Of a stretch of DNA of 64,000 nucleotides, positions 1 through 64,000 are shown one piece after another. Source of the stretch: Acidilobaceae archaeon (GTDB lineage: Archaea; Thermoproteota; Thermoprotei_A; Sulfolobales; Acidilobaceae); contig JALVZQ010000008.1 of the NCBI GenBank assembly GCA_027037535.1, positions 186,001 to 250,000 on the forward strand. Reading direction: 5' to 3'. The notes beneath the pieces were generated by a model that worked only from the letters and a program-made list of their open reading frames with translations, made no database searches and had not been told where the DNA came from. Both the position numbers and the translations under genes were made by a program. Each line of letters opens with the position of its first letter. Position 1 is the first letter of the stretch.

Positions 1-855
1 TTATACTAATACACTAAGCACGAATCCCATTAATCCAATCATCATGGCATAGAGCATTATTCGTTTCTGACGTAACGCTTCTTCTCGGCTTGGATTAATA
101 ATCACTCTGTATGACGAATAGATAAGTGCGAAGTCTACAATTATCACGAAACCACTATATACGGCCTCGTTGACTAGTCCGTAGACAACGGGTATAGGGC
201 TCAGCAAGACTGCTAAAAGGTTAAACATTCCTGCAATAAATGCGGCTTTTCTTTCTCCTATTAGTATTGGAAGGCTTTTGACTCCTTTGACCTTGTCACC
301 TTCTACGTCTGCTATATCCTTTACTATCTCTCTTGCAAGTACGCTTAGGAAAACCATTGCCCAGAACACGAGTACCGTGTAATTGGGATTATTAGTAAAG
401 GTAAAAGCATACAGAAATGGGAGGCTAGTAGAGAAAGCAACTGCGACATTTCCCATAAACCCACTCGCTTTGAGTCTAAGATCGTATAGTGCACTAACAA
501 TTACCGCGGCTATCACAACTGCCAGACTATCAAGACCTGCTCGCAGGCTAGCTATTATTCCTATAGATACGAGCACAAAGTAGCAAATGAAAGCCTGTCT
601 AATAGATATAATTCCCGACGGGAGAGGTCTATTCGGGGTATTTATCTTGTCAATTTCTATATCGGCAATATCGTTTAGAACCATTGCTGATGCAGAGATT
701 GTGAACCCGACGAGAAAACCAGCAATATAGTCTAATGTCTTGAACCGGAAAAAGTCTCTTCCAGTAGCTATGGCAAGGGCTACAAGCACAGCGAAACCAA
801 CCATAACACTATTAACTATCCGCATCAGCCGCAGGCAAGCATAGATGCGTTTCAT
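1..855 (-). CDS. UbiA-family prenyltransferase, probable digeranylgeranylglyceryl phosphate synthase
   Basis: 284 aa polytopic ORF with UbiA motif NDIADIEIDKINTPNRPLPSG and second Asp-rich motif DIADVEGDK. Confidence 0.85.
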   Translation of the reverse strand: MKRIYACLRLMRIVNSVMVGFAVLVALAIATGRDFFRFKTLDYIAGFLVGFTISASAMVLNDIADIEIDKINTPNRPLPSGIISIRQAFICYFVLVSIGIIASLRAGLDSLAVVIAAVIVSALYDLRLKASGFMGNVAVAFSTSLPFLYAFTFTNNPNYTVLVFWAMVFLSVLAREIVKDIADVEGDKVKGVKSLPILIGERKAAFIAGMFNLLAVLLSPIPVVYGLVNEAVYSGFVIIVDFALIYSSYRVIINPSREEALRQKRIMLYAMMIGLMGFVLSVLV

Positions 856-979
856 TAATCATTTCCTCCCCTATTATCGATCCTAACCTACTCCACTTTA
901 TAATAAAGGATTGTGTACAGGATACAGGTTATATTAAAAACCTATGTATGATACACATTGAGTCCCTGGATGAGAAATC

Positions 980-2605
980 ATGAGCAAGCATGTACACTGG
1001 GTAGATAAGTTAGCAGACGAACTAGAACAGAGACTCCGTAGGCGAAATAAACAGGTCTACGTCTTTAATGGTGGGCTGAGCGTATCAGGTATACAACATA
1101 TTGGCAGGCTAAGAGGAGAGATTCTACTACCCGAGACCTTGAGACGGATACTAGAGAAAAAAGGGCTCAATATTAAACAACTGCTAACACTATATACTCA
1201 GGATCCATGGAAGGGTAAAGCCTCGCAGAGATCAGCTTTCAAAGATCCTGATAAGGCTAAAGAATACACAGGGCGTCCTCTGGTAAGTGTGCCTGATCCT
1301 TATGGATGCCACGAAAACTGGGTCGAACATTACTGGTCGGATTTCGGCCCTTATCTGGATGAATTCACCGATGGAAAAATAGAGGTTGTCACAACGACGG
1401 ATCTATACCAGTCTAAATTCAGGGATTTCATAATGAACGTTGTTCTTCCAAAGAAGGACGAGTTTAGGAAGGTAATAAACAAGTATCGTGGTAGAAAACC
1501 GTATCCAGAGGATTGGATACCTGTAGAACCAATATGTGAAAAATGTGGTCGAATCGATAAGACTGTGGCGATCTCCGTAGATGAGAACGGTAGAGTACGT
1601 TATAGATGCAAGTATTGTGGACACGAGGGAGTAACTGACGTCTCTAACAGTAAGCTTAACTGGAGAATAGAGTGGGCCGGCGTATGGTATATTCTAGGCG
1701 TAGACTTTGAGCCCTATGGCAAAGACCACGCTACTCCTGGAGGTAGCAGGGATAGCTGTGTAGACTTAGCAGTTAATGTTATCGGTTTCCAGCCGCCTGA
1801 AGGAGAATGGTATGAGTGGGTCTCTATCAGAGAGATGGGACAGAGTAGGGATATGACAAGTAGTGGCTTCGTGGGTATAACACCTAGGGAGTGGCTTGAA
1901 ATAGCACATCCACAGATTCTCCGATTCCTCTACTTCTATACTCACCCCCATAAGAAGATCGTAGTAGATCTCGATCGAATACCCCAATACTACGAGTCAT
2001 ACTATAGGGCTGAGAGAATCTATTTCGGGATAGAATCAATTGACGACAAGGAACAAGAAGAATACCTAAAGAGGACCTATGAGCTAAGCCATCCAAGAGA
2101 ACCGCCAGAAAAGCCACCCGTACAAGTCCCCTACACACATGCATCAATACTAGCCCAACTGGTAGGTCCTACAAACATAGAAGAGGCTGTGGAACGGCTC
2201 AAGAAAACAGGACATATCAAAGAAGACCTAGACGACTATAGCAGGGACTGGCTCCAGAGCCTGCTCATACGATCATATAACTGGGTAGAGAAATATGGAG
2301 GAGAAAGATACCGCGTCCAAATACTAGAGAATGTACCAGGAGTACTATTAGATTCGTTGGAGCACAGAGAACTTCTATGCCAGCTCGGAGAAGAACTCAA
2401 TAAGCTGGGTGAGTGGACAGAGGAAAAAATCAAGGATATCATGATAACTGTTACAAGCAGCCTAGATAGCGGGGAGAGGAAGAGATTCTATAAAGAGTTC
2501 TACCTACTCTTCACAGGAAAGAATAGTGGGCCTAGGGCAGCACCACTATTATCGCTCCTCAAGAAAGATTTTGTTGTTGCACGGCTAAGACTAGTATGTA
2601 AGTAA
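980..2605 (+). CDS. lysS: Lysyl-tRNA synthetase, class I
   Basis: 541 aa; class I signature SGIQHIGRLRGE, zinc-binding CEKCG..CKYCG, KMSKS-like RDMTSSG. Confidence 0.85.
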   Translation: MSKHVHWVDKLADELEQRLRRRNKQVYVFNGGLSVSGIQHIGRLRGEILLPETLRRILEKKGLNIKQLLTLYTQDPWKGKASQRSAFKDPDKAKEYTGRPLVSVPDPYGCHENWVEHYWSDFGPYLDEFTDGKIEVVTTTDLYQSKFRDFIMNVVLPKKDEFRKVINKYRGRKPYPEDWIPVEPICEKCGRIDKTVAISVDENGRVRYRCKYCGHEGVTDVSNSKLNWRIEWAGVWYILGVDFEPYGKDHATPGGSRDSCVDLAVNVIGFQPPEGEWYEWVSIREMGQSRDMTSSGFVGITPREWLEIAHPQILRFLYFYTHPHKKIVVDLDRIPQYYESYYRAERIYFGIESIDDKEQEEYLKRTYELSHPREPPEKPPVQVPYTHASILAQLVGPTNIEEAVERLKKTGHIKEDLDDYSRDWLQSLLIRSYNWVEKYGGERYRVQILENVPGVLLDSLEHRELLCQLGEELNKLGEWTEEKIKDIMITVTSSLDSGERKRFYKEFYLLFTGKNSGPRAAPLLSLLKKDFVVARLRLVCK

Positions 2606-2675
2606 TATAGATAGAGGAAACTCTCTAAATACCCCTATCTTTCATTTTCCTCCAGTGCTTGATCTGTAACACCAT

Positions 2676-3464
2676 TTATAGTACTGTTGGTGCGACGAGA
2701 TATCTAACCCTGCTTCCCTCCGGGCTCTTGAATACAAGTTCTAATGGTTTGTCGGTCGAGAAACGGATGTCCACTGACTCAGCTATTTTTGTTAGATTCA
2801 ACACGTTCTTCAAATACACAACATCGTAGGCACTCTTAGATGGTTGTTTTACGTCGAGATAAGTAAGAGCGACAGACTCTCTCGAGAATATTGTCTCGGC
2901 CCTGCTACGACCCTCTCCTTTTGCTCTTATTACAAGCGCCTCTTCCGATGCCTCAAATTCTACGATATCTCCAACGATCTCTACATCACGGAGTGCTTTT
3001 TTCAACGCATCACTAATGACCGAAGCCTCTACGTCGAAGTCAAGCTTTATTTCTTCCGGCACATCAATTAAAACTTCTATGTTAGGAACAAGGAATTTTT
3101 TGATAACTGTACTGTCTATACGGACTAGAACTTTGTCATCTGATACTAGGAATGTTAGTGTTTCTCCTTTTTTACCCTTCTTGAGCATATTTGCGAGACT
3201 ATCCAGGTGGACTCCCATATATACTTCTTCCCTATCTTCCAGGATCTCATACTCGATAAATGATTCGTAAGGCATAACCACTTCTATTAGGGCTGTCTTG
3301 GAAGCATCCATTCCGACCACTTTAACATGTTCTTTGGTAATCGTAAATCTAGCCTCGTCAATGATCTTGCCTAGAACCTCAACCAGCTCCTTGAAACTTC
3401 TAGCATCGGGATATTGCAGTCTCACTACCACACCTTCGATCTCATTTTCAAGGATTCCTGACAA
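2676..3464 (-). CDS. pcn: DNA polymerase sliding clamp (PCNA)
   Basis: 262 aa with PCNA-like pattern (ARSFKELVEVLGKIIDEARFTITKEHVKVVGMDASKTALIEVVM). Confidence 0.92.
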   Translation of the reverse strand: MSGILENEIEGVVVRLQYPDARSFKELVEVLGKIIDEARFTITKEHVKVVGMDASKTALIEVVMPYESFIEYEILEDREEVYMGVHLDSLANMLKKGKKGETLTFLVSDDKVLVRIDSTVIKKFLVPNIEVLIDVPEEIKLDFDVEASVISDALKKALRDVEIVGDIVEFEASEEALVIRAKGEGRSRAETIFSRESVALTYLDVKQPSKSAYDVVYLKNVLNLTKIAESVDIRFSTDKPLELVFKSPEGSRVRYLVAPTVL

Positions 3465-3541
3465 CTACTGACACCCACATCTATTATTCTAGGCCCGACT
3501 AGATAAAAATAAACGGCTGGAGCCTTTATGATCTGTATTGG

Positions 3542-3625
3542 AGCCGATGAATGCTACGCCATCGATTGACCACTGGCCCAGTTAATGGGCCAGTGGGGTG
3601 AAAGACGCCCGTCCCCCGAGAGGCT
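3542..3625 (+). ncRNA. Candidate structured RNA: three consecutive hairpins with AGCC/GGCT closing helix
   Basis: Hairpins CGATG/CATCG, CCACTGGCCCA-GTTAA-TGGGCCAGTGG (11 bp perfect), GGGG/CCCC; TTTATG TATA-like box about 20 nt upstream; intergenic, overlaps stop codon of the 3' neighbour by 2 bp. Confidence 0.3.
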
Positions 3626-4169
3626 ATACATATTCTATCCCTGTCGTTTCTACTGCAGCCCTCAATGCCGCGGCGAAGAGAGCATCGCTTAGCCGGTTCA
3701 ATAATTTACCTAGATAGAGAAGTTCTTCTCGCCTTTCCGCTAGATCCGTGTCTAGTGCTCTGAAAAATTCTCGTTCTGCGCGCCTAATGATACTTCTTGC
3801 CACATGTATACTTGAGACGCATGGAGTGCCGTAAGGTATAATGAAGCCCTTCAGGTTTATTCCTTCCATAAACTTATCAATGTATGCTTCAAGGATAGAG
3901 TCTTCGTCTCCTTTAAATCTTTTTGATCCGCTTATTTCAAATCCTATGTTAAACAGTAGCTTCTGGGCATATTCCAGAAACTCGATTATATCCTTTAGAG
4001 CACCTATGTTAGCTTCAGTACTACAAATAGATCTCGTGAAGCCTAGATAGCTATTCGATTCGTCTAGAGCGCCCATAAACATCATTACGTTGCTATATTT
4101 CTTAACTCGTCCCTTTTTTGCCATACAAAAAGTATGTCCTTCGTCACCTGTCCGCGTGTATATTTTCAT
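3624..4169 (-). CDS. Cob(I)alamin adenosyltransferase, PduO type
   Basis: MKIYTRTGDEGHTF...GALDESNSYLGFTRS, PduO family motifs. Confidence 0.88.
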   Translation of the reverse strand: MKIYTRTGDEGHTFCMAKKGRVKKYSNVMMFMGALDESNSYLGFTRSICSTEANIGALKDIIEFLEYAQKLLFNIGFEISGSKRFKGDEDSILEAYIDKFMEGINLKGFIIPYGTPCVSSIHVARSIIRRAEREFFRALDTDLAERREELLYLGKLLNRLSDALFAAALRAAVETTGIEYV

Positions 4170-4250
4170 GTCCTAGGCCACCACCAAGAGATTAGACTCA
4201 ATAAATGACTATCAAAATGAAATTATATAGTATTTGGAATAGTATTGTGG

Positions 4251-4358
4251 AGCCGCCGGCGGGATTCGAACCCGCGACCACCGGCTTTCTCGCGACTTCG
4301 GAGTCCCTCATGCCGACCGCTACGAGGCCGGCGCTCTACCGGGCTGAGCTACGGCGGC
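4251..4358 (-). tRNA. tRNA-Thr(CGT) with 34-nt intron at 37/38 (about 4287-4320); CCA encoded at 4248-4250
   Basis: Acceptor GCCGCCG/CGGCGGC, D arm TAGCTCAGCCCGGTAGAGC, anticodon loop CT-CGT-A, T arm GCGGG TTCGAAT CCCGC. Confidence 0.92.
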
Positions 4359-4417
4359 ATACACCCATAATTCTCTGATAGAGTAATGGGTTTTTTATAA
4401 TTCTCCTCGGAAAATTA

Positions 4418-5053
4418 TCATTGCGTTTCCATTCTTGTAAGGCCTTTAAGCATACGTTCTACCATGATAACGAAGTCCTCTGGATCGACAACTATTATTC
4501 CTAGTTGCTCTCCTAGCTTTCTGATCCCATAATCACTTGTAACAATGATGCCTTTCAGTTCTAATGCTAGCAGTATAGTGTCTAAATCTTCAACGCTATC
4601 TACTAGTCCTTTTCTTGTTGCCTCACGATACTTCTCTCTTAGCCCTTTGATCGCGGTCCCAATGCATTCTTCGTCTCCCTCACAATCCCGAGCGACTTTT
4701 CTAACAACTGTCTCGGCTACTCTTAATCCCTTATAGAGCCGTCTTCTGATATCTGAGACGTACTCTGAGAATACACTTGCAGGTATCTGCATGGATAGCT
4801 TGTCGGGGGCTTTTATGGTGATCCAGGTAGATAAATCATGGATCAAGTCAAGTCTCACATTAGACCCTATTAGTATTCTGCGGAGCTCGCTCCAGGTGTT
4901 TGGAGTCATATAGAAGCGGGCATTCAATGATAGCCTAGCTTTCATTAGGAGACTGGCTATTTTCTCCACTACTTCTTCCAGTGTCTTGACGTCAAAGTAC
5001 TTTCTTAATCGTGCTTCAGTTATGGCAGTAGTGTCAAGCACGAATACATCCAA
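4418..5053 (-). CDS. HARP family protein-only RNase P (PIN domain; UPF0278, also annotated RNA ligase partner)
   Basis: MDVFVLDTTAITEARLRKYF ... IPASVFSEYVSDIRRRLYKGLRVAE ... LREKYREATRKGLVDSVEDLDTILLALELKGIIVTSDYGIRKLGEQLGI, strongly reminiscent of Aquifex Aq_880. Confidence 0.85.
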   Translation of the reverse strand: MDVFVLDTTAITEARLRKYFDVKTLEEVVEKIASLLMKARLSLNARFYMTPNTWSELRRILIGSNVRLDLIHDLSTWITIKAPDKLSMQIPASVFSEYVSDIRRRLYKGLRVAETVVRKVARDCEGDEECIGTAIKGLREKYREATRKGLVDSVEDLDTILLALELKGIIVTSDYGIRKLGEQLGIIVVDPEDFVIMVERMLKGLTRMETQ

Positions 5054-5160
5054 TTAACTCACCTTTCCAGTTCTATTCGAGGCCGCTGACGAGGGACTCG
5101 AAAGATTCTATTTCTTTACTTGTTCCCTAGTCTCTATGGTATAAGGAGAGTGATTAAATA

Positions 5161-5538
5161 ATGAGCGATCCTAAAAAATGGATGCCTCCTTTTGCCTCTG
5201 GCAAGCTTGTTTCAACTTATGAGCCCTTGTACTATTACTGGAAAGAGCTGAAGGAGTCTGGAGAAGAGGAGTTCTTAGAAAAGAGTATGTTGAACGAGGA
5301 CGATTATAGGAAAGTTGCTGAACTTGCACAGAGCTCTAGCAATTTATATGATATTCTTGATGCCCTCAAAGAAGCTTTTAAAGAGAGGATATCTTCGGAA
5401 TACGCTGTCAAAGCATTAAGAAGATATGGCGTTAACGTTGACGAAGATTCTGCAGTCGAGATACTTGCTGGATTATTGGCTAGCTGGGCTATTGAAGCCG
5501 CCGAGAAGTGGGGTATGATAAGACTCAGAGAGCGTTAA
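5161..5538 (+). CDS. Uncharacterised protein
   Basis: 125 aa ORF, no family recognised. Confidence 0.7.
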   Translation: MSDPKKWMPPFASGKLVSTYEPLYYYWKELKESGEEEFLEKSMLNEDDYRKVAELAQSSSNLYDILDALKEAFKERISSEYAVKALRRYGVNVDEDSAVEILAGLLASWAIEAAEKWGMIRLRER

Positions 5539-5909
5539 ACTAGTAGTTTTAGCCTGCCTCTTCCTCGGAGAACTAGTCGTGCTTTATTTATCGATGCTTC
5601 TAGCCTATCTAGGTCTCTGTTAGTTAACACGTCTTTTTCGAGGGCCCATAATATGAACTCGTCTAGTGCAGTAGATAAATCGTCGAGAATTGCCTCTGCT
5701 ATTTTTCTTGTCTCTTCGTAGTCGGCTAGCTCGATCATTTTCTTAACTACTTCGTCGCTGGGATGAGTTTTTCCCGTGATATACTTATGTATTGCTGCCG
5801 GGGATACTCCTATTTCTTCAGCGAGTCCTCTCATGCTCCGTGTAGCGGCTAGGATTTCTACTATTTTTCTCCGCGTTCTCTTACTGATAACGTGGTTGAG
5901 TACCTGCAT
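5535..5909 (-). CDS. HTH transcriptional regulator
   Basis: RGLAEEIGVSPAAIHKYITGKTHPSDEVVKKM, Xre-like HTH. Confidence 0.75.
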   Translation of the reverse strand: MQVLNHVISKRTRRKIVEILAATRSMRGLAEEIGVSPAAIHKYITGKTHPSDEVVKKMIELADYEETRKIAEAILDDLSTALDEFILWALEKDVLTNRDLDRLEASINKARLVLRGRGRLKLLV

Positions 5910-6004
5910 TTACTGCACCGATACAATATAATCGGTATTACCCTAGTATTATAAGGAGAGAAGCTGGAAAAAGATAGTTTAACATCTTATTAATGCTAAC
6001 ACGC

Positions 6005-7228
6005 CTATCTAGCTAGAGCTTTTACATGTGCCCGTATTACCTTTGAGAGTATTCTGATTCCTTTCTCTATCTGCTCCGGTGTTGGATAGCTAAAGTTTAG
6101 TCTCATGGTGTTCTTTCCTTTGTTGCTTACATAGAAGCTCTTACCTGGCACATATGCTACTCCTTCGTCTAATGCCTTTAGTAGAAGTTCTTTGGTGTCT
6201 ATGGTCTCATCTTTTAGTACGACCATTGTAAACATCCCCCCTATTGGCTTTATCCAAGTTGCATAATCTGAGAGTTCTTCTTCTAATGTTGCCAGCATGA
6301 CGTCTCTCTTGATCTTATAGAGGTTCCGTGCTTCGTTCGCTGTAATATCAACTACTCCTTTTTGCAGTGCTCTTTCGGCAATATACTGTGTTAGTGTTGG
6401 TGTGTGAAGGTCGATAGCTTGCTTTGTAAGTTCAAATAGGTTGATAAGGTTCTTGTCGCCTATTGTCCATCCTATTCTTAGTCCGGGGGAGAGTATCTTG
6501 CTGAGTGTTGATACGTAGAGTACTCTGCCCTCTTTATCATAGTTCTTTATAAATGTGAAGTCCACGTCCTCGAATAAGAAGAAACTGTATGGGTCGTCTT
6601 CTACTATTAGGAAATCATATTCTGAGGCTAGCTCTACTAGGTGTTTTCTCCTATCATTGCTCATTGTTACGCCGCTTGGGTTCTGGGCAGTGGGGACAGA
6701 GTATAATAGTTTAGGTAGCTTGTCCTCGGCCTTCAACTGCTTTAGCTTTTCTTCAAGTATATCGGTTCTCATTCCATATTCGTCAATTGGAACACCTATC
6801 ATCTGAGCCTCATATTGCCTAAATACGTTTATTGCCGCGAGATATGTTGGTTCTTCCACGATCACGATATCTCCAGGGTTAATTAATGCTCGTGTAATTA
6901 TGTACAATGACTCTTCGCTCCCGACGGTAATTATTACATCGTCTGTGTCTCTAATAGCTAGACCATGCCTCCTCTCGAACTCCATTAGTTCTTTTCTGAA
7001 TGATGTAACTCCAAGTGTTGGAGAGTATTGGAGAGCTCTTTCTCCCTGCTCAATTATAACTTCCCTGGATATCTCAGCTAGCATTTCTTTCTTAAATACT
7101 CGGGGGTCGGGGAGGCCTCCAGCTAGGCTAATAATTTCTCGTCCCTCTGTAAGCTTAAGGAGTTCTCTTATCTCTGAAGCCTTGAAATATACGAGTCTAT
7201 CCGCCGCGAATTTTGATGCGTCGACCAT
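6005..7228 (-). CDS. PLP-dependent aminotransferase, class I/II (Aro8/LysN-like)
   Basis: YSPTLGVTSFRKELMEFERRHG, TVGSEESLYIITRALINPGDIVIVEEPTYLAA, STLSKILSPGLRIGW. Confidence 0.9.
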   Translation of the reverse strand: MVDASKFAADRLVYFKASEIRELLKLTEGREIISLAGGLPDPRVFKKEMLAEISREVIIEQGERALQYSPTLGVTSFRKELMEFERRHGLAIRDTDDVIITVGSEESLYIITRALINPGDIVIVEEPTYLAAINVFRQYEAQMIGVPIDEYGMRTDILEEKLKQLKAEDKLPKLLYSVPTAQNPSGVTMSNDRRKHLVELASEYDFLIVEDDPYSFFLFEDVDFTFIKNYDKEGRVLYVSTLSKILSPGLRIGWTIGDKNLINLFELTKQAIDLHTPTLTQYIAERALQKGVVDITANEARNLYKIKRDVMLATLEEELSDYATWIKPIGGMFTMVVLKDETIDTKELLLKALDEGVAYVPGKSFYVSNKGKNTMRLNFSYPTPEQIEKGIRILSKVIRAHVKALAR

Positions 7229-7365
7229 CTTGCAACGCCTTATGAATTATTTTGTCCTACCGAGTATATTTTCATATATGATCATATAATATTTTGTTTA
7301 AATTAGTCACATAATAATCATAAAGAATAAATCGTGTCCTTGTAGTGGGGCAAAAAAGACAACAC

Positions 7366-8403
7366 CTAGTAGAAGAACTCTCTTCGAAGTCCTAGAGACT
7401 TATCTGTCTTCTCTACGGTTTCCTCCGCTGTCTTAGCAAGCTTCATGACTGCCCTTACAGCGTCAACATTTTCTGGAACTACTATTGACTCCTGGTGAAC
7501 GGCCTGAAACAGCATTAACTCGTTGCCGTTCAACAGTGCGATAGAATCCCTGAAGACAACGAGTTCTGGTATATCGTTTCTAGGCCTCATGTCCCTTGCA
7601 GCCTCAATCAGCTGAGCAGTGCTCTTTATACCAGTCCTACCTGTATCGACAAGCATTATTCTAGGCGCGCTACTTAGCACTTCTATTATTTTTTCAAGCG
7701 TCGTCTTTTCCCTGAACCTTACTGTTACCTGGTGGACGTGCATTAGCGTTGTCGGGACAACCACCGCGGCAGTAACGATGTTTATATCGGGGACAACGCT
7801 ATTCACGTCCCTAGCATGGTGAGAGGGTAGCTTAACTGGATTAAGGACAATTGAGTTTATTGGGCCTTTCTTTATTTCTCTTGGATCGGCTGCTCTCCTT
7901 ATCATTACTGCTCTTACTTGCTCTATAGGTGCGATTTTTCTTAGTGTACAGAGTAGCCTGAGAAGCCCGGTGGTGTTGCATGATACTACTCTTAGGCTAT
8001 CTGCGCCTAGTGCTTCTTCATAGTTGCAGAGGGTGCTAAAGGATTTCTCGGCTACATCTGGTTTTTCTCCTCCTTGGTAGATCTGTTTCAACCCGCTGTA
8101 CTTATCGTATATTAGTTTGTTCTTTTTTCCCACTCCGCCTGGAGTCGAGTCTATTACTACATTTGCATGTGAAAGTACATCGTTGAGAGTTCCTTTTACT
8201 TTGATGCCTGCTTCCTCGAATACCTTCAAAGCTTCTTCGTCTGGAGCATAGAGTGGATAACCTTTCTTCTCTGCTAATAATGCACCATAGTCGGGTGATT
8301 TCTTTACCACGCCTACGATCTCCATGTCGTCTTGTACTGATACCGCGTCAGCTACACGTTTACCTATTGTACCATATCCGTTTATCACTATTTTCGCCTT
8401 CAT
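7366..8403 (-). CDS. gap: Glyceraldehyde-3-phosphate dehydrogenase, archaeal type II
   Basis: INGYGTIGKRVADAV..., active-site VSCNTTGLLRLL. Confidence 0.95.
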   Translation of the reverse strand: MKAKIVINGYGTIGKRVADAVSVQDDMEIVGVVKKSPDYGALLAEKKGYPLYAPDEEALKVFEEAGIKVKGTLNDVLSHANVVIDSTPGGVGKKNKLIYDKYSGLKQIYQGGEKPDVAEKSFSTLCNYEEALGADSLRVVSCNTTGLLRLLCTLRKIAPIEQVRAVMIRRAADPREIKKGPINSIVLNPVKLPSHHARDVNSVVPDINIVTAAVVVPTTLMHVHQVTVRFREKTTLEKIIEVLSSAPRIMLVDTGRTGIKSTAQLIEAARDMRPRNDIPELVVFRDSIALLNGNELMLFQAVHQESIVVPENVDAVRAVMKLAKTAEETVEKTDKSLGLRREFFY

Positions 8404-8410
8404 TCCTATC

Positions 8411-9655
8411 TCACCTATTGAAGAATTTTTCGAAAGAAATTGATAGAGCTTCTAGCCCGGGTAATATTCTACCGGATAGGAAATATAGAAGTGCTCCTCC
8501 GCCCGTACTAATATGCCCTATTCTTCTCTTTGCGTCTTCTGGTAACGCAGAGAGTATAGCGTTGAAATGGCCCCCGCCAAATATCGTAAATGCGCTTGTC
8601 CTTGTTAATGCATATTCCACTAGCTCCTTTGTACCACGTCTAAATCTAGGATCTTCAATTACTCCTGCCGGCCCTCTCATGACTATTATTTTTGCGCGTC
8701 TCATCTTGTAGGTATAGTATTCTATTGTCGAAGGCCCTATATCCATTGGGGCTCCTATTATCCTATTTGCCGGTACAATATCTAGGCCCTCATTCGTTTC
8801 CGAGATAAAGTCCAGGGGCACCCGGATATTCACGTTCTCGGCAATAAGTTTTCTTGCGAGACTCATAGTCTTCTCATCAGTTTTTTTCTCGATAGCTTTT
8901 GTAGCTTTTCCAACGTCTCTACCTGAAACCATCAAAAATAGCAGTCCTACTAAGCCCGTGGTAAGTATTTCGTCTGCCGCACCTGATTTTATCAAATACT
9001 CAATAATTCTAACGGTATCCTTCAGTTTCGCCCCGCCAAGAACAAACACTTTAGGCTTTTCATCTGTTGAGATTGCCCTGGTTAGAACCCTGATTTCTTT
9101 CTCCAATAACCGCCCCGCCGCTGCCGGAATTAGCTGGGGTATGCCTATGACCGTGGCTTGTCTCCTGTGGGATACTGCGAATGCGTCGTTCACATAGAAG
9201 TCTGCTTGCTTTGAGAGTTCTTTGGCAAGTATTGTTGACGCTTGGTCGTCTAGCGAAGCTTCGATTGCGTCTTCTGCGTGGAGCCTTGTATTATCTAGGA
9301 GGACTATCTCTCCTGGTTTAAGCTCTGAGATAACTTGCTTGGCGTGCGGACCTATCACGTCTGGAACATAGGCGACTTCTTCTCCGAGAAGGTTTGAGAG
9401 TAGCTCAGCGTGTTTTTTAAGACGAGTATAATCAGTAGAGAAGGGACGGCCTTGGTGGGCTAATATAATTATTGATGTTTTTCTTTCTATGAGTTCTCTA
9501 ATCGTGCCTATATGGGCTTTGAACCTGGTATCGTCTAGGATTTCCCCATTCTTACCTATGGGAGAATTAATGTCGATACGAAGTAGAACTTTTCTATTCT
9601 CGAGCTCTAGGTCGTCAATCGTGGCAATTGTTTTATCCAAGTACTTGATAGCCAC
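8411..9655 (-). CDS. pgk: Phosphoglycerate kinase
   Basis: KVLLRIDINSPIG, LAHQGRP, FVLGGAKLKDT, STGGGALLYFLSG. Confidence 0.95.
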   Translation of the reverse strand: MAIKYLDKTIATIDDLELENRKVLLRIDINSPIGKNGEILDDTRFKAHIGTIRELIERKTSIIILAHQGRPFSTDYTRLKKHAELLSNLLGEEVAYVPDVIGPHAKQVISELKPGEIVLLDNTRLHAEDAIEASLDDQASTILAKELSKQADFYVNDAFAVSHRRQATVIGIPQLIPAAAGRLLEKEIRVLTRAISTDEKPKVFVLGGAKLKDTVRIIEYLIKSGAADEILTTGLVGLLFLMVSGRDVGKATKAIEKKTDEKTMSLARKLIAENVNIRVPLDFISETNEGLDIVPANRIIGAPMDIGPSTIEYYTYKMRRAKIIVMRGPAGVIEDPRFRRGTKELVEYALTRTSAFTIFGGGHFNAILSALPEDAKRRIGHISTGGGALLYFLSGRILPGLEALSISFEKFFNR

Positions 9656-9735
9656 TCGGATCCCAGGATAACGTATATCCCGTGTTATTCCTATATAAGC
9701 TATGACCGCGGTTTAACCAATCAAGGAGAAGACTA

Positions 9736-10440
9736 ATGACAAAAGAAGAAATCCGCGTAGAGTGGTTCGGGCACTCATTCATACTCGTCGATACAGGCTC
9801 GGCGAGAATAGCTATTGATCCGCATGATGGAGGAAGTCTCAACATACAGACTTTCCGGATAACTGCAGACTACCTATTAATAACACATGATCACTATGAC
9901 CACAACGCTGTCGAAGTAATCAATATTCCTTCGAAGTCTAATATCTATGTTGGAAGAAGAGGTAGTTTTACCTTAGACGATATCAAAATAACAGGGCATC
10001 TCTCATATCATGACAAGGCTGAAGGCTCTCTACGGGGAACAAATACTGTCTATGTATTAGAGATAAACGAAATGAAAATTGTTCATGCCGGCGACATAGG
10101 TGATATTAGTAAACCGGATGGCTTGAAAGATGCATTTTCTAATGTTGATATACTGATACTCCCCGTGGGCGGTACCTATACTATTGATGCTTATGAGGCG
10201 TGGAAGCTAGTAGAAGAGACTGGTCCTCGATTAGTCATCCCAGTACATTACTGGATTCCATATAGTACGTTGCCCTTAGATCCGTTAGAAAAGTTCCTGA
10301 ACATAGCCAAGGCGAGACGCTATAGGAGTCCTACACGCGCTATTACTGTTTCGAGGCATTCTCTGCCCGAGAAGACTACTATTGTTGTGATGCCTCCTCC
10401 GATGCTTAAGCCTGGTAAGAATCCAAAGAGGGGCATGTAA
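9736..10440 (+). CDS. MBL-fold metal-dependent hydrolase (UPF0173-like)
   Basis: WFGHSFILVDTG, LITHDHYDHNAVEVI, IVHAGDIGDIS, VIPVHYW. Confidence 0.85.
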   Translation: MTKEEIRVEWFGHSFILVDTGSARIAIDPHDGGSLNIQTFRITADYLLITHDHYDHNAVEVINIPSKSNIYVGRRGSFTLDDIKITGHLSYHDKAEGSLRGTNTVYVLEINEMKIVHAGDIGDISKPDGLKDAFSNVDILILPVGGTYTIDAYEAWKLVEETGPRLVIPVHYWIPYSTLPLDPLEKFLNIAKARRYRSPTRAITVSRHSLPEKTTIVVMPPPMLKPGKNPKRGM

Positions 10441-10480
10441 AGGCAACGGTCTTCTGCGTCGGCTTAGACGAGAAGTATGG

Positions 10481-10566
10481 CGCCGGGGGCGGGATTCGAA
10501 CCCGCGCCCCCCGTGTGGGGGAACGGGTCTCCAGCCCGTCCCCTTGGTCCGCTCGGGCACCCCGGC
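10481..10566 (-). tRNA. tRNA-Ser(GGA); CCA encoded at 10478-10480
   Basis: Acceptor GCCGGGG/CCCCGGC, anticodon loop CTGGAGA, long variable arm, T loop TTCGAAT. Confidence 0.93.
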
Positions 10567-10738
10567 ACCGGCACCTAGTATATTCCTTATTGTACTATAA
10601 AGGGGCTCCGGGTATATTGTTTTTCCTGCCTACGACTATATTCGATATTGCTATTGCATTATTGTTCTCGGGAGAAGACCTCTAGTCGGGGAAAAGGCAG
10701 GGCTTTCTGGATTACGCAGAAAAGAACATGTTAGGACT

Positions 10739-11059
10739 CTATGCTGCTGTGGTTATCTGTTTGATTTCAATATAGACGTCCTTTGGGACCTGGATTCTCA
10801 TTAGTCTTCTTAGGACTCGTTCGTCTGCGTAGAGATCTATTAGTCTTTTGTGTATTTTCATCTCCCAGTGTTCCCAGTATTTACTTCCTTCACCATGCGG
10901 GAGGCGGAATACCGGTATTTCGAGTCTTTTTGTTGGAAGCGGGACTGGTCCTCTTATGGGTGTGCCTGTTTTTAACGCTATCTCTTTTATCTGGTTTACT
11001 ACGTTTTCTAGGTGTTCCTTGTTAGTGCTCCATAGCCATATCCTTATTTTGAACGGCAC
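10739..11059 (-). CDS. rps10: Ribosomal protein S10 (uS10)
   Basis: [65 protein letters not shown]. Confidence 0.95.
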
Positions 11060-11241
11060 TTTCTCTCCACCAGTCCCTCCATTGTTCGTTGTTCGGGTTT
11101 ATTAGGCTTAGCCTTGGAAATACTGGTTTAGCGATTAGTTACTTGTTCTGTTGAGATAGATATTGACTCGTCTATATAGTCTCATTATTCTTCCTTGTAG
11201 AAATGAATACCTAATAGTAATCGTTTCGGAAGGTGTAGGAA

Positions 11242-11829
11242 ATGGCCAAGGAAACAGAAAAGAACAATATATCGCCCTTGCAAGGAAAACAGGATAAGGG
11301 AATGTTATATGGAAATCTCGTTAGCATAACCGCCGCACTGATTATTGCTTACTTGTTGTTGATTGTATATAGGTACGGGTTCGAGATGTTATTTAGGGAC
11401 GGTTATTTTATGCTTATGATTGTTCTCGTTGCTCTAGGTGTCTTGGCCAGATATTTTTATATGGATGCCGTGGAACATGCGGAGAGAGTCTTTAAAGACA
11501 TAGCACCGTTGGTTCTATTACTTGCATTCACAGGAGTACTCCTCGGCTACAAGTATCCGCTCTATGGTGGCAGCTTGATCGTGCTATCTTATTTTTTGGA
11601 GTTGCCTGTGGCGTATGCTTTGTTCAGAGAATTCCAGAGTATTAGTATTATCGGTGCATCGCTGTTCCTTGCCGGAATAATTGTTTTTGGTGTTTCTCTG
11701 CCGTTAACAGTGTTCACGAGAGAAATCGCTATTGCCCCTTTACTAGGCGACATAATCAAGACTCTAGGTCTACTCCTGTTGGTTTCAAGAATACTTCGTC
11801 ATCAAACCATTCTAGACTTTGAAGGGTGA
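11242..11829 (+). CDS. Uncharacterised membrane protein
   Basis: 195 aa, several hydrophobic segments. Confidence 0.7.
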   Translation: MAKETEKNNISPLQGKQDKGMLYGNLVSITAALIIAYLLLIVYRYGFEMLFRDGYFMLMIVLVALGVLARYFYMDAVEHAERVFKDIAPLVLLLAFTGVLLGYKYPLYGGSLIVLSYFLELPVAYALFREFQSISIIGASLFLAGIIVFGVSLPLTVFTREIAIAPLLGDIIKTLGLLLLVSRILRHQTILDFEG

Positions 11830-11870
11830 TAAGGATTATTATAATTGGGGAAAAACTTATCTTTTCCCCG

Positions 11871-13184
11871 TTACTTGGTTCTTATCTCTACTTTAGCTGG
11901 TTTGACGTCTGTGACTATTCCAATACCGATTGTTCTGTTCATGTCTCTCATGGCGAATCTTCCTAGTGGTGGGAACTCGCTGAACTTCTCGATTACCATT
12001 GGCTTTATCGGTTTGAATCTTACGATTGCTACGTCTCCTGGCTTTAGGAAGCTTGGCTTCTCTTCTACTACTTGTCCTGTTCTTGGGTCTAGTTTTGCTA
12101 CTATCTCGGTCATTCTTGCGCTTATGCTGGCTGTGTGGGCATGTATTACTGGCGTGTATCCTGGGGCTACGGCGCTTGGGTGCCAGATTATGAATACTCT
12201 TGCTGTGAATTCTTCTGCTACTGTTGGTGGGTTATCTAGGTGTCCTGCTACATCTCCTCTCTTTACATCGTTCTTTCCGATGCCTCTTACTGCGAATCCT
12301 ATGTTGTCTCCAGGCTCTGCTTTGGGTAGGTCCTGGTAGTGCATCTGGATGCTTCTTACTTCTCCGGTGACTCCCGGTGGCATGAAGACTACTTTGTCGC
12401 CTACTTTTAGTACTCCTGTCTCTACTCTACCTACTGGTACTGTACCTGCTCCTGGAATGCTGTATACGTTCTGGATGGGTATTCTGAGTGGTTTGTCGAC
12501 TGGCTTTGCTGGCGGTTTTAGGCTGTCTAATGCCTCTACTAGTGTTGGGCCATTGTACCATGGCATGTTGGGGCTTCTCTCGATTAGGTTGTCTCCTTTC
12601 CATGCGCTTATTGGTATGAATGGTATCTGGTCTACCTTGTAGCCGAGGCCTTTCATGAATTTCTTGAGTATTGTTGCTACCTGCTCGTATCTCTTTTGGT
12701 CATAGTTTACGTCTGGTGCGTCCATCTTGTTTACTGCAACTATGAGTTGCTCGATGCCCATTGTCTTTGCTAGGAGAAGGTGCTCTCTTGTCTGTCCCTC
12801 AGGGCTCATACCCGCCTCGAATTCTCCCTTTCTTGCCGATACAACCAGTATTGCTGCGTCTGCCTGGCTTGCTCCTGTGATCATGTTCTTTACGAAGTCT
12901 CTATGTCCGGGTGCGTCGATGATTGTGAACACGTACTTCTTTGTCTCGAACTTCATGAAGGTTAGGTCTATTGTTATACCTCTGTCTCTCTCCTCTTTCA
13001 TCTTGTCAAGTATCCATGCGAACTTGAAGCTCTCTTTTCCTTTTGCCTTTGCCTGCTCTTCTAGCTCTTTAAGCTTCTTCTCCTCGATGAGTCCTAGACG
13101 GAATAGTAGGTGTCCTACTAGTGTGCTCTTACCGTGGTCTACGTGTCCTATTACCACTAGGTTCATGTGGGGTTTGTCGGCCAT
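11871..13184 (-). CDS. tuf: Translation elongation factor 1-alpha
   Basis: NLVVIGHVDHGKSTLVGHLL, DAPGHRDFVKNMI, VAVNKMD. Confidence 0.98.
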   Translation of the reverse strand: MADKPHMNLVVIGHVDHGKSTLVGHLLFRLGLIEEKKLKELEEQAKAKGKESFKFAWILDKMKEERDRGITIDLTFMKFETKKYVFTIIDAPGHRDFVKNMITGASQADAAILVVSARKGEFEAGMSPEGQTREHLLLAKTMGIEQLIVAVNKMDAPDVNYDQKRYEQVATILKKFMKGLGYKVDQIPFIPISAWKGDNLIERSPNMPWYNGPTLVEALDSLKPPAKPVDKPLRIPIQNVYSIPGAGTVPVGRVETGVLKVGDKVVFMPPGVTGEVRSIQMHYQDLPKAEPGDNIGFAVRGIGKNDVKRGDVAGHLDNPPTVAEEFTARVFIIWHPSAVAPGYTPVIHAHTASISARMTEIVAKLDPRTGQVVEEKPSFLKPGDVAIVRFKPIKPMVIEKFSEFPPLGRFAMRDMNRTIGIGIVTDVKPAKVEIRTK

Positions 13185-13249
13185 TATTCCTTCACCTCTA
13201 CTTTAGACTGCGCGTGTATGCGCACCAGTCAAACCTATGCGTATAGAAG

Positions 13250-13265
13250 GGCTTTATAAAAACAC
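13250..13265 (-). promoter_or_regulatory. BRE/TATA box upstream of tuf
   Basis: Minus strand GCGGTGTTTTTATAAAGCCC about 70 bp upstream of the tuf start. Confidence 0.55.
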
Positions 13266-13400
13266 CGCTTGAGGGTATTACTGAGACAAATAGAGGATTA
13301 TTAACAGCATACTGGACAAGCCCTGTATCAGGGCTTTGTTCGCATAGAGAAAGCGAGTATCGACTCGTATAGTAAAAATTATGAGAATATCTTCAGGAGG

Positions 13401-14033
13401 CTATCTGGAGCTGAGGGCTATTCTCTCTATCTCCTCTTTCTGTCTTATCGCATAGCTCTGTGCGTCTCCCCGCGAGGCGAGGATTATCTCCTGGGCAAGA
13501 CATTCTTCGATTGGTTTTGGATTATTAAATGCGCACTGCCGTGCTCCCTCTGCAATGTGTCTGAGGGCTAGGTCTACTCTTCTCTGAGGAGAGACGTCTA
13601 CTGATACTCTGTAGGTAATTCCTCCGAACATTATACGGGTTGTCTCTTCTCTGGGTGCTGCTTTCTCTATTGCTCTGACGAGGACTTGTAAGGGGTTTTC
13701 TCCTGTTTCGAAGTATATGATGTCGAAAGCTGTTTTTACAATATTGTATGCTAGGTGTTTTTTGCCTCCATTCCTGCCTGGCCTCATCAGCTGGTTCATT
13801 AGTCTCTCTACTATTGGGATCTGTGATTTTGCAAATCTCCTGTGCTCGTGTCTGCCTCCGGTATGTGGGAGCCATATTGGCCGCAGACTTATATATCTCT
13901 TAAGGCCAGGATCTCGGACCTCGACCCCTACCCAGCTCCACTTTCCGAATAGTCTTATGGCGTCTGCTCTTACCTCAAGGTCTTCTGGCAATGTTATTTC
14001 TTCGGCCATTACTTGCAACCTCCCTAGCTCCAT
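13401..14033 (-). CDS. rps7: Ribosomal protein S7 (uS7)
   Basis: [53 protein letters not shown]. Confidence 0.96.
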
Positions 14034-14125
14034 CCGTGCTATGGAAGGGACTGGTTATAATATTCTTTATCCTGAAGGATTCCGTCTACTACTAATAGCC
14101 TGGTGCTAAATCTTATAGATTCTCG

Positions 14126-14677
14126 TTGAGACGCGATATATTGGACTACTCAATGCTATTGAGCCGGATTAATAGTAGCGGGGAGTGCATGATAATGGAG
14201 AATACTGCAGATAATAGATTGATACGCGTGGTTGCAGTATACCCGTTTACACGGATACTAAAGGACGAGTCTCTCGGATTTGGAGCCTATATTGTAGGTC
14301 TTAGACTCATACTTGAAGATGATCGTCCGTTTATTCTAGTAAATGTTCCATACGAGGTCGCCGAAGCTATACGGATGATAAACGAGGGCGATGCGCCTCC
14401 TAGGAGGCAGAGCCTGTTCGATCTTTTAGCTAATCATGAAGGGTTTAGAGAACTCTTCTCAGGTACCCTTAAACGTGTAGTAATAGACGAGCTCGATTCG
14501 TCTACCGGGCTCTATACAGCAACTGTCGAATTTGAAAGTGATGGACTTACACTCAGGTTAAAAATGATACCGAGTCATGCGATCTTTCTCTCATTAGTCT
14601 CTGAGGCTCCGATCTACGTAGCGGAGAGCCTAGTAGACGGTGAGGAAATAGAAGAGGAGTTCGAAGACGAATATTAA
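14126..14677 (+). CDS. DUF151/bifunctional-nuclease-like protein
   Basis: VRLILEDDRPFILVNVPYEVAEAIRMINEGDAPPRRQSLFDLL pattern; start may be downstream (ATG 14189 or 14195). Confidence 0.6.
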   Translation: MRRDILDYSMLLSRINSSGECMIMENTADNRLIRVVAVYPFTRILKDESLGFGAYIVGLRLILEDDRPFILVNVPYEVAEAIRMINEGDAPPRRQSLFDLLANHEGFRELFSGTLKRVVIDELDSSTGLYTATVEFESDGLTLRLKMIPSHAIFLSLVSEAPIYVAESLVDGEEIEEEFEDEY

Positions 14678-14763
14678 AAGAACCATGGAGAGGGTTTCGT
14701 CGAAAATAGAAGCCCCTAGATATAGAATTCTCGTGTAGGTATACGAGTCAAAAAGAGTCCTGC

Positions 14764-15207
14764 TTACCTTCTCGGCTTCTGTTTCCTGCCTTCCCAGAGG
14801 GCTTTAAGCGATACTCCATTTACCATTACTACTCTATATCTGACGCCTGGGATGTCTCCCATTGATCTGCCTCTGGGTCCACCAATTCCCTCAATTATAA
14901 CCTCGTCGTGTTCGTCTATGTAGAGTATACCTCCGTCTCTTGGCACGAAAGCTGTTACTACCTTCTTGTTCTTGACAAGCTGTACACGTACACATTTTCG
15001 AAGAGCGGAGTTGGGCTGTCTTGCTTCTACTCCTACTTTCTCGAGTACTATTCCTCTTGCCATTGGTGCTCCTTCTAGCGGATCGTACTTCTTCTTTAGT
15101 CCCAGTCTTCTCCTTTTGAACTCTCTCTGGCTCCAGCGGAACTTCATTCTCTTTCTTCTAAGCTTTCTTGCCGCGAATAGTCCTGAGGGTGCTTTTTTTC
15201 CTGTCAA
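14764..15207 (-). CDS. rps12: Ribosomal protein S12 (uS12)
   Basis: [41 protein letters not shown]. Confidence 0.97.
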
Positions 15208-15272
15208 CCTTATCCCTCCACTCCACCAGATTTTGTACCTTCATGGTTTATAACAGTAAGTGTAGGAAAGAG

Positions 15273-15710
15273 CTACACTATTATGACCTTTTCTATTCCA
15301 TAAAGTGCTTTTAGTATGCGCCGGGCGCGGGCAATGTTTCTGCCTTCACGCCCTATTGCTTTGCCTTTGTCTTTTTCCTCAACTTTTACTAGTACTCGTT
15401 TCTCATTACCTCGTTCTTGTAGTTCTACGCTGATAATGCTGACGCCTGGGAATAGATTCTTCACAACTTCTTCTAGTGATAGTTCAGGTGAATATGCTAT
15501 TATCTCTATTTTCTTTTTGAAAAGTTGTGATAGTAGCTTGACGTTTGATCCTTTCTTGCCGATAGCCTTTCCTAGATCCGATGGATTTACTAGAAAGTAG
15601 AGTTTGTTTTCTTCGTCTTCTTTTATGCATCGATACGCGACGGCTCCTGTGAAGTCCTGGAACATTGATATGTATCGTAGTTCCTCCATAGTTATTACGT
15701 TGTCGTCCAC
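15273..15710 (-). CDS. nusA: NusA-like transcription factor (two KH domains)
   Basis: Tandem KH: GKAIGKKGSNVKLL and GKAIGREGRNIARARRIL; syntenic position. Confidence 0.9.
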   Translation of the reverse strand: MDDNVITMEELRYISMFQDFTGAVAYRCIKEDEENKLYFLVNPSDLGKAIGKKGSNVKLLSQLFKKKIEIIAYSPELSLEEVVKNLFPGVSIISVELQERGNEKRVLVKVEEKDKGKAIGREGRNIARARRILKALYGIEKVIIV

Positions 15711-15763
15711 GCTTAGTCACCGATCCTAACTGTCGATGCGCTTTAGCAGCGGTATTTCGTTGT

Positions 15764-16066
15764 TTACTCTACTAGTTCTAGTATGCGGGATGAGCCCTCG
15801 TCGATTACGGCCATTGCTGAAACTCTGAATGGTTTACCTATTGCGAGGCCCAAGTCAACGCTTGAACCCTTGTATGTTATTATTGGTGTGTTGCTTAGCT
15901 TTGCGTAGTACTCGATTCTTTGCCTGTACTCTGGCGGTATGTTTTCTGCTATTATGACTAGTTTTGTTTTTCCGTGAAGTAGTGACTTGAGGGTCTGCTT
16001 TACTCCGAGATATACTTTACCGGATTTGAGCAGGTTCCTGAGCTCTCTTTCAAGCGATACAGACAC
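15764..16066 (-). CDS. rpl30e: Ribosomal protein L30e
   Basis: LGVKQTLKSLLHGKTKLVIIAENIPPEYRQRIEYYAKLSNTPI. Confidence 0.93.
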   Translation of the reverse strand: MSVSLERELRNLLKSGKVYLGVKQTLKSLLHGKTKLVIIAENIPPEYRQRIEYYAKLSNTPIITYKGSSVDLGLAIGKPFRVSAMAVIDEGSSRILELVE

Positions 16067-16112
16067 TTCTTATCCACCTCCGTCTTGACGTCTATTATAT
16101 TATTATATATCG

Positions 16113-17369
<1,257 letters not shown>

Positions 17370-20060
17370 TTACTTAGATGCCTCCTTTAACACGCCGAAC
17401 CTTTCTATGAGCCTATCGACGTCTACTGCTTTTCCGTGGTAGGTCATCATCGGATCTGCTCCGTCTTCTCCGAATTTGAATTGTACGATCTGGCCGTAGA
17501 GGTCTCTTACTGTACCGTCGTATGCTGTGTAGAGGTCTTGTTCAGCGTTCATGAGTCTTCTCTGCATGTATCCGCTCTGCGAGGTCTTTACTGCTGTGTC
17601 CACAAGTCCTTCTCTTCCTCCTGCTGCGTGGAAGAATACCTCTGTGGGCCTGAGTCCGTAGCGGAAGTTGCCTTTAACAAATCCTCTTGCCTCGGGCGAT
17701 AGGTCGTTTGGCTTGAAGTGTGCTAGTGTTCTCTTCCGGAATCCTCTCCATACTCGTTTACCTCTTACTGTCTGCTGGCCTAGCATTGCTACCATTTGGG
17801 TTATGTTGACGTCGCTTCCTCTTGCTCCTGTCTTGGCCATTATGAATACGTCGTTGAACGGATCCATATAACTGGTTGCGATTTGGCCAGCGTCTTTCAG
17901 TAGTTTTTGGAGCCTGTTAATGATCTTGAGCTCTAGGGTCTCTTGGAGGCTTCTTCCCGGTATGGGCTCTAGTTTTCCTTCCTCGAACTCTTTTATCATC
18001 TCCGCGATCTCATTCTTCGCCTCTTCTACTAGGTCCTTAATTTTCTCTCTGGCCTCTGGAGGTATGTCTACGTCTGAGAGCGAGATCGTGAGACCCCTCA
18101 TGTCGAGCATCCTAATGAACATCCTGTACATTGTATCGAGTAGTTCTCTTGCTTTTGAATCTCCGTATTCGAGTGCGATTACGTGGAGTACGTTGTTTGG
18201 TTGTTCCGCGCCTATAGCGCTCTTATCGAATACTCCCATTAACAGTTTTCCTTCGTAAATTGCTATGTAGGAGTCGTGGAAACAGTCAATGGTGTCACAG
18301 GAGAGTGGACCGCTGTTTATTTTGGCTTTTCCTGTATAGTTTAGGTCTTTTGGTAGGAAGAGGCTTACAAGTTGTTTGCCTGTCCATAGCTTCTTTGGGG
18401 CATGTATTGCTGGTTCTGGGAGTTCTCCTTTATAGCCCGCGGCTGCTAGGAGCCTTACTACTTCTTTTTCTGTTAGGAACCTGTTCTTGACGGTTAAGAG
18501 ATAGGCACCGCTGACATAGTCTTGTCTTCCTCCTATGATTGGTCCTCCGTATCTAGGCGTCTTTATGTGGCGTTCTACTAATAGAAGCTCTTCTGCTTCT
18601 GTTCTAGCCTCTTCGCTTCTCATTACGTGTAGGTTCATCTCGTCTCCGTCGAAGTCAGCGTTGTATGGAGGACACACGAGTGGATTAAGCCTGAATGTCT
18701 TGTAGGGCATTACCCTTACTTTATGGGCGAGTATTGACATCCTGTGGAGGCTCGGTTGCCTGTTGAATAGAACTATGTCTCCATCTATTAGGTGTCGTTC
18801 TACAATGTCTCCTACTTCGAGGCTTTCAGCCATCTGTTTGTAGTTTCTATGGTATCTTAGGTCGATCTTTCTCCCGCTTCTGGCCTTGTATACGAACGTG
18901 GCTCCTGGCCACTTGTATGGTCCGTTGAGGACATATCTTCTCGCCTCCTCTAAGTTGTATGGAGTTACTCTCATAGGAACTGTTAGTATCTTGGCTATGT
19001 CTACTGGAACTCCTACCTCGTTAACGCTTATGTATGGATCTGGGCTTATCACCGTTCTGGACGAGAAGTCTACTCTTTTTCCTGAGAGGTTTCCTCTTAG
19101 TCTACCTTCTTTTCCTTTGAGTCTCTGAGCTAGTGTCTTGAGGGTTCTTACCCTTTTCTGGGTCAGAGGATACACGTTCGGCAACTCGTTGTCTATGTAT
19201 GCTGCGACCACGTATTGTAGGGTTATCCATGCCTCCTCGATCATGGTTTCTGGAGCATTTGACGAGAGGAAGTTCTTCAACCTTAGGTTTTGTCGGACTA
19301 TCTCGGCTAGAGCGTGTGTGAGGTCGTCTTCCGACTTCATACCGGTTTCCAGGGTGATAGGTGGTCTGACCGCGAGTGGGGGTACTGGGAGAACTGTTGC
19401 AACCATCCATTCCGGCCTGCTTCGTTTTGGATCAATTCCTAGAAGTTCTAGGTCTTCATCTCTAACCATCTCCAGTCTATCCCTTATCTCGAGCGGCGTG
19501 AGGCGTGTTTCTCCCTCTGGGCGTTCCTCGTAGAATATTATGGGACGGGTGTATCTTATTCTAAACTGTCTGGCTCCACAATAGGGGCACTCCATTGTCT
19601 GTGCCGCTTCTTTCCGAAGTTCTTTGACGAAATTGGCGGCTAGCTTAGGCCATTTTTCTTTTAGCCTTCTATAAATCTTCCTATATTTTTCTGCTTTTTC
19701 GCTTGGTATGAGAAGCCTTCCACACTGCCTACAAGTGGCCTGGAGCACGACGTTGATATAGTCTGTATAGTACGGTATTAGTACTGGTCTGGCTAAGTCT
19801 ATTTTTCCGAAGTGGCCTGGACAGTTCTCACGCGTGTTTCCACAAACAGGGCATACCTCTCCGGGCTCGATGGCGCCGAAGTGTGGGTCTCGGAGACCTC
19901 CGGTGATTGGTGATCCGTCCGACTCGTAGAGATCGGGCCTTGTAACTGTTACTCTTGCCATTCTGTTGATTTCGTGGGGTGGAAGTACCCCCATTACTAT
20001 CCTGTCGATCAAGTAGCTCTCAAATCTATCTCTGCCACCATTATATGACATGGCCTTCAC
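17370..20060 (-). CDS. rpoA1: RNA polymerase subunit A'
   Basis: NADFDGDEMNLH, RVDFSSRTVISPDP. Confidence 0.98.
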   Translation of the reverse strand: MKAMSYNGGRDRFESYLIDRIVMGVLPPHEINRMARVTVTRPDLYESDGSPITGGLRDPHFGAIEPGEVCPVCGNTRENCPGHFGKIDLARPVLIPYYTDYINVVLQATCRQCGRLLIPSEKAEKYRKIYRRLKEKWPKLAANFVKELRKEAAQTMECPYCGARQFRIRYTRPIIFYEERPEGETRLTPLEIRDRLEMVRDEDLELLGIDPKRSRPEWMVATVLPVPPLAVRPPITLETGMKSEDDLTHALAEIVRQNLRLKNFLSSNAPETMIEEAWITLQYVVAAYIDNELPNVYPLTQKRVRTLKTLAQRLKGKEGRLRGNLSGKRVDFSSRTVISPDPYISVNEVGVPVDIAKILTVPMRVTPYNLEEARRYVLNGPYKWPGATFVYKARSGRKIDLRYHRNYKQMAESLEVGDIVERHLIDGDIVLFNRQPSLHRMSILAHKVRVMPYKTFRLNPLVCPPYNADFDGDEMNLHVMRSEEARTEAEELLLVERHIKTPRYGGPIIGGRQDYVSGAYLLTVKNRFLTEKEVVRLLAAAGYKGELPEPAIHAPKKLWTGKQLVSLFLPKDLNYTGKAKINSGPLSCDTIDCFHDSYIAIYEGKLLMGVFDKSAIGAEQPNNVLHVIALEYGDSKARELLDTMYRMFIRMLDMRGLTISLSDVDIPPEAREKIKDLVEEAKNEIAEMIKEFEEGKLEPIPGRSLQETLELKIINRLQKLLKDAGQIATSYMDPFNDVFIMAKTGARGSDVNITQMVAMLGQQTVRGKRVWRGFRKRTLAHFKPNDLSPEARGFVKGNFRYGLRPTEVFFHAAGGREGLVDTAVKTSQSGYMQRRLMNAEQDLYTAYDGTVRDLYGQIVQFKFGEDGADPMMTYHGKAVDVDRLIERFGVLKEASK

Positions 20061-20064
20061 CCCC

Positions 20065-23000
20065 TTACTTCTTCTCTGCGGCTTCTACTTTTTCCTCGAC
20101 CTGTTCTCCCCCGTTTGATTTGGGAGAAATCTTGATTACTCTTGACTCGACAGGTCTCTGCAGGATCTTCTCTAGGATGTTTATCTTGTCCATGACTTTT
20201 ATCTCGGGCTTGATCATCATGCTGGTTACTTCTTGGAGCAATAGTTTGAACGCGTAGGGGACTGTCACAGGCTTTATGTCTCCCTCTTCTCCATGTATCG
20301 GGCACTCGTATACGCCTTTCCTTCTATTGTACCATGCTATGTGGCCACACTTTGTACATACATACATAGTGTATCTATCGCTGTTATATAGGAGTCTGTC
20401 TCTTAGCAGTGCCACTGCGCCGTGGCCGACTAGACAGTCGCGCTCCATTTCTCCGAATCTAAGTCCTCCCTGTCTAGCCTTTCCTTCTGTTGGCTGTCTT
20501 GTTAGGAGCTGTACTTTACCGGTTGCTCTTGCATGCATTTTGTCGGATACCATATGGTAGAGTCTCTGGTAGAACGTTACACCTATCGCGACTGGTTTTT
20601 CGATGAGTCTTCCTGTTCTGCCATCGTACATTACTTCTCTAGCGTTCGGATCGTAGCCTGCTTTGAGTAGTTCTATTCTGAGTTGTTCGATGTCGTCTTT
20701 GAAGAAGGGTGTTCCGTCAATGAACTTTGCTTTTATTGCCCCTATTTTTCCTGCGATCGTCTCTAGTAGCTGTCCAACGGTCATTCTTGAGGGTATAGCG
20801 TGTGGGTTGAGGATCACGTCTGGCACTATCCCGTCTTCTGTATATGGCATATCGTATCTTGGGAGTAGTATTCCTATGACTCCCTTCTGTCCGTGTCTGC
20901 TTGCGAACTTGTCGCCTATCTCGGGGATTCTTAGGTCTCTTACCCTGATCTTGACGAGTTTTTGTCTCTCAGTAGTTTGAGTTAGGAATACCGTGTCAAT
21001 TACTCCTTTCTCTCCAAATCTTAATTGAACACTAGTATCGCGTCTTATCATCGCTGTAGGGCTTATTACTCTCTCCTCTCCCATGAATCTCGGCGGGCTT
21101 TCTCTACCAACTAGAATATCTCCTCCTCTTACTTCTACTTCTGGCTCTACTATACCGTCTGGACCCAGCTTAGTGTAGTACTGGTCTCCTTTATGGTCGT
21201 AGAGCTTCGGTGACGGTACAGTTATCCTGTCTTTTGCTCCTCCACTGTATACGTTTTCTACCGCTGTGTAAACTCTATAGAAGAATGCTCGGGCTAGTCC
21301 GTAGTCTACGCTGGTCTTGTTAAATACTAGCGCGTCCTCTATGTTGTATCCGGTGGTGGCCATGAGTGCTACTATCATATTCTGGCCTGAGGGCCTCTCG
21401 TTGTAGCCCATGAGGCTGAGCATTCTTGTCTGCACTATGGGTTTCTGCGGGTAATGGAGTAGATAGGCGTGGCTGTCAGTTCTATACTTATAGTTCAGCG
21501 CATACAGTCCTAGGGCCTGCTTAGCCATTGCTGATTGATAGGTGTTTCTCGGGCTCTGGTTGTGCTCTAGGAATGGTATAGTTGCTGCAGCTACTCCTAC
21601 TATTGCGGGGACCCAGAGTTCTAGGTGTGTGTGTTCTGGCGTTATGTCTTCGGGGAATTCTGCTATGTACGCGTTTTCTTCCTCGTCAGGGTCTAGGAGC
21701 TCTATTACTCCTTCTCTTACTAGATCCCAGAACGAGATCTCTCCCCTTCTCAATTTCTCCGCGTGTTCTTTTGTTAGTTTTGGTTTTCCGTTCTCTACGA
21801 CTATGACTGGTCTCATTAGTCGTCCTTCGTCTGTGTTTATATAGAGTTCATTAATGTACTCGTCAACTATGTGGGCTACTCCAATCTCGTAGCTTAGCTC
21901 TCCGCGTCTTCTCCTCCTCCTTAGTTCTTCTGCTAGCCATGCTCCGTTCTCGTGGAATCCTATTGGTCTGCCGTTGAGGAATACTTTAGTGCCTGCTCTC
22001 ATTATTTCTGGTGCTTCGCCGGCTTCTACGGCTTCCTTTATTAGTTCGTCGAGCGGAATCACTCCTAGATCGTAGAGGAGCTTTTCTATCTCGCTCTCGT
22101 CGACTCCTACAGAGATATATGACATTAGTGCTAGGTTCTTTACGAGTCCACAGTTTATGCCTTCTGGGGTCTCGAAGGGGCAGAGCCTGCCCCAGTGTGT
22201 TCCGTGGAGGTCTCTTGCCTCAAAATGTATCTGCCCCCTGCTTAGCGGGGATATGACTCTTCTTAGGTGGCTTAGAAGACTGATCCAGTTTGTACGGTCT
22301 AGTGCCTGGCTTACCCCGGTTCTTTCCCTGCCCCAGTTCCCTGTTGCGAGAGCGCTTCTTAGCCTCTCTGTTAGTATGTCGGCTCTGACGATGTAGTTTA
22401 GCTTTGGTTTTGAGCGATGTCTCTGGCTTATGTATTCTTCGAGCTGGTTCCTAATCACATTCACGAGGGCATTGTATCCCTCTCTAAATATCTCTGCTAT
22501 TAGGTCTCCTGCCAGCCTTAGACGCTTGTTACTATAATGGTCTTTATCGTCTGCTGGTCTTTTACCTAGATATAGCTGAAGTACTCTGTTAGCCATTTCT
22601 GCTAGGAAGTACGCCTTCTTTCTCCTATCTTCTGGTTTATCCCCTAGGTGCGGAAGGAACTGCTTGTCTAAGAACTCTTCTGCTCTCGCGATTCTTATCT
22701 CTCTCGGCTGTCCTGGTGCGAGTCTATTTCCTATAAATTCAAGTGCTTCCTCCCTTGTTCTAACTGTGAGAGCTACTTTGTTTAGGCTTGGTAAAAGTTC
22801 TCTTAGCACGTCATCGTCGGCGGAGACGGCGTGGCTTATTTCTACGTCTTTCTCTAGTCCTAGTGCTTTCATGAGGACGGCGAAGGGTATCCTGTAGGAG
22901 AGCCTCGAGATGCTTACTTCGAGGCTTCCATCACTCATCCTGTCAACAATTATCTGTCTTCGAAGCCCTAGTACAGTTGAGACTACCTTTGCCGTGTGCG

Positions 23001-23616
23001 TGATTTTAGCTGTGCTCGCTGTGGATGGCCCTACGATTATCCTGTTTACTGCTAGATCTTCTTGGACTACTACGACTTTTTCGCTACCATTTATAATAAA
23101 GTATCCTCCAGGATCATATGGGTCTTCTCCGGCCTCTATTAGCTCGCTTGGACTAAACTTTGATAATGGATCTATCTCGGATCTTATCATAACGGGGAAG
23201 TCTCCTATCTTAACCTCTCTTGAATCGACCTCTTTTCCTCCAATGATAAGCTTCATCTCGACGAACAAGGGGGCCATGTAAGAGATGTTCCTTATCCTAC
23301 ACTCCATCGGTAGGACACGGTGCTGGCTACCATATGCCTCCTTTACCATTGGTTTCTCGATCCTTAACTTGCCGATGATCACCTTGACGTCTGGCATCGT
23401 TATTTCCGATATACGGGTCCTACGCCCGGCAATACGTCTCCATTCCGGCGTAATTTCCTTAACACTACCGATGATACGCTTCATCCTATGCTTGACGAAA
23501 GCGTTATACGAGTCTAAGTGCTGTCTAGACAGGCTCGTCTCCTTTATGAATGAAGAGAACACTGTCCAGAGCGTATCCTTGTCTAGAATATCTCCTGAGC
23601 TGTTGATTATACTCAT
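20065..23616 (-). CDS. rpoB: RNA polymerase subunit B (unsplit)
   Basis: 1183 aa; SRHGQKGVIG, NMIVALMATTGYNIEDA. Confidence 0.98.
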   Translation of the reverse strand: MSIINSSGDILDKDTLWTVFSSFIKETSLSRQHLDSYNAFVKHRMKRIIGSVKEITPEWRRIAGRRTRISEITMPDVKVIIGKLRIEKPMVKEAYGSQHRVLPMECRIRNISYMAPLFVEMKLIIGGKEVDSREVKIGDFPVMIRSEIDPLSKFSPSELIEAGEDPYDPGGYFIINGSEKVVVVQEDLAVNRIIVGPSTASTAKITHTAKVVSTVLGLRRQIIVDRMSDGSLEVSISRLSYRIPFAVLMKALGLEKDVEISHAVSADDDVLRELLPSLNKVALTVRTREEALEFIGNRLAPGQPREIRIARAEEFLDKQFLPHLGDKPEDRRKKAYFLAEMANRVLQLYLGKRPADDKDHYSNKRLRLAGDLIAEIFREGYNALVNVIRNQLEEYISQRHRSKPKLNYIVRADILTERLRSALATGNWGRERTGVSQALDRTNWISLLSHLRRVISPLSRGQIHFEARDLHGTHWGRLCPFETPEGINCGLVKNLALMSYISVGVDESEIEKLLYDLGVIPLDELIKEAVEAGEAPEIMRAGTKVFLNGRPIGFHENGAWLAEELRRRRRRGELSYEIGVAHIVDEYINELYINTDEGRLMRPVIVVENGKPKLTKEHAEKLRRGEISFWDLVREGVIELLDPDEEENAYIAEFPEDITPEHTHLELWVPAIVGVAAATIPFLEHNQSPRNTYQSAMAKQALGLYALNYKYRTDSHAYLLHYPQKPIVQTRMLSLMGYNERPSGQNMIVALMATTGYNIEDALVFNKTSVDYGLARAFFYRVYTAVENVYSGGAKDRITVPSPKLYDHKGDQYYTKLGPDGIVEPEVEVRGGDILVGRESPPRFMGEERVISPTAMIRRDTSVQLRFGEKGVIDTVFLTQTTERQKLVKIRVRDLRIPEIGDKFASRHGQKGVIGILLPRYDMPYTEDGIVPDVILNPHAIPSRMTVGQLLETIAGKIGAIKAKFIDGTPFFKDDIEQLRIELLKAGYDPNAREVMYDGRTGRLIEKPVAIGVTFYQRLYHMVSDKMHARATGKVQLLTRQPTEGKARQGGLRFGEMERDCLVGHGAVALLRDRLLYNSDRYTMYVCTKCGHIAWYNRRKGVYECPIHGEEGDIKPVTVPYAFKLLLQEVTSMMIKPEIKVMDKINILEKILQRPVESRVIKISPKSNGGEQVEEKVEAAEKK

Positions 23617-23632
23617 AACTTTAGCCCCCCCC

Positions 23633-23896
23633 CTAGAATACCACTACTATCCTATAATACAAAGATTCTCCAGCAGTAGGAGACCTCCTCTTTATCTCAA
23701 TAATATCTCCTGGCTTTGCCCCAAGCAATTGAACTATAGGATCATTTATACTGATCCGGGGCAACTGGTTTGGCTTAATACTGAGGGTTCTCAAAAGCTC
23801 CGCTGCCTCCTCCAACGACAATATTCTATGCTCTGGGACAAGCTCGTGTTCAAGTATCCTCGTATCTAATCGTTTTTTCCTCGATCTCGAGACCAA
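23633..23896 (-). CDS. rpoH: RNA polymerase subunit H
   Basis: [61 protein letters not shown]. Confidence 0.95.
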
Positions 23897-24111
23897 TGTT
23901 ACACTATCCCCCGGAACCTACGCCAAAAAGAAGAGATCTTATCCGGGGTTATAGAGTTAGCGGTCGAAATATTTTGTATATGTCAATTAACCCTTATATA
24001 CTTATCCTAAACAAAACATTGACATACATCAAAACAATTATGAAACACGCCCTGAAAAGGCACAGTAAAATTATAAAAAGGGATCCTACAATATTCCGAT
24101 AACTAGGCAAT

Positions 24112-24217
24112 GGGCCCGTAGCTCAGCCTGGAAGAGCGGCGGGCTTTTAACCCGTAGACGTGCTGAGGCGACTGGCCGCACAGGCGGAAGTCCCGGGTTC
24201 AAATCCCGGCGGGCCCG
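24112..24217 (+). tRNA. tRNA-Lys(TTT) with probable about 32-nt non-canonical intron in variable loop; CCA encoded at 24218-24220
   Basis: GGGCCCG/CGGGCCC acceptor, anticodon arm GCGGG CTTTTAA CCCGT, T arm CCGGG TTCAAAT CCCGG; 37 nt lie between anticodon stem and T stem instead of about 5. Confidence 0.9.
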
Positions 24218-24337
24218 CCACAAACCCCAAATAGCGGGGCTCCTTCCCATTCCCATTCTCGACTAGGCTAATAATGTTCGATGGGTTACCATCGATGATT
24301 ACGTATTATTTTAGGGAGACCTTCGAAGACTCAATAA

Positions 24338-25102
24338 TTGGTGCCAAGGAGTATGAATAGCGAAATATGTAATAGAGCAAGAAAATACGCTGATAATCTT
24401 ATAGCAACATTTAACAGTCTGAAAGAATCCAGTCCCGACCTAGCGGAAAAATATCCGAAGCTATTTGACGCTATAGATCGCTATCTCAAAGACACCTATT
24501 ACTTCATAGGAACTAACGATTGTGACACAGCCTTAGTCTCAGTATCCTATGCAGAGGGACTTCTTGATAGTCTCAAATACATGGGATACGCCGAATTCGA
24601 ATGGACCAACATACGAAGAGAAGAGAAGACAGTCTTTGTAGGCGGCACATTCGATATAATGCACCCGGGTCATATCAGATTACTCAGATACGCTTCTAGC
24701 CTGGGCAAACTATATGTTGTGATAGCTAGAGACAAGAATGTCCTAGAGACTAAGGGAAAGAAGCCTGTCCTGTCCGAGAAGAGTAGGCTTGAGATAGTTT
24801 CCTCGATCAAATACGTTTATAAGGCCCGTCTGGGAGACCTACACGACAAAATGAAGCCTCTCATGGAGATTAAACCCGATATCGTTGTGCTCGGTCCGGA
24901 TCAACCATATGATCCTAAGAAGCTCGCAAGTTATCTTGAAAAGCTCCTCGGGAAAAAGGTCAAGGTTTTACGTTATGATGAAAAAGAGGAGTTTGAGCCA
25001 GGACTAAGAAGCAGCAGCGACGTGATTAAGAGAATATGTCGGGAATCCTATTGCCTGAGCATCGAATGTAGTGTACCTCCCTGCCAGGAGGACCAGAAGT
25101 AA
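24338..25102 (+). CDS. FAD synthase-like cytidylyltransferase with N-terminal DUF357-like domain
   Basis: VFVGGTFDIMHPGHIRLLRYASSLGKLYVVIARDKNVLETKGKKPVLSEKSRLEIV. Confidence 0.85.
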   Translation: MVPRSMNSEICNRARKYADNLIATFNSLKESSPDLAEKYPKLFDAIDRYLKDTYYFIGTNDCDTALVSVSYAEGLLDSLKYMGYAEFEWTNIRREEKTVFVGGTFDIMHPGHIRLLRYASSLGKLYVVIARDKNVLETKGKKPVLSEKSRLEIVSSIKYVYKARLGDLHDKMKPLMEIKPDIVVLGPDQPYDPKKLASYLEKLLGKKVKVLRYDEKEEFEPGLRSSSDVIKRICRESYCLSIECSVPPCQEDQK

Positions 25103-25781
25103 TTCTCTTCTTAAGATCCTTCGTGATTTTATCAGCGATTCGTGTAGGCTCCGGGAGTTTGCCTCTTCTCAACATTGACTTAATGAGCCGAATACTAGTG
25201 GTAAGCGAAACTCTGTGACCTGGGCTTACAAATATTCGTTTTGAACCTTCACCTAGAACGCCTGCAATAGGACGCTGCTTGTCGTCCACTATGTATAATT
25301 CATCCCTTTCCTCACGATATTCTCCGTAGAGCTTCTTCTTAGCAACACCTATGGAAGGCTTATCAAATACCACTCCTACATGGGTAGCGATTCCCGCCTT
25401 ACGGGGATGAGCGATTCCATGGCCGTCGACAACTATGAGATCCACGCTTATTCTTCTTTGAAGCCTGGCAAGCGCCGGTGCTAGGACCGCCATTTCCCGG
25501 AAGGCTAGGAGACCAGGTATATAGGGGACGCAGACCCGGGCAACTGCCGCTATACAATCAAGGATCTTCATAGATGGATACGCTAAAGCCACTGCTACAC
25601 CAATACCCCAAGAAGAGAAGCGCCAGTTAGGATAAGAAACATCAAGGCCTACAACGATTCTTATTTGATTAAACCTATCTTCTAGGACGGCATTCTTCGC
25701 AATGTATTTTTGAGCCTTATATGCTCTTGACACATCAAATCTTTTCCTTACACCAGTGCAGGGATCAAAAACCTCTTCCAA
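25026..25781 (-). CDS. nfi: Endonuclease V
   Basis: VVGLDVSYP, VPYIPGLLAFREMAVL, VDGHGIAHPRKAGIATHVGVVFDKPSIGVAKK. Confidence 0.95.
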   Translation of the reverse strand: MEEVFDPCTGVRKRFDVSRAYKAQKYIAKNAVLEDRFNQIRIVVGLDVSYPNWRFSSWGIGVAVALAYPSMKILDCIAAVARVCVPYIPGLLAFREMAVLAPALARLQRRISVDLIVVDGHGIAHPRKAGIATHVGVVFDKPSIGVAKKKLYGEYREERDELYIVDDKQRPIAGVLGEGSKRIFVSPGHRVSLTTSIRLIKSMLRRGKLPEPTRIADKITKDLKKRITSGPPGREVHYIRCSGNRIPDIFS

Positions 25782-25787
25782 GGACTA

Positions 25788-26444
25788 CTAACCCTCGACA
25801 AGTCTGAGCTTGTATGATTTCTCTATAACGCCATCCTTAGTTATAGCTACAACATCTATCCCGTCTCCAGTATATGAATCCCTTTCTATTGCAGCCTTTA
25901 CAGCCTTTACAGCAACATTTATTGCTTCCTCTAAGTTTAGGTCTTCTCTATACGAGTCTTCTAGAAATCCTAGCGCTATGGACGCTCCCGAGCCAACTGC
26001 TATATATGGCTCCTCTGTTAGCGACCCTAAGGAGTCTAGGACGTAGAGGCCTGTTTCCCCATTTGGATCTATACCGCCTACAATTATCTCTACTAGGAAT
26101 GGGAATGCCTTATACGAGTAGAGTATCATTGATAATCTCTTAGCTATGCTTTTGACCGACGGTTCCTTGTTTATAGTCATTTTCATAAACCGGTATTCTG
26201 CCTCAAGTATCCTAAATAAGCCGCGTAGATCCCCGTAGAGGCCTGCGAAGGCTATTCCGATACGTTTATCCAGCATGAATATCTTCTTTGCATTTCTGCT
26301 CATAACAAAGGATCCATACGCCATCCTTCTATCAGTTGCTAATATTACTGCGTCTCTCAGTTTTATCCCGACAGCTGTCGCTCCAAAATACATTGACACT
26401 ATTAACATCACCCTTGTCTTCTCATGTCGCCCGTTTTTTCTCAA
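25788..26444 (-). CDS. psmB1: Proteasome beta subunit lacking the Thr1 catalytic motif (beta1-like)
   Basis: FGATAVGIKLRDAVILATDRRMAYGSF versus canonical GTTTVG..DKRAT; start may be internal. Confidence 0.85.
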   Translation of the reverse strand: MRKNGRHEKTRVMLIVSMYFGATAVGIKLRDAVILATDRRMAYGSFVMSRNAKKIFMLDKRIGIAFAGLYGDLRGLFRILEAEYRFMKMTINKEPSVKSIAKRLSMILYSYKAFPFLVEIIVGGIDPNGETGLYVLDSLGSLTEEPYIAVGSGASIALGFLEDSYREDLNLEEAINVAVKAVKAAIERDSYTGDGIDVVAITKDGVIEKSYKLRLVEG

Positions 26445-26628
26445 TACCAGACTGTACTGGAGAACACAGAGTAATTAATTATTTAGCATAATGACTCTCG
26501 TGATATCCTATAACTTCTCCACGTTATTTCCAGGATATTTCCGGAGCGGACTCACAGACTGTAGAGTATATTTATCGAGAAACACGAATCAATAACTCAT
26601 CCACTAAGCGACCAGCAGGGATCATACC

Positions 26629-27222
26629 GTGCAGCTAAGCACGAGTAATCGAAAATGCCCGTATTGCGGGTCAACAAGCCTAGTATGGGATAGTGAAAGG
26701 GGACTAGTAATTTGCCCGGAATGCGGCTCCGTTATAAGCGAAAACACCATAGAGGACTTGCCAAAGCCAAGATACAAAGACAAATTATTCTATAAGCAGA
26801 AACGACAGAGAAAAGTATACTGGCTCCCTAGAATAAATACAGTACCTCGGACCCATAAATCAAGCAGAAAACAACGCGTCTTCGAAAAAGAATTCGTCCG
26901 CCTAATCGAGTCCAGGACAAGAATCTATCTTAAAACCCATAACCTAAATCTAGAAGAGACTTCTAGACTTCTCGAAACTACTATACCCGATCTCAAAACC
27001 AGAAAACGACACGTTAAGCTGGCGCTAATCGTGTACATTATCGAGGCCCTGGAAGGTTCGTCAAAAAAGAACGCGATAAAGACTGCTCACACAATAACAG
27101 GTGTCAATATTAGAACACTCGCCGGCCTCATCCAGAGATATAGGAACCAATTAGACCGTGTAGAAGAATGGGTAGTGGAACATTGGAGAAACAAGAAAAA
27201 AGACCGGTACAGAAATACGTGA
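26629..27222 (+). CDS. TFIIB-like protein, truncated/divergent
   Basis: Zinc ribbon CPYCGSTSLVWDSERGLVICPECGSVIS followed by about one cyclin-like helical region. Confidence 0.65.
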   Translation: MQLSTSNRKCPYCGSTSLVWDSERGLVICPECGSVISENTIEDLPKPRYKDKLFYKQKRQRKVYWLPRINTVPRTHKSSRKQRVFEKEFVRLIESRTRIYLKTHNLNLEETSRLLETTIPDLKTRKRHVKLALIVYIIEALEGSSKKNAIKTAHTITGVNIRTLAGLIQRYRNQLDRVEEWVVEHWRNKKKDRYRNT

Positions 27223-28244
27223 GGGATCCCGCGGCAATAGCTAAGAAAATACATGTGCCGACATATGATGAAATCCTAGAAAGAATCAAGTCGAGGTATC
27301 CGAGAAGAGGTAAAACACTCTTCGACAGAGAAATGGCAAGACTGCAGGCTACCTTTGATATAGCTATATCGAAAACCGACTTTATAAGGGACCTTACAAG
27401 GCTTCTCGATTCGCTTCATCCTTTCTACTGGAGGATAATAGAGATAGATTTCGATAAGAGAAAGATACGTGACTCTCTAAGATGTATTAGCAGGGCCAGA
27501 AGAGTGTCGAGAGAGTTCTACGATAAATATCGTATTCACCTAATGGCTGCAGAGAATAAGAGAGAGCTATTCAAGGCTGGCTCAGAAGCTAGGGGACGTA
27601 TCCTATCCCTGTATAAGAAATGCAGGAGATCTCTCGACTATCTCCGTAACCTAGTGATATTCATACAGCATCTTCCTGGAATAGAGGCAGAACTCCCGAC
27701 AATAATTGTTGCGGGCGCACCAAGCACCGGGAAATCGACATTTATCAGAAGTGTCAGCAGAGCCCAGCCCAAAGTAGCGCCTTATCCTTTTACAACTACA
27801 AGTATACATATAGGCCACGCGTATGTAGAAGATGATAAAATCCAAGTGATTGATACGCCTGGTCTATTAGATAGAGATATAAACGAGATGAATCCTGTTG
27901 AGAGACGAGCTATAGCCGCTCTAAAAGAGTTACCTGGAGTGGTGTTATTCCTGATAGATGTTAGTGGAGACCGATATATGAGCATAGCTAGGCAATTCAA
28001 CCTGCTAAATACCGTTAAAGAACTAATAGAGGATAAACCAATAATCATTGGCATAAATAAAATCGATATCGCGGACAGAGATTCGTTGAAAGAAGCATTA
28101 GACTATGCAAGTAGAGAACTCGATAATGGGGCAATCAGCGAGTATATCGAGCTCATAGCTAGCGATAAATCCTCGGCATATAATGTGATCCGGAAAATAT
28201 ACTTACGGTATTTTTCATCTCGCCAAGCCCATGCCTTTGATTAA
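27168..28244 (+). CDS. Nog1-family GTPase
   Basis: IIVAGAPSTGKSTFIRSVSRAQPKVAPYPFTTTSIHIGH..DTPGLLDRDINEMNPVERRAI. Confidence 0.9.
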   Translation: MGSGTLEKQEKRPVQKYVRDPAAIAKKIHVPTYDEILERIKSRYPRRGKTLFDREMARLQATFDIAISKTDFIRDLTRLLDSLHPFYWRIIEIDFDKRKIRDSLRCISRARRVSREFYDKYRIHLMAAENKRELFKAGSEARGRILSLYKKCRRSLDYLRNLVIFIQHLPGIEAELPTIIVAGAPSTGKSTFIRSVSRAQPKVAPYPFTTTSIHIGHAYVEDDKIQVIDTPGLLDRDINEMNPVERRAIAALKELPGVVLFLIDVSGDRYMSIARQFNLLNTVKELIEDKPIIIGINKIDIADRDSLKEALDYASRELDNGAISEYIELIASDKSSAYNVIRKIYLRYFSSRQAHAFD

Positions 28245-29294
28245 TGCCTTAAAAGGCCCATCCGGTCTGCCACTGTATTCTATTCTGATATTATCGCCTA
28301 GGATTAGCTCTAGTAATCTAAACACAGTCTGTGCATGGCTTGTTAATCTAGCGCCACTGTAATAGGAAGTGCCTGAAGCAAGCGCCATATAAACCGGCAA
28401 CATGTCTGAGGCAAATCTATCCACGGATGCCCCCGTCAAGATATCTTCTACCAGCCTGGAGGCAGCCTCCTCTCCGACTCTTTCCGCGGGCTTTCCTTTT
28501 TCTCCTAGTGCATCTGCTCCCATTATCGACTTATCGAATACGGCCCAGAGAGCTATACCGCTTCCTGGGCCTAAATGAGGATCTTTTCCTTTCTCATAGT
28601 ATTCTAGTCTGATCTGGGGGTCTATGCCTAACTTATTCTTGATATATATTCGGGCAGACCTGGCTTGTCTCTCTGCAACGTGCCGTGGAAGCCTTACACA
28701 ATGGCTTATTCCTTCTATACTCTTGAGCGTTCCACGTGTAGATAAATCCACTGGCTTCAACGTTCTCGGCGGGTTCCTTATTTTTAGCTTTACGAGGCCT
28801 CCTCCACGCGGATAATGCCCGCGGCGAACTAGCTCTATCTCAACATTGTATCCGAATAGGCTGAGAAGTGGCGCGAGCACCATCCTCATGTAGTCGATTG
28901 TTGGAGCCATTTTGACATCTGTTCCTCCTCTTATTGTAGCCTCGACAGGTCCCTGGGCAAATGCCAGTGCAGGGAGTATTGCTTGGAGAAGAAGCGATAT
29001 GCTACCCGCTGTACCTATATCAAAGAAATAGTTGCCTCCTCTTATAGTCCCCGGATGAAACTCAATGCTAGTACTACCGACGTATAGACCCTTTGCCCGT
29101 CCACCGGTTATCTCTACAAGAGCTTTTATCGCCGTTAAGTGCTGTGGTCTTAGACCCGGATTCTTTCGTTTCGCCCTAATATTGATGACTTTTACAGGAA
29201 TACCTGTGACTGCTGATAGAGCTATAGTTGTTCTAAGTATTTGGCCTCCTCCTTCTCCCATTGATCCATCAATTATAACTAGGTTGTTACCCAT
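28215..29294 (-). CDS. rtcA: RNA 3'-terminal phosphate cyclase
   Basis: IDGSMGEGGGQILRTTIALSAVTG, RGHYPRGGG. Confidence 0.96.
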   Translation of the reverse strand: MGNNLVIIDGSMGEGGGQILRTTIALSAVTGIPVKVINIRAKRKNPGLRPQHLTAIKALVEITGGRAKGLYVGSTSIEFHPGTIRGGNYFFDIGTAGSISLLLQAILPALAFAQGPVEATIRGGTDVKMAPTIDYMRMVLAPLLSLFGYNVEIELVRRGHYPRGGGLVKLKIRNPPRTLKPVDLSTRGTLKSIEGISHCVRLPRHVAERQARSARIYIKNKLGIDPQIRLEYYEKGKDPHLGPGSGIALWAVFDKSIMGADALGEKGKPAERVGEEAASRLVEDILTGASVDRFASDMLPVYMALASGTSYYSGARLTSHAQTVFRLLELILGDNIRIEYSGRPDGPFKALIKGMGLAR

Positions 29295-29853
29295 CCTCCA
29301 TCAACCGCTTAATCCTCTCTTCAAAACCAAGCTTCTTAAGATCCTCCAGGATCTCTTCTGGAACACATTCAGTCCAGTCCTCGCCCTTAACTATCCTATT
29401 TCGGATCTCTGTCCCACTACACTTATTTCTATTTATTAGAGGCTGCCTAATGACTGCGAGACCCATGTCTTCGAAAAGCATTGAGACGAGAGGATTCCTG
29501 GTTACGACTCCGTCGAAATATGGGAGTAGAAGGCGAAGATACTGTACCCAGACTTTGTTCATGTTGATATCCGGGACGGGGACGATCTTGACTCGTTTAC
29601 AATAATCGTCCCCGAGCCTTTTCCTTAGAAGCTTGTCTAGTAACATCCACCTTTCTCCGGCTGTCAATGGATTCTTTAATGAGTGGCTGTCCTGGGCGGA
29701 TCCTATAACTATTATGACTTCTTCGGCGTGATCCAACGCGAACTCTATGACGTGAAGGTGTCCTCTATGGGGAGGCTGGAAACGTCCTGGCACTATAAGC
29801 CTCCTGAACTTAGCATTCTTCTGGTTATTTTTTGTCATGTTCCCATCACCCAT
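29287..29853 (-). CDS. nadM: Nicotinamide-nucleotide adenylyltransferase
   Basis: VPGRFQPPHRGHLHVIEFALDHAEEVIIVIGSAQDSHSLKNPLTAGER. Confidence 0.95.
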   Translation of the reverse strand: MGDGNMTKNNQKNAKFRRLIVPGRFQPPHRGHLHVIEFALDHAEEVIIVIGSAQDSHSLKNPLTAGERWMLLDKLLRKRLGDDYCKRVKIVPVPDINMNKVWVQYLRLLLPYFDGVVTRNPLVSMLFEDMGLAVIRQPLINRNKCSGTEIRNRIVKGEDWTECVPEEILEDLKKLGFEERIKRLMEDG

Positions 29854-29902
29854 TATACTGACTATTCTGAATTACTTGTAATGTCTATTCAGATTAATTC
29901 CT

Positions 29903-30979
29903 GTGGGTATCATTAAAGTTATTCGGATAAAATTAATGCCTGAACTATGGAAGCATCCAACAGAACAATCGTGGTGCCGAGAATTGGATAATATGCTACG
30001 GATAGTACTAGAACGGGCGAAGAATGCTTCATATACCGCAAGAAAACTAGCTGAGAAGTACGGATACCTGCCCTATATGATCGAACGATACATTGAGATG
30101 CTCGGACAAGACAACGTCCTGGACCTGCTCGAAGCAAACGAGGCTCCCTTACCCGAAACAATACGCTGTAATGATTACCTGATAGACTGTAACAAACTAA
30201 AAAATAGGCTCGAAGAGAAAGGATTCAGGCTAACCCCCATTCCACAATTTAGCAGATACGGATACCGAGTAGATTATGCCCCAATAAGTGTCGGGGCGAC
30301 GCACGAGTATCTCCAAGGATACTATTATGTTCAAGGAGCATCCTCAATGAGCATAGTTCACGCCATGGACCTACCCGTACCAGGAACAATAATAGATATG
30401 GCTGCCGCGCCCGGAGGCAAATCCACACAGATACTCCAGATAACACGTGACAAGAGCCTTCTAGTAGCAGTTGAGAAAAACCCAAGAAGAATCAAGAGTC
30501 TCCGGTCAAACATCCAGCGGATGCGTTTCTCTAATTATATACTTTTGAGAAGAGACAGTCTGAGCCTAGGCTTCAGCAACCTATTTGACTCCGTTTTATT
30601 AGATGCACCCTCTACAGGCGAGGGAATAATCAGGAAGGACCCTAGGAGAAAAAAGAATAGAAATATCTGGGACCTTGCCGAAATACATGAACTACAAGTG
30701 AAAATGCTAAAAAAAGCAATAGAATTCGCTAAGCCTAGCGCATCAATAGTCTATGCCGCTTGTAGTCTTGCCGCGGAAGAAGGCGAGTTTGTGATCAACA
30801 GGATCCTGGAGGAATACCCGAATATAGAAATAGAGCCTCACGGCCTGATAGCTTCACCTGCAATAACAGAGTATTTCGGGTTTATGCTGGATGATAGGAT
30901 TAAAAACTGTGGAAGATACTGGCCCCATATTCATGGCTATGAGGGATTCTTCGTATGCAAGTTAAGAAAGAAAAAATGA
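29903..30979 (+). CDS. NOL1/NOP2/Sun-family RNA m5C methyltransferase
   Basis: GTIIDMAAAPGGKSTQI, LLDAPSTGEGIIRKDP, VYAACSLAAEEGE; start may be ATG 29938. Confidence 0.9.
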   Translation: MGIIKVIRIKLMPELWKHPTEQSWCRELDNMLRIVLERAKNASYTARKLAEKYGYLPYMIERYIEMLGQDNVLDLLEANEAPLPETIRCNDYLIDCNKLKNRLEEKGFRLTPIPQFSRYGYRVDYAPISVGATHEYLQGYYYVQGASSMSIVHAMDLPVPGTIIDMAAAPGGKSTQILQITRDKSLLVAVEKNPRRIKSLRSNIQRMRFSNYILLRRDSLSLGFSNLFDSVLLDAPSTGEGIIRKDPRRKKNRNIWDLAEIHELQVKMLKKAIEFAKPSASIVYAACSLAAEEGEFVINRILEEYPNIEIEPHGLIASPAITEYFGFMLDDRIKNCGRYWPHIHGYEGFFVCKLRKKK

Positions 30980-31494
30980 TAAGGAAAGCTTCCAGCTCCG
31001 AGAAAATGATTATAGACGGATTCTGCTCCTCGATCGGCGTTGAGCCGAGCAGATGCTATTCCCACCTATACGTTCTTGATATTCCGAGAGCCCCATTTAA
31101 GGACGTCTTCGATCCTTCCCCTAGTGTTCTCTTATTCCTTAAAGACCACCTTGAATGGAATGCATACAGTATAGGGTTCTACCTAGGGATCCTAGGCAAA
31201 AACAAGTTTGAGCCCAGTCTCCTCCTAGCTCATAAACTAGTCCGGTTTTGTCCAGAAAACATCAATTGTGTTACTCTAAACCCTGAAGGAGAAAAATACT
31301 TCCTCTATGGAAGACCCGTATTCGGCGAAAACATAGTAAGCTATAACTCGCTTGGACCCGTACTAGTAGAAAATACTCTCAGAGAAGCTCTTGGATGGGG
31401 AAGACTTGTCTCCGAGGATAATACTAAATACGGGAGGCGCCTCGTTCTTAGACCGGTTAAAGACCTGGGATGGTACCTTAGAAAAGGAGGATGA
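30955..31494 (+). CDS. Nip7-like/PUA-domain protein
   Basis: PUA-type C-terminus (FLYGRPVFGENIV...GPVLVENTLREALGWGRL). Confidence 0.5.
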   Translation: MQVKKEKMIRKASSSEKMIIDGFCSSIGVEPSRCYSHLYVLDIPRAPFKDVFDPSPSVLLFLKDHLEWNAYSIGFYLGILGKNKFEPSLLLAHKLVRFCPENINCVTLNPEGEKYFLYGRPVFGENIVSYNSLGPVLVENTLREALGWGRLVSEDNTKYGRRLVLRPVKDLGWYLRKGG

Positions 31495-31500
31495 TAAGAA

Positions 31501-32307
31501 ATGCCATTGAAAGACGGAGACGTAGTATTAGTTCATTTCACGATAAAGGCAGTTGAAGGAGACAAGGAGGTAATCGTGGATACTACAAAGAAAGAAATAG
31601 CAGAAAAAGAAGGAATCTATGACCCGAATAAACAGTACAGAGAAGCCGTCATAGTGATTGGTAAGAGCAAGCTCCTTGACGCAGTCGAGGAAGTAATAAG
31701 AGAGCTTGATGCAGGGACGAAGAAAGAAATTATAGCACCTCCAGAAAAAGCCTATGGGCCCCGTAATGAACAGTTAATCGTCAAAGTCCCCGTAAAGGCC
31801 CTTCGCCGGCAAGGCATACGACCAGTCGTAGGCGAGGAACTAGAGGTCCAGGGGAGAAGAGGCAGAATCATAAGGGTAACAGAGAGATTCGCGTACATAG
31901 ACTTTAACCATCCCCTTGCTGGAAAAACCCTGAAAATAGAACTAGAAATAACCAGGAAACTAGAAACGGATCAGGAAAAAATAAAGTATCTAGCGGCACG
32001 CTGGTTCGGCGTGGACGAAGAAAAAGTAAATGTAAACGTTGAAGACAAAAAGGCAAGAGTCACCCTGCCCCCAGAAATAGTCGTACTAAAGGACCTAGAC
32101 TCGCTACTTCAAATGTTCCTAAACGACATTTATGAAACAACCGAGCTTGATGAAGTTACTGTAGCTATAAACTTCAAGTTTAAGAGAGAACGAGAGGAAG
32201 AGAAATCCGAGGAAAACGAGGAAGCAAAGAGCGAAACTGAAGAAGAATCAGAAGAAACCAGTGAGGAATCAAGTATCGAGAGCGAAGAAGAGAAGAGCGG
32301 AGAGTAA
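31501..32307 (+). CDS. FKBP-type peptidyl-prolyl isomerase, long archaeal form
   Basis: GDVVLVHFTIKA...ELDAGTKKEIIAPPEKAYGPRNEQLI...AYIDFNHPLAGKTLKIELEI; acidic C-terminal tail. Confidence 0.92.
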   Translation: MPLKDGDVVLVHFTIKAVEGDKEVIVDTTKKEIAEKEGIYDPNKQYREAVIVIGKSKLLDAVEEVIRELDAGTKKEIIAPPEKAYGPRNEQLIVKVPVKALRRQGIRPVVGEELEVQGRRGRIIRVTERFAYIDFNHPLAGKTLKIELEITRKLETDQEKIKYLAARWFGVDEEKVNVNVEDKKARVTLPPEIVVLKDLDSLLQMFLNDIYETTELDEVTVAINFKFKREREEEKSEENEEAKSETEEESEETSEESSIESEEEKSGE

Positions 32308-32340
32308 CACGGTGCTCTAGCTGGCGTCTAACAACCTACT

Positions 32341-33420
32341 CTATGTAATAACCCCTGTTTTTCTCGCTAGTTTTTCGGCGGCCTCATATGTAAGACCTGT
32401 TTCTCCGAGAATAGTATATCTCTCCGGTCTTATCTTCGCCGCCATGACTAGGGCTTCTATTATATCGGTGTCTGCTACGCCTAGCTCTTCTGCTGTGACA
32501 GGAGCTCCTACTGTTCTGAGCACGTGCCTTATTCTCTTCCACTTGATCCCATGCAAATATGCCATCATAATTGTGCCTACAGCTACTGCTTCGCCATGCA
32601 AAGGTGGGTTCTTCGATATCATTGATAAGGCGTGAGCAAATAGATGCTCGGAGCCACTTGCTGGCCTGGTGCTTCCGGCTATTCCCATTGCTACCCCGCT
32701 ACTTACAAGAGCTTCTAAGAGTACCCTGTATCCTTCAGAGGTGCCTAAACTGATCTCTCTATAGGATATGCTTACGTGTTTTGCGCTGAGGAGAGCAAGG
32801 CTTGCAGCGTATTCTCCATAATATTCTCCTTTTAGTTTATGTGCAAGCTTCCAGTCTCTTACTGATGTGAATTTTCCGATTAAGTCTCCGAAACCGGCAA
32901 TATTGTTCCTTTTAGGTGCTTTCCTGACTATCTCTACATCAATATATATGAGCTCGGGCATCCTCGCCTTCTTCGAGATGGGTTTTTCGAAGCCCTTTAA
33001 ACTCACAAAGGGCGACGCTATACCGTCGTGACTCGCGACTGTTGGAATGCTTATCCATCTTAGGTTCAATATGTGAGCAGAGTATTTCGCCAGATCTATG
33101 CTTCTCCCACCACCTAGCCCCACAACAATGTCGGGGGCGATTTCTCCGAGTTCGTCGATGAGTTTCTCGGCCGTGATCGTTGAAGCATCCTGTACAGTTA
33201 CCTTGTCTATTTCGAAGCCTTTTTCCCGCATACTCTCCTCTACAAGAGGATATATTTTTCTGCCAACAATCTTGCCAGTTATAACGGCTATTTTCTCCGC
33301 GTCCGGGAATAAGCTTCTCGCATAATCACCGATTTTTCCAATTATGTTTGAGCCGACAACAACTCTACGTGGCAGATCTATTATGTGGATCCCAGCGTTT
33401 TTCATTCCGTACATCCTCAT
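32341..33420 (-). CDS. egsA: sn-glycerol-1-phosphate dehydrogenase
   Basis: VGLGGGRSIDLAKYSA, ISIPTVASHDGIASPFVSLKG, GSEHLFAHAL. Confidence 0.93.
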   Translation of the reverse strand: MRMYGMKNAGIHIIDLPRRVVVGSNIIGKIGDYARSLFPDAEKIAVITGKIVGRKIYPLVEESMREKGFEIDKVTVQDASTITAEKLIDELGEIAPDIVVGLGGGRSIDLAKYSAHILNLRWISIPTVASHDGIASPFVSLKGFEKPISKKARMPELIYIDVEIVRKAPKRNNIAGFGDLIGKFTSVRDWKLAHKLKGEYYGEYAASLALLSAKHVSISYREISLGTSEGYRVLLEALVSSGVAMGIAGSTRPASGSEHLFAHALSMISKNPPLHGEAVAVGTIMMAYLHGIKWKRIRHVLRTVGAPVTAEELGVADTDIIEALVMAAKIRPERYTILGETGLTYEAAEKLARKTGVIT

Positions 33421-33516
33421 ATCAGGTTTTGTTATTAGAGTGCTCCCGGGTTATATCAGTATACCGGGAGCGATCTAGATAAACCTATAATTGTTTAATA
33501 GACACGATTATCCCTG

Positions 33517-34191
33517 GTGACTATTAGCCTACCAAGCAAGGCAGGTGAGCATAAGTTGATACCGATACCAGCAGACAGAGATAATCTTGCCGCCAAGGCT
33601 ATACATGGGACGACCACTGTAGGATTGATAGTAGGAGACTATGTAGTCTTAGCAGCAGATAAGAGAGCCACGGCCGGAACACTCATCGCTAGTAGAAGAG
33701 TAAAGAAAATTGTAAAGCTGACCGATTACAGCGCTATGACTATATCTGGCCTTGTGGCAGACGCGCAGGCTCTCGCAGACATTATACGTGAGGAGAGCAG
33801 GTTCTATCTATTAACCCATGGCAGAAAACTCTCGGTAAAGGGCATCGCGACACTACTAGCAAATATATTGTTCTCTTCGAAATACTTTCCATACATTGTT
33901 CAATTAATCGTGGGAGGATACGATACTAAGCCTAGACTCTACACACTAGATCTCTACGGAAGCATAACAGAAGAAACCTACACAGCTACAGGATCGGGAT
34001 CGCCGGTCGCGTATGGGGTCCTCGAATCACATTATCATGAGAACCTTACACTCGACGAAGCAGTATCAATAGCAGCTAAAGCTATACGCTCAGCCATACT
34101 AAGGGATTCGGCAACAGGAGACGGTATAGACGTTGTAATAATTGGTCCAGAGAACTACTTCGAAGAACGCTTTGTCCCGTTTAAACAATAA
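33517..34191 (+). CDS. psmB2: Proteasome beta subunit, catalytically competent
   Basis: HGTTTVGLIVGDYVVLAADKRATAG with Thr1/Lys33. Confidence 0.93.
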   Translation: MTISLPSKAGEHKLIPIPADRDNLAAKAIHGTTTVGLIVGDYVVLAADKRATAGTLIASRRVKKIVKLTDYSAMTISGLVADAQALADIIREESRFYLLTHGRKLSVKGIATLLANILFSSKYFPYIVQLIVGGYDTKPRLYTLDLYGSITEETYTATGSGSPVAYGVLESHYHENLTLDEAVSIAAKAIRSAILRDSATGDGIDVVIIGPENYFEERFVPFKQ

Positions 34192-34359
34192 TTTTAATAA
34201 CCCTATTTCTCTACGTTTATCCAAAGGGTTATCTCGGCCATAGAATTTAACCAGCCCTTAAAAAGAGTCGTTCATGAATTGTTCCTCCCTATCATGTGTT
34301 AGGGAGGAGCGTTATACCGTATTAGACAGATATGTACAAAACAAAAGGTGCAATAAAAC

Positions 34360-36366
34360 ATGACGAAATCAGCTGAAAACAGAATAGAATCCGGGGAAAA
34401 ACTCCGAAGAAGAATAATAATGGAGATCTGGAATGCTCTACGACAAGCAGAGATAACAGGGATAGAATTCGAAGGCCCAGAGATCGCAGTATACGTCAAG
34501 AAACCAGAATACATTCTCCAGCACGAGAACATAATCTCGGAGATCGCGAAAAACCTCAGGAAACGAATAGTTGTCAGAACAGACAGCAAGGCTAGAAAAC
34601 CCAAAGAAGCCACAGTCAAGTATCTAATGGAAATAATACCTAAGGAGGCTGGAGTTTCACCCTCAGACATCGAATTCGACGAGGTACTAGGAGAAGTAAA
34701 GATACTAGCCCATCACCCGGAAAAAATAACAGATAACCAGAGAAAATTCTCTAACATGATTCTGGCCACAACAGGGTGGAGAGCACATATAATTAAAAAG
34801 CCCCCATTAATGAGCACTACGCTAGCATCTGTTCTAAGACACTATCTAAGCAAGTCTTCAGAGCGCAGAAAAGCACTAATGAGTATAGGAGAGAGAATAT
34901 TCAGGGAAGTAAGAATCGGTACTAGATACATTAGGATAATAGGGCTAGGAAGCTTCGGCGAAGTTGGAAGAAGCGCCATATTAGTAGACACTGGAGAATC
35001 AAAGATCCTCCTTGACGCAGGTGCATCGCCAACAGGATTTGGACCAGACGCATTCCCGTACTTTAGCGCTCCCGAGTTCAAGATAGAGGATCTTGACGCA
35101 GTCGTAATAACTCACGCTCACCTAGACCATATCGGCATGCTCCCGTTCCTCTTCAAATATGGCTACCGTGGCCCAGTATACATGACGGAGCCTACAAGAG
35201 ACATAGCCATACTCGTCCTCAAAGACTATATAGAGCTCGCGAGGCGCGAGGGGAGAGATCCTCCATACACGCTGAAAGACCTTGAGACCATGCTTACATA
35301 CACTATAACCGTCCCCTACAACATGGTTACAGACGTAGCTCCAGATACAAAACTAACCTTCTCTAACGCAGGACACATTCTTGGTAGCGCAGTAGCGCAC
35401 CTTCACATAGGCCAAGGACTCTACAATATACTCTACACAGGCGATATAAAATACTATAAGATTAAGGGAGACACGGGAACACGCTTGCTTCCTCCGGCAA
35501 CATACCAGTTTCACAGAGTAGAGACACTTATAATCGAGTCAACATACGGGGCGACAGAAACCCAGTCAAGGGGGGAAGCAGAAGAAGATCTTATTAAGTT
35601 AATAAATGAAATATACCAGAAGAGAGGAAAGATTCTTATCCCTGTAATGGCGGTTGGACGAGGACAAGAAATCCTAGCAGTACTGAACCGTGCTCGTAAG
35701 GAAGGAAGGATTCCCGATATCCCAGTATACGTTGACGGAATGATATACGAGGTCACAGCAATATATACAGCTTATATAGATCATTTATCGAGGGCTATTA
35801 GAAATGCTATAGAAGAGGGAGAAAACCCCTTCCTTTCCGAAAACATCATATATGTGAATGACCAGGCACGGCGACAGGAGGCATTGAACTCTACTGAGCC
35901 AGCAATAATATTGGCGACCAGTGGGATGATGCAGGGAGGCCCTATCATAGAATACTTCAAGGCCTTTGCAGAAGATCCACGTAACGCTCTAGCATTCGTA
36001 AGCTACCAGGCTCCAGGAACCCTCGGAAGGCGTCTAATGGAAGGAGAACGGGAAATCACATTTGAAGAAAACGGAATGCTTAGAACTATAAAGACTAGGA
36101 TGAAAATAGTAAGAATAGAAGGTTTCACTGGCCACGCCACGAAGAGTGAGCTACTGCTCTACCTAAAACATCTGAAGCCCAAGCCAAGAAACATTATACT
36201 AAACCACGGTGAATCAGCTGCGTTAGTGAGCCTGGCCCATAGTATTAAGCAAAAATGGTCGAAACTAGGATTCAAGGGAGCCCCAGAGATAATCATTCCG
36301 GAGAACTTAGAGTCTATACGCGTATATCCGAGAAACACGCGGATGCATACTATGATACAATACTAG
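34360..36366 (+). CDS. KH-domain CPSF-type MBL ribonuclease (aCPSF1/FttA)
   Basis: KH region then VITHAHLDHIGMLPFLFKYGYRGPVYMTEPT, ESTYGATETQSR, ATSGMMQGGPIIEYF. Confidence 0.95.
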   Translation: MTKSAENRIESGEKLRRRIIMEIWNALRQAEITGIEFEGPEIAVYVKKPEYILQHENIISEIAKNLRKRIVVRTDSKARKPKEATVKYLMEIIPKEAGVSPSDIEFDEVLGEVKILAHHPEKITDNQRKFSNMILATTGWRAHIIKKPPLMSTTLASVLRHYLSKSSERRKALMSIGERIFREVRIGTRYIRIIGLGSFGEVGRSAILVDTGESKILLDAGASPTGFGPDAFPYFSAPEFKIEDLDAVVITHAHLDHIGMLPFLFKYGYRGPVYMTEPTRDIAILVLKDYIELARREGRDPPYTLKDLETMLTYTITVPYNMVTDVAPDTKLTFSNAGHILGSAVAHLHIGQGLYNILYTGDIKYYKIKGDTGTRLLPPATYQFHRVETLIIESTYGATETQSRGEAEEDLIKLINEIYQKRGKILIPVMAVGRGQEILAVLNRARKEGRIPDIPVYVDGMIYEVTAIYTAYIDHLSRAIRNAIEEGENPFLSENIIYVNDQARRQEALNSTEPAIILATSGMMQGGPIIEYFKAFAEDPRNALAFVSYQAPGTLGRRLMEGEREITFEENGMLRTIKTRMKIVRIEGFTGHATKSELLLYLKHLKPKPRNIILNHGESAALVSLAHSIKQKWSKLGFKGAPEIIIPENLESIRVYPRNTRMHTMIQY

Positions 36367-36373
36367 AATATAT

Positions 36374-36913
36374 TCACAGTTTCGAGGCATATTTCCATAT
36401 TTTATCCCCCGGTCTATGAATGTTCTTAATTGCTTTGCCCTTCTTATCGCCACTCTCCAGTTTTCCACGTATAAAAGAAGAGTCGACGAGTGCTTCTCCT
36501 ATCCCTACAGGAACACCTGCTTCCTCGTCAACTATTACTACTATTGAACCCTTATCGAAGTCGTCAAGACCCCGTATCCCCGGGATCATTAAATCTGCTC
36601 CACGTCCCACAGCGCTAGTTGCCCCTCTATCCACAATGACTCTAGGCAACCACCTGTATCCTTTCTTTAATAGATACTGCAGAACCGGGACTAGTCTTTC
36701 TCCTTGTGCAAAGAAGGCAGGTAATCCCTCGACAATATAGAATTCTACTCCTCCGACCTCTGCATATTCTACCTTTCCAGGAACAATGGATTCCATTGGA
36801 AACCCATGATACTGCTCCTCTATAATTTTCCTAAGTTTCTTCAGCTCTTTTTTCGAGAGTACATGTCTACGGCTAACCCTTATCTCGTCTACGCCTTTTA
36901 CCATTACATGCAC
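36374..36913 (-). CDS. PUA-domain RNA-binding protein (MCT-1/DUF1947-like)
   Basis: PRVIVDRGATSAVGRGADLMIPGIRGLDDFDKGSIVVIVDEEAGVPVGIGEALVDS. Confidence 0.8.
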   Translation of the reverse strand: MHVMVKGVDEIRVSRRHVLSKKELKKLRKIIEEQYHGFPMESIVPGKVEYAEVGGVEFYIVEGLPAFFAQGERLVPVLQYLLKKGYRWLPRVIVDRGATSAVGRGADLMIPGIRGLDDFDKGSIVVIVDEEAGVPVGIGEALVDSSFIRGKLESGDKKGKAIKNIHRPGDKIWKYASKL

Positions 36914-37006
36914 CAGATATTATCCAGTTTTGCAGGGCTAAGAATTTAAAAACAAACCATCACACCGACTAATGGCTGGTGGACAAATACAGGAAACCAA
37001 GCTGAG

Positions 37007-37252
37007 GTGAATACAAAAATGCCCGGACAAGGAGGAACATTCAGAGTACTACAAGAATTCCTAGACCAAGAAGTACTAATCAAGCTCAAAGGAGGTAGAA
37101 TGCTGGCAGGAACACTCGAAGCCTACGACGGACACTTGAACATACTGTTAAAGAATGCCCGCGAAGTATCATCAGAACCGAGCAAAACACGGAACCTAGG
37201 AACCGTACTAGTAAGAGGAGACAACGTCATAGTAGTCAGTCCAATCTTCTAG
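37007..37252 (+). CDS. Sm-like protein (Lsm)
   Basis: LDQEVLIKLKGGRMLAGTLEAYDGHLNILLKNAREV...LGTVLVRGDNVIVVSP. Confidence 0.93.
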   Translation: MNTKMPGQGGTFRVLQEFLDQEVLIKLKGGRMLAGTLEAYDGHLNILLKNAREVSSEPSKTRNLGTVLVRGDNVIVVSPIF

Positions 37253-37266
37253 AGGAGGTGTAACGA

Positions 37267-37455
37267 ATGGGCAAGGGAACAGCAAGCTTTGGAAAACACG
37301 GAAGAAGCAAGTCACACATTGTGTGCAGAAGATGCGGAAGAAGAGCCTTCAACGTTGCTAAAGGCTATTGTGCAGCCTGCGGCTTCGGTAGAAGCCGTAG
37401 AATAAGAAGATACAAGTGGCAGAGAAAGAAGGTCAATAGAATAAGAATCGTCTAG
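37267..37455 (+). CDS. rpl37e: Ribosomal protein L37e
   Basis: [48 protein letters not shown]. Confidence 0.97.
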
Positions 37456-37594
37456 GAATAAGAACTAACAACTTCTACGATAATTTTATCGTGTAAAATA
37501 ATCGATTCTCCATGCGTTAAAATAGGTCCTCTTAGAGGATAGTATCCTAACTTTTTATCTGGAAACCATTGTACTATCCACTCGGTGTAGTATT

Positions 37595-38737
37595 GTGCAG
37601 AACTATGAAGAACTATTCGTAAAAAACGCGTTAAGAATCCTGGCAAAAGCTGAGGCAGAAGGCCACGACCTAGTCATACTCGCAAATCCTTCAAACATGC
37701 TCTATGCGACCGGGATTAGGAGTCCAAGCGGTATAGTCATATTATCTAATAATTGTTCTTGGACCCTTGTAACAAGCATCCTAGATTATTCGAGAATGTC
37801 AAGCCAGGCACCTAAGCGCTACACCGTTAAAGTCGCGTATAGAGGGGCAGACGAAGCCCTAGAAACTACAGTACCGAAAAGTCATATTGTTAAAGCTCCT
37901 CTTACCGAGGCTGCCGCCGAAATCGTAAAAAGATGTGAAGCCAAGAAACCAGCGGCTGACCTAGGAATGATCAACCACTCACTGGCATCATCCCTTAAAC
38001 AAAAAATCCCCGAGTTATCAGATTTCAGCAGACACCTCTCAAAGATACGGTCGATAAAAAGTTCCGAGGAAATAGACCTCATAACGAAAGCTGTCGAAAT
38101 CGCCGAAGAAGCGCTTAGACGAACCCTCCTCTACATAAGAGAAGGTGTAAGCGAAGCAGACATAGCAGGCACTTTATACAAGGAGTTGTTATCCCTTGGA
38201 TCCTGGGGAGAATCATTTCCCTCCATTATAGCCTTCTATGCAAACACAGCATATCCCCATTATACGCCGGGACAAGTGAGATTGACCTCGTCTGGACCAA
38301 TACTAGTGGACTGGGGAGCAGTATATCACGGTTATCGAAGCGACTCCACAAGGACCTTCTGGTGGGGTAAATCTTCATCCACATTCAAGAAACACTACGA
38401 AGCACTTCTCGAAGCACAAGAAGCGGCAATTGAGTCAATCTATGCTGGAGCCGAGGCGAGAGAACCAGATACACAGGCAAGGCAAATTCTGAGAAAACAC
38501 GGACTAGAGAAATACTTCATCCACGGCCTAGGCCACGGCGTTGGCGTAGACGTGCACGAAGAACCATACCTAAGACCTGGATCCAAAACCATACTCGAAA
38601 ATAACATGATAGTAACGATAGAACCTGGAATCTACCTTGACAAGATCCACGGCATAAGGATAGAGGATCTAGCAGTTGTAACTCCAAGCGGGGCAAGACT
38701 CCTAACAAAATTCACAAGGCACCTAATCGAACTCTAA
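37595..38737 (+). CDS. M24-family Xaa-Pro peptidase
   Basis: VDWGAVYHGYRSDSTRTFWWG, HGLGHGVGVDVHEEPYL, TIEPGIYLDKIHGIRIED. Confidence 0.92.
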   Translation: MQNYEELFVKNALRILAKAEAEGHDLVILANPSNMLYATGIRSPSGIVILSNNCSWTLVTSILDYSRMSSQAPKRYTVKVAYRGADEALETTVPKSHIVKAPLTEAAAEIVKRCEAKKPAADLGMINHSLASSLKQKIPELSDFSRHLSKIRSIKSSEEIDLITKAVEIAEEALRRTLLYIREGVSEADIAGTLYKELLSLGSWGESFPSIIAFYANTAYPHYTPGQVRLTSSGPILVDWGAVYHGYRSDSTRTFWWGKSSSTFKKHYEALLEAQEAAIESIYAGAEAREPDTQARQILRKHGLEKYFIHGLGHGVGVDVHEEPYLRPGSKTILENNMIVTIEPGIYLDKIHGIRIEDLAVVTPSGARLLTKFTRHLIEL

Positions 38738-38924
38738 TACTAGTACGGGACAAAGCGCAGTTTACCAGCTAGGAGAAGAGAGGGTCACTAGACCCGTTCA
38801 TCCACATTTCCCCTTAAGGGGATTCGGAGGCAGAGCCCTATCATCCCCTCTACAACTTATCGTTATAGTATCCAAAAGAAAAATACTATCCATACGACAA
38901 GCGATTCTAATGTTCCATATATAA

Positions 38925-38983
38925 TATGGTGCGGGGGGTGGGATTCGAACCCACGCAGGCCTACGCCAACGGGTCTTAAGCCC
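38925..38983. repeat. attL: 59-bp copy of the 3' portion of tRNA-Leu(TAA)
   Basis: TATGGTGCGGGGGGTGGGATTCGAACCCACGCAGGCCTACGCCAACGGGTCTTAAGCCC identical to 49355-49413. Confidence 0.95.
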
Positions 38984-39805
38984 ACTCTATCGAGTGGACA
39001 GCTAGATAACAGAGATGTTCTAAGTCATCAGTGGAAACCTGGATTTTTGAAGAAAACACTGGGCATAAGCCTTTCTCAAAAGCTCCTCTCAGAGTTCAAG
39101 GCGTACTGTATGAAGAAAGCCAGCCCCAAAGTCTGCGAAGGCTACATCAGGAGACTAGAGGAGATAGACAGGGAAGAGAAACCAATAGACCATAGTAGAT
39201 GGCATATTACTGCATACAAGAAGCTAATGCGCTATCTATGCGAGGAAAAGGGGAATAGGAAGGCGTGTGAGGAGTTCAAACGGGTAAAGTCGAGGAAGAG
39301 CGAGGCGGATCTCTGGGTCCCATCAGATAAAGAAATGCTAGACACTCTAACTAGAGCCTGCAGGGAGAGCATAGACCTATGCTGGTTCTACAAGCTCCTA
39401 CTCTACACAGGGCTAAGGGCGACAGAAGTAGAGAAAGCCCTAGAGAAGGATGAATGGGTCCTCGAAAACGGAATATGGCTCCAGACCCTACAACTCTACA
39501 GAGGCAGCAAGAAAGCATTCCTAGCATTCAGCATAGAGAAACCGCCAAGACTAAAGGTCTCAGCCGACTGGGTCAGCCACAAGGCCTACAGGCTAGGCCT
39601 AATCCCGCCAAAATACGTGAGGAAATACGTATCCTCGAAAATGATAGCCCTAGGAATCCAGGAGATAATAGTAGACTTCATACAGGGCAGAACACCAAAC
39701 ACAGTCCTAAGACAAAGATACGTCTACCTAAGAGAAACCGCAAAACAAGAATACAAGAAATATGCCGAGTGGCTTACCAACACTCTCTTAAAGATGCTAA
39801 TGTAA
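38984..39805 (+). CDS. Tyrosine integrase, C-terminal catalytic part, int(C)
   Basis: Frame open from attL; LLYTGLRATEVEKAL (Arg I), PKYVRKY, TPNTVLRQRYVYLRE (Tyr); track ORF starts at TTG 39047. Confidence 0.88.
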   Translation, partial: TLSSGQLDNRDVLSHQWKPGFLKKTLGISLSQKLLSEFKAYCMKKASPKVCEGYIRRLEEIDREEKPIDHSRWHITAYKKLMRYLCEEKGNRKACEEFKRVKSRKSEADLWVPSDKEMLDTLTRACRESIDLCWFYKLLLYTGLRATEVEKALEKDEWVLENGIWLQTLQLYRGSKKAFLAFSIEKPPRLKVSADWVSHKAYRLGLIPPKYVRKYVSSKMIALGIQEIIVDFIQGRTPNTVLRQRYVYLRETAKQEYKKYAEWLTNTLLKMLM

Positions 39806-40348
39806 GTAGTGAACACACATATTAAAAACATTTTCTGGAGCCTCTTTTATTGTCTTTTCCATACCGTAAATCTCGCCGAGCACAACTATTAAAGGAGAAT
39901 TCTGCAACTTCGACTCGGTCACAATAGCTCCTTTGACCTCGCTATCGGCAAACGTGGCAAGTAATAACAGGAAATCATTTACCCCAACATGCTGAATCTC
40001 GTTTGCAAATCTCTCATACTGTCCACTTATACTATAGAAGAAGGCTGAGAAACCGCTTCTGTCATATGACGTTAAGTCAAGTGGTGGAAAGCTCCTTTCA
40101 ATATCCTGCAGTTTAGATAGAGTACGGTCAAGCTCGCGGGTCGTACACTTATTTTCTTTGAATTTTCTGTTCAGCACTATTATTGCCTCTCCTAAGATGT
40201 GCGGCAACACTTTTAGCCTTATGCCAGCGGTTCTCGCTCTCTCAAAGATGCATTTAGAATATTCGTGGAAGAGATCTCTATCACAGAAGAGCCCTACAAG
40301 TAAGTTAGTGTCAATGTAGTAGGCTCGTTGCGATTCCTATCCCCTCAT
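39797..40348 (-). pseudogene. PIN-domain-like protein with in-frame TAG at codon 4
   Basis: ATG 40348 AGG GGA TAG GAA TCG CAA CGA GCC TAC TAC ATT GAC ACT AAC...: MRG*ESQRAYYIDTNLLVGLFCDRDLFHEYSKC...LPHILGEAIIVLNRKF...VNDFLLLLATF; the track ORF only starts at GTG 40210. Confidence 0.6.
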
Positions 40349-40351
40349 TCC

Positions 40352-40864
40352 CTAGTCAAAATCGATGAAACCTAGTTGTCGTAGAAGTTCAAGTGCTCGC
40401 AGGATTTGCTCCCTATTTGCCCATGGCTTTATAATCTTTAGATGACGGATTAGCCTATCCAGAGTGAGCTCTACTATTGGGTTCCTCTTATATGCCTTGT
40501 ACACATCCAGAATCGTGGCTGCCAGCTCCAGTAACCTAAGATCGTTAATATCCACGAGTTCATCCAGTAGTGCGACGGCTTCTCTTGGCGGTGTATAGCT
40601 ATTAGCTAGCTTGTCAATGTTTATGCTCTCATTTATTATTTTGTAATAGTCGTCTGCTAGCTCTGGACTGTAGGGGCCTCGAATGTAGAGGCTGAACTCG
40701 TATCCCCTAAACTCTGGAACTGCATCCCTAAGCAGATAGACTAGTTTTTGTACTCTAACCCTTGTCGCGAACCTTTTCATAAGTTCCCCAGTATTAACAC
40801 CAGCATACTTCAGCAGCCAGGCAAGAGCCTTTAGCCTGTCACTCTCCTGAACCGTCCGAATCAT
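40352..40864 (-). CDS. Uncharacterised protein with possible Panacea/DUF4065-like motif
   Basis: RVQKLVYLLRDAVPEFRGYEFSLYIRGPYSPELADDYYKI; immediately upstream of the PIN-like gene. Confidence 0.4.
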   Translation of the reverse strand: MIRTVQESDRLKALAWLLKYAGVNTGELMKRFATRVRVQKLVYLLRDAVPEFRGYEFSLYIRGPYSPELADDYYKIINESINIDKLANSYTPPREAVALLDELVDINDLRLLELAATILDVYKAYKRNPIVELTLDRLIRHLKIIKPWANREQILRALELLRQLGFIDFD

Positions 40865-41064
40865 ATCCTTACCCTGAATTATTTTGTAGCGGGTAGTACC
40901 TTTATCCTTTTGTCATTAACAGGCTTAAACAACAAAGAGCCTTAAATAGCGTTTTTCACTAAATGAGCTAAGGTAATAATAAAGTTAAAAGGAATACGCG
41001 AAATGGCCAAAAACTACCTACAAGATGTAGCTCGGGACCAGACAAACAACATTTAACCACAAGG

Positions 41065-42339
41065 CTACCCCCGAGAATCTCTACTTCCGCGCGAGAACTC
41101 TAGCTGCTCGTTTAACACTTTATCAAGCATAAGAATAGCACTCAGCAACTCACGATATCTTTCATCTTTAAGAGCCCAAGCCCTAGGTATAACGCTACTC
41201 CGATACTTCGATACCACTGCGATATTTAGCGATATCTCACTGAGCTTATCCATAAGTAATTCTAAAGAGTAAGCAACTAGAATCGTTGCAAGGAATTCGT
41301 TCATTTTCCTCTCACTTTTCTTTAAAGCTAATATTATATATTCTACATTATCATGTGGTAATAATACTCCAGCAGTAATCAGAGCAAGAGCTGAAGACAG
41401 GGGTGGCTTTCCCTGAGGCCATTTAGTCATTTTTTCTAAAAATATTAAATTTAAATTATTTAAATAGTAAAGTAAGCCTCTTTCTTCGAAGAGATCTTCA
41501 AGCAAAATATCAAGAGCCTTCTCTGGACACTCTTTGTAAGAACATATTCTCAATAGGGCTGCGACCTTTCTTAGTCTTGCATCATGTCTCATAAGTGCTC
41601 TCTCAAACTCCTCTGGAAGATCCTTGTGTAGCTCATATAGGTATGTACCAACAAAGTATGGAGCGAATATATCTGAAAGATTGTGGAGAACTAGGACAGG
41701 GTCATTTTTATCTAATCGCCTTATCTCCTCGAAATTGAGTAGATTATAAAGAACTTCTTTCTCGGTTAGATTTAAGGGTATTTTAGGGAAATTTCCTCTC
41801 TCGACCATAGCTAGGATCTCGGCCAATGGATAGTAGCTTTCCATCTCTAAATATCGCATTGCGTCTAGGTTCTCGAGAAACACTCTCAGGCCGCATAGTG
41901 CTTCTTCCCATTCTTCTAAGCGTGAAGCTATCCAGCGTGATATATATTGTGAGAATGGCCTATCTAAGAAATTGATTCTGTTAAGGCGTGCTATCACATA
42001 AAGGCCTATAGGTGTTATCCTGAGCTCCATATTTCTTTTCTCGACGAACCATAGGTCGGTGAGGAGTTTAAGGTAACGGTAGAGTATGCGGCGTACTATT
42101 TCAGGGTCTTCTCCAGTGTAACCTGCGATTATCTGAGCTAGGTTCCTCATGTTGCGGGATCCGCAGGCTGTGAGGGTATACATTATCTGGGCGAGTCGAG
42201 CGGCTCTGTTGAACCTTCGTTTTCTGGTTCCATACTTCTGTCTGAGCTGTTCCAACTCTTCTGGGCTGGGTGGTTGGCAGTGTGACTTTTGCATGTTCAT
42301 TTGTACACATGTCATGGTTATCTGGCCTCTCTTAGTCAC
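41065..42339 (-). CDS. Uncharacterised element-encoded protein with N-terminal winged-helix-like region
   Basis: 424 aa; AQIMYTLTACGSRNMRNLAQIIAGYTGEDPEIVRRILYRYLKLLTDLWFVEKRNMELRITPIGLYVI. Confidence 0.6.
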   Translation of the reverse strand: MTKRGQITMTCVQMNMQKSHCQPPSPEELEQLRQKYGTRKRRFNRAARLAQIMYTLTACGSRNMRNLAQIIAGYTGEDPEIVRRILYRYLKLLTDLWFVEKRNMELRITPIGLYVIARLNRINFLDRPFSQYISRWIASRLEEWEEALCGLRVFLENLDAMRYLEMESYYPLAEILAMVERGNFPKIPLNLTEKEVLYNLLNFEEIRRLDKNDPVLVLHNLSDIFAPYFVGTYLYELHKDLPEEFERALMRHDARLRKVAALLRICSYKECPEKALDILLEDLFEERGLLYYLNNLNLIFLEKMTKWPQGKPPLSSALALITAGVLLPHDNVEYIILALKKSERKMNEFLATILVAYSLELLMDKLSEISLNIAVVSKYRSSVIPRAWALKDERYRELLSAILMLDKVLNEQLEFSRGSRDSRG

Positions 42340-42390
42340 ATAGCTACTTATTAGATGTCACAGTATTAAATATCTTAGGGGTGGCCTTAT

Positions 42391-42552
42391 ATGGTTGCTG
42401 AATCTAGTCCTAGGGAAGTTCCCTTAACTCGTTTGCCTGTTGGGTCTAGGAAGGTGGGCAAGATTAACAATGATCCGATAATCTATCTAGGCAAGGATTT
42501 CAGGTGGCTTATCGGTAAGCGGGTGTATGTTGAGATCATAGTCAGAGGATGA
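42391..42552 (+). CDS. Small AbrB/DUF2080-like protein
   Basis: MVAESSPREVPLTRLPVGSRKVGKINNDPIIYLGKDFRWLIGKRVYVEIIVRG* (53 aa), read manually, below track cutoff. Confidence 0.5.
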   Translation: MVAESSPREVPLTRLPVGSRKVGKINNDPIIYLGKDFRWLIGKRVYVEIIVRG

Positions 42553-42574
42553 GGTTCATACTTTTTGTGGAGAG

Positions 42575-43045
42575 GTGAGGAATGGAGTGGGGAGCACGGC
42601 TCAATGCATAAAAGATTATCGAGCCTATATCCCTGTTTCTTCTTATCGTGTAGGAAAATTAATTAAAACTGGGGGCAATAGAGGCTACTGTCAGGCTTTA
42701 TCCCTTGGTCTAGGCCTTGTCCTAGAGTACTTTAGGATTCTAAGAAGGAATGGTAGGGGGTCACCAGCATACATTACAATATCGAAGATAGTTAAGACTC
42801 TGGGCGTTGAAGACACGCGCAGGAAACGGACCATAATTGGCTGGGCTCTAAACTATCTGGCCAAACTCGGATATATGGAGAGATGGAGTAATGGAAGCAA
42901 TAAGACGTACCACGTTACTGACAAGCTCTTCGAACACTTCCAGAACTATCCTTGCCTCACAGACTGCACCGCAGACGGCTCACTCTGCGGCCTAATCGCG
43001 ACCAACGAGTGCCCGTTTCTCGTGGGGGTGGTGAACGATGAGTAG
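42575..43045 (+). CDS. Winged-helix DNA-binding protein
   Basis: ITISKIVKTLGVEDTRRKRTIIGWALNYLAKLGYMERWSNGSNKTYHVT. Confidence 0.6.
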   Translation: MRNGVGSTAQCIKDYRAYIPVSSYRVGKLIKTGGNRGYCQALSLGLGLVLEYFRILRRNGRGSPAYITISKIVKTLGVEDTRRKRTIIGWALNYLAKLGYMERWSNGSNKTYHVTDKLFEHFQNYPCLTDCTADGSLCGLIATNECPFLVGVVNDE

Positions 43046-45156
43046 TCTTCTCCCCGTAGTAGAGGTCGAGCAGGTAAAGCTTGATGAGAGGGAGATCGTC
43101 CTCTCCCTCGGGATAGACAGGCAGATCTTAGCACTAGTCGGGGTCAAGAGGAAGAGGCGGAACAGCAGGAAGGTTAAGATCTACGTGCACCTGCTCAACA
43201 GTGGAGAAACATTTGCATACGAGTGCCTGCCTGGAAAGACTGACTCCTGCTTCAGGGATTCTATTGAGGAACCACTAACCCATGCAGGTCTAAGCGCTGC
43301 GGTGGATACTATAGCAAGAGTTCTTGGAGAGCTAGTTAATGAATGGGACGAGAGGGTAGAGGCCGAGAGGCTGACTAGGCTAGGAGAAGCTCTGACGCAG
43401 CAGTACAAGCCCCTCTTCACTATACCCAGCGGGGACGGGTTCCTCGAGGTTCTTGCTAGTGACGGTTTCGAACTGCCAGAGCACGGGGCCTTCATAGATC
43501 TCGGAGACTGCGTAGCAATAGCAGAGACAACCTACGCCTACGTTAGAGACAGCCGAGCAGAAAGCGGACTAGCAAGAATAGAGCCTGTAGGCCTTATAGC
43601 AATCTACACCCGCAGTGGAGAAGGCTTAAGGCTTAGCGAAGTAAAGCCTTTTGCACCTAAGCGAGATCATGCAATAACTGTCTGCGGCCGTCCTGTTAGG
43701 GTTAAGAGGGCCGCTGCAGCCGTTGTAGTCGGCTCTACTACGTTCGCAGATGCGAAAGTCTTTGAGGCCGTACTTGAAATGGGTGACTCGGCTCTAAAGG
43801 GGATCAGTTGGCCCTCTGTAGCTAGTGAAATACTAGATAGGCTTAGAGAAAGTGTCTACTTGAAGGATGAGAGGAAATACTATGTTTTAGCATCTTACGT
43901 TCTCATGACATACTTCCATGATGTATTCACAGCGATACCCTTCCTCTGGCTATACGGGCCTTACGGTAGCGGTAAGACGAGAACAAATGTGACGATTACG
44001 TATATGAGTAGAAGAGGTGTGATTATCCTACAGCATCAGCCAGCCTGTATAGGCTGGCTGATGCTGTAGGGGCGACGATAGGAATAGATGAGAGCGCCCT
44101 GAAGGGAAACCAGCCCCTAATACTTGCAGGGTCTTACAAAAGGGGGCTTTCAATACCAAGGGCAGAGCCCACAAAGCACGGCATACTGCTCAAGCTCTTT
44201 GACTCAGTAGTTCCACGCATATTCTCGTTCAAAGACCTGCCAAAGGAAGACTACTTGCTGCAAAGGATCATAGGCGTCTTGATGGAGAAGGGTATTCCTA
44301 AGAGGAAGGAAGACCCCTGCCGAGCGACTATAGAGATCTAAGGAATAAGCTATACATGCTCAGGCTACTAGGCTTGCCGCAGATCCTAGACGCTAAGAAG
44401 AGGGCTGCCGAAATCCTAGATCGCTGCATGGTGCAGGGCAGGGAAAGGGAGATATGGTGGCCTCTCCTAACAGCTGCCTTACTAGGTGGCTTTGAGGCTC
44501 CAGTCTTAGACTATATCGCCGAGGATCTTGAGAAGAGGGCCTCACGAGAAGACATCTATATAGAGGAGAAAACAGTGCTTGCAGCAATAGAAAGCACGCT
44601 CACACGGATCAAAGACCTTGACGGCAGAGAGTACGAGATAGCAATGTTCACTGCTAGCGATCTCCAACGCATAATAGTACACAGAATCCTCGAGGAAGAG
44701 AACTGCCTAGAGGTCGAGGGCCAGGATACTGCTGAGAAGGAAACCGTTAAGCCCGAATGCAGGAGAAGAGCAGAGGAGATTAGAAGGAAATGGAACCCGC
44801 AGAAGATAGGCAAGGTTCTAGAAAGGCTAGGCTTCAACGCCTACAGGAAGGCAGAGGGTAAAGGGGCAAGCAAGAGAAGATACTACAATATACCAGAAGA
44901 AGTATTCTGGGAGAAGGCAGGCCTATACGAATACACTAGAGAAGGGTCGGCAGAGTCGGTCAAGTCGGTCAAGTGTTTGAGGAATATACACAGAAAAAAT
45001 GAATCTACGGGCCAGACTTCTAACAATGATCTAGAGAATGACAAGAACTATGGGAAGAAAAAACACGTAATAAGTAGTATATCCCCTGGAAACTTGACCG
45101 ACTCGACCGACTTGACCGACCATAGGGGGTTAGAGGGGTTCTTCGATGACTCCTAG
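43038..45156 (+). pseudogene. Replicative helicase-like ATPase, one gene broken by two apparent single-C deletions
   Basis: Walker A LYGPYGSGKTRT (first piece, to 44069); Walker B-like GATIGIDES in a second frame (to 44341); DYRDLRNKLYMLRLLGLPQILDAKKRAAE... plus C-terminal wHTH in third piece (44356-45156). Adding one C near 44045 and one near 44317 restores a single ORF. Confidence 0.7.
44027..44070. repeat. Perfect 20-bp inverted repeat with 4-nt loop
   Basis: CCTACAGCATCAGCCAGCCT-GTAT-AGGCTGGCTGATGCTGTAGG. Confidence 0.98.
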
Positions 45157-45207
45157 GTCGGTCAAGTTGCAGAGCAGTATGGCCGACTCGAGACGGGACT
45201 TGACCGA
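44947..45207. repeat. Iteron-like 9-mers (TCGGTCAAG/CTTGACCGA), possible replication origin
   Basis: TCGGTCAAG at 44956, 44965, 45158; reverse complement at 45093, 45111, 45199; one-mismatch copy at 45102; degenerate copy at 44947. Confidence 0.65.
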
Positions 45208-46528
45208 CCCTGGCAGTCTCGAGGAGTTCTACAGGAAGTGGCTGGCCACACACCTAGGGCTCAACTGGTTCGTTGAGATAGCGCACAGCGGCCCTGACAA
45301 CAGGGAGTTTACTAGGAACCTCTTTCATCTCCCCGAGACGGGAGCTGGTCTAATCCTGGGGGTTAGAAGGGAAAGGAATGTGATGGCCTCTTCTGCGAGG
45401 TTTCCCGAGCCTGTAGCTGATAGGTCTCAGGCTAGGTATCCAGTGCTAACACTTGACTTCGACTGCGAGGAAGACCCTTGGAGTGCTGTAGGGGAAGCCC
45501 TAAGGATTGCAAGGGCCCTGAAGCAGGACTATGGGGCTGACAGTGTAATCGTGAGAAGCGGGTACAAAGGGGCCCACCTGCATATACCGCTGAAGAGTCT
45601 AGCTACTCATGAAGAGCTCAGAGTTATAGGTGAGCGCGTTATAGAGATGTTCAAGCCTAGGGGGTGTAGGGGGAAGCCGATAGTAGACACTAGTAGCTTC
45701 AGTGACTATAGGCATCTGATCCGAGTCCCCCATACCTTTAATATTAGAGGGAGAGGGAGAAGGCTGGCATTACTCCTCGACTATAGGTTGAACAGGGTGG
45801 ATCCGAGGGATTTCGAGTGGGGCGAACCTCTGGATCCTCGCTCTCTAGGCATAGTTCTGGTAAGGGTGGTTATACCCCTCATTAAGAGGCCCCATGCGAG
45901 ACGCTCAAGACCGAAATGGGGCTGGATTGAGAAGATCCTAGAGAACGGTCTTCCTGACGGTAGGAAGAGGTTCATTCTCTATGTGGCCTCGAGATACCTG
46001 GTGAACGTTAAGGGGTTAGGCATAGAAGAGGCCCTAGAAGAGCTGCAACAGTTTCTAGATGCTAGCTGTGAGAGACATAGTAATTGCTCCAGGATTTACA
46101 CTAGTTGGCTTAGGAGTGTTCTAAGAGCTGTAAGGGAGAAGCGGCTATACCCACCAGGCTTATCTAGGCTCAGGGAGAAGGATCCAGAACTCTACACCTT
46201 GATAAATACTATGGTTTCCACGCATACCGTAACAAGGCGATTGGTCAAGCTCCCCGAGCCTGTTAGAAGTTTCCTCGAGGAGACTGGTCAGGAGACATTT
46301 ACCTATCAGGACCTCAAGGAATGGCTTGAGACCAAGAAGGGCAAGGTGACAAGCGAGGAATGGAGCCGTTACACGAGGCTTCTAAGGAAACTGGCCGAGG
46401 AAGGGCTCCTGGGCAGAATGTTCCTTGTAGAAGGGAAATGGAAGGACTATGGGCCAGGTCCAGTAGAAAAACCGCCATCGAGAAAAGTAAAATTTTACGT
46501 TGTCGGGGAGAAAAACACTGTCGCCTAG
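45146..46528 (+). CDS. Archaeo-eukaryotic primase (AEP) superfamily protein
   Basis: VLTLDFDCEEDPW (DxD-type motif), VRSGYKGAHLHIP (SxH-type motif); probable start ATG 45179. Confidence 0.75.
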   Translation: MTPRSVKLQSSMADSRRDLTDPGSLEEFYRKWLATHLGLNWFVEIAHSGPDNREFTRNLFHLPETGAGLILGVRRERNVMASSARFPEPVADRSQARYPVLTLDFDCEEDPWSAVGEALRIARALKQDYGADSVIVRSGYKGAHLHIPLKSLATHEELRVIGERVIEMFKPRGCRGKPIVDTSSFSDYRHLIRVPHTFNIRGRGRRLALLLDYRLNRVDPRDFEWGEPLDPRSLGIVLVRVVIPLIKRPHARRSRPKWGWIEKILENGLPDGRKRFILYVASRYLVNVKGLGIEEALEELQQFLDASCERHSNCSRIYTSWLRSVLRAVREKRLYPPGLSRLREKDPELYTLINTMVSTHTVTRRLVKLPEPVRSFLEETGQETFTYQDLKEWLETKKGKVTSEEWSRYTRLLRKLAEEGLLGRMFLVEGKWKDYGPGPVEKPPSRKVKFYVVGEKNTVA

Positions 46529-46776
46529 ACACGCTCTCCTCTAACCACAAGGCTCTTCTCAGGAAGTATACTGACCAGATCGACTTCGAGTTCCGATAAC
46601 TCTGCCTCGACATCATTCAGAGTCCTCTTAATAGCCCGCCTAACATGCTCAGGCAGATCATCCCAATACTTTCTAGCTAGATCATTCAAGGCCAGCCAAA
46701 CACCTCGAAGCTCCCAATAATACACGGCGCGCAGATCCTCGACATCCAACAGCCACACAAGACTACCATGCACCAT
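46525..46776 (-). CDS. Small uncharacterised acidic protein
   Basis: 83 aa ORF with divergent promoter region; no family recognised. Confidence 0.5.
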   Translation of the reverse strand: MVHGSLVWLLDVEDLRAVYYWELRGVWLALNDLARKYWDDLPEHVRRAIKRTLNDVEAELSELEVDLVSILPEKSLVVRGERV

Positions 46777-46800
46777 ATTACATCACCTCATCTCTTACTT

Positions 46801-46814
46801 AGCTTAGCTAAGCT
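46801..46814. promoter_or_regulatory. Perfect 14-bp palindrome in divergent intergenic region, possible operator
   Basis: AGCTTAGCTAAGCT, followed by TTAGTaatACTAA and further CTAAGCTAGG-like copies. Confidence 0.45.
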
Positions 46815-46887
46815 CACTTAGTAATACTAACTAGGTAAGCCTAATAAGCTTTGCTCTCACAGTATCTAAGCTAGGTGAGAGGTCTTG

Positions 46888-47037
46888 GTGAAGAGGGTTC
46901 ACGTTATCTTTGATAATGACGAGTTCGAAGAGCTGAAGAAGCGCAAGGACAGGTTGGGCCTATCTTGGACTGATGTTATTAAAAAAGGAATAGAATGTTT
47001 AGAGAAAATAAATAGGGGGGACGATTATGAATCCTAA
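46888..47037 (+). CDS. Ribbon-helix-helix (CopG-like) protein
   Basis: MKRVHVIFDNDEFEELKKRKDRLGLSWTDVIKKGIECLEKINRGDDYES*, GTG start, read manually. Confidence 0.6.
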   Translation: MKRVHVIFDNDEFEELKKRKDRLGLSWTDVIKKGIECLEKINRGDDYES

Positions 47038-47713
47038 CAATCAATGTCTACATATCTCAATGAACGATTTTGCTTATTATTCTTGGGTATTAACACAAAA
47101 GAGAAAGGCGTGTAACCAAAAACTCCTTGAATATGTAAAAAAAGTATACTCCGAGGGTGTGGAATATCTTAAAGAGTCTAGGAAAGTGCTTTTTAGAAAC
47201 GGGATGGGCACCGAGCTGCTGTATATTGAACAAGTAGAAGGTCTTTATATGGAAATGCTAAGAAATTACTGTTTAGAGTCTTATCTTTCAGCAATAATCA
47301 TATCTAGAATTATAACAGAATATCTTATTGATAGTATTTTTTCTATTTCTCTGCCAAAAAACTGTATGAAACATTGTTCCAATACTAAAATAGGTCAAAA
47401 AATGGAATATATTGGAAAAATATATAAAAATAAGGCAGAAAAATTTTTAAACACTATACACGAGGTAAGAGAGTTAGTAAATAACTATCTGCATCAAGTT
47501 GAAAAACAAGGAAAAATAGTACCTAAAAGAGAAGATATAGTAAATAAAATCGAAGAAATTTTACGCAGTCCTACTGAAGCGGAAACTAATAAGCTTCTAC
47601 AACAGCTAACGCCTTGCGTACCGTCTAGTAAAGAAGTTAAATATTTATTAGATAAAATAAATATATTATTTAAAAGTTATAACAGTATAATAAAATTTAT
47701 TCTAGAAAATTAA
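47027..47713 (+). CDS. Uncharacterised protein with possible DUF4145/HEPN-like motif
   Basis: Overlaps the RHH gene by 11 bp; HEVRELVNNYLHQV resembles RELxNxxxH. Confidence 0.45.
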   Translation: MNPNNQCLHISMNDFAYYSWVLTQKRKACNQKLLEYVKKVYSEGVEYLKESRKVLFRNGMGTELLYIEQVEGLYMEMLRNYCLESYLSAIIISRIITEYLIDSIFSISLPKNCMKHCSNTKIGQKMEYIGKIYKNKAEKFLNTIHEVRELVNNYLHQVEKQGKIVPKREDIVNKIEEILRSPTEAETNKLLQQLTPCVPSSKEVKYLLDKINILFKSYNSIIKFILEN

Positions 47714-47796
47714 ATATATTTAGATTAACATTTTGTTGTTAAAAAGGATGGCAGTCTTAGGAGATGCCAGGAACCTTATCCACACCCCCAGGTACC

Positions 47797-47994
47797 CTAC
47801 ACACCATTAGACAAAATCTTCCAAGGTATACTAAGAGGCTCTAGCTTGTAGTGCCTCACTAGTGCTCCGACCTGCTGATTATCTAGTTGCATAATGATAA
47901 TGACGTCGAGCACTTGATCGCTATATCGCCTCAATAGCTTAAGCAGCTTTCTATTAGGTTTGGCTCTGAAAACCTTGATACTGCTACTGGCCAT
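47797..47994 (-). CDS. Small uncharacterised protein
   Basis: 65 aa ORF in the element. Confidence 0.35.
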   Translation of the reverse strand: MASSSIKVFRAKPNRKLLKLLRRYSDQVLDVIIIMQLDNQQVGALVRHYKLEPLSIPWKILSNGV

Positions 47995-48180
47995 GCCTAT
48001 TCCCGCTTTAGCTGGTGTTTTCCCATACCCTCTCCCCCTCTCAAGGGTTTATTAAAACCTTATTTATCAATGTAGAGTGGTTCTTTAATGTAGAAAAACT
48101 TCCTAGTATTCCTTGTAAAGAGGGTAGAGAGTTCAACGGGTTACTCTTTACTCCTTACTCTCAAACCCTTCCGTATATCC

Positions 48181-48990
48181 CTATATTATAGTGGTGTTTT
48201 TAGGTAGCCATTTGCTTAGGAGTTCTAGGAATCTGATCCCATTTTCTATCTCTCCACTATCTCCCATGGATTCTCCCGTGATTCTATAGGCATCACACTC
48301 CTTGTCCTCAAGATATGTCTTGACTGGCTTTACACCGCTAGATGCTAGACTCCTCAGGATGCCTAGGAGTCTGCGCCATCCCTCGGGGTCGCGTAGGCTG
48401 AAGGTGACGCCTTGGAACACGCATATCTCCCTTAGGCCTCGATGGTAGGCAGCTACTATCTCGGGATAGCCTTCCCCTAGCAAGACCTCTAATGCGTGGT
48501 CGTTGAAGTAAGGCGGTCCCTGATCACTTCCTATGAAGTATTTGTAGTCTCCACTGTCGTACCACTCCTTATCCCAGTCGTCGTAGAGGACTAGGATCAC
48601 CTTGTCTTCTCTCACAACATAATATAGGGTCTCGGCCTCGTCTGGGCTTCTAGGCGTGAAATCTGTGGCTACTAGTCTTAGAAAGGCTTGTGGCCTAGCC
48701 TGAAATATTTTGAAGGCCTGTTCAGGATTCACCCTAGCATAACGTAATAGGGTCTTTGGCTCGTTGCTCAGAATATAGGCTACCTCGTATAGTGGGATCT
48801 TTACCCTGTGGAGTCCCTCTAGCCAGCCCCTTATGAGATCCTCTACAACACTGCTTACTGGTGGAATGCTTGCCCGTCTACCCTTGAATCGCCTGCCTAC
48901 TTCCTTTTTGAACCGCTGCCATAGACGTGGATCTACGAGTATAGAGGTCTTGGTCTTCTCCAAGAGGATACACCGTGAAGATGAATACAT
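48181..48990 (-). CDS. Uncharacterised element protein with RHH-like N-terminus
   Basis: 269 aa; KTKTSILVDPRLWQRFKKEVGRRF near N-terminus. Confidence 0.5.
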   Translation of the reverse strand: MYSSSRCILLEKTKTSILVDPRLWQRFKKEVGRRFKGRRASIPPVSSVVEDLIRGWLEGLHRVKIPLYEVAYILSNEPKTLLRYARVNPEQAFKIFQARPQAFLRLVATDFTPRSPDEAETLYYVVREDKVILVLYDDWDKEWYDSGDYKYFIGSDQGPPYFNDHALEVLLGEGYPEIVAAYHRGLREICVFQGVTFSLRDPEGWRRLLGILRSLASSGVKPVKTYLEDKECDAYRITGESMGDSGEIENGIRFLELLSKWLPKNTTII

Positions 48991-49061
48991 AGCGCATGGT
49001 TATAGGAACTGGCACTTCTCAAGAAGCACTCCTAGGACCTGGGATAAACAGCTTCAAGGAC

Positions 49062-49190
49062 TTTTTGAAGCCGTAAACCATGATTTTTTGAAGCCGTCCT
49101 GCCTTATAATTGGAGTCGGGTGCGTATTACCGTGTCTTACGATGTATTAGAGTGCTTGGAGTATAAGGCTTCAAAAACGGGCTTCAAAAT
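49062..49190. repeat. Direct and inverted TTTTTGAAGCC motifs around the int(N) start
   Basis: TTTTTGAAGCCGT at 49062-49074 and 49085-49097; GGCTTCAAAA at 49167 and 49180 (GGGCTTCAAAA). Confidence 0.6.
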
Positions 49191-49413
49191 GTATGTGTTC
49201 ATAAAAACAGTTAGACAAAACGGTAAAACATACAGGTATCTTGTAATAGAAGAATACGATCCCAGAACAAAACGCAAAAAGGTCCTACTACACCTAAGCC
49301 TCAGGAAAATCCTCGAACACTTCAAGAATGAAGTGGATGATAAGGCGACAGCCTTATGGTGCGGGGGGTGGGATTCGAACCCACGCAGGCCTACGCCAAC
49401 GGGTCTTAAGCCC
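49189..49413 (+). CDS. Tyrosine integrase, N-terminal part, int(N)
   Basis: MYVFIKTVRQNGKTYRYLVIEEYDPRTKRKKVLLHLSLRKILEHFKNEVDDKATALWCGGWDSNPRRPTPTGLKP; frame continues into attR; track ORF 49120-49485. Confidence 0.85.
49355..49413. repeat. attR: 59-bp direct repeat within intact tRNA-Leu
   Basis: Identical to 38925-38983. Confidence 0.95.
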
Positions 49414-49444
49414 GCCCCCTTTGACCGGGCTCGGGCACCCCCGC
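49360..49444 (-). tRNA. tRNA-Leu(TAA), intact, integration target
   Basis: GCGGGGG acceptor, anticodon loop CTTAAGA, T loop TTCGAAT, CCCCCGC A. Confidence 0.95.
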
Positions 49445-49624
49445 ACCCGTTGAAAACCACTCCTATAGAAGAAAATTCCTACTAGGCCTAGATATTTCTT
49501 TCCAAGGAAACATAGCGTTAAACGACCATATACTTTACTGGCTTGGCTCGCAATAAACTCAAAATAATAGGCTTAGACGATAGAAGTAATTATAGTACTC
49601 TGTGTATCGATTACTATCTTAGGT

Positions 49625-50677
49625 GTGCTTATGTTGTCGATACACATGCTATGCGACGAATACAGGAAAGTAGCCCATAGACTTCTCTCAGAAGCCGCAA
49701 CCGATATAGATAAGAAAAATCTGATTCCTTCAGAGATCCTCAATGATTTAAGAAACGAGGGATTCTTTAGTCCAGGCAAAAGCGATCTTGCCGATTTCTT
49801 ATGTAGAGTCCGCTCCCTCGCATTCTATTCGCCCGGAGTAGCCCACTCTGTTCTGGTCAACGCTTCTGCATGGCTGGCGGCTGGACGACCGGAGGAAGAA
49901 GGCATCTATGCTCTAAGCGTTACAGAGCCTGGAGGAGGAACAGATATTCGATCTTCACTAAAGACAAGCGCGCACGAGAACGAGTCTGATATATTTATAA
50001 CTGGAGAAAAAATCTTTACCAGTAACGCTCCCTATGCCGACTACTTCGTCGTACTAGCCCTCGGCTCCGGCGGACCCACACTCTACATGGTTCCCAGAAG
50101 TGAAAACATAACATATAGCCTCCTAGAAGTATCCGGGCTTAGAGGCACGGGAGCGTCAATAGTGAGATATCGTAATGCACGAGGCAAACGAATAGGTGTC
50201 CCAGGCAAAGGTCTAAAAGAGTCCCTATCAGGCATAAACCTGGGTCGTCTAGGATATGCAGCGATCGCGCTCGGTATCGCGGACTCGGCTCTTTCAATCA
50301 TTGTAAAAACAGGGGCCTCTAAGACAATATTCGGGAAACAACTAATAGATTACCAAGGAATTAAATGGAGGATTGCAAGCATATACTCTAGAATCACTCT
50401 CCTAGAAACACTAGTCTCAGATCTAGCCGAGAAAGGTAAAGACAATTGGATTATCGACCCCACAAAGGCCTCCATAGCAAAGAATGAGGGCGCCAGACTA
50501 GCCCAAGACGCTGCCTGGGCAGCATCCCAGATCCTAGGAGGAAGAGGACTGGAGTTATGGAGTGTAACCGAGCGGATGCAGAGAGATGCACGAGCCTTGG
50601 ATATAGGTGAAGGAGCTAGAGAGGTCCTACTCGACTTCATAGCCTCAAAAGCCGTCAAAGCCCATTCCTCCCTATAA
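49625..50677 (+). CDS. Acyl-CoA dehydrogenase-like protein
   Basis: YALSVTEPGGGTDIRSSLKTSA, GEKIFTSNAPYADYFVV, IFGKQLIDYQGIKWRIA, SQILGGRGLE. Confidence 0.88.
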   Translation: MLMLSIHMLCDEYRKVAHRLLSEAATDIDKKNLIPSEILNDLRNEGFFSPGKSDLADFLCRVRSLAFYSPGVAHSVLVNASAWLAAGRPEEEGIYALSVTEPGGGTDIRSSLKTSAHENESDIFITGEKIFTSNAPYADYFVVLALGSGGPTLYMVPRSENITYSLLEVSGLRGTGASIVRYRNARGKRIGVPGKGLKESLSGINLGRLGYAAIALGIADSALSIIVKTGASKTIFGKQLIDYQGIKWRIASIYSRITLLETLVSDLAEKGKDNWIIDPTKASIAKNEGARLAQDAAWAASQILGGRGLELWSVTERMQRDARALDIGEGAREVLLDFIASKAVKAHSSL

Positions 50678-50738
50678 ACCCTCAAATACTAGGATTAAAT
50701 AACTCGATCAACCTCTTGAATATCTCGAGCTGATAAAA

Positions 50739-51773
50739 ATGGCCTCAAACAAAGCAATTATCGCACTAGTCATAGTACTATTAGTAGCTGCGGCCGGTTA
50801 CTATGGATACAACCTGTATAGAGGAAACGAGGGCGGAGAACAGCAGGCCCCGAGCGTTCAAACCGAAACTGCCGTTCTACCCCTTGGGCCAGGAAGCCGT
50901 ATTACAATAAACTCGACTATGTACTTTGAAGAAGGAAACCTATCTTCAAACCTTACAATCATAATTAACCAGGAGGAAGAATGGCCTCTTCTCAACGTGT
51001 CCATTGTGGGGAACCAGACGCAGAACTCTCTCATGTCGTACGCGAACTTAATGGTACCAGCCGACGAACTTGGCCAAGAAACTATAAGTCTCCCTCTAGC
51101 AATTCCCATTATAGGAGAAGGACTCTGTATAAACCTAGACTTGATCTCTTCGAATGAGACAAGCTACGTTTATTCGGCCAATATAACTATCGGGCCATAT
51201 AACATCTCCATAGAACACGTATATGACTCAAACGGGATACTTTACCTTGCAAAATACAGGTTATACTCATATCTACCCGAGCAAAACAAAACCCTCGACG
51301 TTCTACAGGTTTTAAAGACGGTTGACGTAGAACCGAGCAATACCTCGTATAAAGTAGAATATAATTCTACGTGGCTCTGCAGTCCCCCTATCTCGAGTGA
51401 TCTAATATTCACATGGGACGCCATAATCCATCTGTCCCGGAATAAGGCAGAGATAGTCACGTTAGATACCTTGAGGGATGCAATGGATCAAGGAGCCTAC
51501 GTTGCGTTCCTATTAAAATCATGCCCTCACTGCCAGCGTACGTGGCCACATCTACTAGAAGCAATAAACCAGACAGGCACAGACGTGTACGCCATAGTAA
51601 TAGGTAACCTAATGGACCCAGACTATCAAGGATTCCTAAAATCCACAATGCAACTAAATGGAATAACAGGGTACCCTACAATAGCTTACTTTAAGAATGG
51701 TTTTGCAACTGATAAACTATCAGGAGAAGTAGGAACAGAAGAAATAGTAGCATTCCTTACAAAGCCTAGGTAG
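50739..51773 (+). CDS. Membrane-anchored protein with C-terminal thioredoxin-like domain
   Basis: N-terminal TM; AYVAFLLKSCPHCQRTWPHLLEAI...GITGYPTIAYFKNG. Confidence 0.8.
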   Translation: MASNKAIIALVIVLLVAAAGYYGYNLYRGNEGGEQQAPSVQTETAVLPLGPGSRITINSTMYFEEGNLSSNLTIIINQEEEWPLLNVSIVGNQTQNSLMSYANLMVPADELGQETISLPLAIPIIGEGLCINLDLISSNETSYVYSANITIGPYNISIEHVYDSNGILYLAKYRLYSYLPEQNKTLDVLQVLKTVDVEPSNTSYKVEYNSTWLCSPPISSDLIFTWDAIIHLSRNKAEIVTLDTLRDAMDQGAYVAFLLKSCPHCQRTWPHLLEAINQTGTDVYAIVIGNLMDPDYQGFLKSTMQLNGITGYPTIAYFKNGFATDKLSGEVGTEEIVAFLTKPR

Positions 51774-51794
51774 ACATGTGCCCTTTTCCCTAGC

Positions 51795-52781
51795 CTAGTA
51801 CAGGATCTTGCCTGCTCTGCGGGCCCTGGCCCCACTAATCCTTCTATCAGCTCCATACTCATCGACGCCGTAAGCCATAGTATCTAGGCCTGCTCTAGGC
51901 ACGCCATAGAACACTGTGAAGTAGTCTCTCTTCAAGTCTTCTGTCACGAGATGAAGGTACCTCTGGGTTATCCTTATATTAGAGTGTCCAAGAAGCCTCT
52001 GTAGTGTAACTAGACTCATACCTCTTCGTAGAGCTTCTGTTGCAAATGTATGTCTTAACACGTGTGGTCTAACTTTTGATGAATCCACGCCTGCCAGCTC
52101 AGCCAGCTTCTTAAGACGTTTATAGACAGCTTGATACGATAGTGGTATGAGAAAGTCTCTGGGCCTTAGGCGCATCATATCGATATATGTCTCCAGAATA
52201 GTCCTTGTACGGGGCCCGAAAAAGACTATCCTCTCCTTACCATACTTTCCCTTTATCCGTATAGATGCGTCTCTGAAATCAACATCTGCTACCCGAACAC
52301 TTAGTAACTCGCCGATTCTCATACCTGTTTCTGCTAAAAGGACTACTATTAAGAGATCGAGTATATCCCTCGAGGCACCAATTAACCTCTCTAACTCGTC
52401 TTCCCTTAGAACTGTGTCTAGCGAGCCCTCATCCCTCCTCGGCACAGGTAGATCCGCTGAGACCCCTATCCATGAAAGAAACCTTCTAACAAATAACGAG
52501 TAATAATGTATGGTGTTCTCCTTCTTTCCACCTCTTGGCCTTCTAGGCCCTTCTTCTCGAAGCCTAGACAGCCATAATAGATAATCCTCAACACCAATAT
52601 CTGAGACTCTCCTGTCTTCTCCTATCCTAGCTAGAAAATCGTTTAGCGCTGCCCTATAGACTTTCACAGTTTTACTACTGGCTCCCGCCACTAATAGCTC
52701 TCTTAGAAACCTCTCCACGGCGTCTCTTAACGTGTATTTCTCAATATTTCTTGGAGGAGGCGGGAGCCTTATCCTTACCAC
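51795..52781 (-). CDS. xerA: XerA-like tyrosine recombinase
   Basis: ETGMRIGELLSVRVADVDF, RPHVLRHTFATEALRRGMSLVTLQRLLGHSNIRITQRYLHL. Confidence 0.92.
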   Translation of the reverse strand: MVRIRLPPPPRNIEKYTLRDAVERFLRELLVAGASSKTVKVYRAALNDFLARIGEDRRVSDIGVEDYLLWLSRLREEGPRRPRGGKKENTIHYYSLFVRRFLSWIGVSADLPVPRRDEGSLDTVLREDELERLIGASRDILDLLIVVLLAETGMRIGELLSVRVADVDFRDASIRIKGKYGKERIVFFGPRTRTILETYIDMMRLRPRDFLIPLSYQAVYKRLKKLAELAGVDSSKVRPHVLRHTFATEALRRGMSLVTLQRLLGHSNIRITQRYLHLVTEDLKRDYFTVFYGVPRAGLDTMAYGVDEYGADRRISGARARRAGKILY

Positions 52782-52898
52782 TACTCATACACCCTCCACT
52801 ATAATTCTTTAGTTTATTATATCCCGTCGCTTAATGGTGAAGAGCGAGTGATACTGGGGAAACACCGTCGTTTGGCCCCAATAGGGAAGTGAGCAGAG

Positions 52899-53612
52899 GT
52901 GAATAGTAGAGAGGAACTATGGAGCGAGGTTGTCGCGTCAATTGAGGATTTAGCGGTGCATGGATGCTATGAGAAAGTAAACAAATACATGAGCCTCAAT
53001 ACTGTCAATAAGCTGCGTGTAAAAACAATACGGCTCCTCGGAGACAGCCAGCGTGTCCTCGACGCAGGTTGTGGACCCGGTACCTCCTCCGTATTGATTG
53101 CCAAGATGAAGCCCCATGCAATGCTCTATCTCTTGGATCCTTCTCTTAAAATGTTGAATATAGCTGTTAAGACGTTGACTCAGACAGTGAATAGTATAGA
53201 TGTACGCCCGCTTGTAGGCAGGTTCGAAAGAATCCCTCTAAGAGATAACGAGGTAGACGGTATAACTGCGATGTTCAGCTTTAGAGACGCGCTTGACTTT
53301 GAGGAGGCGGTTGCCGAGTTTGCCCGGGTTCTAGGAGAAAACGGTAAACTGGCTATTCTCGATATCTATAGGCCTAGAAGACTCGGAAGAATAATAGTCG
53401 GGCTCTATTTTAGGATAATTGTTCCAATAGCGGTGATGCTGAGCAGGTGCGCTGCTAGGATCACTAAGTACACTGACTTCCTTGAAACAATTAATGTTAT
53501 GCTTACAAAGGAGGAATTAGAGGACTTGCTATCTAAGTACTTTGAAAAAATTGTTACTTACAATATAGCTCCTGGACTTGCTATCTTCTATGCTGAATCG
53601 CCTAAGCCTTAA
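52899..53612 (+). CDS. SAM-dependent methyltransferase (UbiE-like)
   Basis: RVLDAGCGPGTSSVLIAKMKP. Confidence 0.88.
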   Translation: MNSREELWSEVVASIEDLAVHGCYEKVNKYMSLNTVNKLRVKTIRLLGDSQRVLDAGCGPGTSSVLIAKMKPHAMLYLLDPSLKMLNIAVKTLTQTVNSIDVRPLVGRFERIPLRDNEVDGITAMFSFRDALDFEEAVAEFARVLGENGKLAILDIYRPRRLGRIIVGLYFRIIVPIAVMLSRCAARITKYTDFLETINVMLTKEELEDLLSKYFEKIVTYNIAPGLAIFYAESPKP

Positions 53613-55569
53613 GATGTTCTTTGAGTTTCTCTATAGCTGTTCTGACTTCTTCGACTGATTCAGGATTATCCATTACTTCTGTCTTGAACCTGGTTTCTCC
53701 CCTGAATAGTGCTTTTATTATTCTCCGCATTATTTTTCCACTTCTCGTCCTTGGAAGATCTCTGACAGGAATTATCGAGTAGGGTGTGAAGGGCTTGCCA
53801 AGGCTATTGGCTACCCTCCGTTTTAGTTCTTCCTCGAGTCCCGGCGAGAATTCTTTCCTTGGAATGACGAAGCATGAGACGACCTCTCCCTTCACGGGGT
53901 GGGGGATACCTATGCAGGCCGACTCTACTATTTCTGGATGATCGTTTAGTATTGCTTCGATCTCTGCCGGACCTATCCTTTTCCCTGCGACCTTGATAAC
54001 GTCGTCTGCACGTCCCAGAATAAACCAGTAACCGTCCTCGTCAATATACGCGAGGTCCCCATGATACCATACTCCCGGGAACCTAGACCAATAAGTCCTA
54101 ATATACCTCTCGGGGTCTTTCCATAGCCCCCGCGTCATGCTCGGAGAAGGCTTCTTTACGACAAGGTAGCCTGGCGATCCTCGTACTGGCTCTCCTGTAT
54201 CGTCGAAAACGTCTGCATCCATGCCTAGTCCAGGCCCCCATAACGTACTCGGCTTAAGGTCTACGACGGGGCTTGGCAAGAGTATGCATCCGAATATCTC
54301 AGTTCCCCCGCTTAGGTTAATCATTGGCGCCTTGTCTCCGCCTACCTTTTCTACAACCCAGATCCATGTATCCGGATCTATAGGTTCCCCAGTGTTGCCC
54401 AGTATCCTTATCGACTCGACGTCGTTATTCTCAGAGGGCTCAGGCGTCAACGTCTTCAATAACCGTGCAACGGTAGCAGCAAAGCCAAACTGTGTGACCT
54501 TGTATTTTTCTATTAGCTCCCACATCCTTGTCTTCGAAGGATAATCTATAGCGCCTTCTACTACTAGGTGTTTAGAGCCGAGGAATTGCGCACCCATAAC
54601 CTGCCATGGACCCATCATCCACCCTAGATCCGTTATCCACCAGAGCCTGTCATTGCCATTGTCCCATACCGGCTTCGTGTCGAGATTATAGAAGTGTTCT
54701 TTCGCCGGCTGGATCACGGAGCCGATGTGGCTTATGACTGCTCCTTTAGGAGAACCCGTCGTTCCACTTGTGAAGAGTAGGAGGGCAGGATGCTCCGGGT
54801 CTAGCTCCTCTGGTTCCCGAGAAGCTCTTTTTCCTCGTATCGTATCGTCATATGTTATTATCCTGTCATCTTCGGGCAGATCAGTTGTCTTTCCTCTACG
54901 CGCCACGATAATGTATTCGGATATGCGTCCCGAGATCTCATCGGCCTTTAGTGCTCTATCAAGTAGCGTTATCTTTTTGCCCCGTCTAAAATAATAGTCG
55001 CCTGTAAAAAGAATCCTTGCATTCGATGACTTAATACGCTCTGCGACTGCTCCAGGCGCGAAGCCGGAGAATATAGGGCTCGCGATAGCCCCTATCCTCA
55101 TTGCAGAAAGCATTGCTATGATGGATTCAGGGCCCATAGGGGCATAGATTGCTATAACATCGCCTGGTTTAATCCCAACCTCATCCAGGAAATTCGAGAA
55201 TCTCTGAACCTCGTCGAGAAGTTCATTATAAGTATATGTTCTCTCGGCTCCATCCTCACCTACCCATGTAAAAGCCTCCCTATTACCGTAACCCATAGTA
55301 ACTATCCTGTCGAGGACATTATATGACGCGTTAAACAATGCTCCTCGATACCATTTGGCCCATTCTGGCCCTTGCGAAAGATCTACTGTCTCTCTCGGAG
55401 GCCTAAACCACTCTATTCCCAGAAAGTCCGGCAACGATCCCCAGAACCATCGATGATCTCTTGTAGTTTTTCTAACGAGATCGTGATAGTTCGAATAACC
55501 AAGCTTCTCCATTAACGCAGATACGTTCGCGTTTTGAACTACTTCTCTCGGAGGTCTCCATATTTTCAA
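53602..55569 (-). CDS. acs: Acetyl-CoA synthetase-like AMP-forming acyl-CoA ligase
   Basis: LLFTSGTTGSPKGAVISH, WYHGDLAYIDEDGYWFILGRADDVIKVAGKRIGPAEIE, PRTRSGKIMRR. Confidence 0.93.
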   Translation of the reverse strand: MKIWRPPREVVQNANVSALMEKLGYSNYHDLVRKTTRDHRWFWGSLPDFLGIEWFRPPRETVDLSQGPEWAKWYRGALFNASYNVLDRIVTMGYGNREAFTWVGEDGAERTYTYNELLDEVQRFSNFLDEVGIKPGDVIAIYAPMGPESIIAMLSAMRIGAIASPIFSGFAPGAVAERIKSSNARILFTGDYYFRRGKKITLLDRALKADEISGRISEYIIVARRGKTTDLPEDDRIITYDDTIRGKRASREPEELDPEHPALLLFTSGTTGSPKGAVISHIGSVIQPAKEHFYNLDTKPVWDNGNDRLWWITDLGWMMGPWQVMGAQFLGSKHLVVEGAIDYPSKTRMWELIEKYKVTQFGFAATVARLLKTLTPEPSENNDVESIRILGNTGEPIDPDTWIWVVEKVGGDKAPMINLSGGTEIFGCILLPSPVVDLKPSTLWGPGLGMDADVFDDTGEPVRGSPGYLVVKKPSPSMTRGLWKDPERYIRTYWSRFPGVWYHGDLAYIDEDGYWFILGRADDVIKVAGKRIGPAEIEAILNDHPEIVESACIGIPHPVKGEVVSCFVIPRKEFSPGLEEELKRRVANSLGKPFTPYSIIPVRDLPRTRSGKIMRRIIKALFRGETRFKTEVMDNPESVEEVRTAIEKLKEHLKA

Positions 55570-55743
55570 GCCGTAGAACCCCCAGGATACTTATATCAAG
55601 GACGATTATAGTGTAATAATACTCGACAAATAATAGTTTTTATAATAGGGTTACACAGATCCCACTGTCCAATAGCCTAATTCTAAGAGATTAACTATGG
55701 AGAAACCTTATCACTATAGAAACCGACTCCTTCAACATAGGCC

Positions 55744-55813
55744 ATGATGAGTGGTGACGGCAGCGAGGAATCTCCTGCCGTGTTCCGATGTGCTGATGTC
55801 ACCCTCGCTGAGC
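55744..55813 (+). ncRNA. Candidate structured RNA (C/D-like ATGATGA...CTGA, or bistable leader) upstream of ThrRS
   Basis: ACGGCAG/CTGCCGT hairpin; GGTGAC/GTCACC; alternative perfect 8-bp CAGCGAGG/CCTCGCTG; ATGATGA near 5' end and CTGA at 3' end flanked by GGC/GCC. Confidence 0.3.
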
Positions 55814-55881
55814 CCTCATATAGCGGCTAAGTTTATTTTACGAGGCTACTAATTCACTCTCTGGAACGTGAGGGAGCCCCC

Positions 55882-57282
55882 GTGGAGAAAAACCATATCG
55901 ACTTTGCCTACGAGCAAGACCTAGTGGTTAGACCAGATTCAAGAGTACCTATACTTGACAGAGAGTTCGGCCATTATACAGGAGCCGGCGTCCCTCTTTT
56001 CAGCATAGGCGGTGGATACTATAGGTACACACTGATAGACATCCTTGCTAGGTTCCATGCCAGAAGAGGATACCATATAGTGGAAACACCCATAATAGCC
56101 AGCAGCAGCCTCTACAAGTTATCGGGCCACCTCGACTTCTACCGACAAAACATGTATCTCTTCAAAATAGAAGACCACGACTTCGCAATAAAACCGATGA
56201 ACTGCCCCTACCATATACTACTATTCATGCACGAGCTCGCAAGACACCGTAACAAGGTAAGGCTCCCATTCAAGATATTCGAAGCAGGAAGAGTACACCG
56301 CTACGAGCCAAGCGGCAGTCTCTATGGCCTTTTACGAGTACGAGGATTTACACAAGACGACGCCCACATAATAACACCCGAAGAAAACGCGGTAGAGTCA
56401 GTCTACAACGTTTTCGAAGAAATGAGGGAGCTAATGGAAAAACTCTTCCATCTCAACGTCTCAGGCGAAACAGTCTACCTACGACTAAGCCTCTCAGACA
56501 GAGAACTAATAGGAAAAGACTTCATGGGCACCCACGAGGAATGGAGCAAAGCCGAAAGCATCCTAGAGCAAGCAGCCAAGATAATAAGCGAAAAATACAA
56601 TATAACATACTATAAGGAAGAAGGAGAAGCCGCATTCTACGGGCCTAAAATAGACATTGTAATGAAGATCCGTGAAGGAGAAACCGAAAAAGAATGGCAG
56701 CTAGGAACCATACAGTTCGACTTTAATCTTCCCAGGAGATTCCGCCTATACGATCTCGTCAAGGAAGTCTACGGTTATGATACAGTGTTCATTATTCATA
56801 GAGCCCTCATGGGGTCTCTCGAGAGGTTCCTAGGTGTATACCTGGACTACTACAAGGGTAGACTACCATTCACACTAGCACCTGTGCAGTTCGCGATATT
56901 AGCGATAAGAAAAGGCACAGATATTGACTCAGAAATAGAATCCTTAGCATACCGGATAAAACAAGAACTTATAGATAAAGGATTCAGGGCAGGTGTTGTA
57001 CTGGCATCAAAGACTGGGCTCTCAAAGGATGTAAGACGATTAGAATCGACAGTGAAACCCTCCGTACTCGTCTATCTCGGCGAAAAAGAGATTCAGACCA
57101 AGACACTCATGGCTAGACCATACCTACACTCAGAACGAAAGAGAAGCAGCATAAAGATCCCGTTGGATCCAGAGTATCCTGCAAAACACGTAATAGAGCT
57201 AGGAAACAAGCTGGAGTCGGCTGTAAGGGAACTAGTAGGTTATGCTCCGAGAATACCGGGAGACATGGAATATATGTTATAA
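55882..57282 (+). CDS. thrS: Threonyl-tRNA synthetase, catalytic form without editing domain
   Basis: IKPMNCPYHILLF, FKIFEAGRVHRYEPSGSLYGLLRVRGFTQDDAHI; 466 aa. Confidence 0.93.
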   Translation: MEKNHIDFAYEQDLVVRPDSRVPILDREFGHYTGAGVPLFSIGGGYYRYTLIDILARFHARRGYHIVETPIIASSSLYKLSGHLDFYRQNMYLFKIEDHDFAIKPMNCPYHILLFMHELARHRNKVRLPFKIFEAGRVHRYEPSGSLYGLLRVRGFTQDDAHIITPEENAVESVYNVFEEMRELMEKLFHLNVSGETVYLRLSLSDRELIGKDFMGTHEEWSKAESILEQAAKIISEKYNITYYKEEGEAAFYGPKIDIVMKIREGETEKEWQLGTIQFDFNLPRRFRLYDLVKEVYGYDTVFIIHRALMGSLERFLGVYLDYYKGRLPFTLAPVQFAILAIRKGTDIDSEIESLAYRIKQELIDKGFRAGVVLASKTGLSKDVRRLESTVKPSVLVYLGEKEIQTKTLMARPYLHSERKRSSIKIPLDPEYPAKHVIELGNKLESAVRELVGYAPRIPGDMEYML

Positions 57283-57317
57283 TCCCTGGAGGCCATCGGA
57301 AGAGGCCCTCCCACATC

Positions 57318-57788
57318 CTATTTAGACAGCTTCTCTATTCTTTTACTAGTGATAGACCACAGAGAATCTCCAGAACACTCTTCTAATATCTCGACATCGC
57401 CTCCACAGATTTCGATAATACTCAAAGAGGCCTTCCTTACCTGCTCTGGCGGGCCTACTATTATTACCTTTTCAACGCGGTCGATTTCCTGTACTACGTC
57501 TGCTACTTGACGTAGCCCAAGGAGATTAGCAATAAATCTTAGATTACGGTTTTTTATCCGGTCATTTAGTAGCTCGTCCTCTATTGTATACGTGTATGCT
57601 AGTGCTATAGAACATATTGTTAAATTCTGTAACAGACGAGATGGTATGCCTGCAATGACTAGATCGCCTATAGAAACACATTTCTTAACGAATTCCTCGG
57701 GATCATAGCTACTCTTTAACGAGAGTACCTCGACTCCTATTTCTATTCCCATTAAATCGAGTCTTTTCAAGGCCTCTTGCACCGGCAT
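57318..57788 (-). CDS. KEOPS subunit Cgi121-like protein
   Basis: DRIKNRNLRFIANLLGLRQVADVVQEI. Confidence 0.7.
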   Translation of the reverse strand: MPVQEALKRLDLMGIEIGVEVLSLKSSYDPEEFVKKCVSIGDLVIAGIPSRLLQNLTICSIALAYTYTIEDELLNDRIKNRNLRFIANLLGLRQVADVVQEIDRVEKVIIVGPPEQVRKASLSIIEICGGDVEILEECSGDSLWSITSKRIEKLSK

Positions 57789-57811
57789 TCCCTAAAATAT
57801 TTCGTGTTATG

Positions 57812-58555
57812 TTATTCTTCCTCTATCAATCTTCGATATTCGTTTCTCTCCCACGGGAACACTATCCAGTTTTCTGTTACCTCGGCATAATAGTCTGGCA
57901 CTAGGTTAGTCCATGGCTTAATATAGAGGGTGACTGTTTTCACTTCTTTGGGCATATGGAATCCCACTGCCTCCATAGCTAACTGTAGGGTAAGTCCTGT
58001 ATCACTTATATCGTCTACTAGCAACACTTTCTTCTCTGTTATATCTAGGACAAGTGGTTGTCTTAGATATGGCCTCTCTCCTCGTAACCCTATCGTCTTG
58101 TATAGTTTGATTTCCATTACTCCTATATCATCCACTCCGAGCTCGTCTGCTAACAGGCGAGCCGGTACAAGTCCTCCTCGCAGGATTCCTACAATCACGT
58201 CTGGTTGATAACCACTATTCCTTATCTTTTCGGCTATTTTCCTCGTGTAGAGATCTATTTTTTCCCATGATATTTGTTCTATTTCTATTCTCTCAGATTT
58301 CCCGCCATGATTTACTGGGAGGATTACTATTTCCTTGGGTACATAGTTTTTATCTACTAATCGTATGTCTTTACCGTCTACGAAGATTATGTATCCGGGT
58401 TTTCCCTCCACGTTTTCGACATCTATAATATCTCTTAGCCCCGGATATCTTTCGGCTAGTTCTCTAAACAACTTCTCTAGACTCATATCTTCTAACTCAA
58501 GGACGTCTTTTCCTACAATTTCTTGTAGACTCGCTAGTAGCTTTACTTTTGGCAT
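57812..58555 (-). CDS. MoaD/ThiS-like beta-grasp domain fused to phosphoribosyltransferase
   Basis: MPKVKLLASLQEIVGKDVLELEDMSLEKLFRELAERYPGLRDII..VILPVNHGG then DVIVGILRGGLVPARLLADELG..VLLVDDISDTGLTLQLA. Confidence 0.85.
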   Translation of the reverse strand: MPKVKLLASLQEIVGKDVLELEDMSLEKLFRELAERYPGLRDIIDVENVEGKPGYIIFVDGKDIRLVDKNYVPKEIVILPVNHGGKSERIEIEQISWEKIDLYTRKIAEKIRNSGYQPDVIVGILRGGLVPARLLADELGVDDIGVMEIKLYKTIGLRGERPYLRQPLVLDITEKKVLLVDDISDTGLTLQLAMEAVGFHMPKEVKTVTLYIKPWTNLVPDYYAEVTENWIVFPWERNEYRRLIEEE

Positions 58556-58645
58556 TATACCCCTCCAGGAGGCCTAGTCGTCTGCCTCTCACGGAGTATA
58601 TTAGGAGTTCCATGTGTAATAACATGAATATTATAATTAATAAAA

Positions 58646-58861
58646 TTACCTGGATGCCTTCTTTGCCCGTTTTGCCTCTGCATTAATCAAATGCGTTATA
58701 TATCCTGCTATCTGGTTGCGGATTTTCTTGCTTCTTAATTCTAGTAGTGCCGATACTACCCTCTTGTTATGCTCGAAGTCTCCCTTAAAGAGATCAGGGT
58801 ATTTTTCGAGTAGTTTTCTGGCTGTTCTTTTTACCAGGGTTGTCCTTACTTTGCCCATCAC
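58646..58861 (-). CDS. rps17e: Ribosomal protein S17e
   Basis: GKVRTTLVKRTARKLLEKYPDLFKGDFEHNKRVVSALLELRSKKIRNQIAGYITHL. Confidence 0.95.
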   Translation of the reverse strand: MMGKVRTTLVKRTARKLLEKYPDLFKGDFEHNKRVVSALLELRSKKIRNQIAGYITHLINAEAKRAKKASR

Positions 58862-58931
58862 TACCTCACCCTGTGGGTTGTGAACATGTTGCAGGTTTAA
58901 AACTTACAGGTTGGTAGCTGATTATTATTCG

Positions 58932-58947
58932 CCGAAACTTTTATATA
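58932..58947 (+). promoter_or_regulatory. BRE/TATA promoter of the thermosome gene
   Basis: CCGAAACTTTTATATAG about 60 bp upstream of the ORF. Confidence 0.7.
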
Positions 58948-59001
58948 GAAGTAATCTTACCTTAGAGATTGGAGAACGATAAAAGGATAAGGTGACAAGA
59001 C

Positions 59002-60618
59002 ATGGCGGCACTACCCTTAGAATCAATGGGAGTACCAGTTATAATACTCAAAGAAGGTACCTCCCGCTCCTACGGAAAAGAAGCAGTTCGCTCGAACATA
59101 ATGGCTGTAAGAGCCATCGCAGAAATCCTCAAGACCACTTATGGTCCCAAAGGAATGGACAAGATGCTAGTAGACAGCCTAGGAGACATCACAATAACAA
59201 ACGATGGAGCAACAATCCTCGACAAACTAGACCTACAACATCCAGCAGGAAAAATGCTCGTACAAATCGCTAAGGGACAAGATGAGGAGGCAGGAGACGG
59301 AACAAAGACATCTGTAATATTCGCAGGAGAACTACTCAAAGAAGGAGAAAAACTACTCAACAACAACATACATCCCACGATAATAGTCGAGGGATACAAG
59401 AAAGCACTAGAAAAGGCACTAGAGATCCTATATGAGATAGGAAAACCAATCAGCATAGACGATTATGAGACCTTAAAGAAGATAGCACTAACAAGCCTAA
59501 ACAGTAAAGCAGTAGGCGAAGCAGCAGACTACTTCGCAGACATCGCAGTAGAAGCAATAAAGACCATAGTAGAGAAGAGAGGAGACAAATACTACGTAGA
59601 CCTGAACAACGTACAGATAATCAAGAAGCATGGTGGAAGCCTAAGAGACACAAAGCTAATCAAGGGAATAGTCATCGACAAGGAAGTAGTACATCCAGAC
59701 ATGCCTAGAAGAGTAGAAAACGCAAAGATCGCGGTCCTAGACACACCACTAGAAATAGAAAAACCCGAAATAGACCTAGAAGTAAGCATTACAAGCCCAG
59801 ACCTAGTAAAACGACTACTAGAGAAACAAGAGAAGATACTAGCAGAGAAAGTAGAAAAAATTGCAAGTGTTGGTGCTAATGTTGTTGTGACTCAGAAGGG
59901 TATTGATGAGGTTGCGCAGCATTTCCTTGCTAAGAGGGGTATTCTTGCTGTTAGGAGGGTTAAGAGGAGTGATATTGAGAAGATTGCTAAGGCCACCGGA
60001 GCAAAAATAATAACGAACCTAGACGACCTAACCGAGGAAGACCTGGGCTATGCTGAGCTTGTTGAGGAGAGAAAAGTCGGAGAAGACAAAATGATATTCA
60101 TCGAGGGAGCAAAGAACCCCAAGAGCGTAACAATACTCATAAGAGGAGGCTTCGAGAGACTCGTAGAAGAAGCCGACAGAGCACTCCATGACGCTCTAAG
60201 CGCAGTAGCAGACGCCGTAATCGACGGCAAGATCGTAGCAGGCGGAGGAGCCACCGAGGCAGAACTAGCAAAGAGGCTAAGAGAATATGCTAAGACTGTA
60301 CCAGGCAAGGAACAGCTAGCCATCGAGGCATGGATAAGGGCCCTTGAAGCATTACCACAGACTCTAGCATTCAACGCAGGACTAGACCCCGTAGAGATAC
60401 TAATGAAGCTAAGAAGCGCCCACGAAGAAGGCAAGCTCTGGGCAGGCATAAACGTCGAAGACGGAGAAATAGTCGACATGACGGAGCTAGGAGTAATAGA
60501 GCCAGTAAGAATAAAAGCAAACGCGTTCAAAGCAGGAACCGAAGTAGCTACAATGATACTAAGAATAGACGACATAATAGCCGCAAGGAGAAGTGAAGAC
60601 AAAGAAGAAAAGAAGTAA
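59002..60618 (+). CDS. ths: Thermosome (group II chaperonin) subunit
   Basis: [56 protein letters not shown]. Confidence 0.97.
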
Positions 60619-60737
60619 CCCGCATCTCTCCCCGCTTAATTTTTCCAAAAATCCATAATCCTATAAGTTTCGAATTATTCAGATATTAGTATATTCTCGC
60701 CACATACATGATTCCAGTATAAGGGTGCTGAAACGTC

Positions 60738-61346
60738 TTGATAATAATCCTTACAGGAACCCCGGGAACAGGAAAAACTGTTTTAGGCAACTTGTTATCG
60801 AAAGAAATAGATTGCTCTCTGACAAGTACATCTACGCTGCTGAAAGAGCACGGCCTCACACGGACAGATCCTACAGGACGCTTCACTGAAATCGTAGACG
60901 ACGAAATATCCTCTGCCGTGGAAACTCTCGTAAGAGAATCCCAAGAAGACAAATGTATTGTTCTAGAGACAATATATCCCTCACTATGGCTATCCTATAA
61001 GGATCTAGACTATGAAATCCCATTAATCATATTATTACGAGCACATCCAGTTGAGCTCTACAATAGACTAAAGACCAGGAACTGGCCAGAGCAAAAAATT
61101 ATCGAAAACGCTCTCTCTGAAGCATTCAACATAATAGCTGAAGAGCTACTCGACGTCTCGCACGATGTTCTTGAAATTGATACGTCACGGAAAACTGCTA
61201 TACAATCCCTTGAATTACTATACGATAAATTAGAGGAGTGGAGAACAGGTATCTCAATAGATTGGATAAGCGATCCAGACGTACAGAATCTAGTCGCCAG
61301 ATGGAGTATCCGCATGGATCTCGACAAGTATAGGCTGGGGCTGTGA
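60738..61346 (+). CDS. Adenylate kinase AK6/Fap7-like
   Basis: IILTGTPGTGKTVLGNLLSKEI... Confidence 0.85.
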   Translation: MIIILTGTPGTGKTVLGNLLSKEIDCSLTSTSTLLKEHGLTRTDPTGRFTEIVDDEISSAVETLVRESQEDKCIVLETIYPSLWLSYKDLDYEIPLIILLRAHPVELYNRLKTRNWPEQKIIENALSEAFNIIAEELLDVSHDVLEIDTSRKTAIQSLELLYDKLEEWRTGISIDWISDPDVQNLVARWSIRMDLDKYRLGL

Positions 61347-62918
61347 TATACTCTGCAATACAACCGTACCGGTAGGTAGCTTGTCAAGCCTAGAAAACCA
61401 GTCTGCATCCATGCCCATCGTCTCTAGGATAAGTTTTTTGTCCTTATTCGATTTCAGTGAATGAACTATCTTTGTATTAGTATTAAGTAGGAGCCTCGAA
61501 TCCATTACCGAAGGACTCTGCGTAGCATATATTATGTGTACTCCATACTTCCTCGCCTCTGAAAGTATAACCGCTAGTATATCGGAGGCCATAGAGATGT
61601 TCTGCACTTCATCCATGAAGACAAACATTAAAGGAATGTTTTCTCCCTGAGAACTATATCTTCTATATGCCTCCGTGAAAATAATCGATAACATCATTAT
61701 AACGTACAACCTCCTCACGTGGAGACTCATTATGTTCGATAAATCGAGGACAATCCCTGATGCACTGTCTTTAGCTAAATCCCCTGGACAATCCCTGAAG
61801 ATCCTCCTACCCTCATTTAAGACAAGCATGCCTAGTTTTCGCTGAAGCGCTCTCTTTACCTCTCTATCCCATCGAGAATCTTCAGGTAGCTCTAACACCA
61901 TGCCATATAATTCGCTCAGGCTCCTAGCATTAGGCATCACCCGAGAAAGAAGATATGCTTGGGGCTCTGTGAGATCGAGTGCACGAGTCAATACCTCGAA
62001 GGCATAATCTCTACGGTCTTCACCGTTACATGAGAGTATGTCAGCAGGCAATTCTCCCGTTGACACATCAATGACTTTAAACCCTCTAGAAGCTAGTATT
62101 TTGTGTTCCCCCGTCCAATCGAAAACTAAAATCCCCGCATTGTACTGGTTAAGTAGCCGTGATGCTAGAACTCTTAGTGTAGTTGATTTACCTGATCCTG
62201 TTGACCCAAATATCCCGATATGGCCCTCAAAATCCCTGTAGTACAGGTAAACAGGTTCGAGTCGAGGAGTGTCTAATCGGTACCCAATGAATACGCGATC
62301 CTTATCATGTCCGATCTTGTTAGACCTACTAGGTATTATCCCGGCTGGGTTAGGCGATTTTACTGGACGTATACTTACTCCTTCTAGAAACGAGGCTATT
62401 GCACTCTCTATTATCTCGGACTCGATATCCTGGTCTTCCCCATTTATTATAAGATAAGTAGTTTTCGACCCGGATACAAACTCGTGTAGAATTGCATACC
62501 TATTGGAGGGCCTACTAGTGCTTCTCGATAAAAGAAATTCCTCTATTTTGGACCCTACTATTGGATCACTATATATTATCTGAAAGACCTTGGGGTTTTC
62601 ACCCAACTCCTCAGCTGTACGTCTATCTCCAGGACCGGGTTTTAATGGAAGCCTTATTTTCGCTGTTATATCGGCTGTGTTTACTCTGTTCAGTGAAATC
62701 ACCGCTGCTAGAAAGGCTAGTCCTATTATAAACAAGACTATGGCGCCTGGTGCCCTGAAGGCATAAGCTATAAGCGCTATTGCGATTATAGCCGGTATCA
62801 GCCTTAGTATAATAGGTGCTCTCTCTAACCAGTCCAAGGTCTTTCTCCGGTAATGATATTTCCATGATTGTATACGTGGGAGAGACTGATTGATGGACGT
62901 ATTGTCGTGCAGTGGCAA
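61290..62918 (-). CDS. Membrane-associated HerA/VirB4-like (DUF87) ATPase
   Basis: N-terminal TM pair; GHIGIFGSTGSGKSTTLRVLASRLLNQYNAGILVFDWTGEH; LMFVFMDEVQNI. Confidence 0.8.
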   Translation of the reverse strand: MPLHDNTSINQSLPRIQSWKYHYRRKTLDWLERAPIILRLIPAIIAIALIAYAFRAPGAIVLFIIGLAFLAAVISLNRVNTADITAKIRLPLKPGPGDRRTAEELGENPKVFQIIYSDPIVGSKIEEFLLSRSTSRPSNRYAILHEFVSGSKTTYLIINGEDQDIESEIIESAIASFLEGVSIRPVKSPNPAGIIPSRSNKIGHDKDRVFIGYRLDTPRLEPVYLYYRDFEGHIGIFGSTGSGKSTTLRVLASRLLNQYNAGILVFDWTGEHKILASRGFKVIDVSTGELPADILSCNGEDRRDYAFEVLTRALDLTEPQAYLLSRVMPNARSLSELYGMVLELPEDSRWDREVKRALQRKLGMLVLNEGRRIFRDCPGDLAKDSASGIVLDLSNIMSLHVRRLYVIMMLSIIFTEAYRRYSSQGENIPLMFVFMDEVQNISMASDILAVILSEARKYGVHIIYATQSPSVMDSRLLLNTNTKIVHSLKSNKDKKLILETMGMDADWFSRLDKLPTGTVVLQSISQPQPILVEIHADTPSGD

Positions 62919-63040
62919 TTATGTGTTCTCTATAACTCATATGCTATCAAATGTGCCCAGCTACGTCTTGATTAATGCCGGCTGTTTATAGCGAATAATC
63001 TTGTTGTCCTGAGCTGGATTAAAGGGCCTCTTGCGGTTGT

Positions 63041-63397
63041 CTAGACCCGGGTAATGCATAAGTAGTATTTCTTGCCTGGCTCAAGCTCCTCTAAGCGAGG
63101 CTCGAACCTAAAGATAACGCCCCATACACTGAACACTGTATAGTTAGGAGCCTCTTTATGCTCCCGTTTGAGGTCCCTGACTATATATCCATGCCCGCAA
63201 AATACATAGTTCCCTAGGTTTTGCGGTTTCGAATCCCTAATCTCGAATAAGAGTTTATCGCCTTCCTTAACAGAGAATAGTTCCTCGAGGACATCGAATT
63301 TTACTCTGTAGCCCTTGGCCTTGCCCTCTGCAACCCACTGGCCTTTTATCTCGCCTTGCTTTACACCCGTCACCGTTACCGTCATTTTCTTCTTCAT
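63041..63397 (-). CDS. rpo8: RNA polymerase subunit Rpo8 (RpoG, Rpb8 orthologue)
   Basis: FCGHGYIVRDLK signature shared with Sulfolobus Rpo8; 118 aa. Confidence 0.8.
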   Translation of the reverse strand: MKKKMTVTVTGVKQGEIKGQWVAEGKAKGYRVKFDVLEELFSVKEGDKLLFEIRDSKPQNLGNYVFCGHGYIVRDLKREHKEAPNYTVFSVWGVIFRFEPRLEELEPGKKYYLCITRV

Positions 63398-63455
63398 GGC
63401 TCCGACCCCTAATCTAAATTAACCAGTATGGCTACGGTGGTACAAGGGGATAAAA

Positions 63456-63902
63456 ATGGTCTTTGCCAGTGACGCGGCAAGAAGGTTCACAGTCAAGCTA
63501 AACACCTTGCTCGACAAGGTGATCATCGTAAAACTAGTCAACGGGAGGACATACAAGGGTAAACTCGCGGGATTTGATCAGTCTACATTAAGTATAGCGC
63601 TTGAGGCGGCCGTCGACAACGAGAACAATAACTGGCCCATCGCTATAATATATGGGAGCACGATCTCCGAAATACTTGTTGAGGAAGGATCGATTTTCAG
63701 CGCTAAAGAATTCTCAGAATTTCTAATAAAGCACGGTGGAATACCTCCCCACCAGATAAGGGTATACGAGGATATCAACGTCGTCGAGATAGCTAGAAGC
63801 GTCAAGGTCTCGAAGGACGGAGTCGAGGGCGCCGGACCACTTGCCCACAGAGTAAACACGCTCTTCAGAGAATACATGCGGCGTAAAGGAGTCCGGGTCT
63901 AA
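63456..63902 (+). CDS. Lsm protein with C-terminal extension (SmAP3-like)
   Basis: LLDKVIIVKLVNGRTYKGKLAGFDQSTLSIALEAAVDNENN..PIAIIYGSTISEILVEE plus about 70 aa C-terminal domain. Confidence 0.85.
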   Translation: MVFASDAARRFTVKLNTLLDKVIIVKLVNGRTYKGKLAGFDQSTLSIALEAAVDNENNNWPIAIIYGSTISEILVEEGSIFSAKEFSEFLIKHGGIPPHQIRVYEDINVVEIARSVKVSKDGVEGAGPLAHRVNTLFREYMRRKGVRV

Positions 63903-63948
63903 TCCCTAAACCACAAATCTCTCTTTGTCCAGTGATGGGTTTACTGAA

Positions 63949-64000
63949 ATGTTCGAAATCAAAGACGCAGACCTAGCAGGAAGAATAGGCAAACTATATA
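63949..64000 (+). CDS. tgtA: Archaeosine tRNA-guanine transglycosylase, N-terminus only (runs off window)
   Basis: MFEIKDADLAGRIGKLY resembles the TgtA N-terminus. Confidence 0.6.
   Translation, partial: MFEIKDADLAGRIGKLY

Follow-up and report, generated by a model that had tools for sequence, protein, structure and literature searches.

The window, a 64,000-nucleotide stretch of DNA from an Acidilobaceae archaeon, contains a 10.5-kb integrated element inserted in a tRNA-Leu gene. The element is bounded by 59-bp direct repeats, and its integrase is divided into two pieces, one at each end, as is expected after integration. An integrase split by integration together with an attachment repeat in a tRNA gene places it among the SSV-type integrated elements. 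Its ends and its intact primase gene are as follows.

38925-38983, plus strand: left 59-bp attachment repeat, with exactly the sequence of 49355-49413
39047-39805, plus strand: C-terminal part of the split SSV-type integrase (PF16795; phrog_5127 positions 111-353)
45146-46528, plus strand: primase gene, intact, with a PriX domain and a primase-like N-terminal part
49120-49485, plus strand: N-terminal part of the split integrase (phrog_5127 positions 13-88), overlapping tRNA-Leu
49355-49413, plus strand: right attachment repeat, 59 bp, within the tRNA-Leu gene
49357-49444, minus strand: tRNA-Leu, overlapped by the N-terminal part of the integrase

The element thus resembles other SSV-type integrated elements of Thermoproteota in having a split integrase at both ends, a 59-bp repeat in tRNA-Leu, and a primase/ATPase replication module; it differs from them in that its ATPase gene is broken twice. 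The order and orientation of the ATPase and primase genes are conserved among the homologues in relatives. Searches of Pfam, NCBIfam, and PDB gave the broken P-loop ATPase no firm family name, and in its relatives there is only a sub-threshold match to DUF3631. No homologues were found among phage records, the only match among plasmid records was a brief one, at 41%, on an Acinetobacter plasmid, and no intact second copy of the ATPase gene was found in the genome. Given its Walker motifs and the adjoining primase gene, the ATPase is a putative replication helicase of the element.

When an intact relative is aligned to the gene, it matches in three frames, which correspond to the following pieces.

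43038-44069, plus strand: N-terminal ATPase piece, with Walker A (GPYGSGKT); its final codons are an out-of-frame readthrough of a palindrome
44045-44317, plus strand: middle ATPase piece, with Walker B (TIGIDES), in a frame different from that of the N-terminal piece; 57-58% identity to the intact relative
44310-44317, plus strand: site of the second loss of frame, where a run of C is too short by about one base
44311-45156, plus strand: C-terminal ATPase piece, in a third frame, otherwise open

The initial annotation located the loss of frame at a 20-bp perfect palindrome with a GTAT loop, and both the palindrome and its position are borne out: the open reading frame of the N-terminal piece terminates within the right arm, and homology to relatives resumes in the other frame, LYRLADAVGATIGIDES..., immediately downstream. 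The second frameshift, a one-base lesion about 270 nt downstream of the palindrome, is absent from that account and is an independent second event.

The palindrome occupies 44027-44070 and pairs at 20 of 20 positions across a 4-nt loop.

44027-44046, plus strand: left arm, a presumed reverse-complement copy of the right arm laid over the ADPSEAT codons, with the new tract at about 44027-44043
44047-44050, plus strand: loop GTAT, the end of a Leu codon and a conserved Tyr codon, ancestral coding sequence
44051-44070, plus strand: right arm, ancestral coding sequence, its RLADAVG matching RLVEAAG of the 58% relative; presumed template of the copy

In a survey of the 300-kb contig that allowed loops of up to 60 nt, this was the sole perfect hairpin longer than 14 bp, the runner-up having 14 bp, and in ten Markov shuffles of the contig, the longest perfect hairpins had 11-13 bp. 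Perfect arms of 20 bp are therefore far beyond chance. Folded as DNA, the hairpin has a predicted energy of -26.6 kcal/mol (z = -8.8). A search of the genome with either arm, permitting up to 3 mismatches, found no second copy, and consequently the possibility that the left arm had been copied from a distant genomic template was rejected. Among short-looped perfect hairpins, the only other one in the contig to reach 14 bp lies at G000:C8:99649-99687, with 14-bp arms and an 11-nt loop.

What the gene looked like before the palindrome can be judged from the intact relatives recovered in searches of the order and the phylum (L005, L006, L008, and L009). Each has one open frame, of 661-742 aa: L006, L008, and L009 are of about 740 aa, and L005, from genome G106, is the nearest intact relative (661 aa; 58% identical in the middle part and 31-42% outside it). 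The aligned pattern in the relatives is ...YM(C/S)RHG-xxx(A/L)DPSEA(T/S)xYR-xxEAxGPT-(I/L)GIDES, and the window reads ...YMSRRGVIILQHQPA at the site, followed by LYRLADAVGATIGIDES in another frame. The flanks agree with the relatives on both sides (TYMSRRGVI and YRLADAVGATIGIDES), and between them ILQHQPA stands in the place of VADPSEAT. D343, P344, S345, E346, and A347 are invariant in all three of the intact relatives aligned, yet DPSEA is absent from the window gene in every frame in which it is read. YRLADAVG of the right arm stands where the relatives have YRLVEAAG, and the Tyr codon of the loop is likewise in place. By this comparison, made with relatives at the protein level, one arm and the loop are ancestral and the other arm derived: the left arm is entirely foreign to the gene. 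No inverted repeat is present at the corresponding place in the relatives. Furthermore, the distance from the glycine codon to the tyrosine codon is 33 nt in the relatives and 29 nt here. With ADPSEAT replaced and 29 nt in the place of 33, the gene has not simply lost one C; one stretch of it was exchanged for another, and on balance it became 4 nt shorter.

These findings bear directly on how the palindrome arose. The initial annotation had postulated that one C is missing, that the ancestor was one base away from a perfect palindrome, and that a classical quasipalindrome correction had perfected it. It is correct that one added base reopens the frame. However, the restored protein would still carry LQHQPA(L) in the place of ADPSEAT(L) and would be one residue short, so that DPSEA is missing even then; a frame reopened by a single base is no return to the ancestral gene, and the case serves as a warning of this. 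Nor does the left arm retain any similarity to an ADPSEAT coding sequence. The minimum edit distance from the observed left sequence to any DNA coding for the expected residues was compared with that of 2000 shuffles of the arm core; the observed value, 8, was the commonest value among the shuffles. The left arm thus bears no sign, in this test, of an earlier and imperfect form of the palindrome, and no imperfect palindrome is indicated in the ancestor at this site. Correction of a preexisting near-palindrome is consequently very improbable. The class of mechanism that was proposed, template-switch mutagenesis, is nevertheless well supported, except that a whole arm would have been copied over a motif rather than a repeat perfected by one base.

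Taken together, these results make it very likely that a single template-switch mutation inactivated the ATPase gene of the element. In this model, a snap-back template switch put a 17-nt reverse-complement copy of the downstream sequence in the place of about 21 nt. The new strand, whose synthesis ran from right to left across ...CTG TAT AGG, would have folded back around the GTAT loop, starting from a stem of 2-3 bp provided by the Leu-Tyr-Arg codons. The folded strand would then have copied itself for about 17 nt and rejoined the template with about 21 nt left uncopied. Because the nearest intact relative is only 58% identical in the middle part and less so in the rest, the exact ancestral bases, the switch points, and the starting micro-stem can only be inferred, and there is some slight chance that two or more separate events, rather than one, reached the same end state. 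The frame would have been lost at the switch, and the gene also carries the second, one-base lesion; consequently, the element probably has a replication defect and stays fixed in the chromosome. Both events are probably recent, since no further stop codons have been gained and the arms are still identical.

A different role for the hairpin would be to stimulate a programmed -1 ribosomal frameshift that yields a functional full-length ATPase, an alternative also raised in the initial annotation. A strong hairpin does lie at the change of frame, and the frames that follow are open and show homology. However, the shift would fall within the hairpin rather than a few bases upstream of it, and by inspection there is no X XXY YYZ slippery heptamer 5-9 nt upstream. 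In addition, the ADPSEAT motif would be lost regardless, another shift would be required 270 nt later, and the relatives have a single frame without a hairpin, so that there is no conservation of such an arrangement. Programmed frameshifting is thus hardly tenable here. It is also conceivable in principle that the palindrome is functional within the gene, either as a binding site for a regulator or replication protein or as an inserted repeat, since binding sites often take the form of long perfect palindromes. Yet the right arm consists of ordinary coding sequence that is conserved, and thus nothing has been inserted as a unit; the genome has no copies of the arm elsewhere, and the relatives have no repeat at this site. 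There is next to no likelihood that a functional palindrome accounts for the locus.

Both a snap-back hairpin and a base missing from a C run are types of lesion that enzymes and sequencers also produce, and it must be asked whether the broken gene is an artefact of amplification, sequencing, or assembly, with a library snap-back chimera in the consensus and a homopolymer error as the second lesion. To gauge how often frames are broken elsewhere, a set of 1010 long ORFs, drawn from 1.2 Mb of the same-family relative G008, was searched against the contig, and matches of at least 35% identity were counted, a method that short pieces near gene ends escape. There were no frameshifts in the 113 other homologous genes so covered (85.8 kb), and when an intact relative was used as the query, the method did reveal both lesions in the ATPase gene. 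General sequencing error is therefore unlikely and a decaying gene likely, two lesions having been found in one 2.1-kb gene and none in 85.8 kb. Zero in 113 genes fits an error rate no higher than about 0.035 per kb, from which no more than about 0.07 lesions would be expected in this 2.1-kb gene, but two are observed. Furthermore, a rare chimera should not enter a consensus built from many molecules, and the quality of the assembly is high (99.94% complete, in 8 contigs). An artefact caused by the hairpin itself, as the initial annotation had allowed, keeps a small residual probability at the palindrome, and an artefactual origin for the locus as a whole is unlikely.

Template switching by a nascent strand is established in E. 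coli (PMC7202029). The quasipalindrome-associated mutations described there have in common with the present case that the nascent strand serves as the template, that a perfect inverted repeat results, and that a change of frame is frequent. However, the E. coli events alter a few bases and so perfect a repeat that was already present in imperfect form, whereas here a whole arm, roughly 17 nt long, seems to be new and the gene is 4 nt shorter on balance. Perfect stems made by one template-switch event have been described for RNA genes (PMC8794818). Those hairpin-stem mutations share with this one a reverse-complement copy beside its template, a short loop between the two, and a stem that arises de novo; they occur in RNA genes, whereas the gene that was hit here, and would have been inactivated, is an archaeal one that encodes a protein. 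In yeast, one report describes template switching between the arms of inverted repeats in coding sequences (PMC8604942). There, as here, a multinucleotide change in protein-coding sequence is copied from the arm of an inverted repeat, but the yeast changes were traced through the coding sequences of a lineage, and the present one breaks the frame. Template-switch mutation is thus a known process, of which this locus is a new and clean archaeal example; a narrow literature search, which proves little, found no papers on archaeal cases. The locus offers a clean natural record of an archaeal nascent strand switching template. The direction, size, and consequence of the event are legible from comparing the gene with its relatives, and the locus suggests that an integrated element may lose a replication gene in a single step. 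It seems doubtful that de novo long-hairpin snap-back switching from a stem of 2-3 bp is a regular inactivator of genes in the mobile elements of hyperthermophilic archaea.

Two further observations concern the element and its relatives. A remnant of a related element is present in KUA_Bin13 (contig JAGDWI010000003.1, L002 5986-6817), where a fragment of the same ATPase runs into in-frame stop codons and the N-terminal part of an integrase lies at L002 6602-6817. In addition, a repeat array with 9-bp spacing is found at 44946-45208, between the ATPase and primase genes of the window. It consists of three direct copies of GTCGG(T), a spacer of 99-129 nt, three inverted copies, and an extra inverted pair. 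The array is iteron-like and is possibly a replication origin or control site of the element. A matching array is present in a relative at G106:C1:10771-10915 (L140; L005 473-782). With the given spacing, the GTCGG(T) array occurs in 2 of 216 genomes of the order, each time beside the ATPase gene, and a relaxed search for the GTCGG(T) triple across 400 genomes of the phylum returned the identical two.
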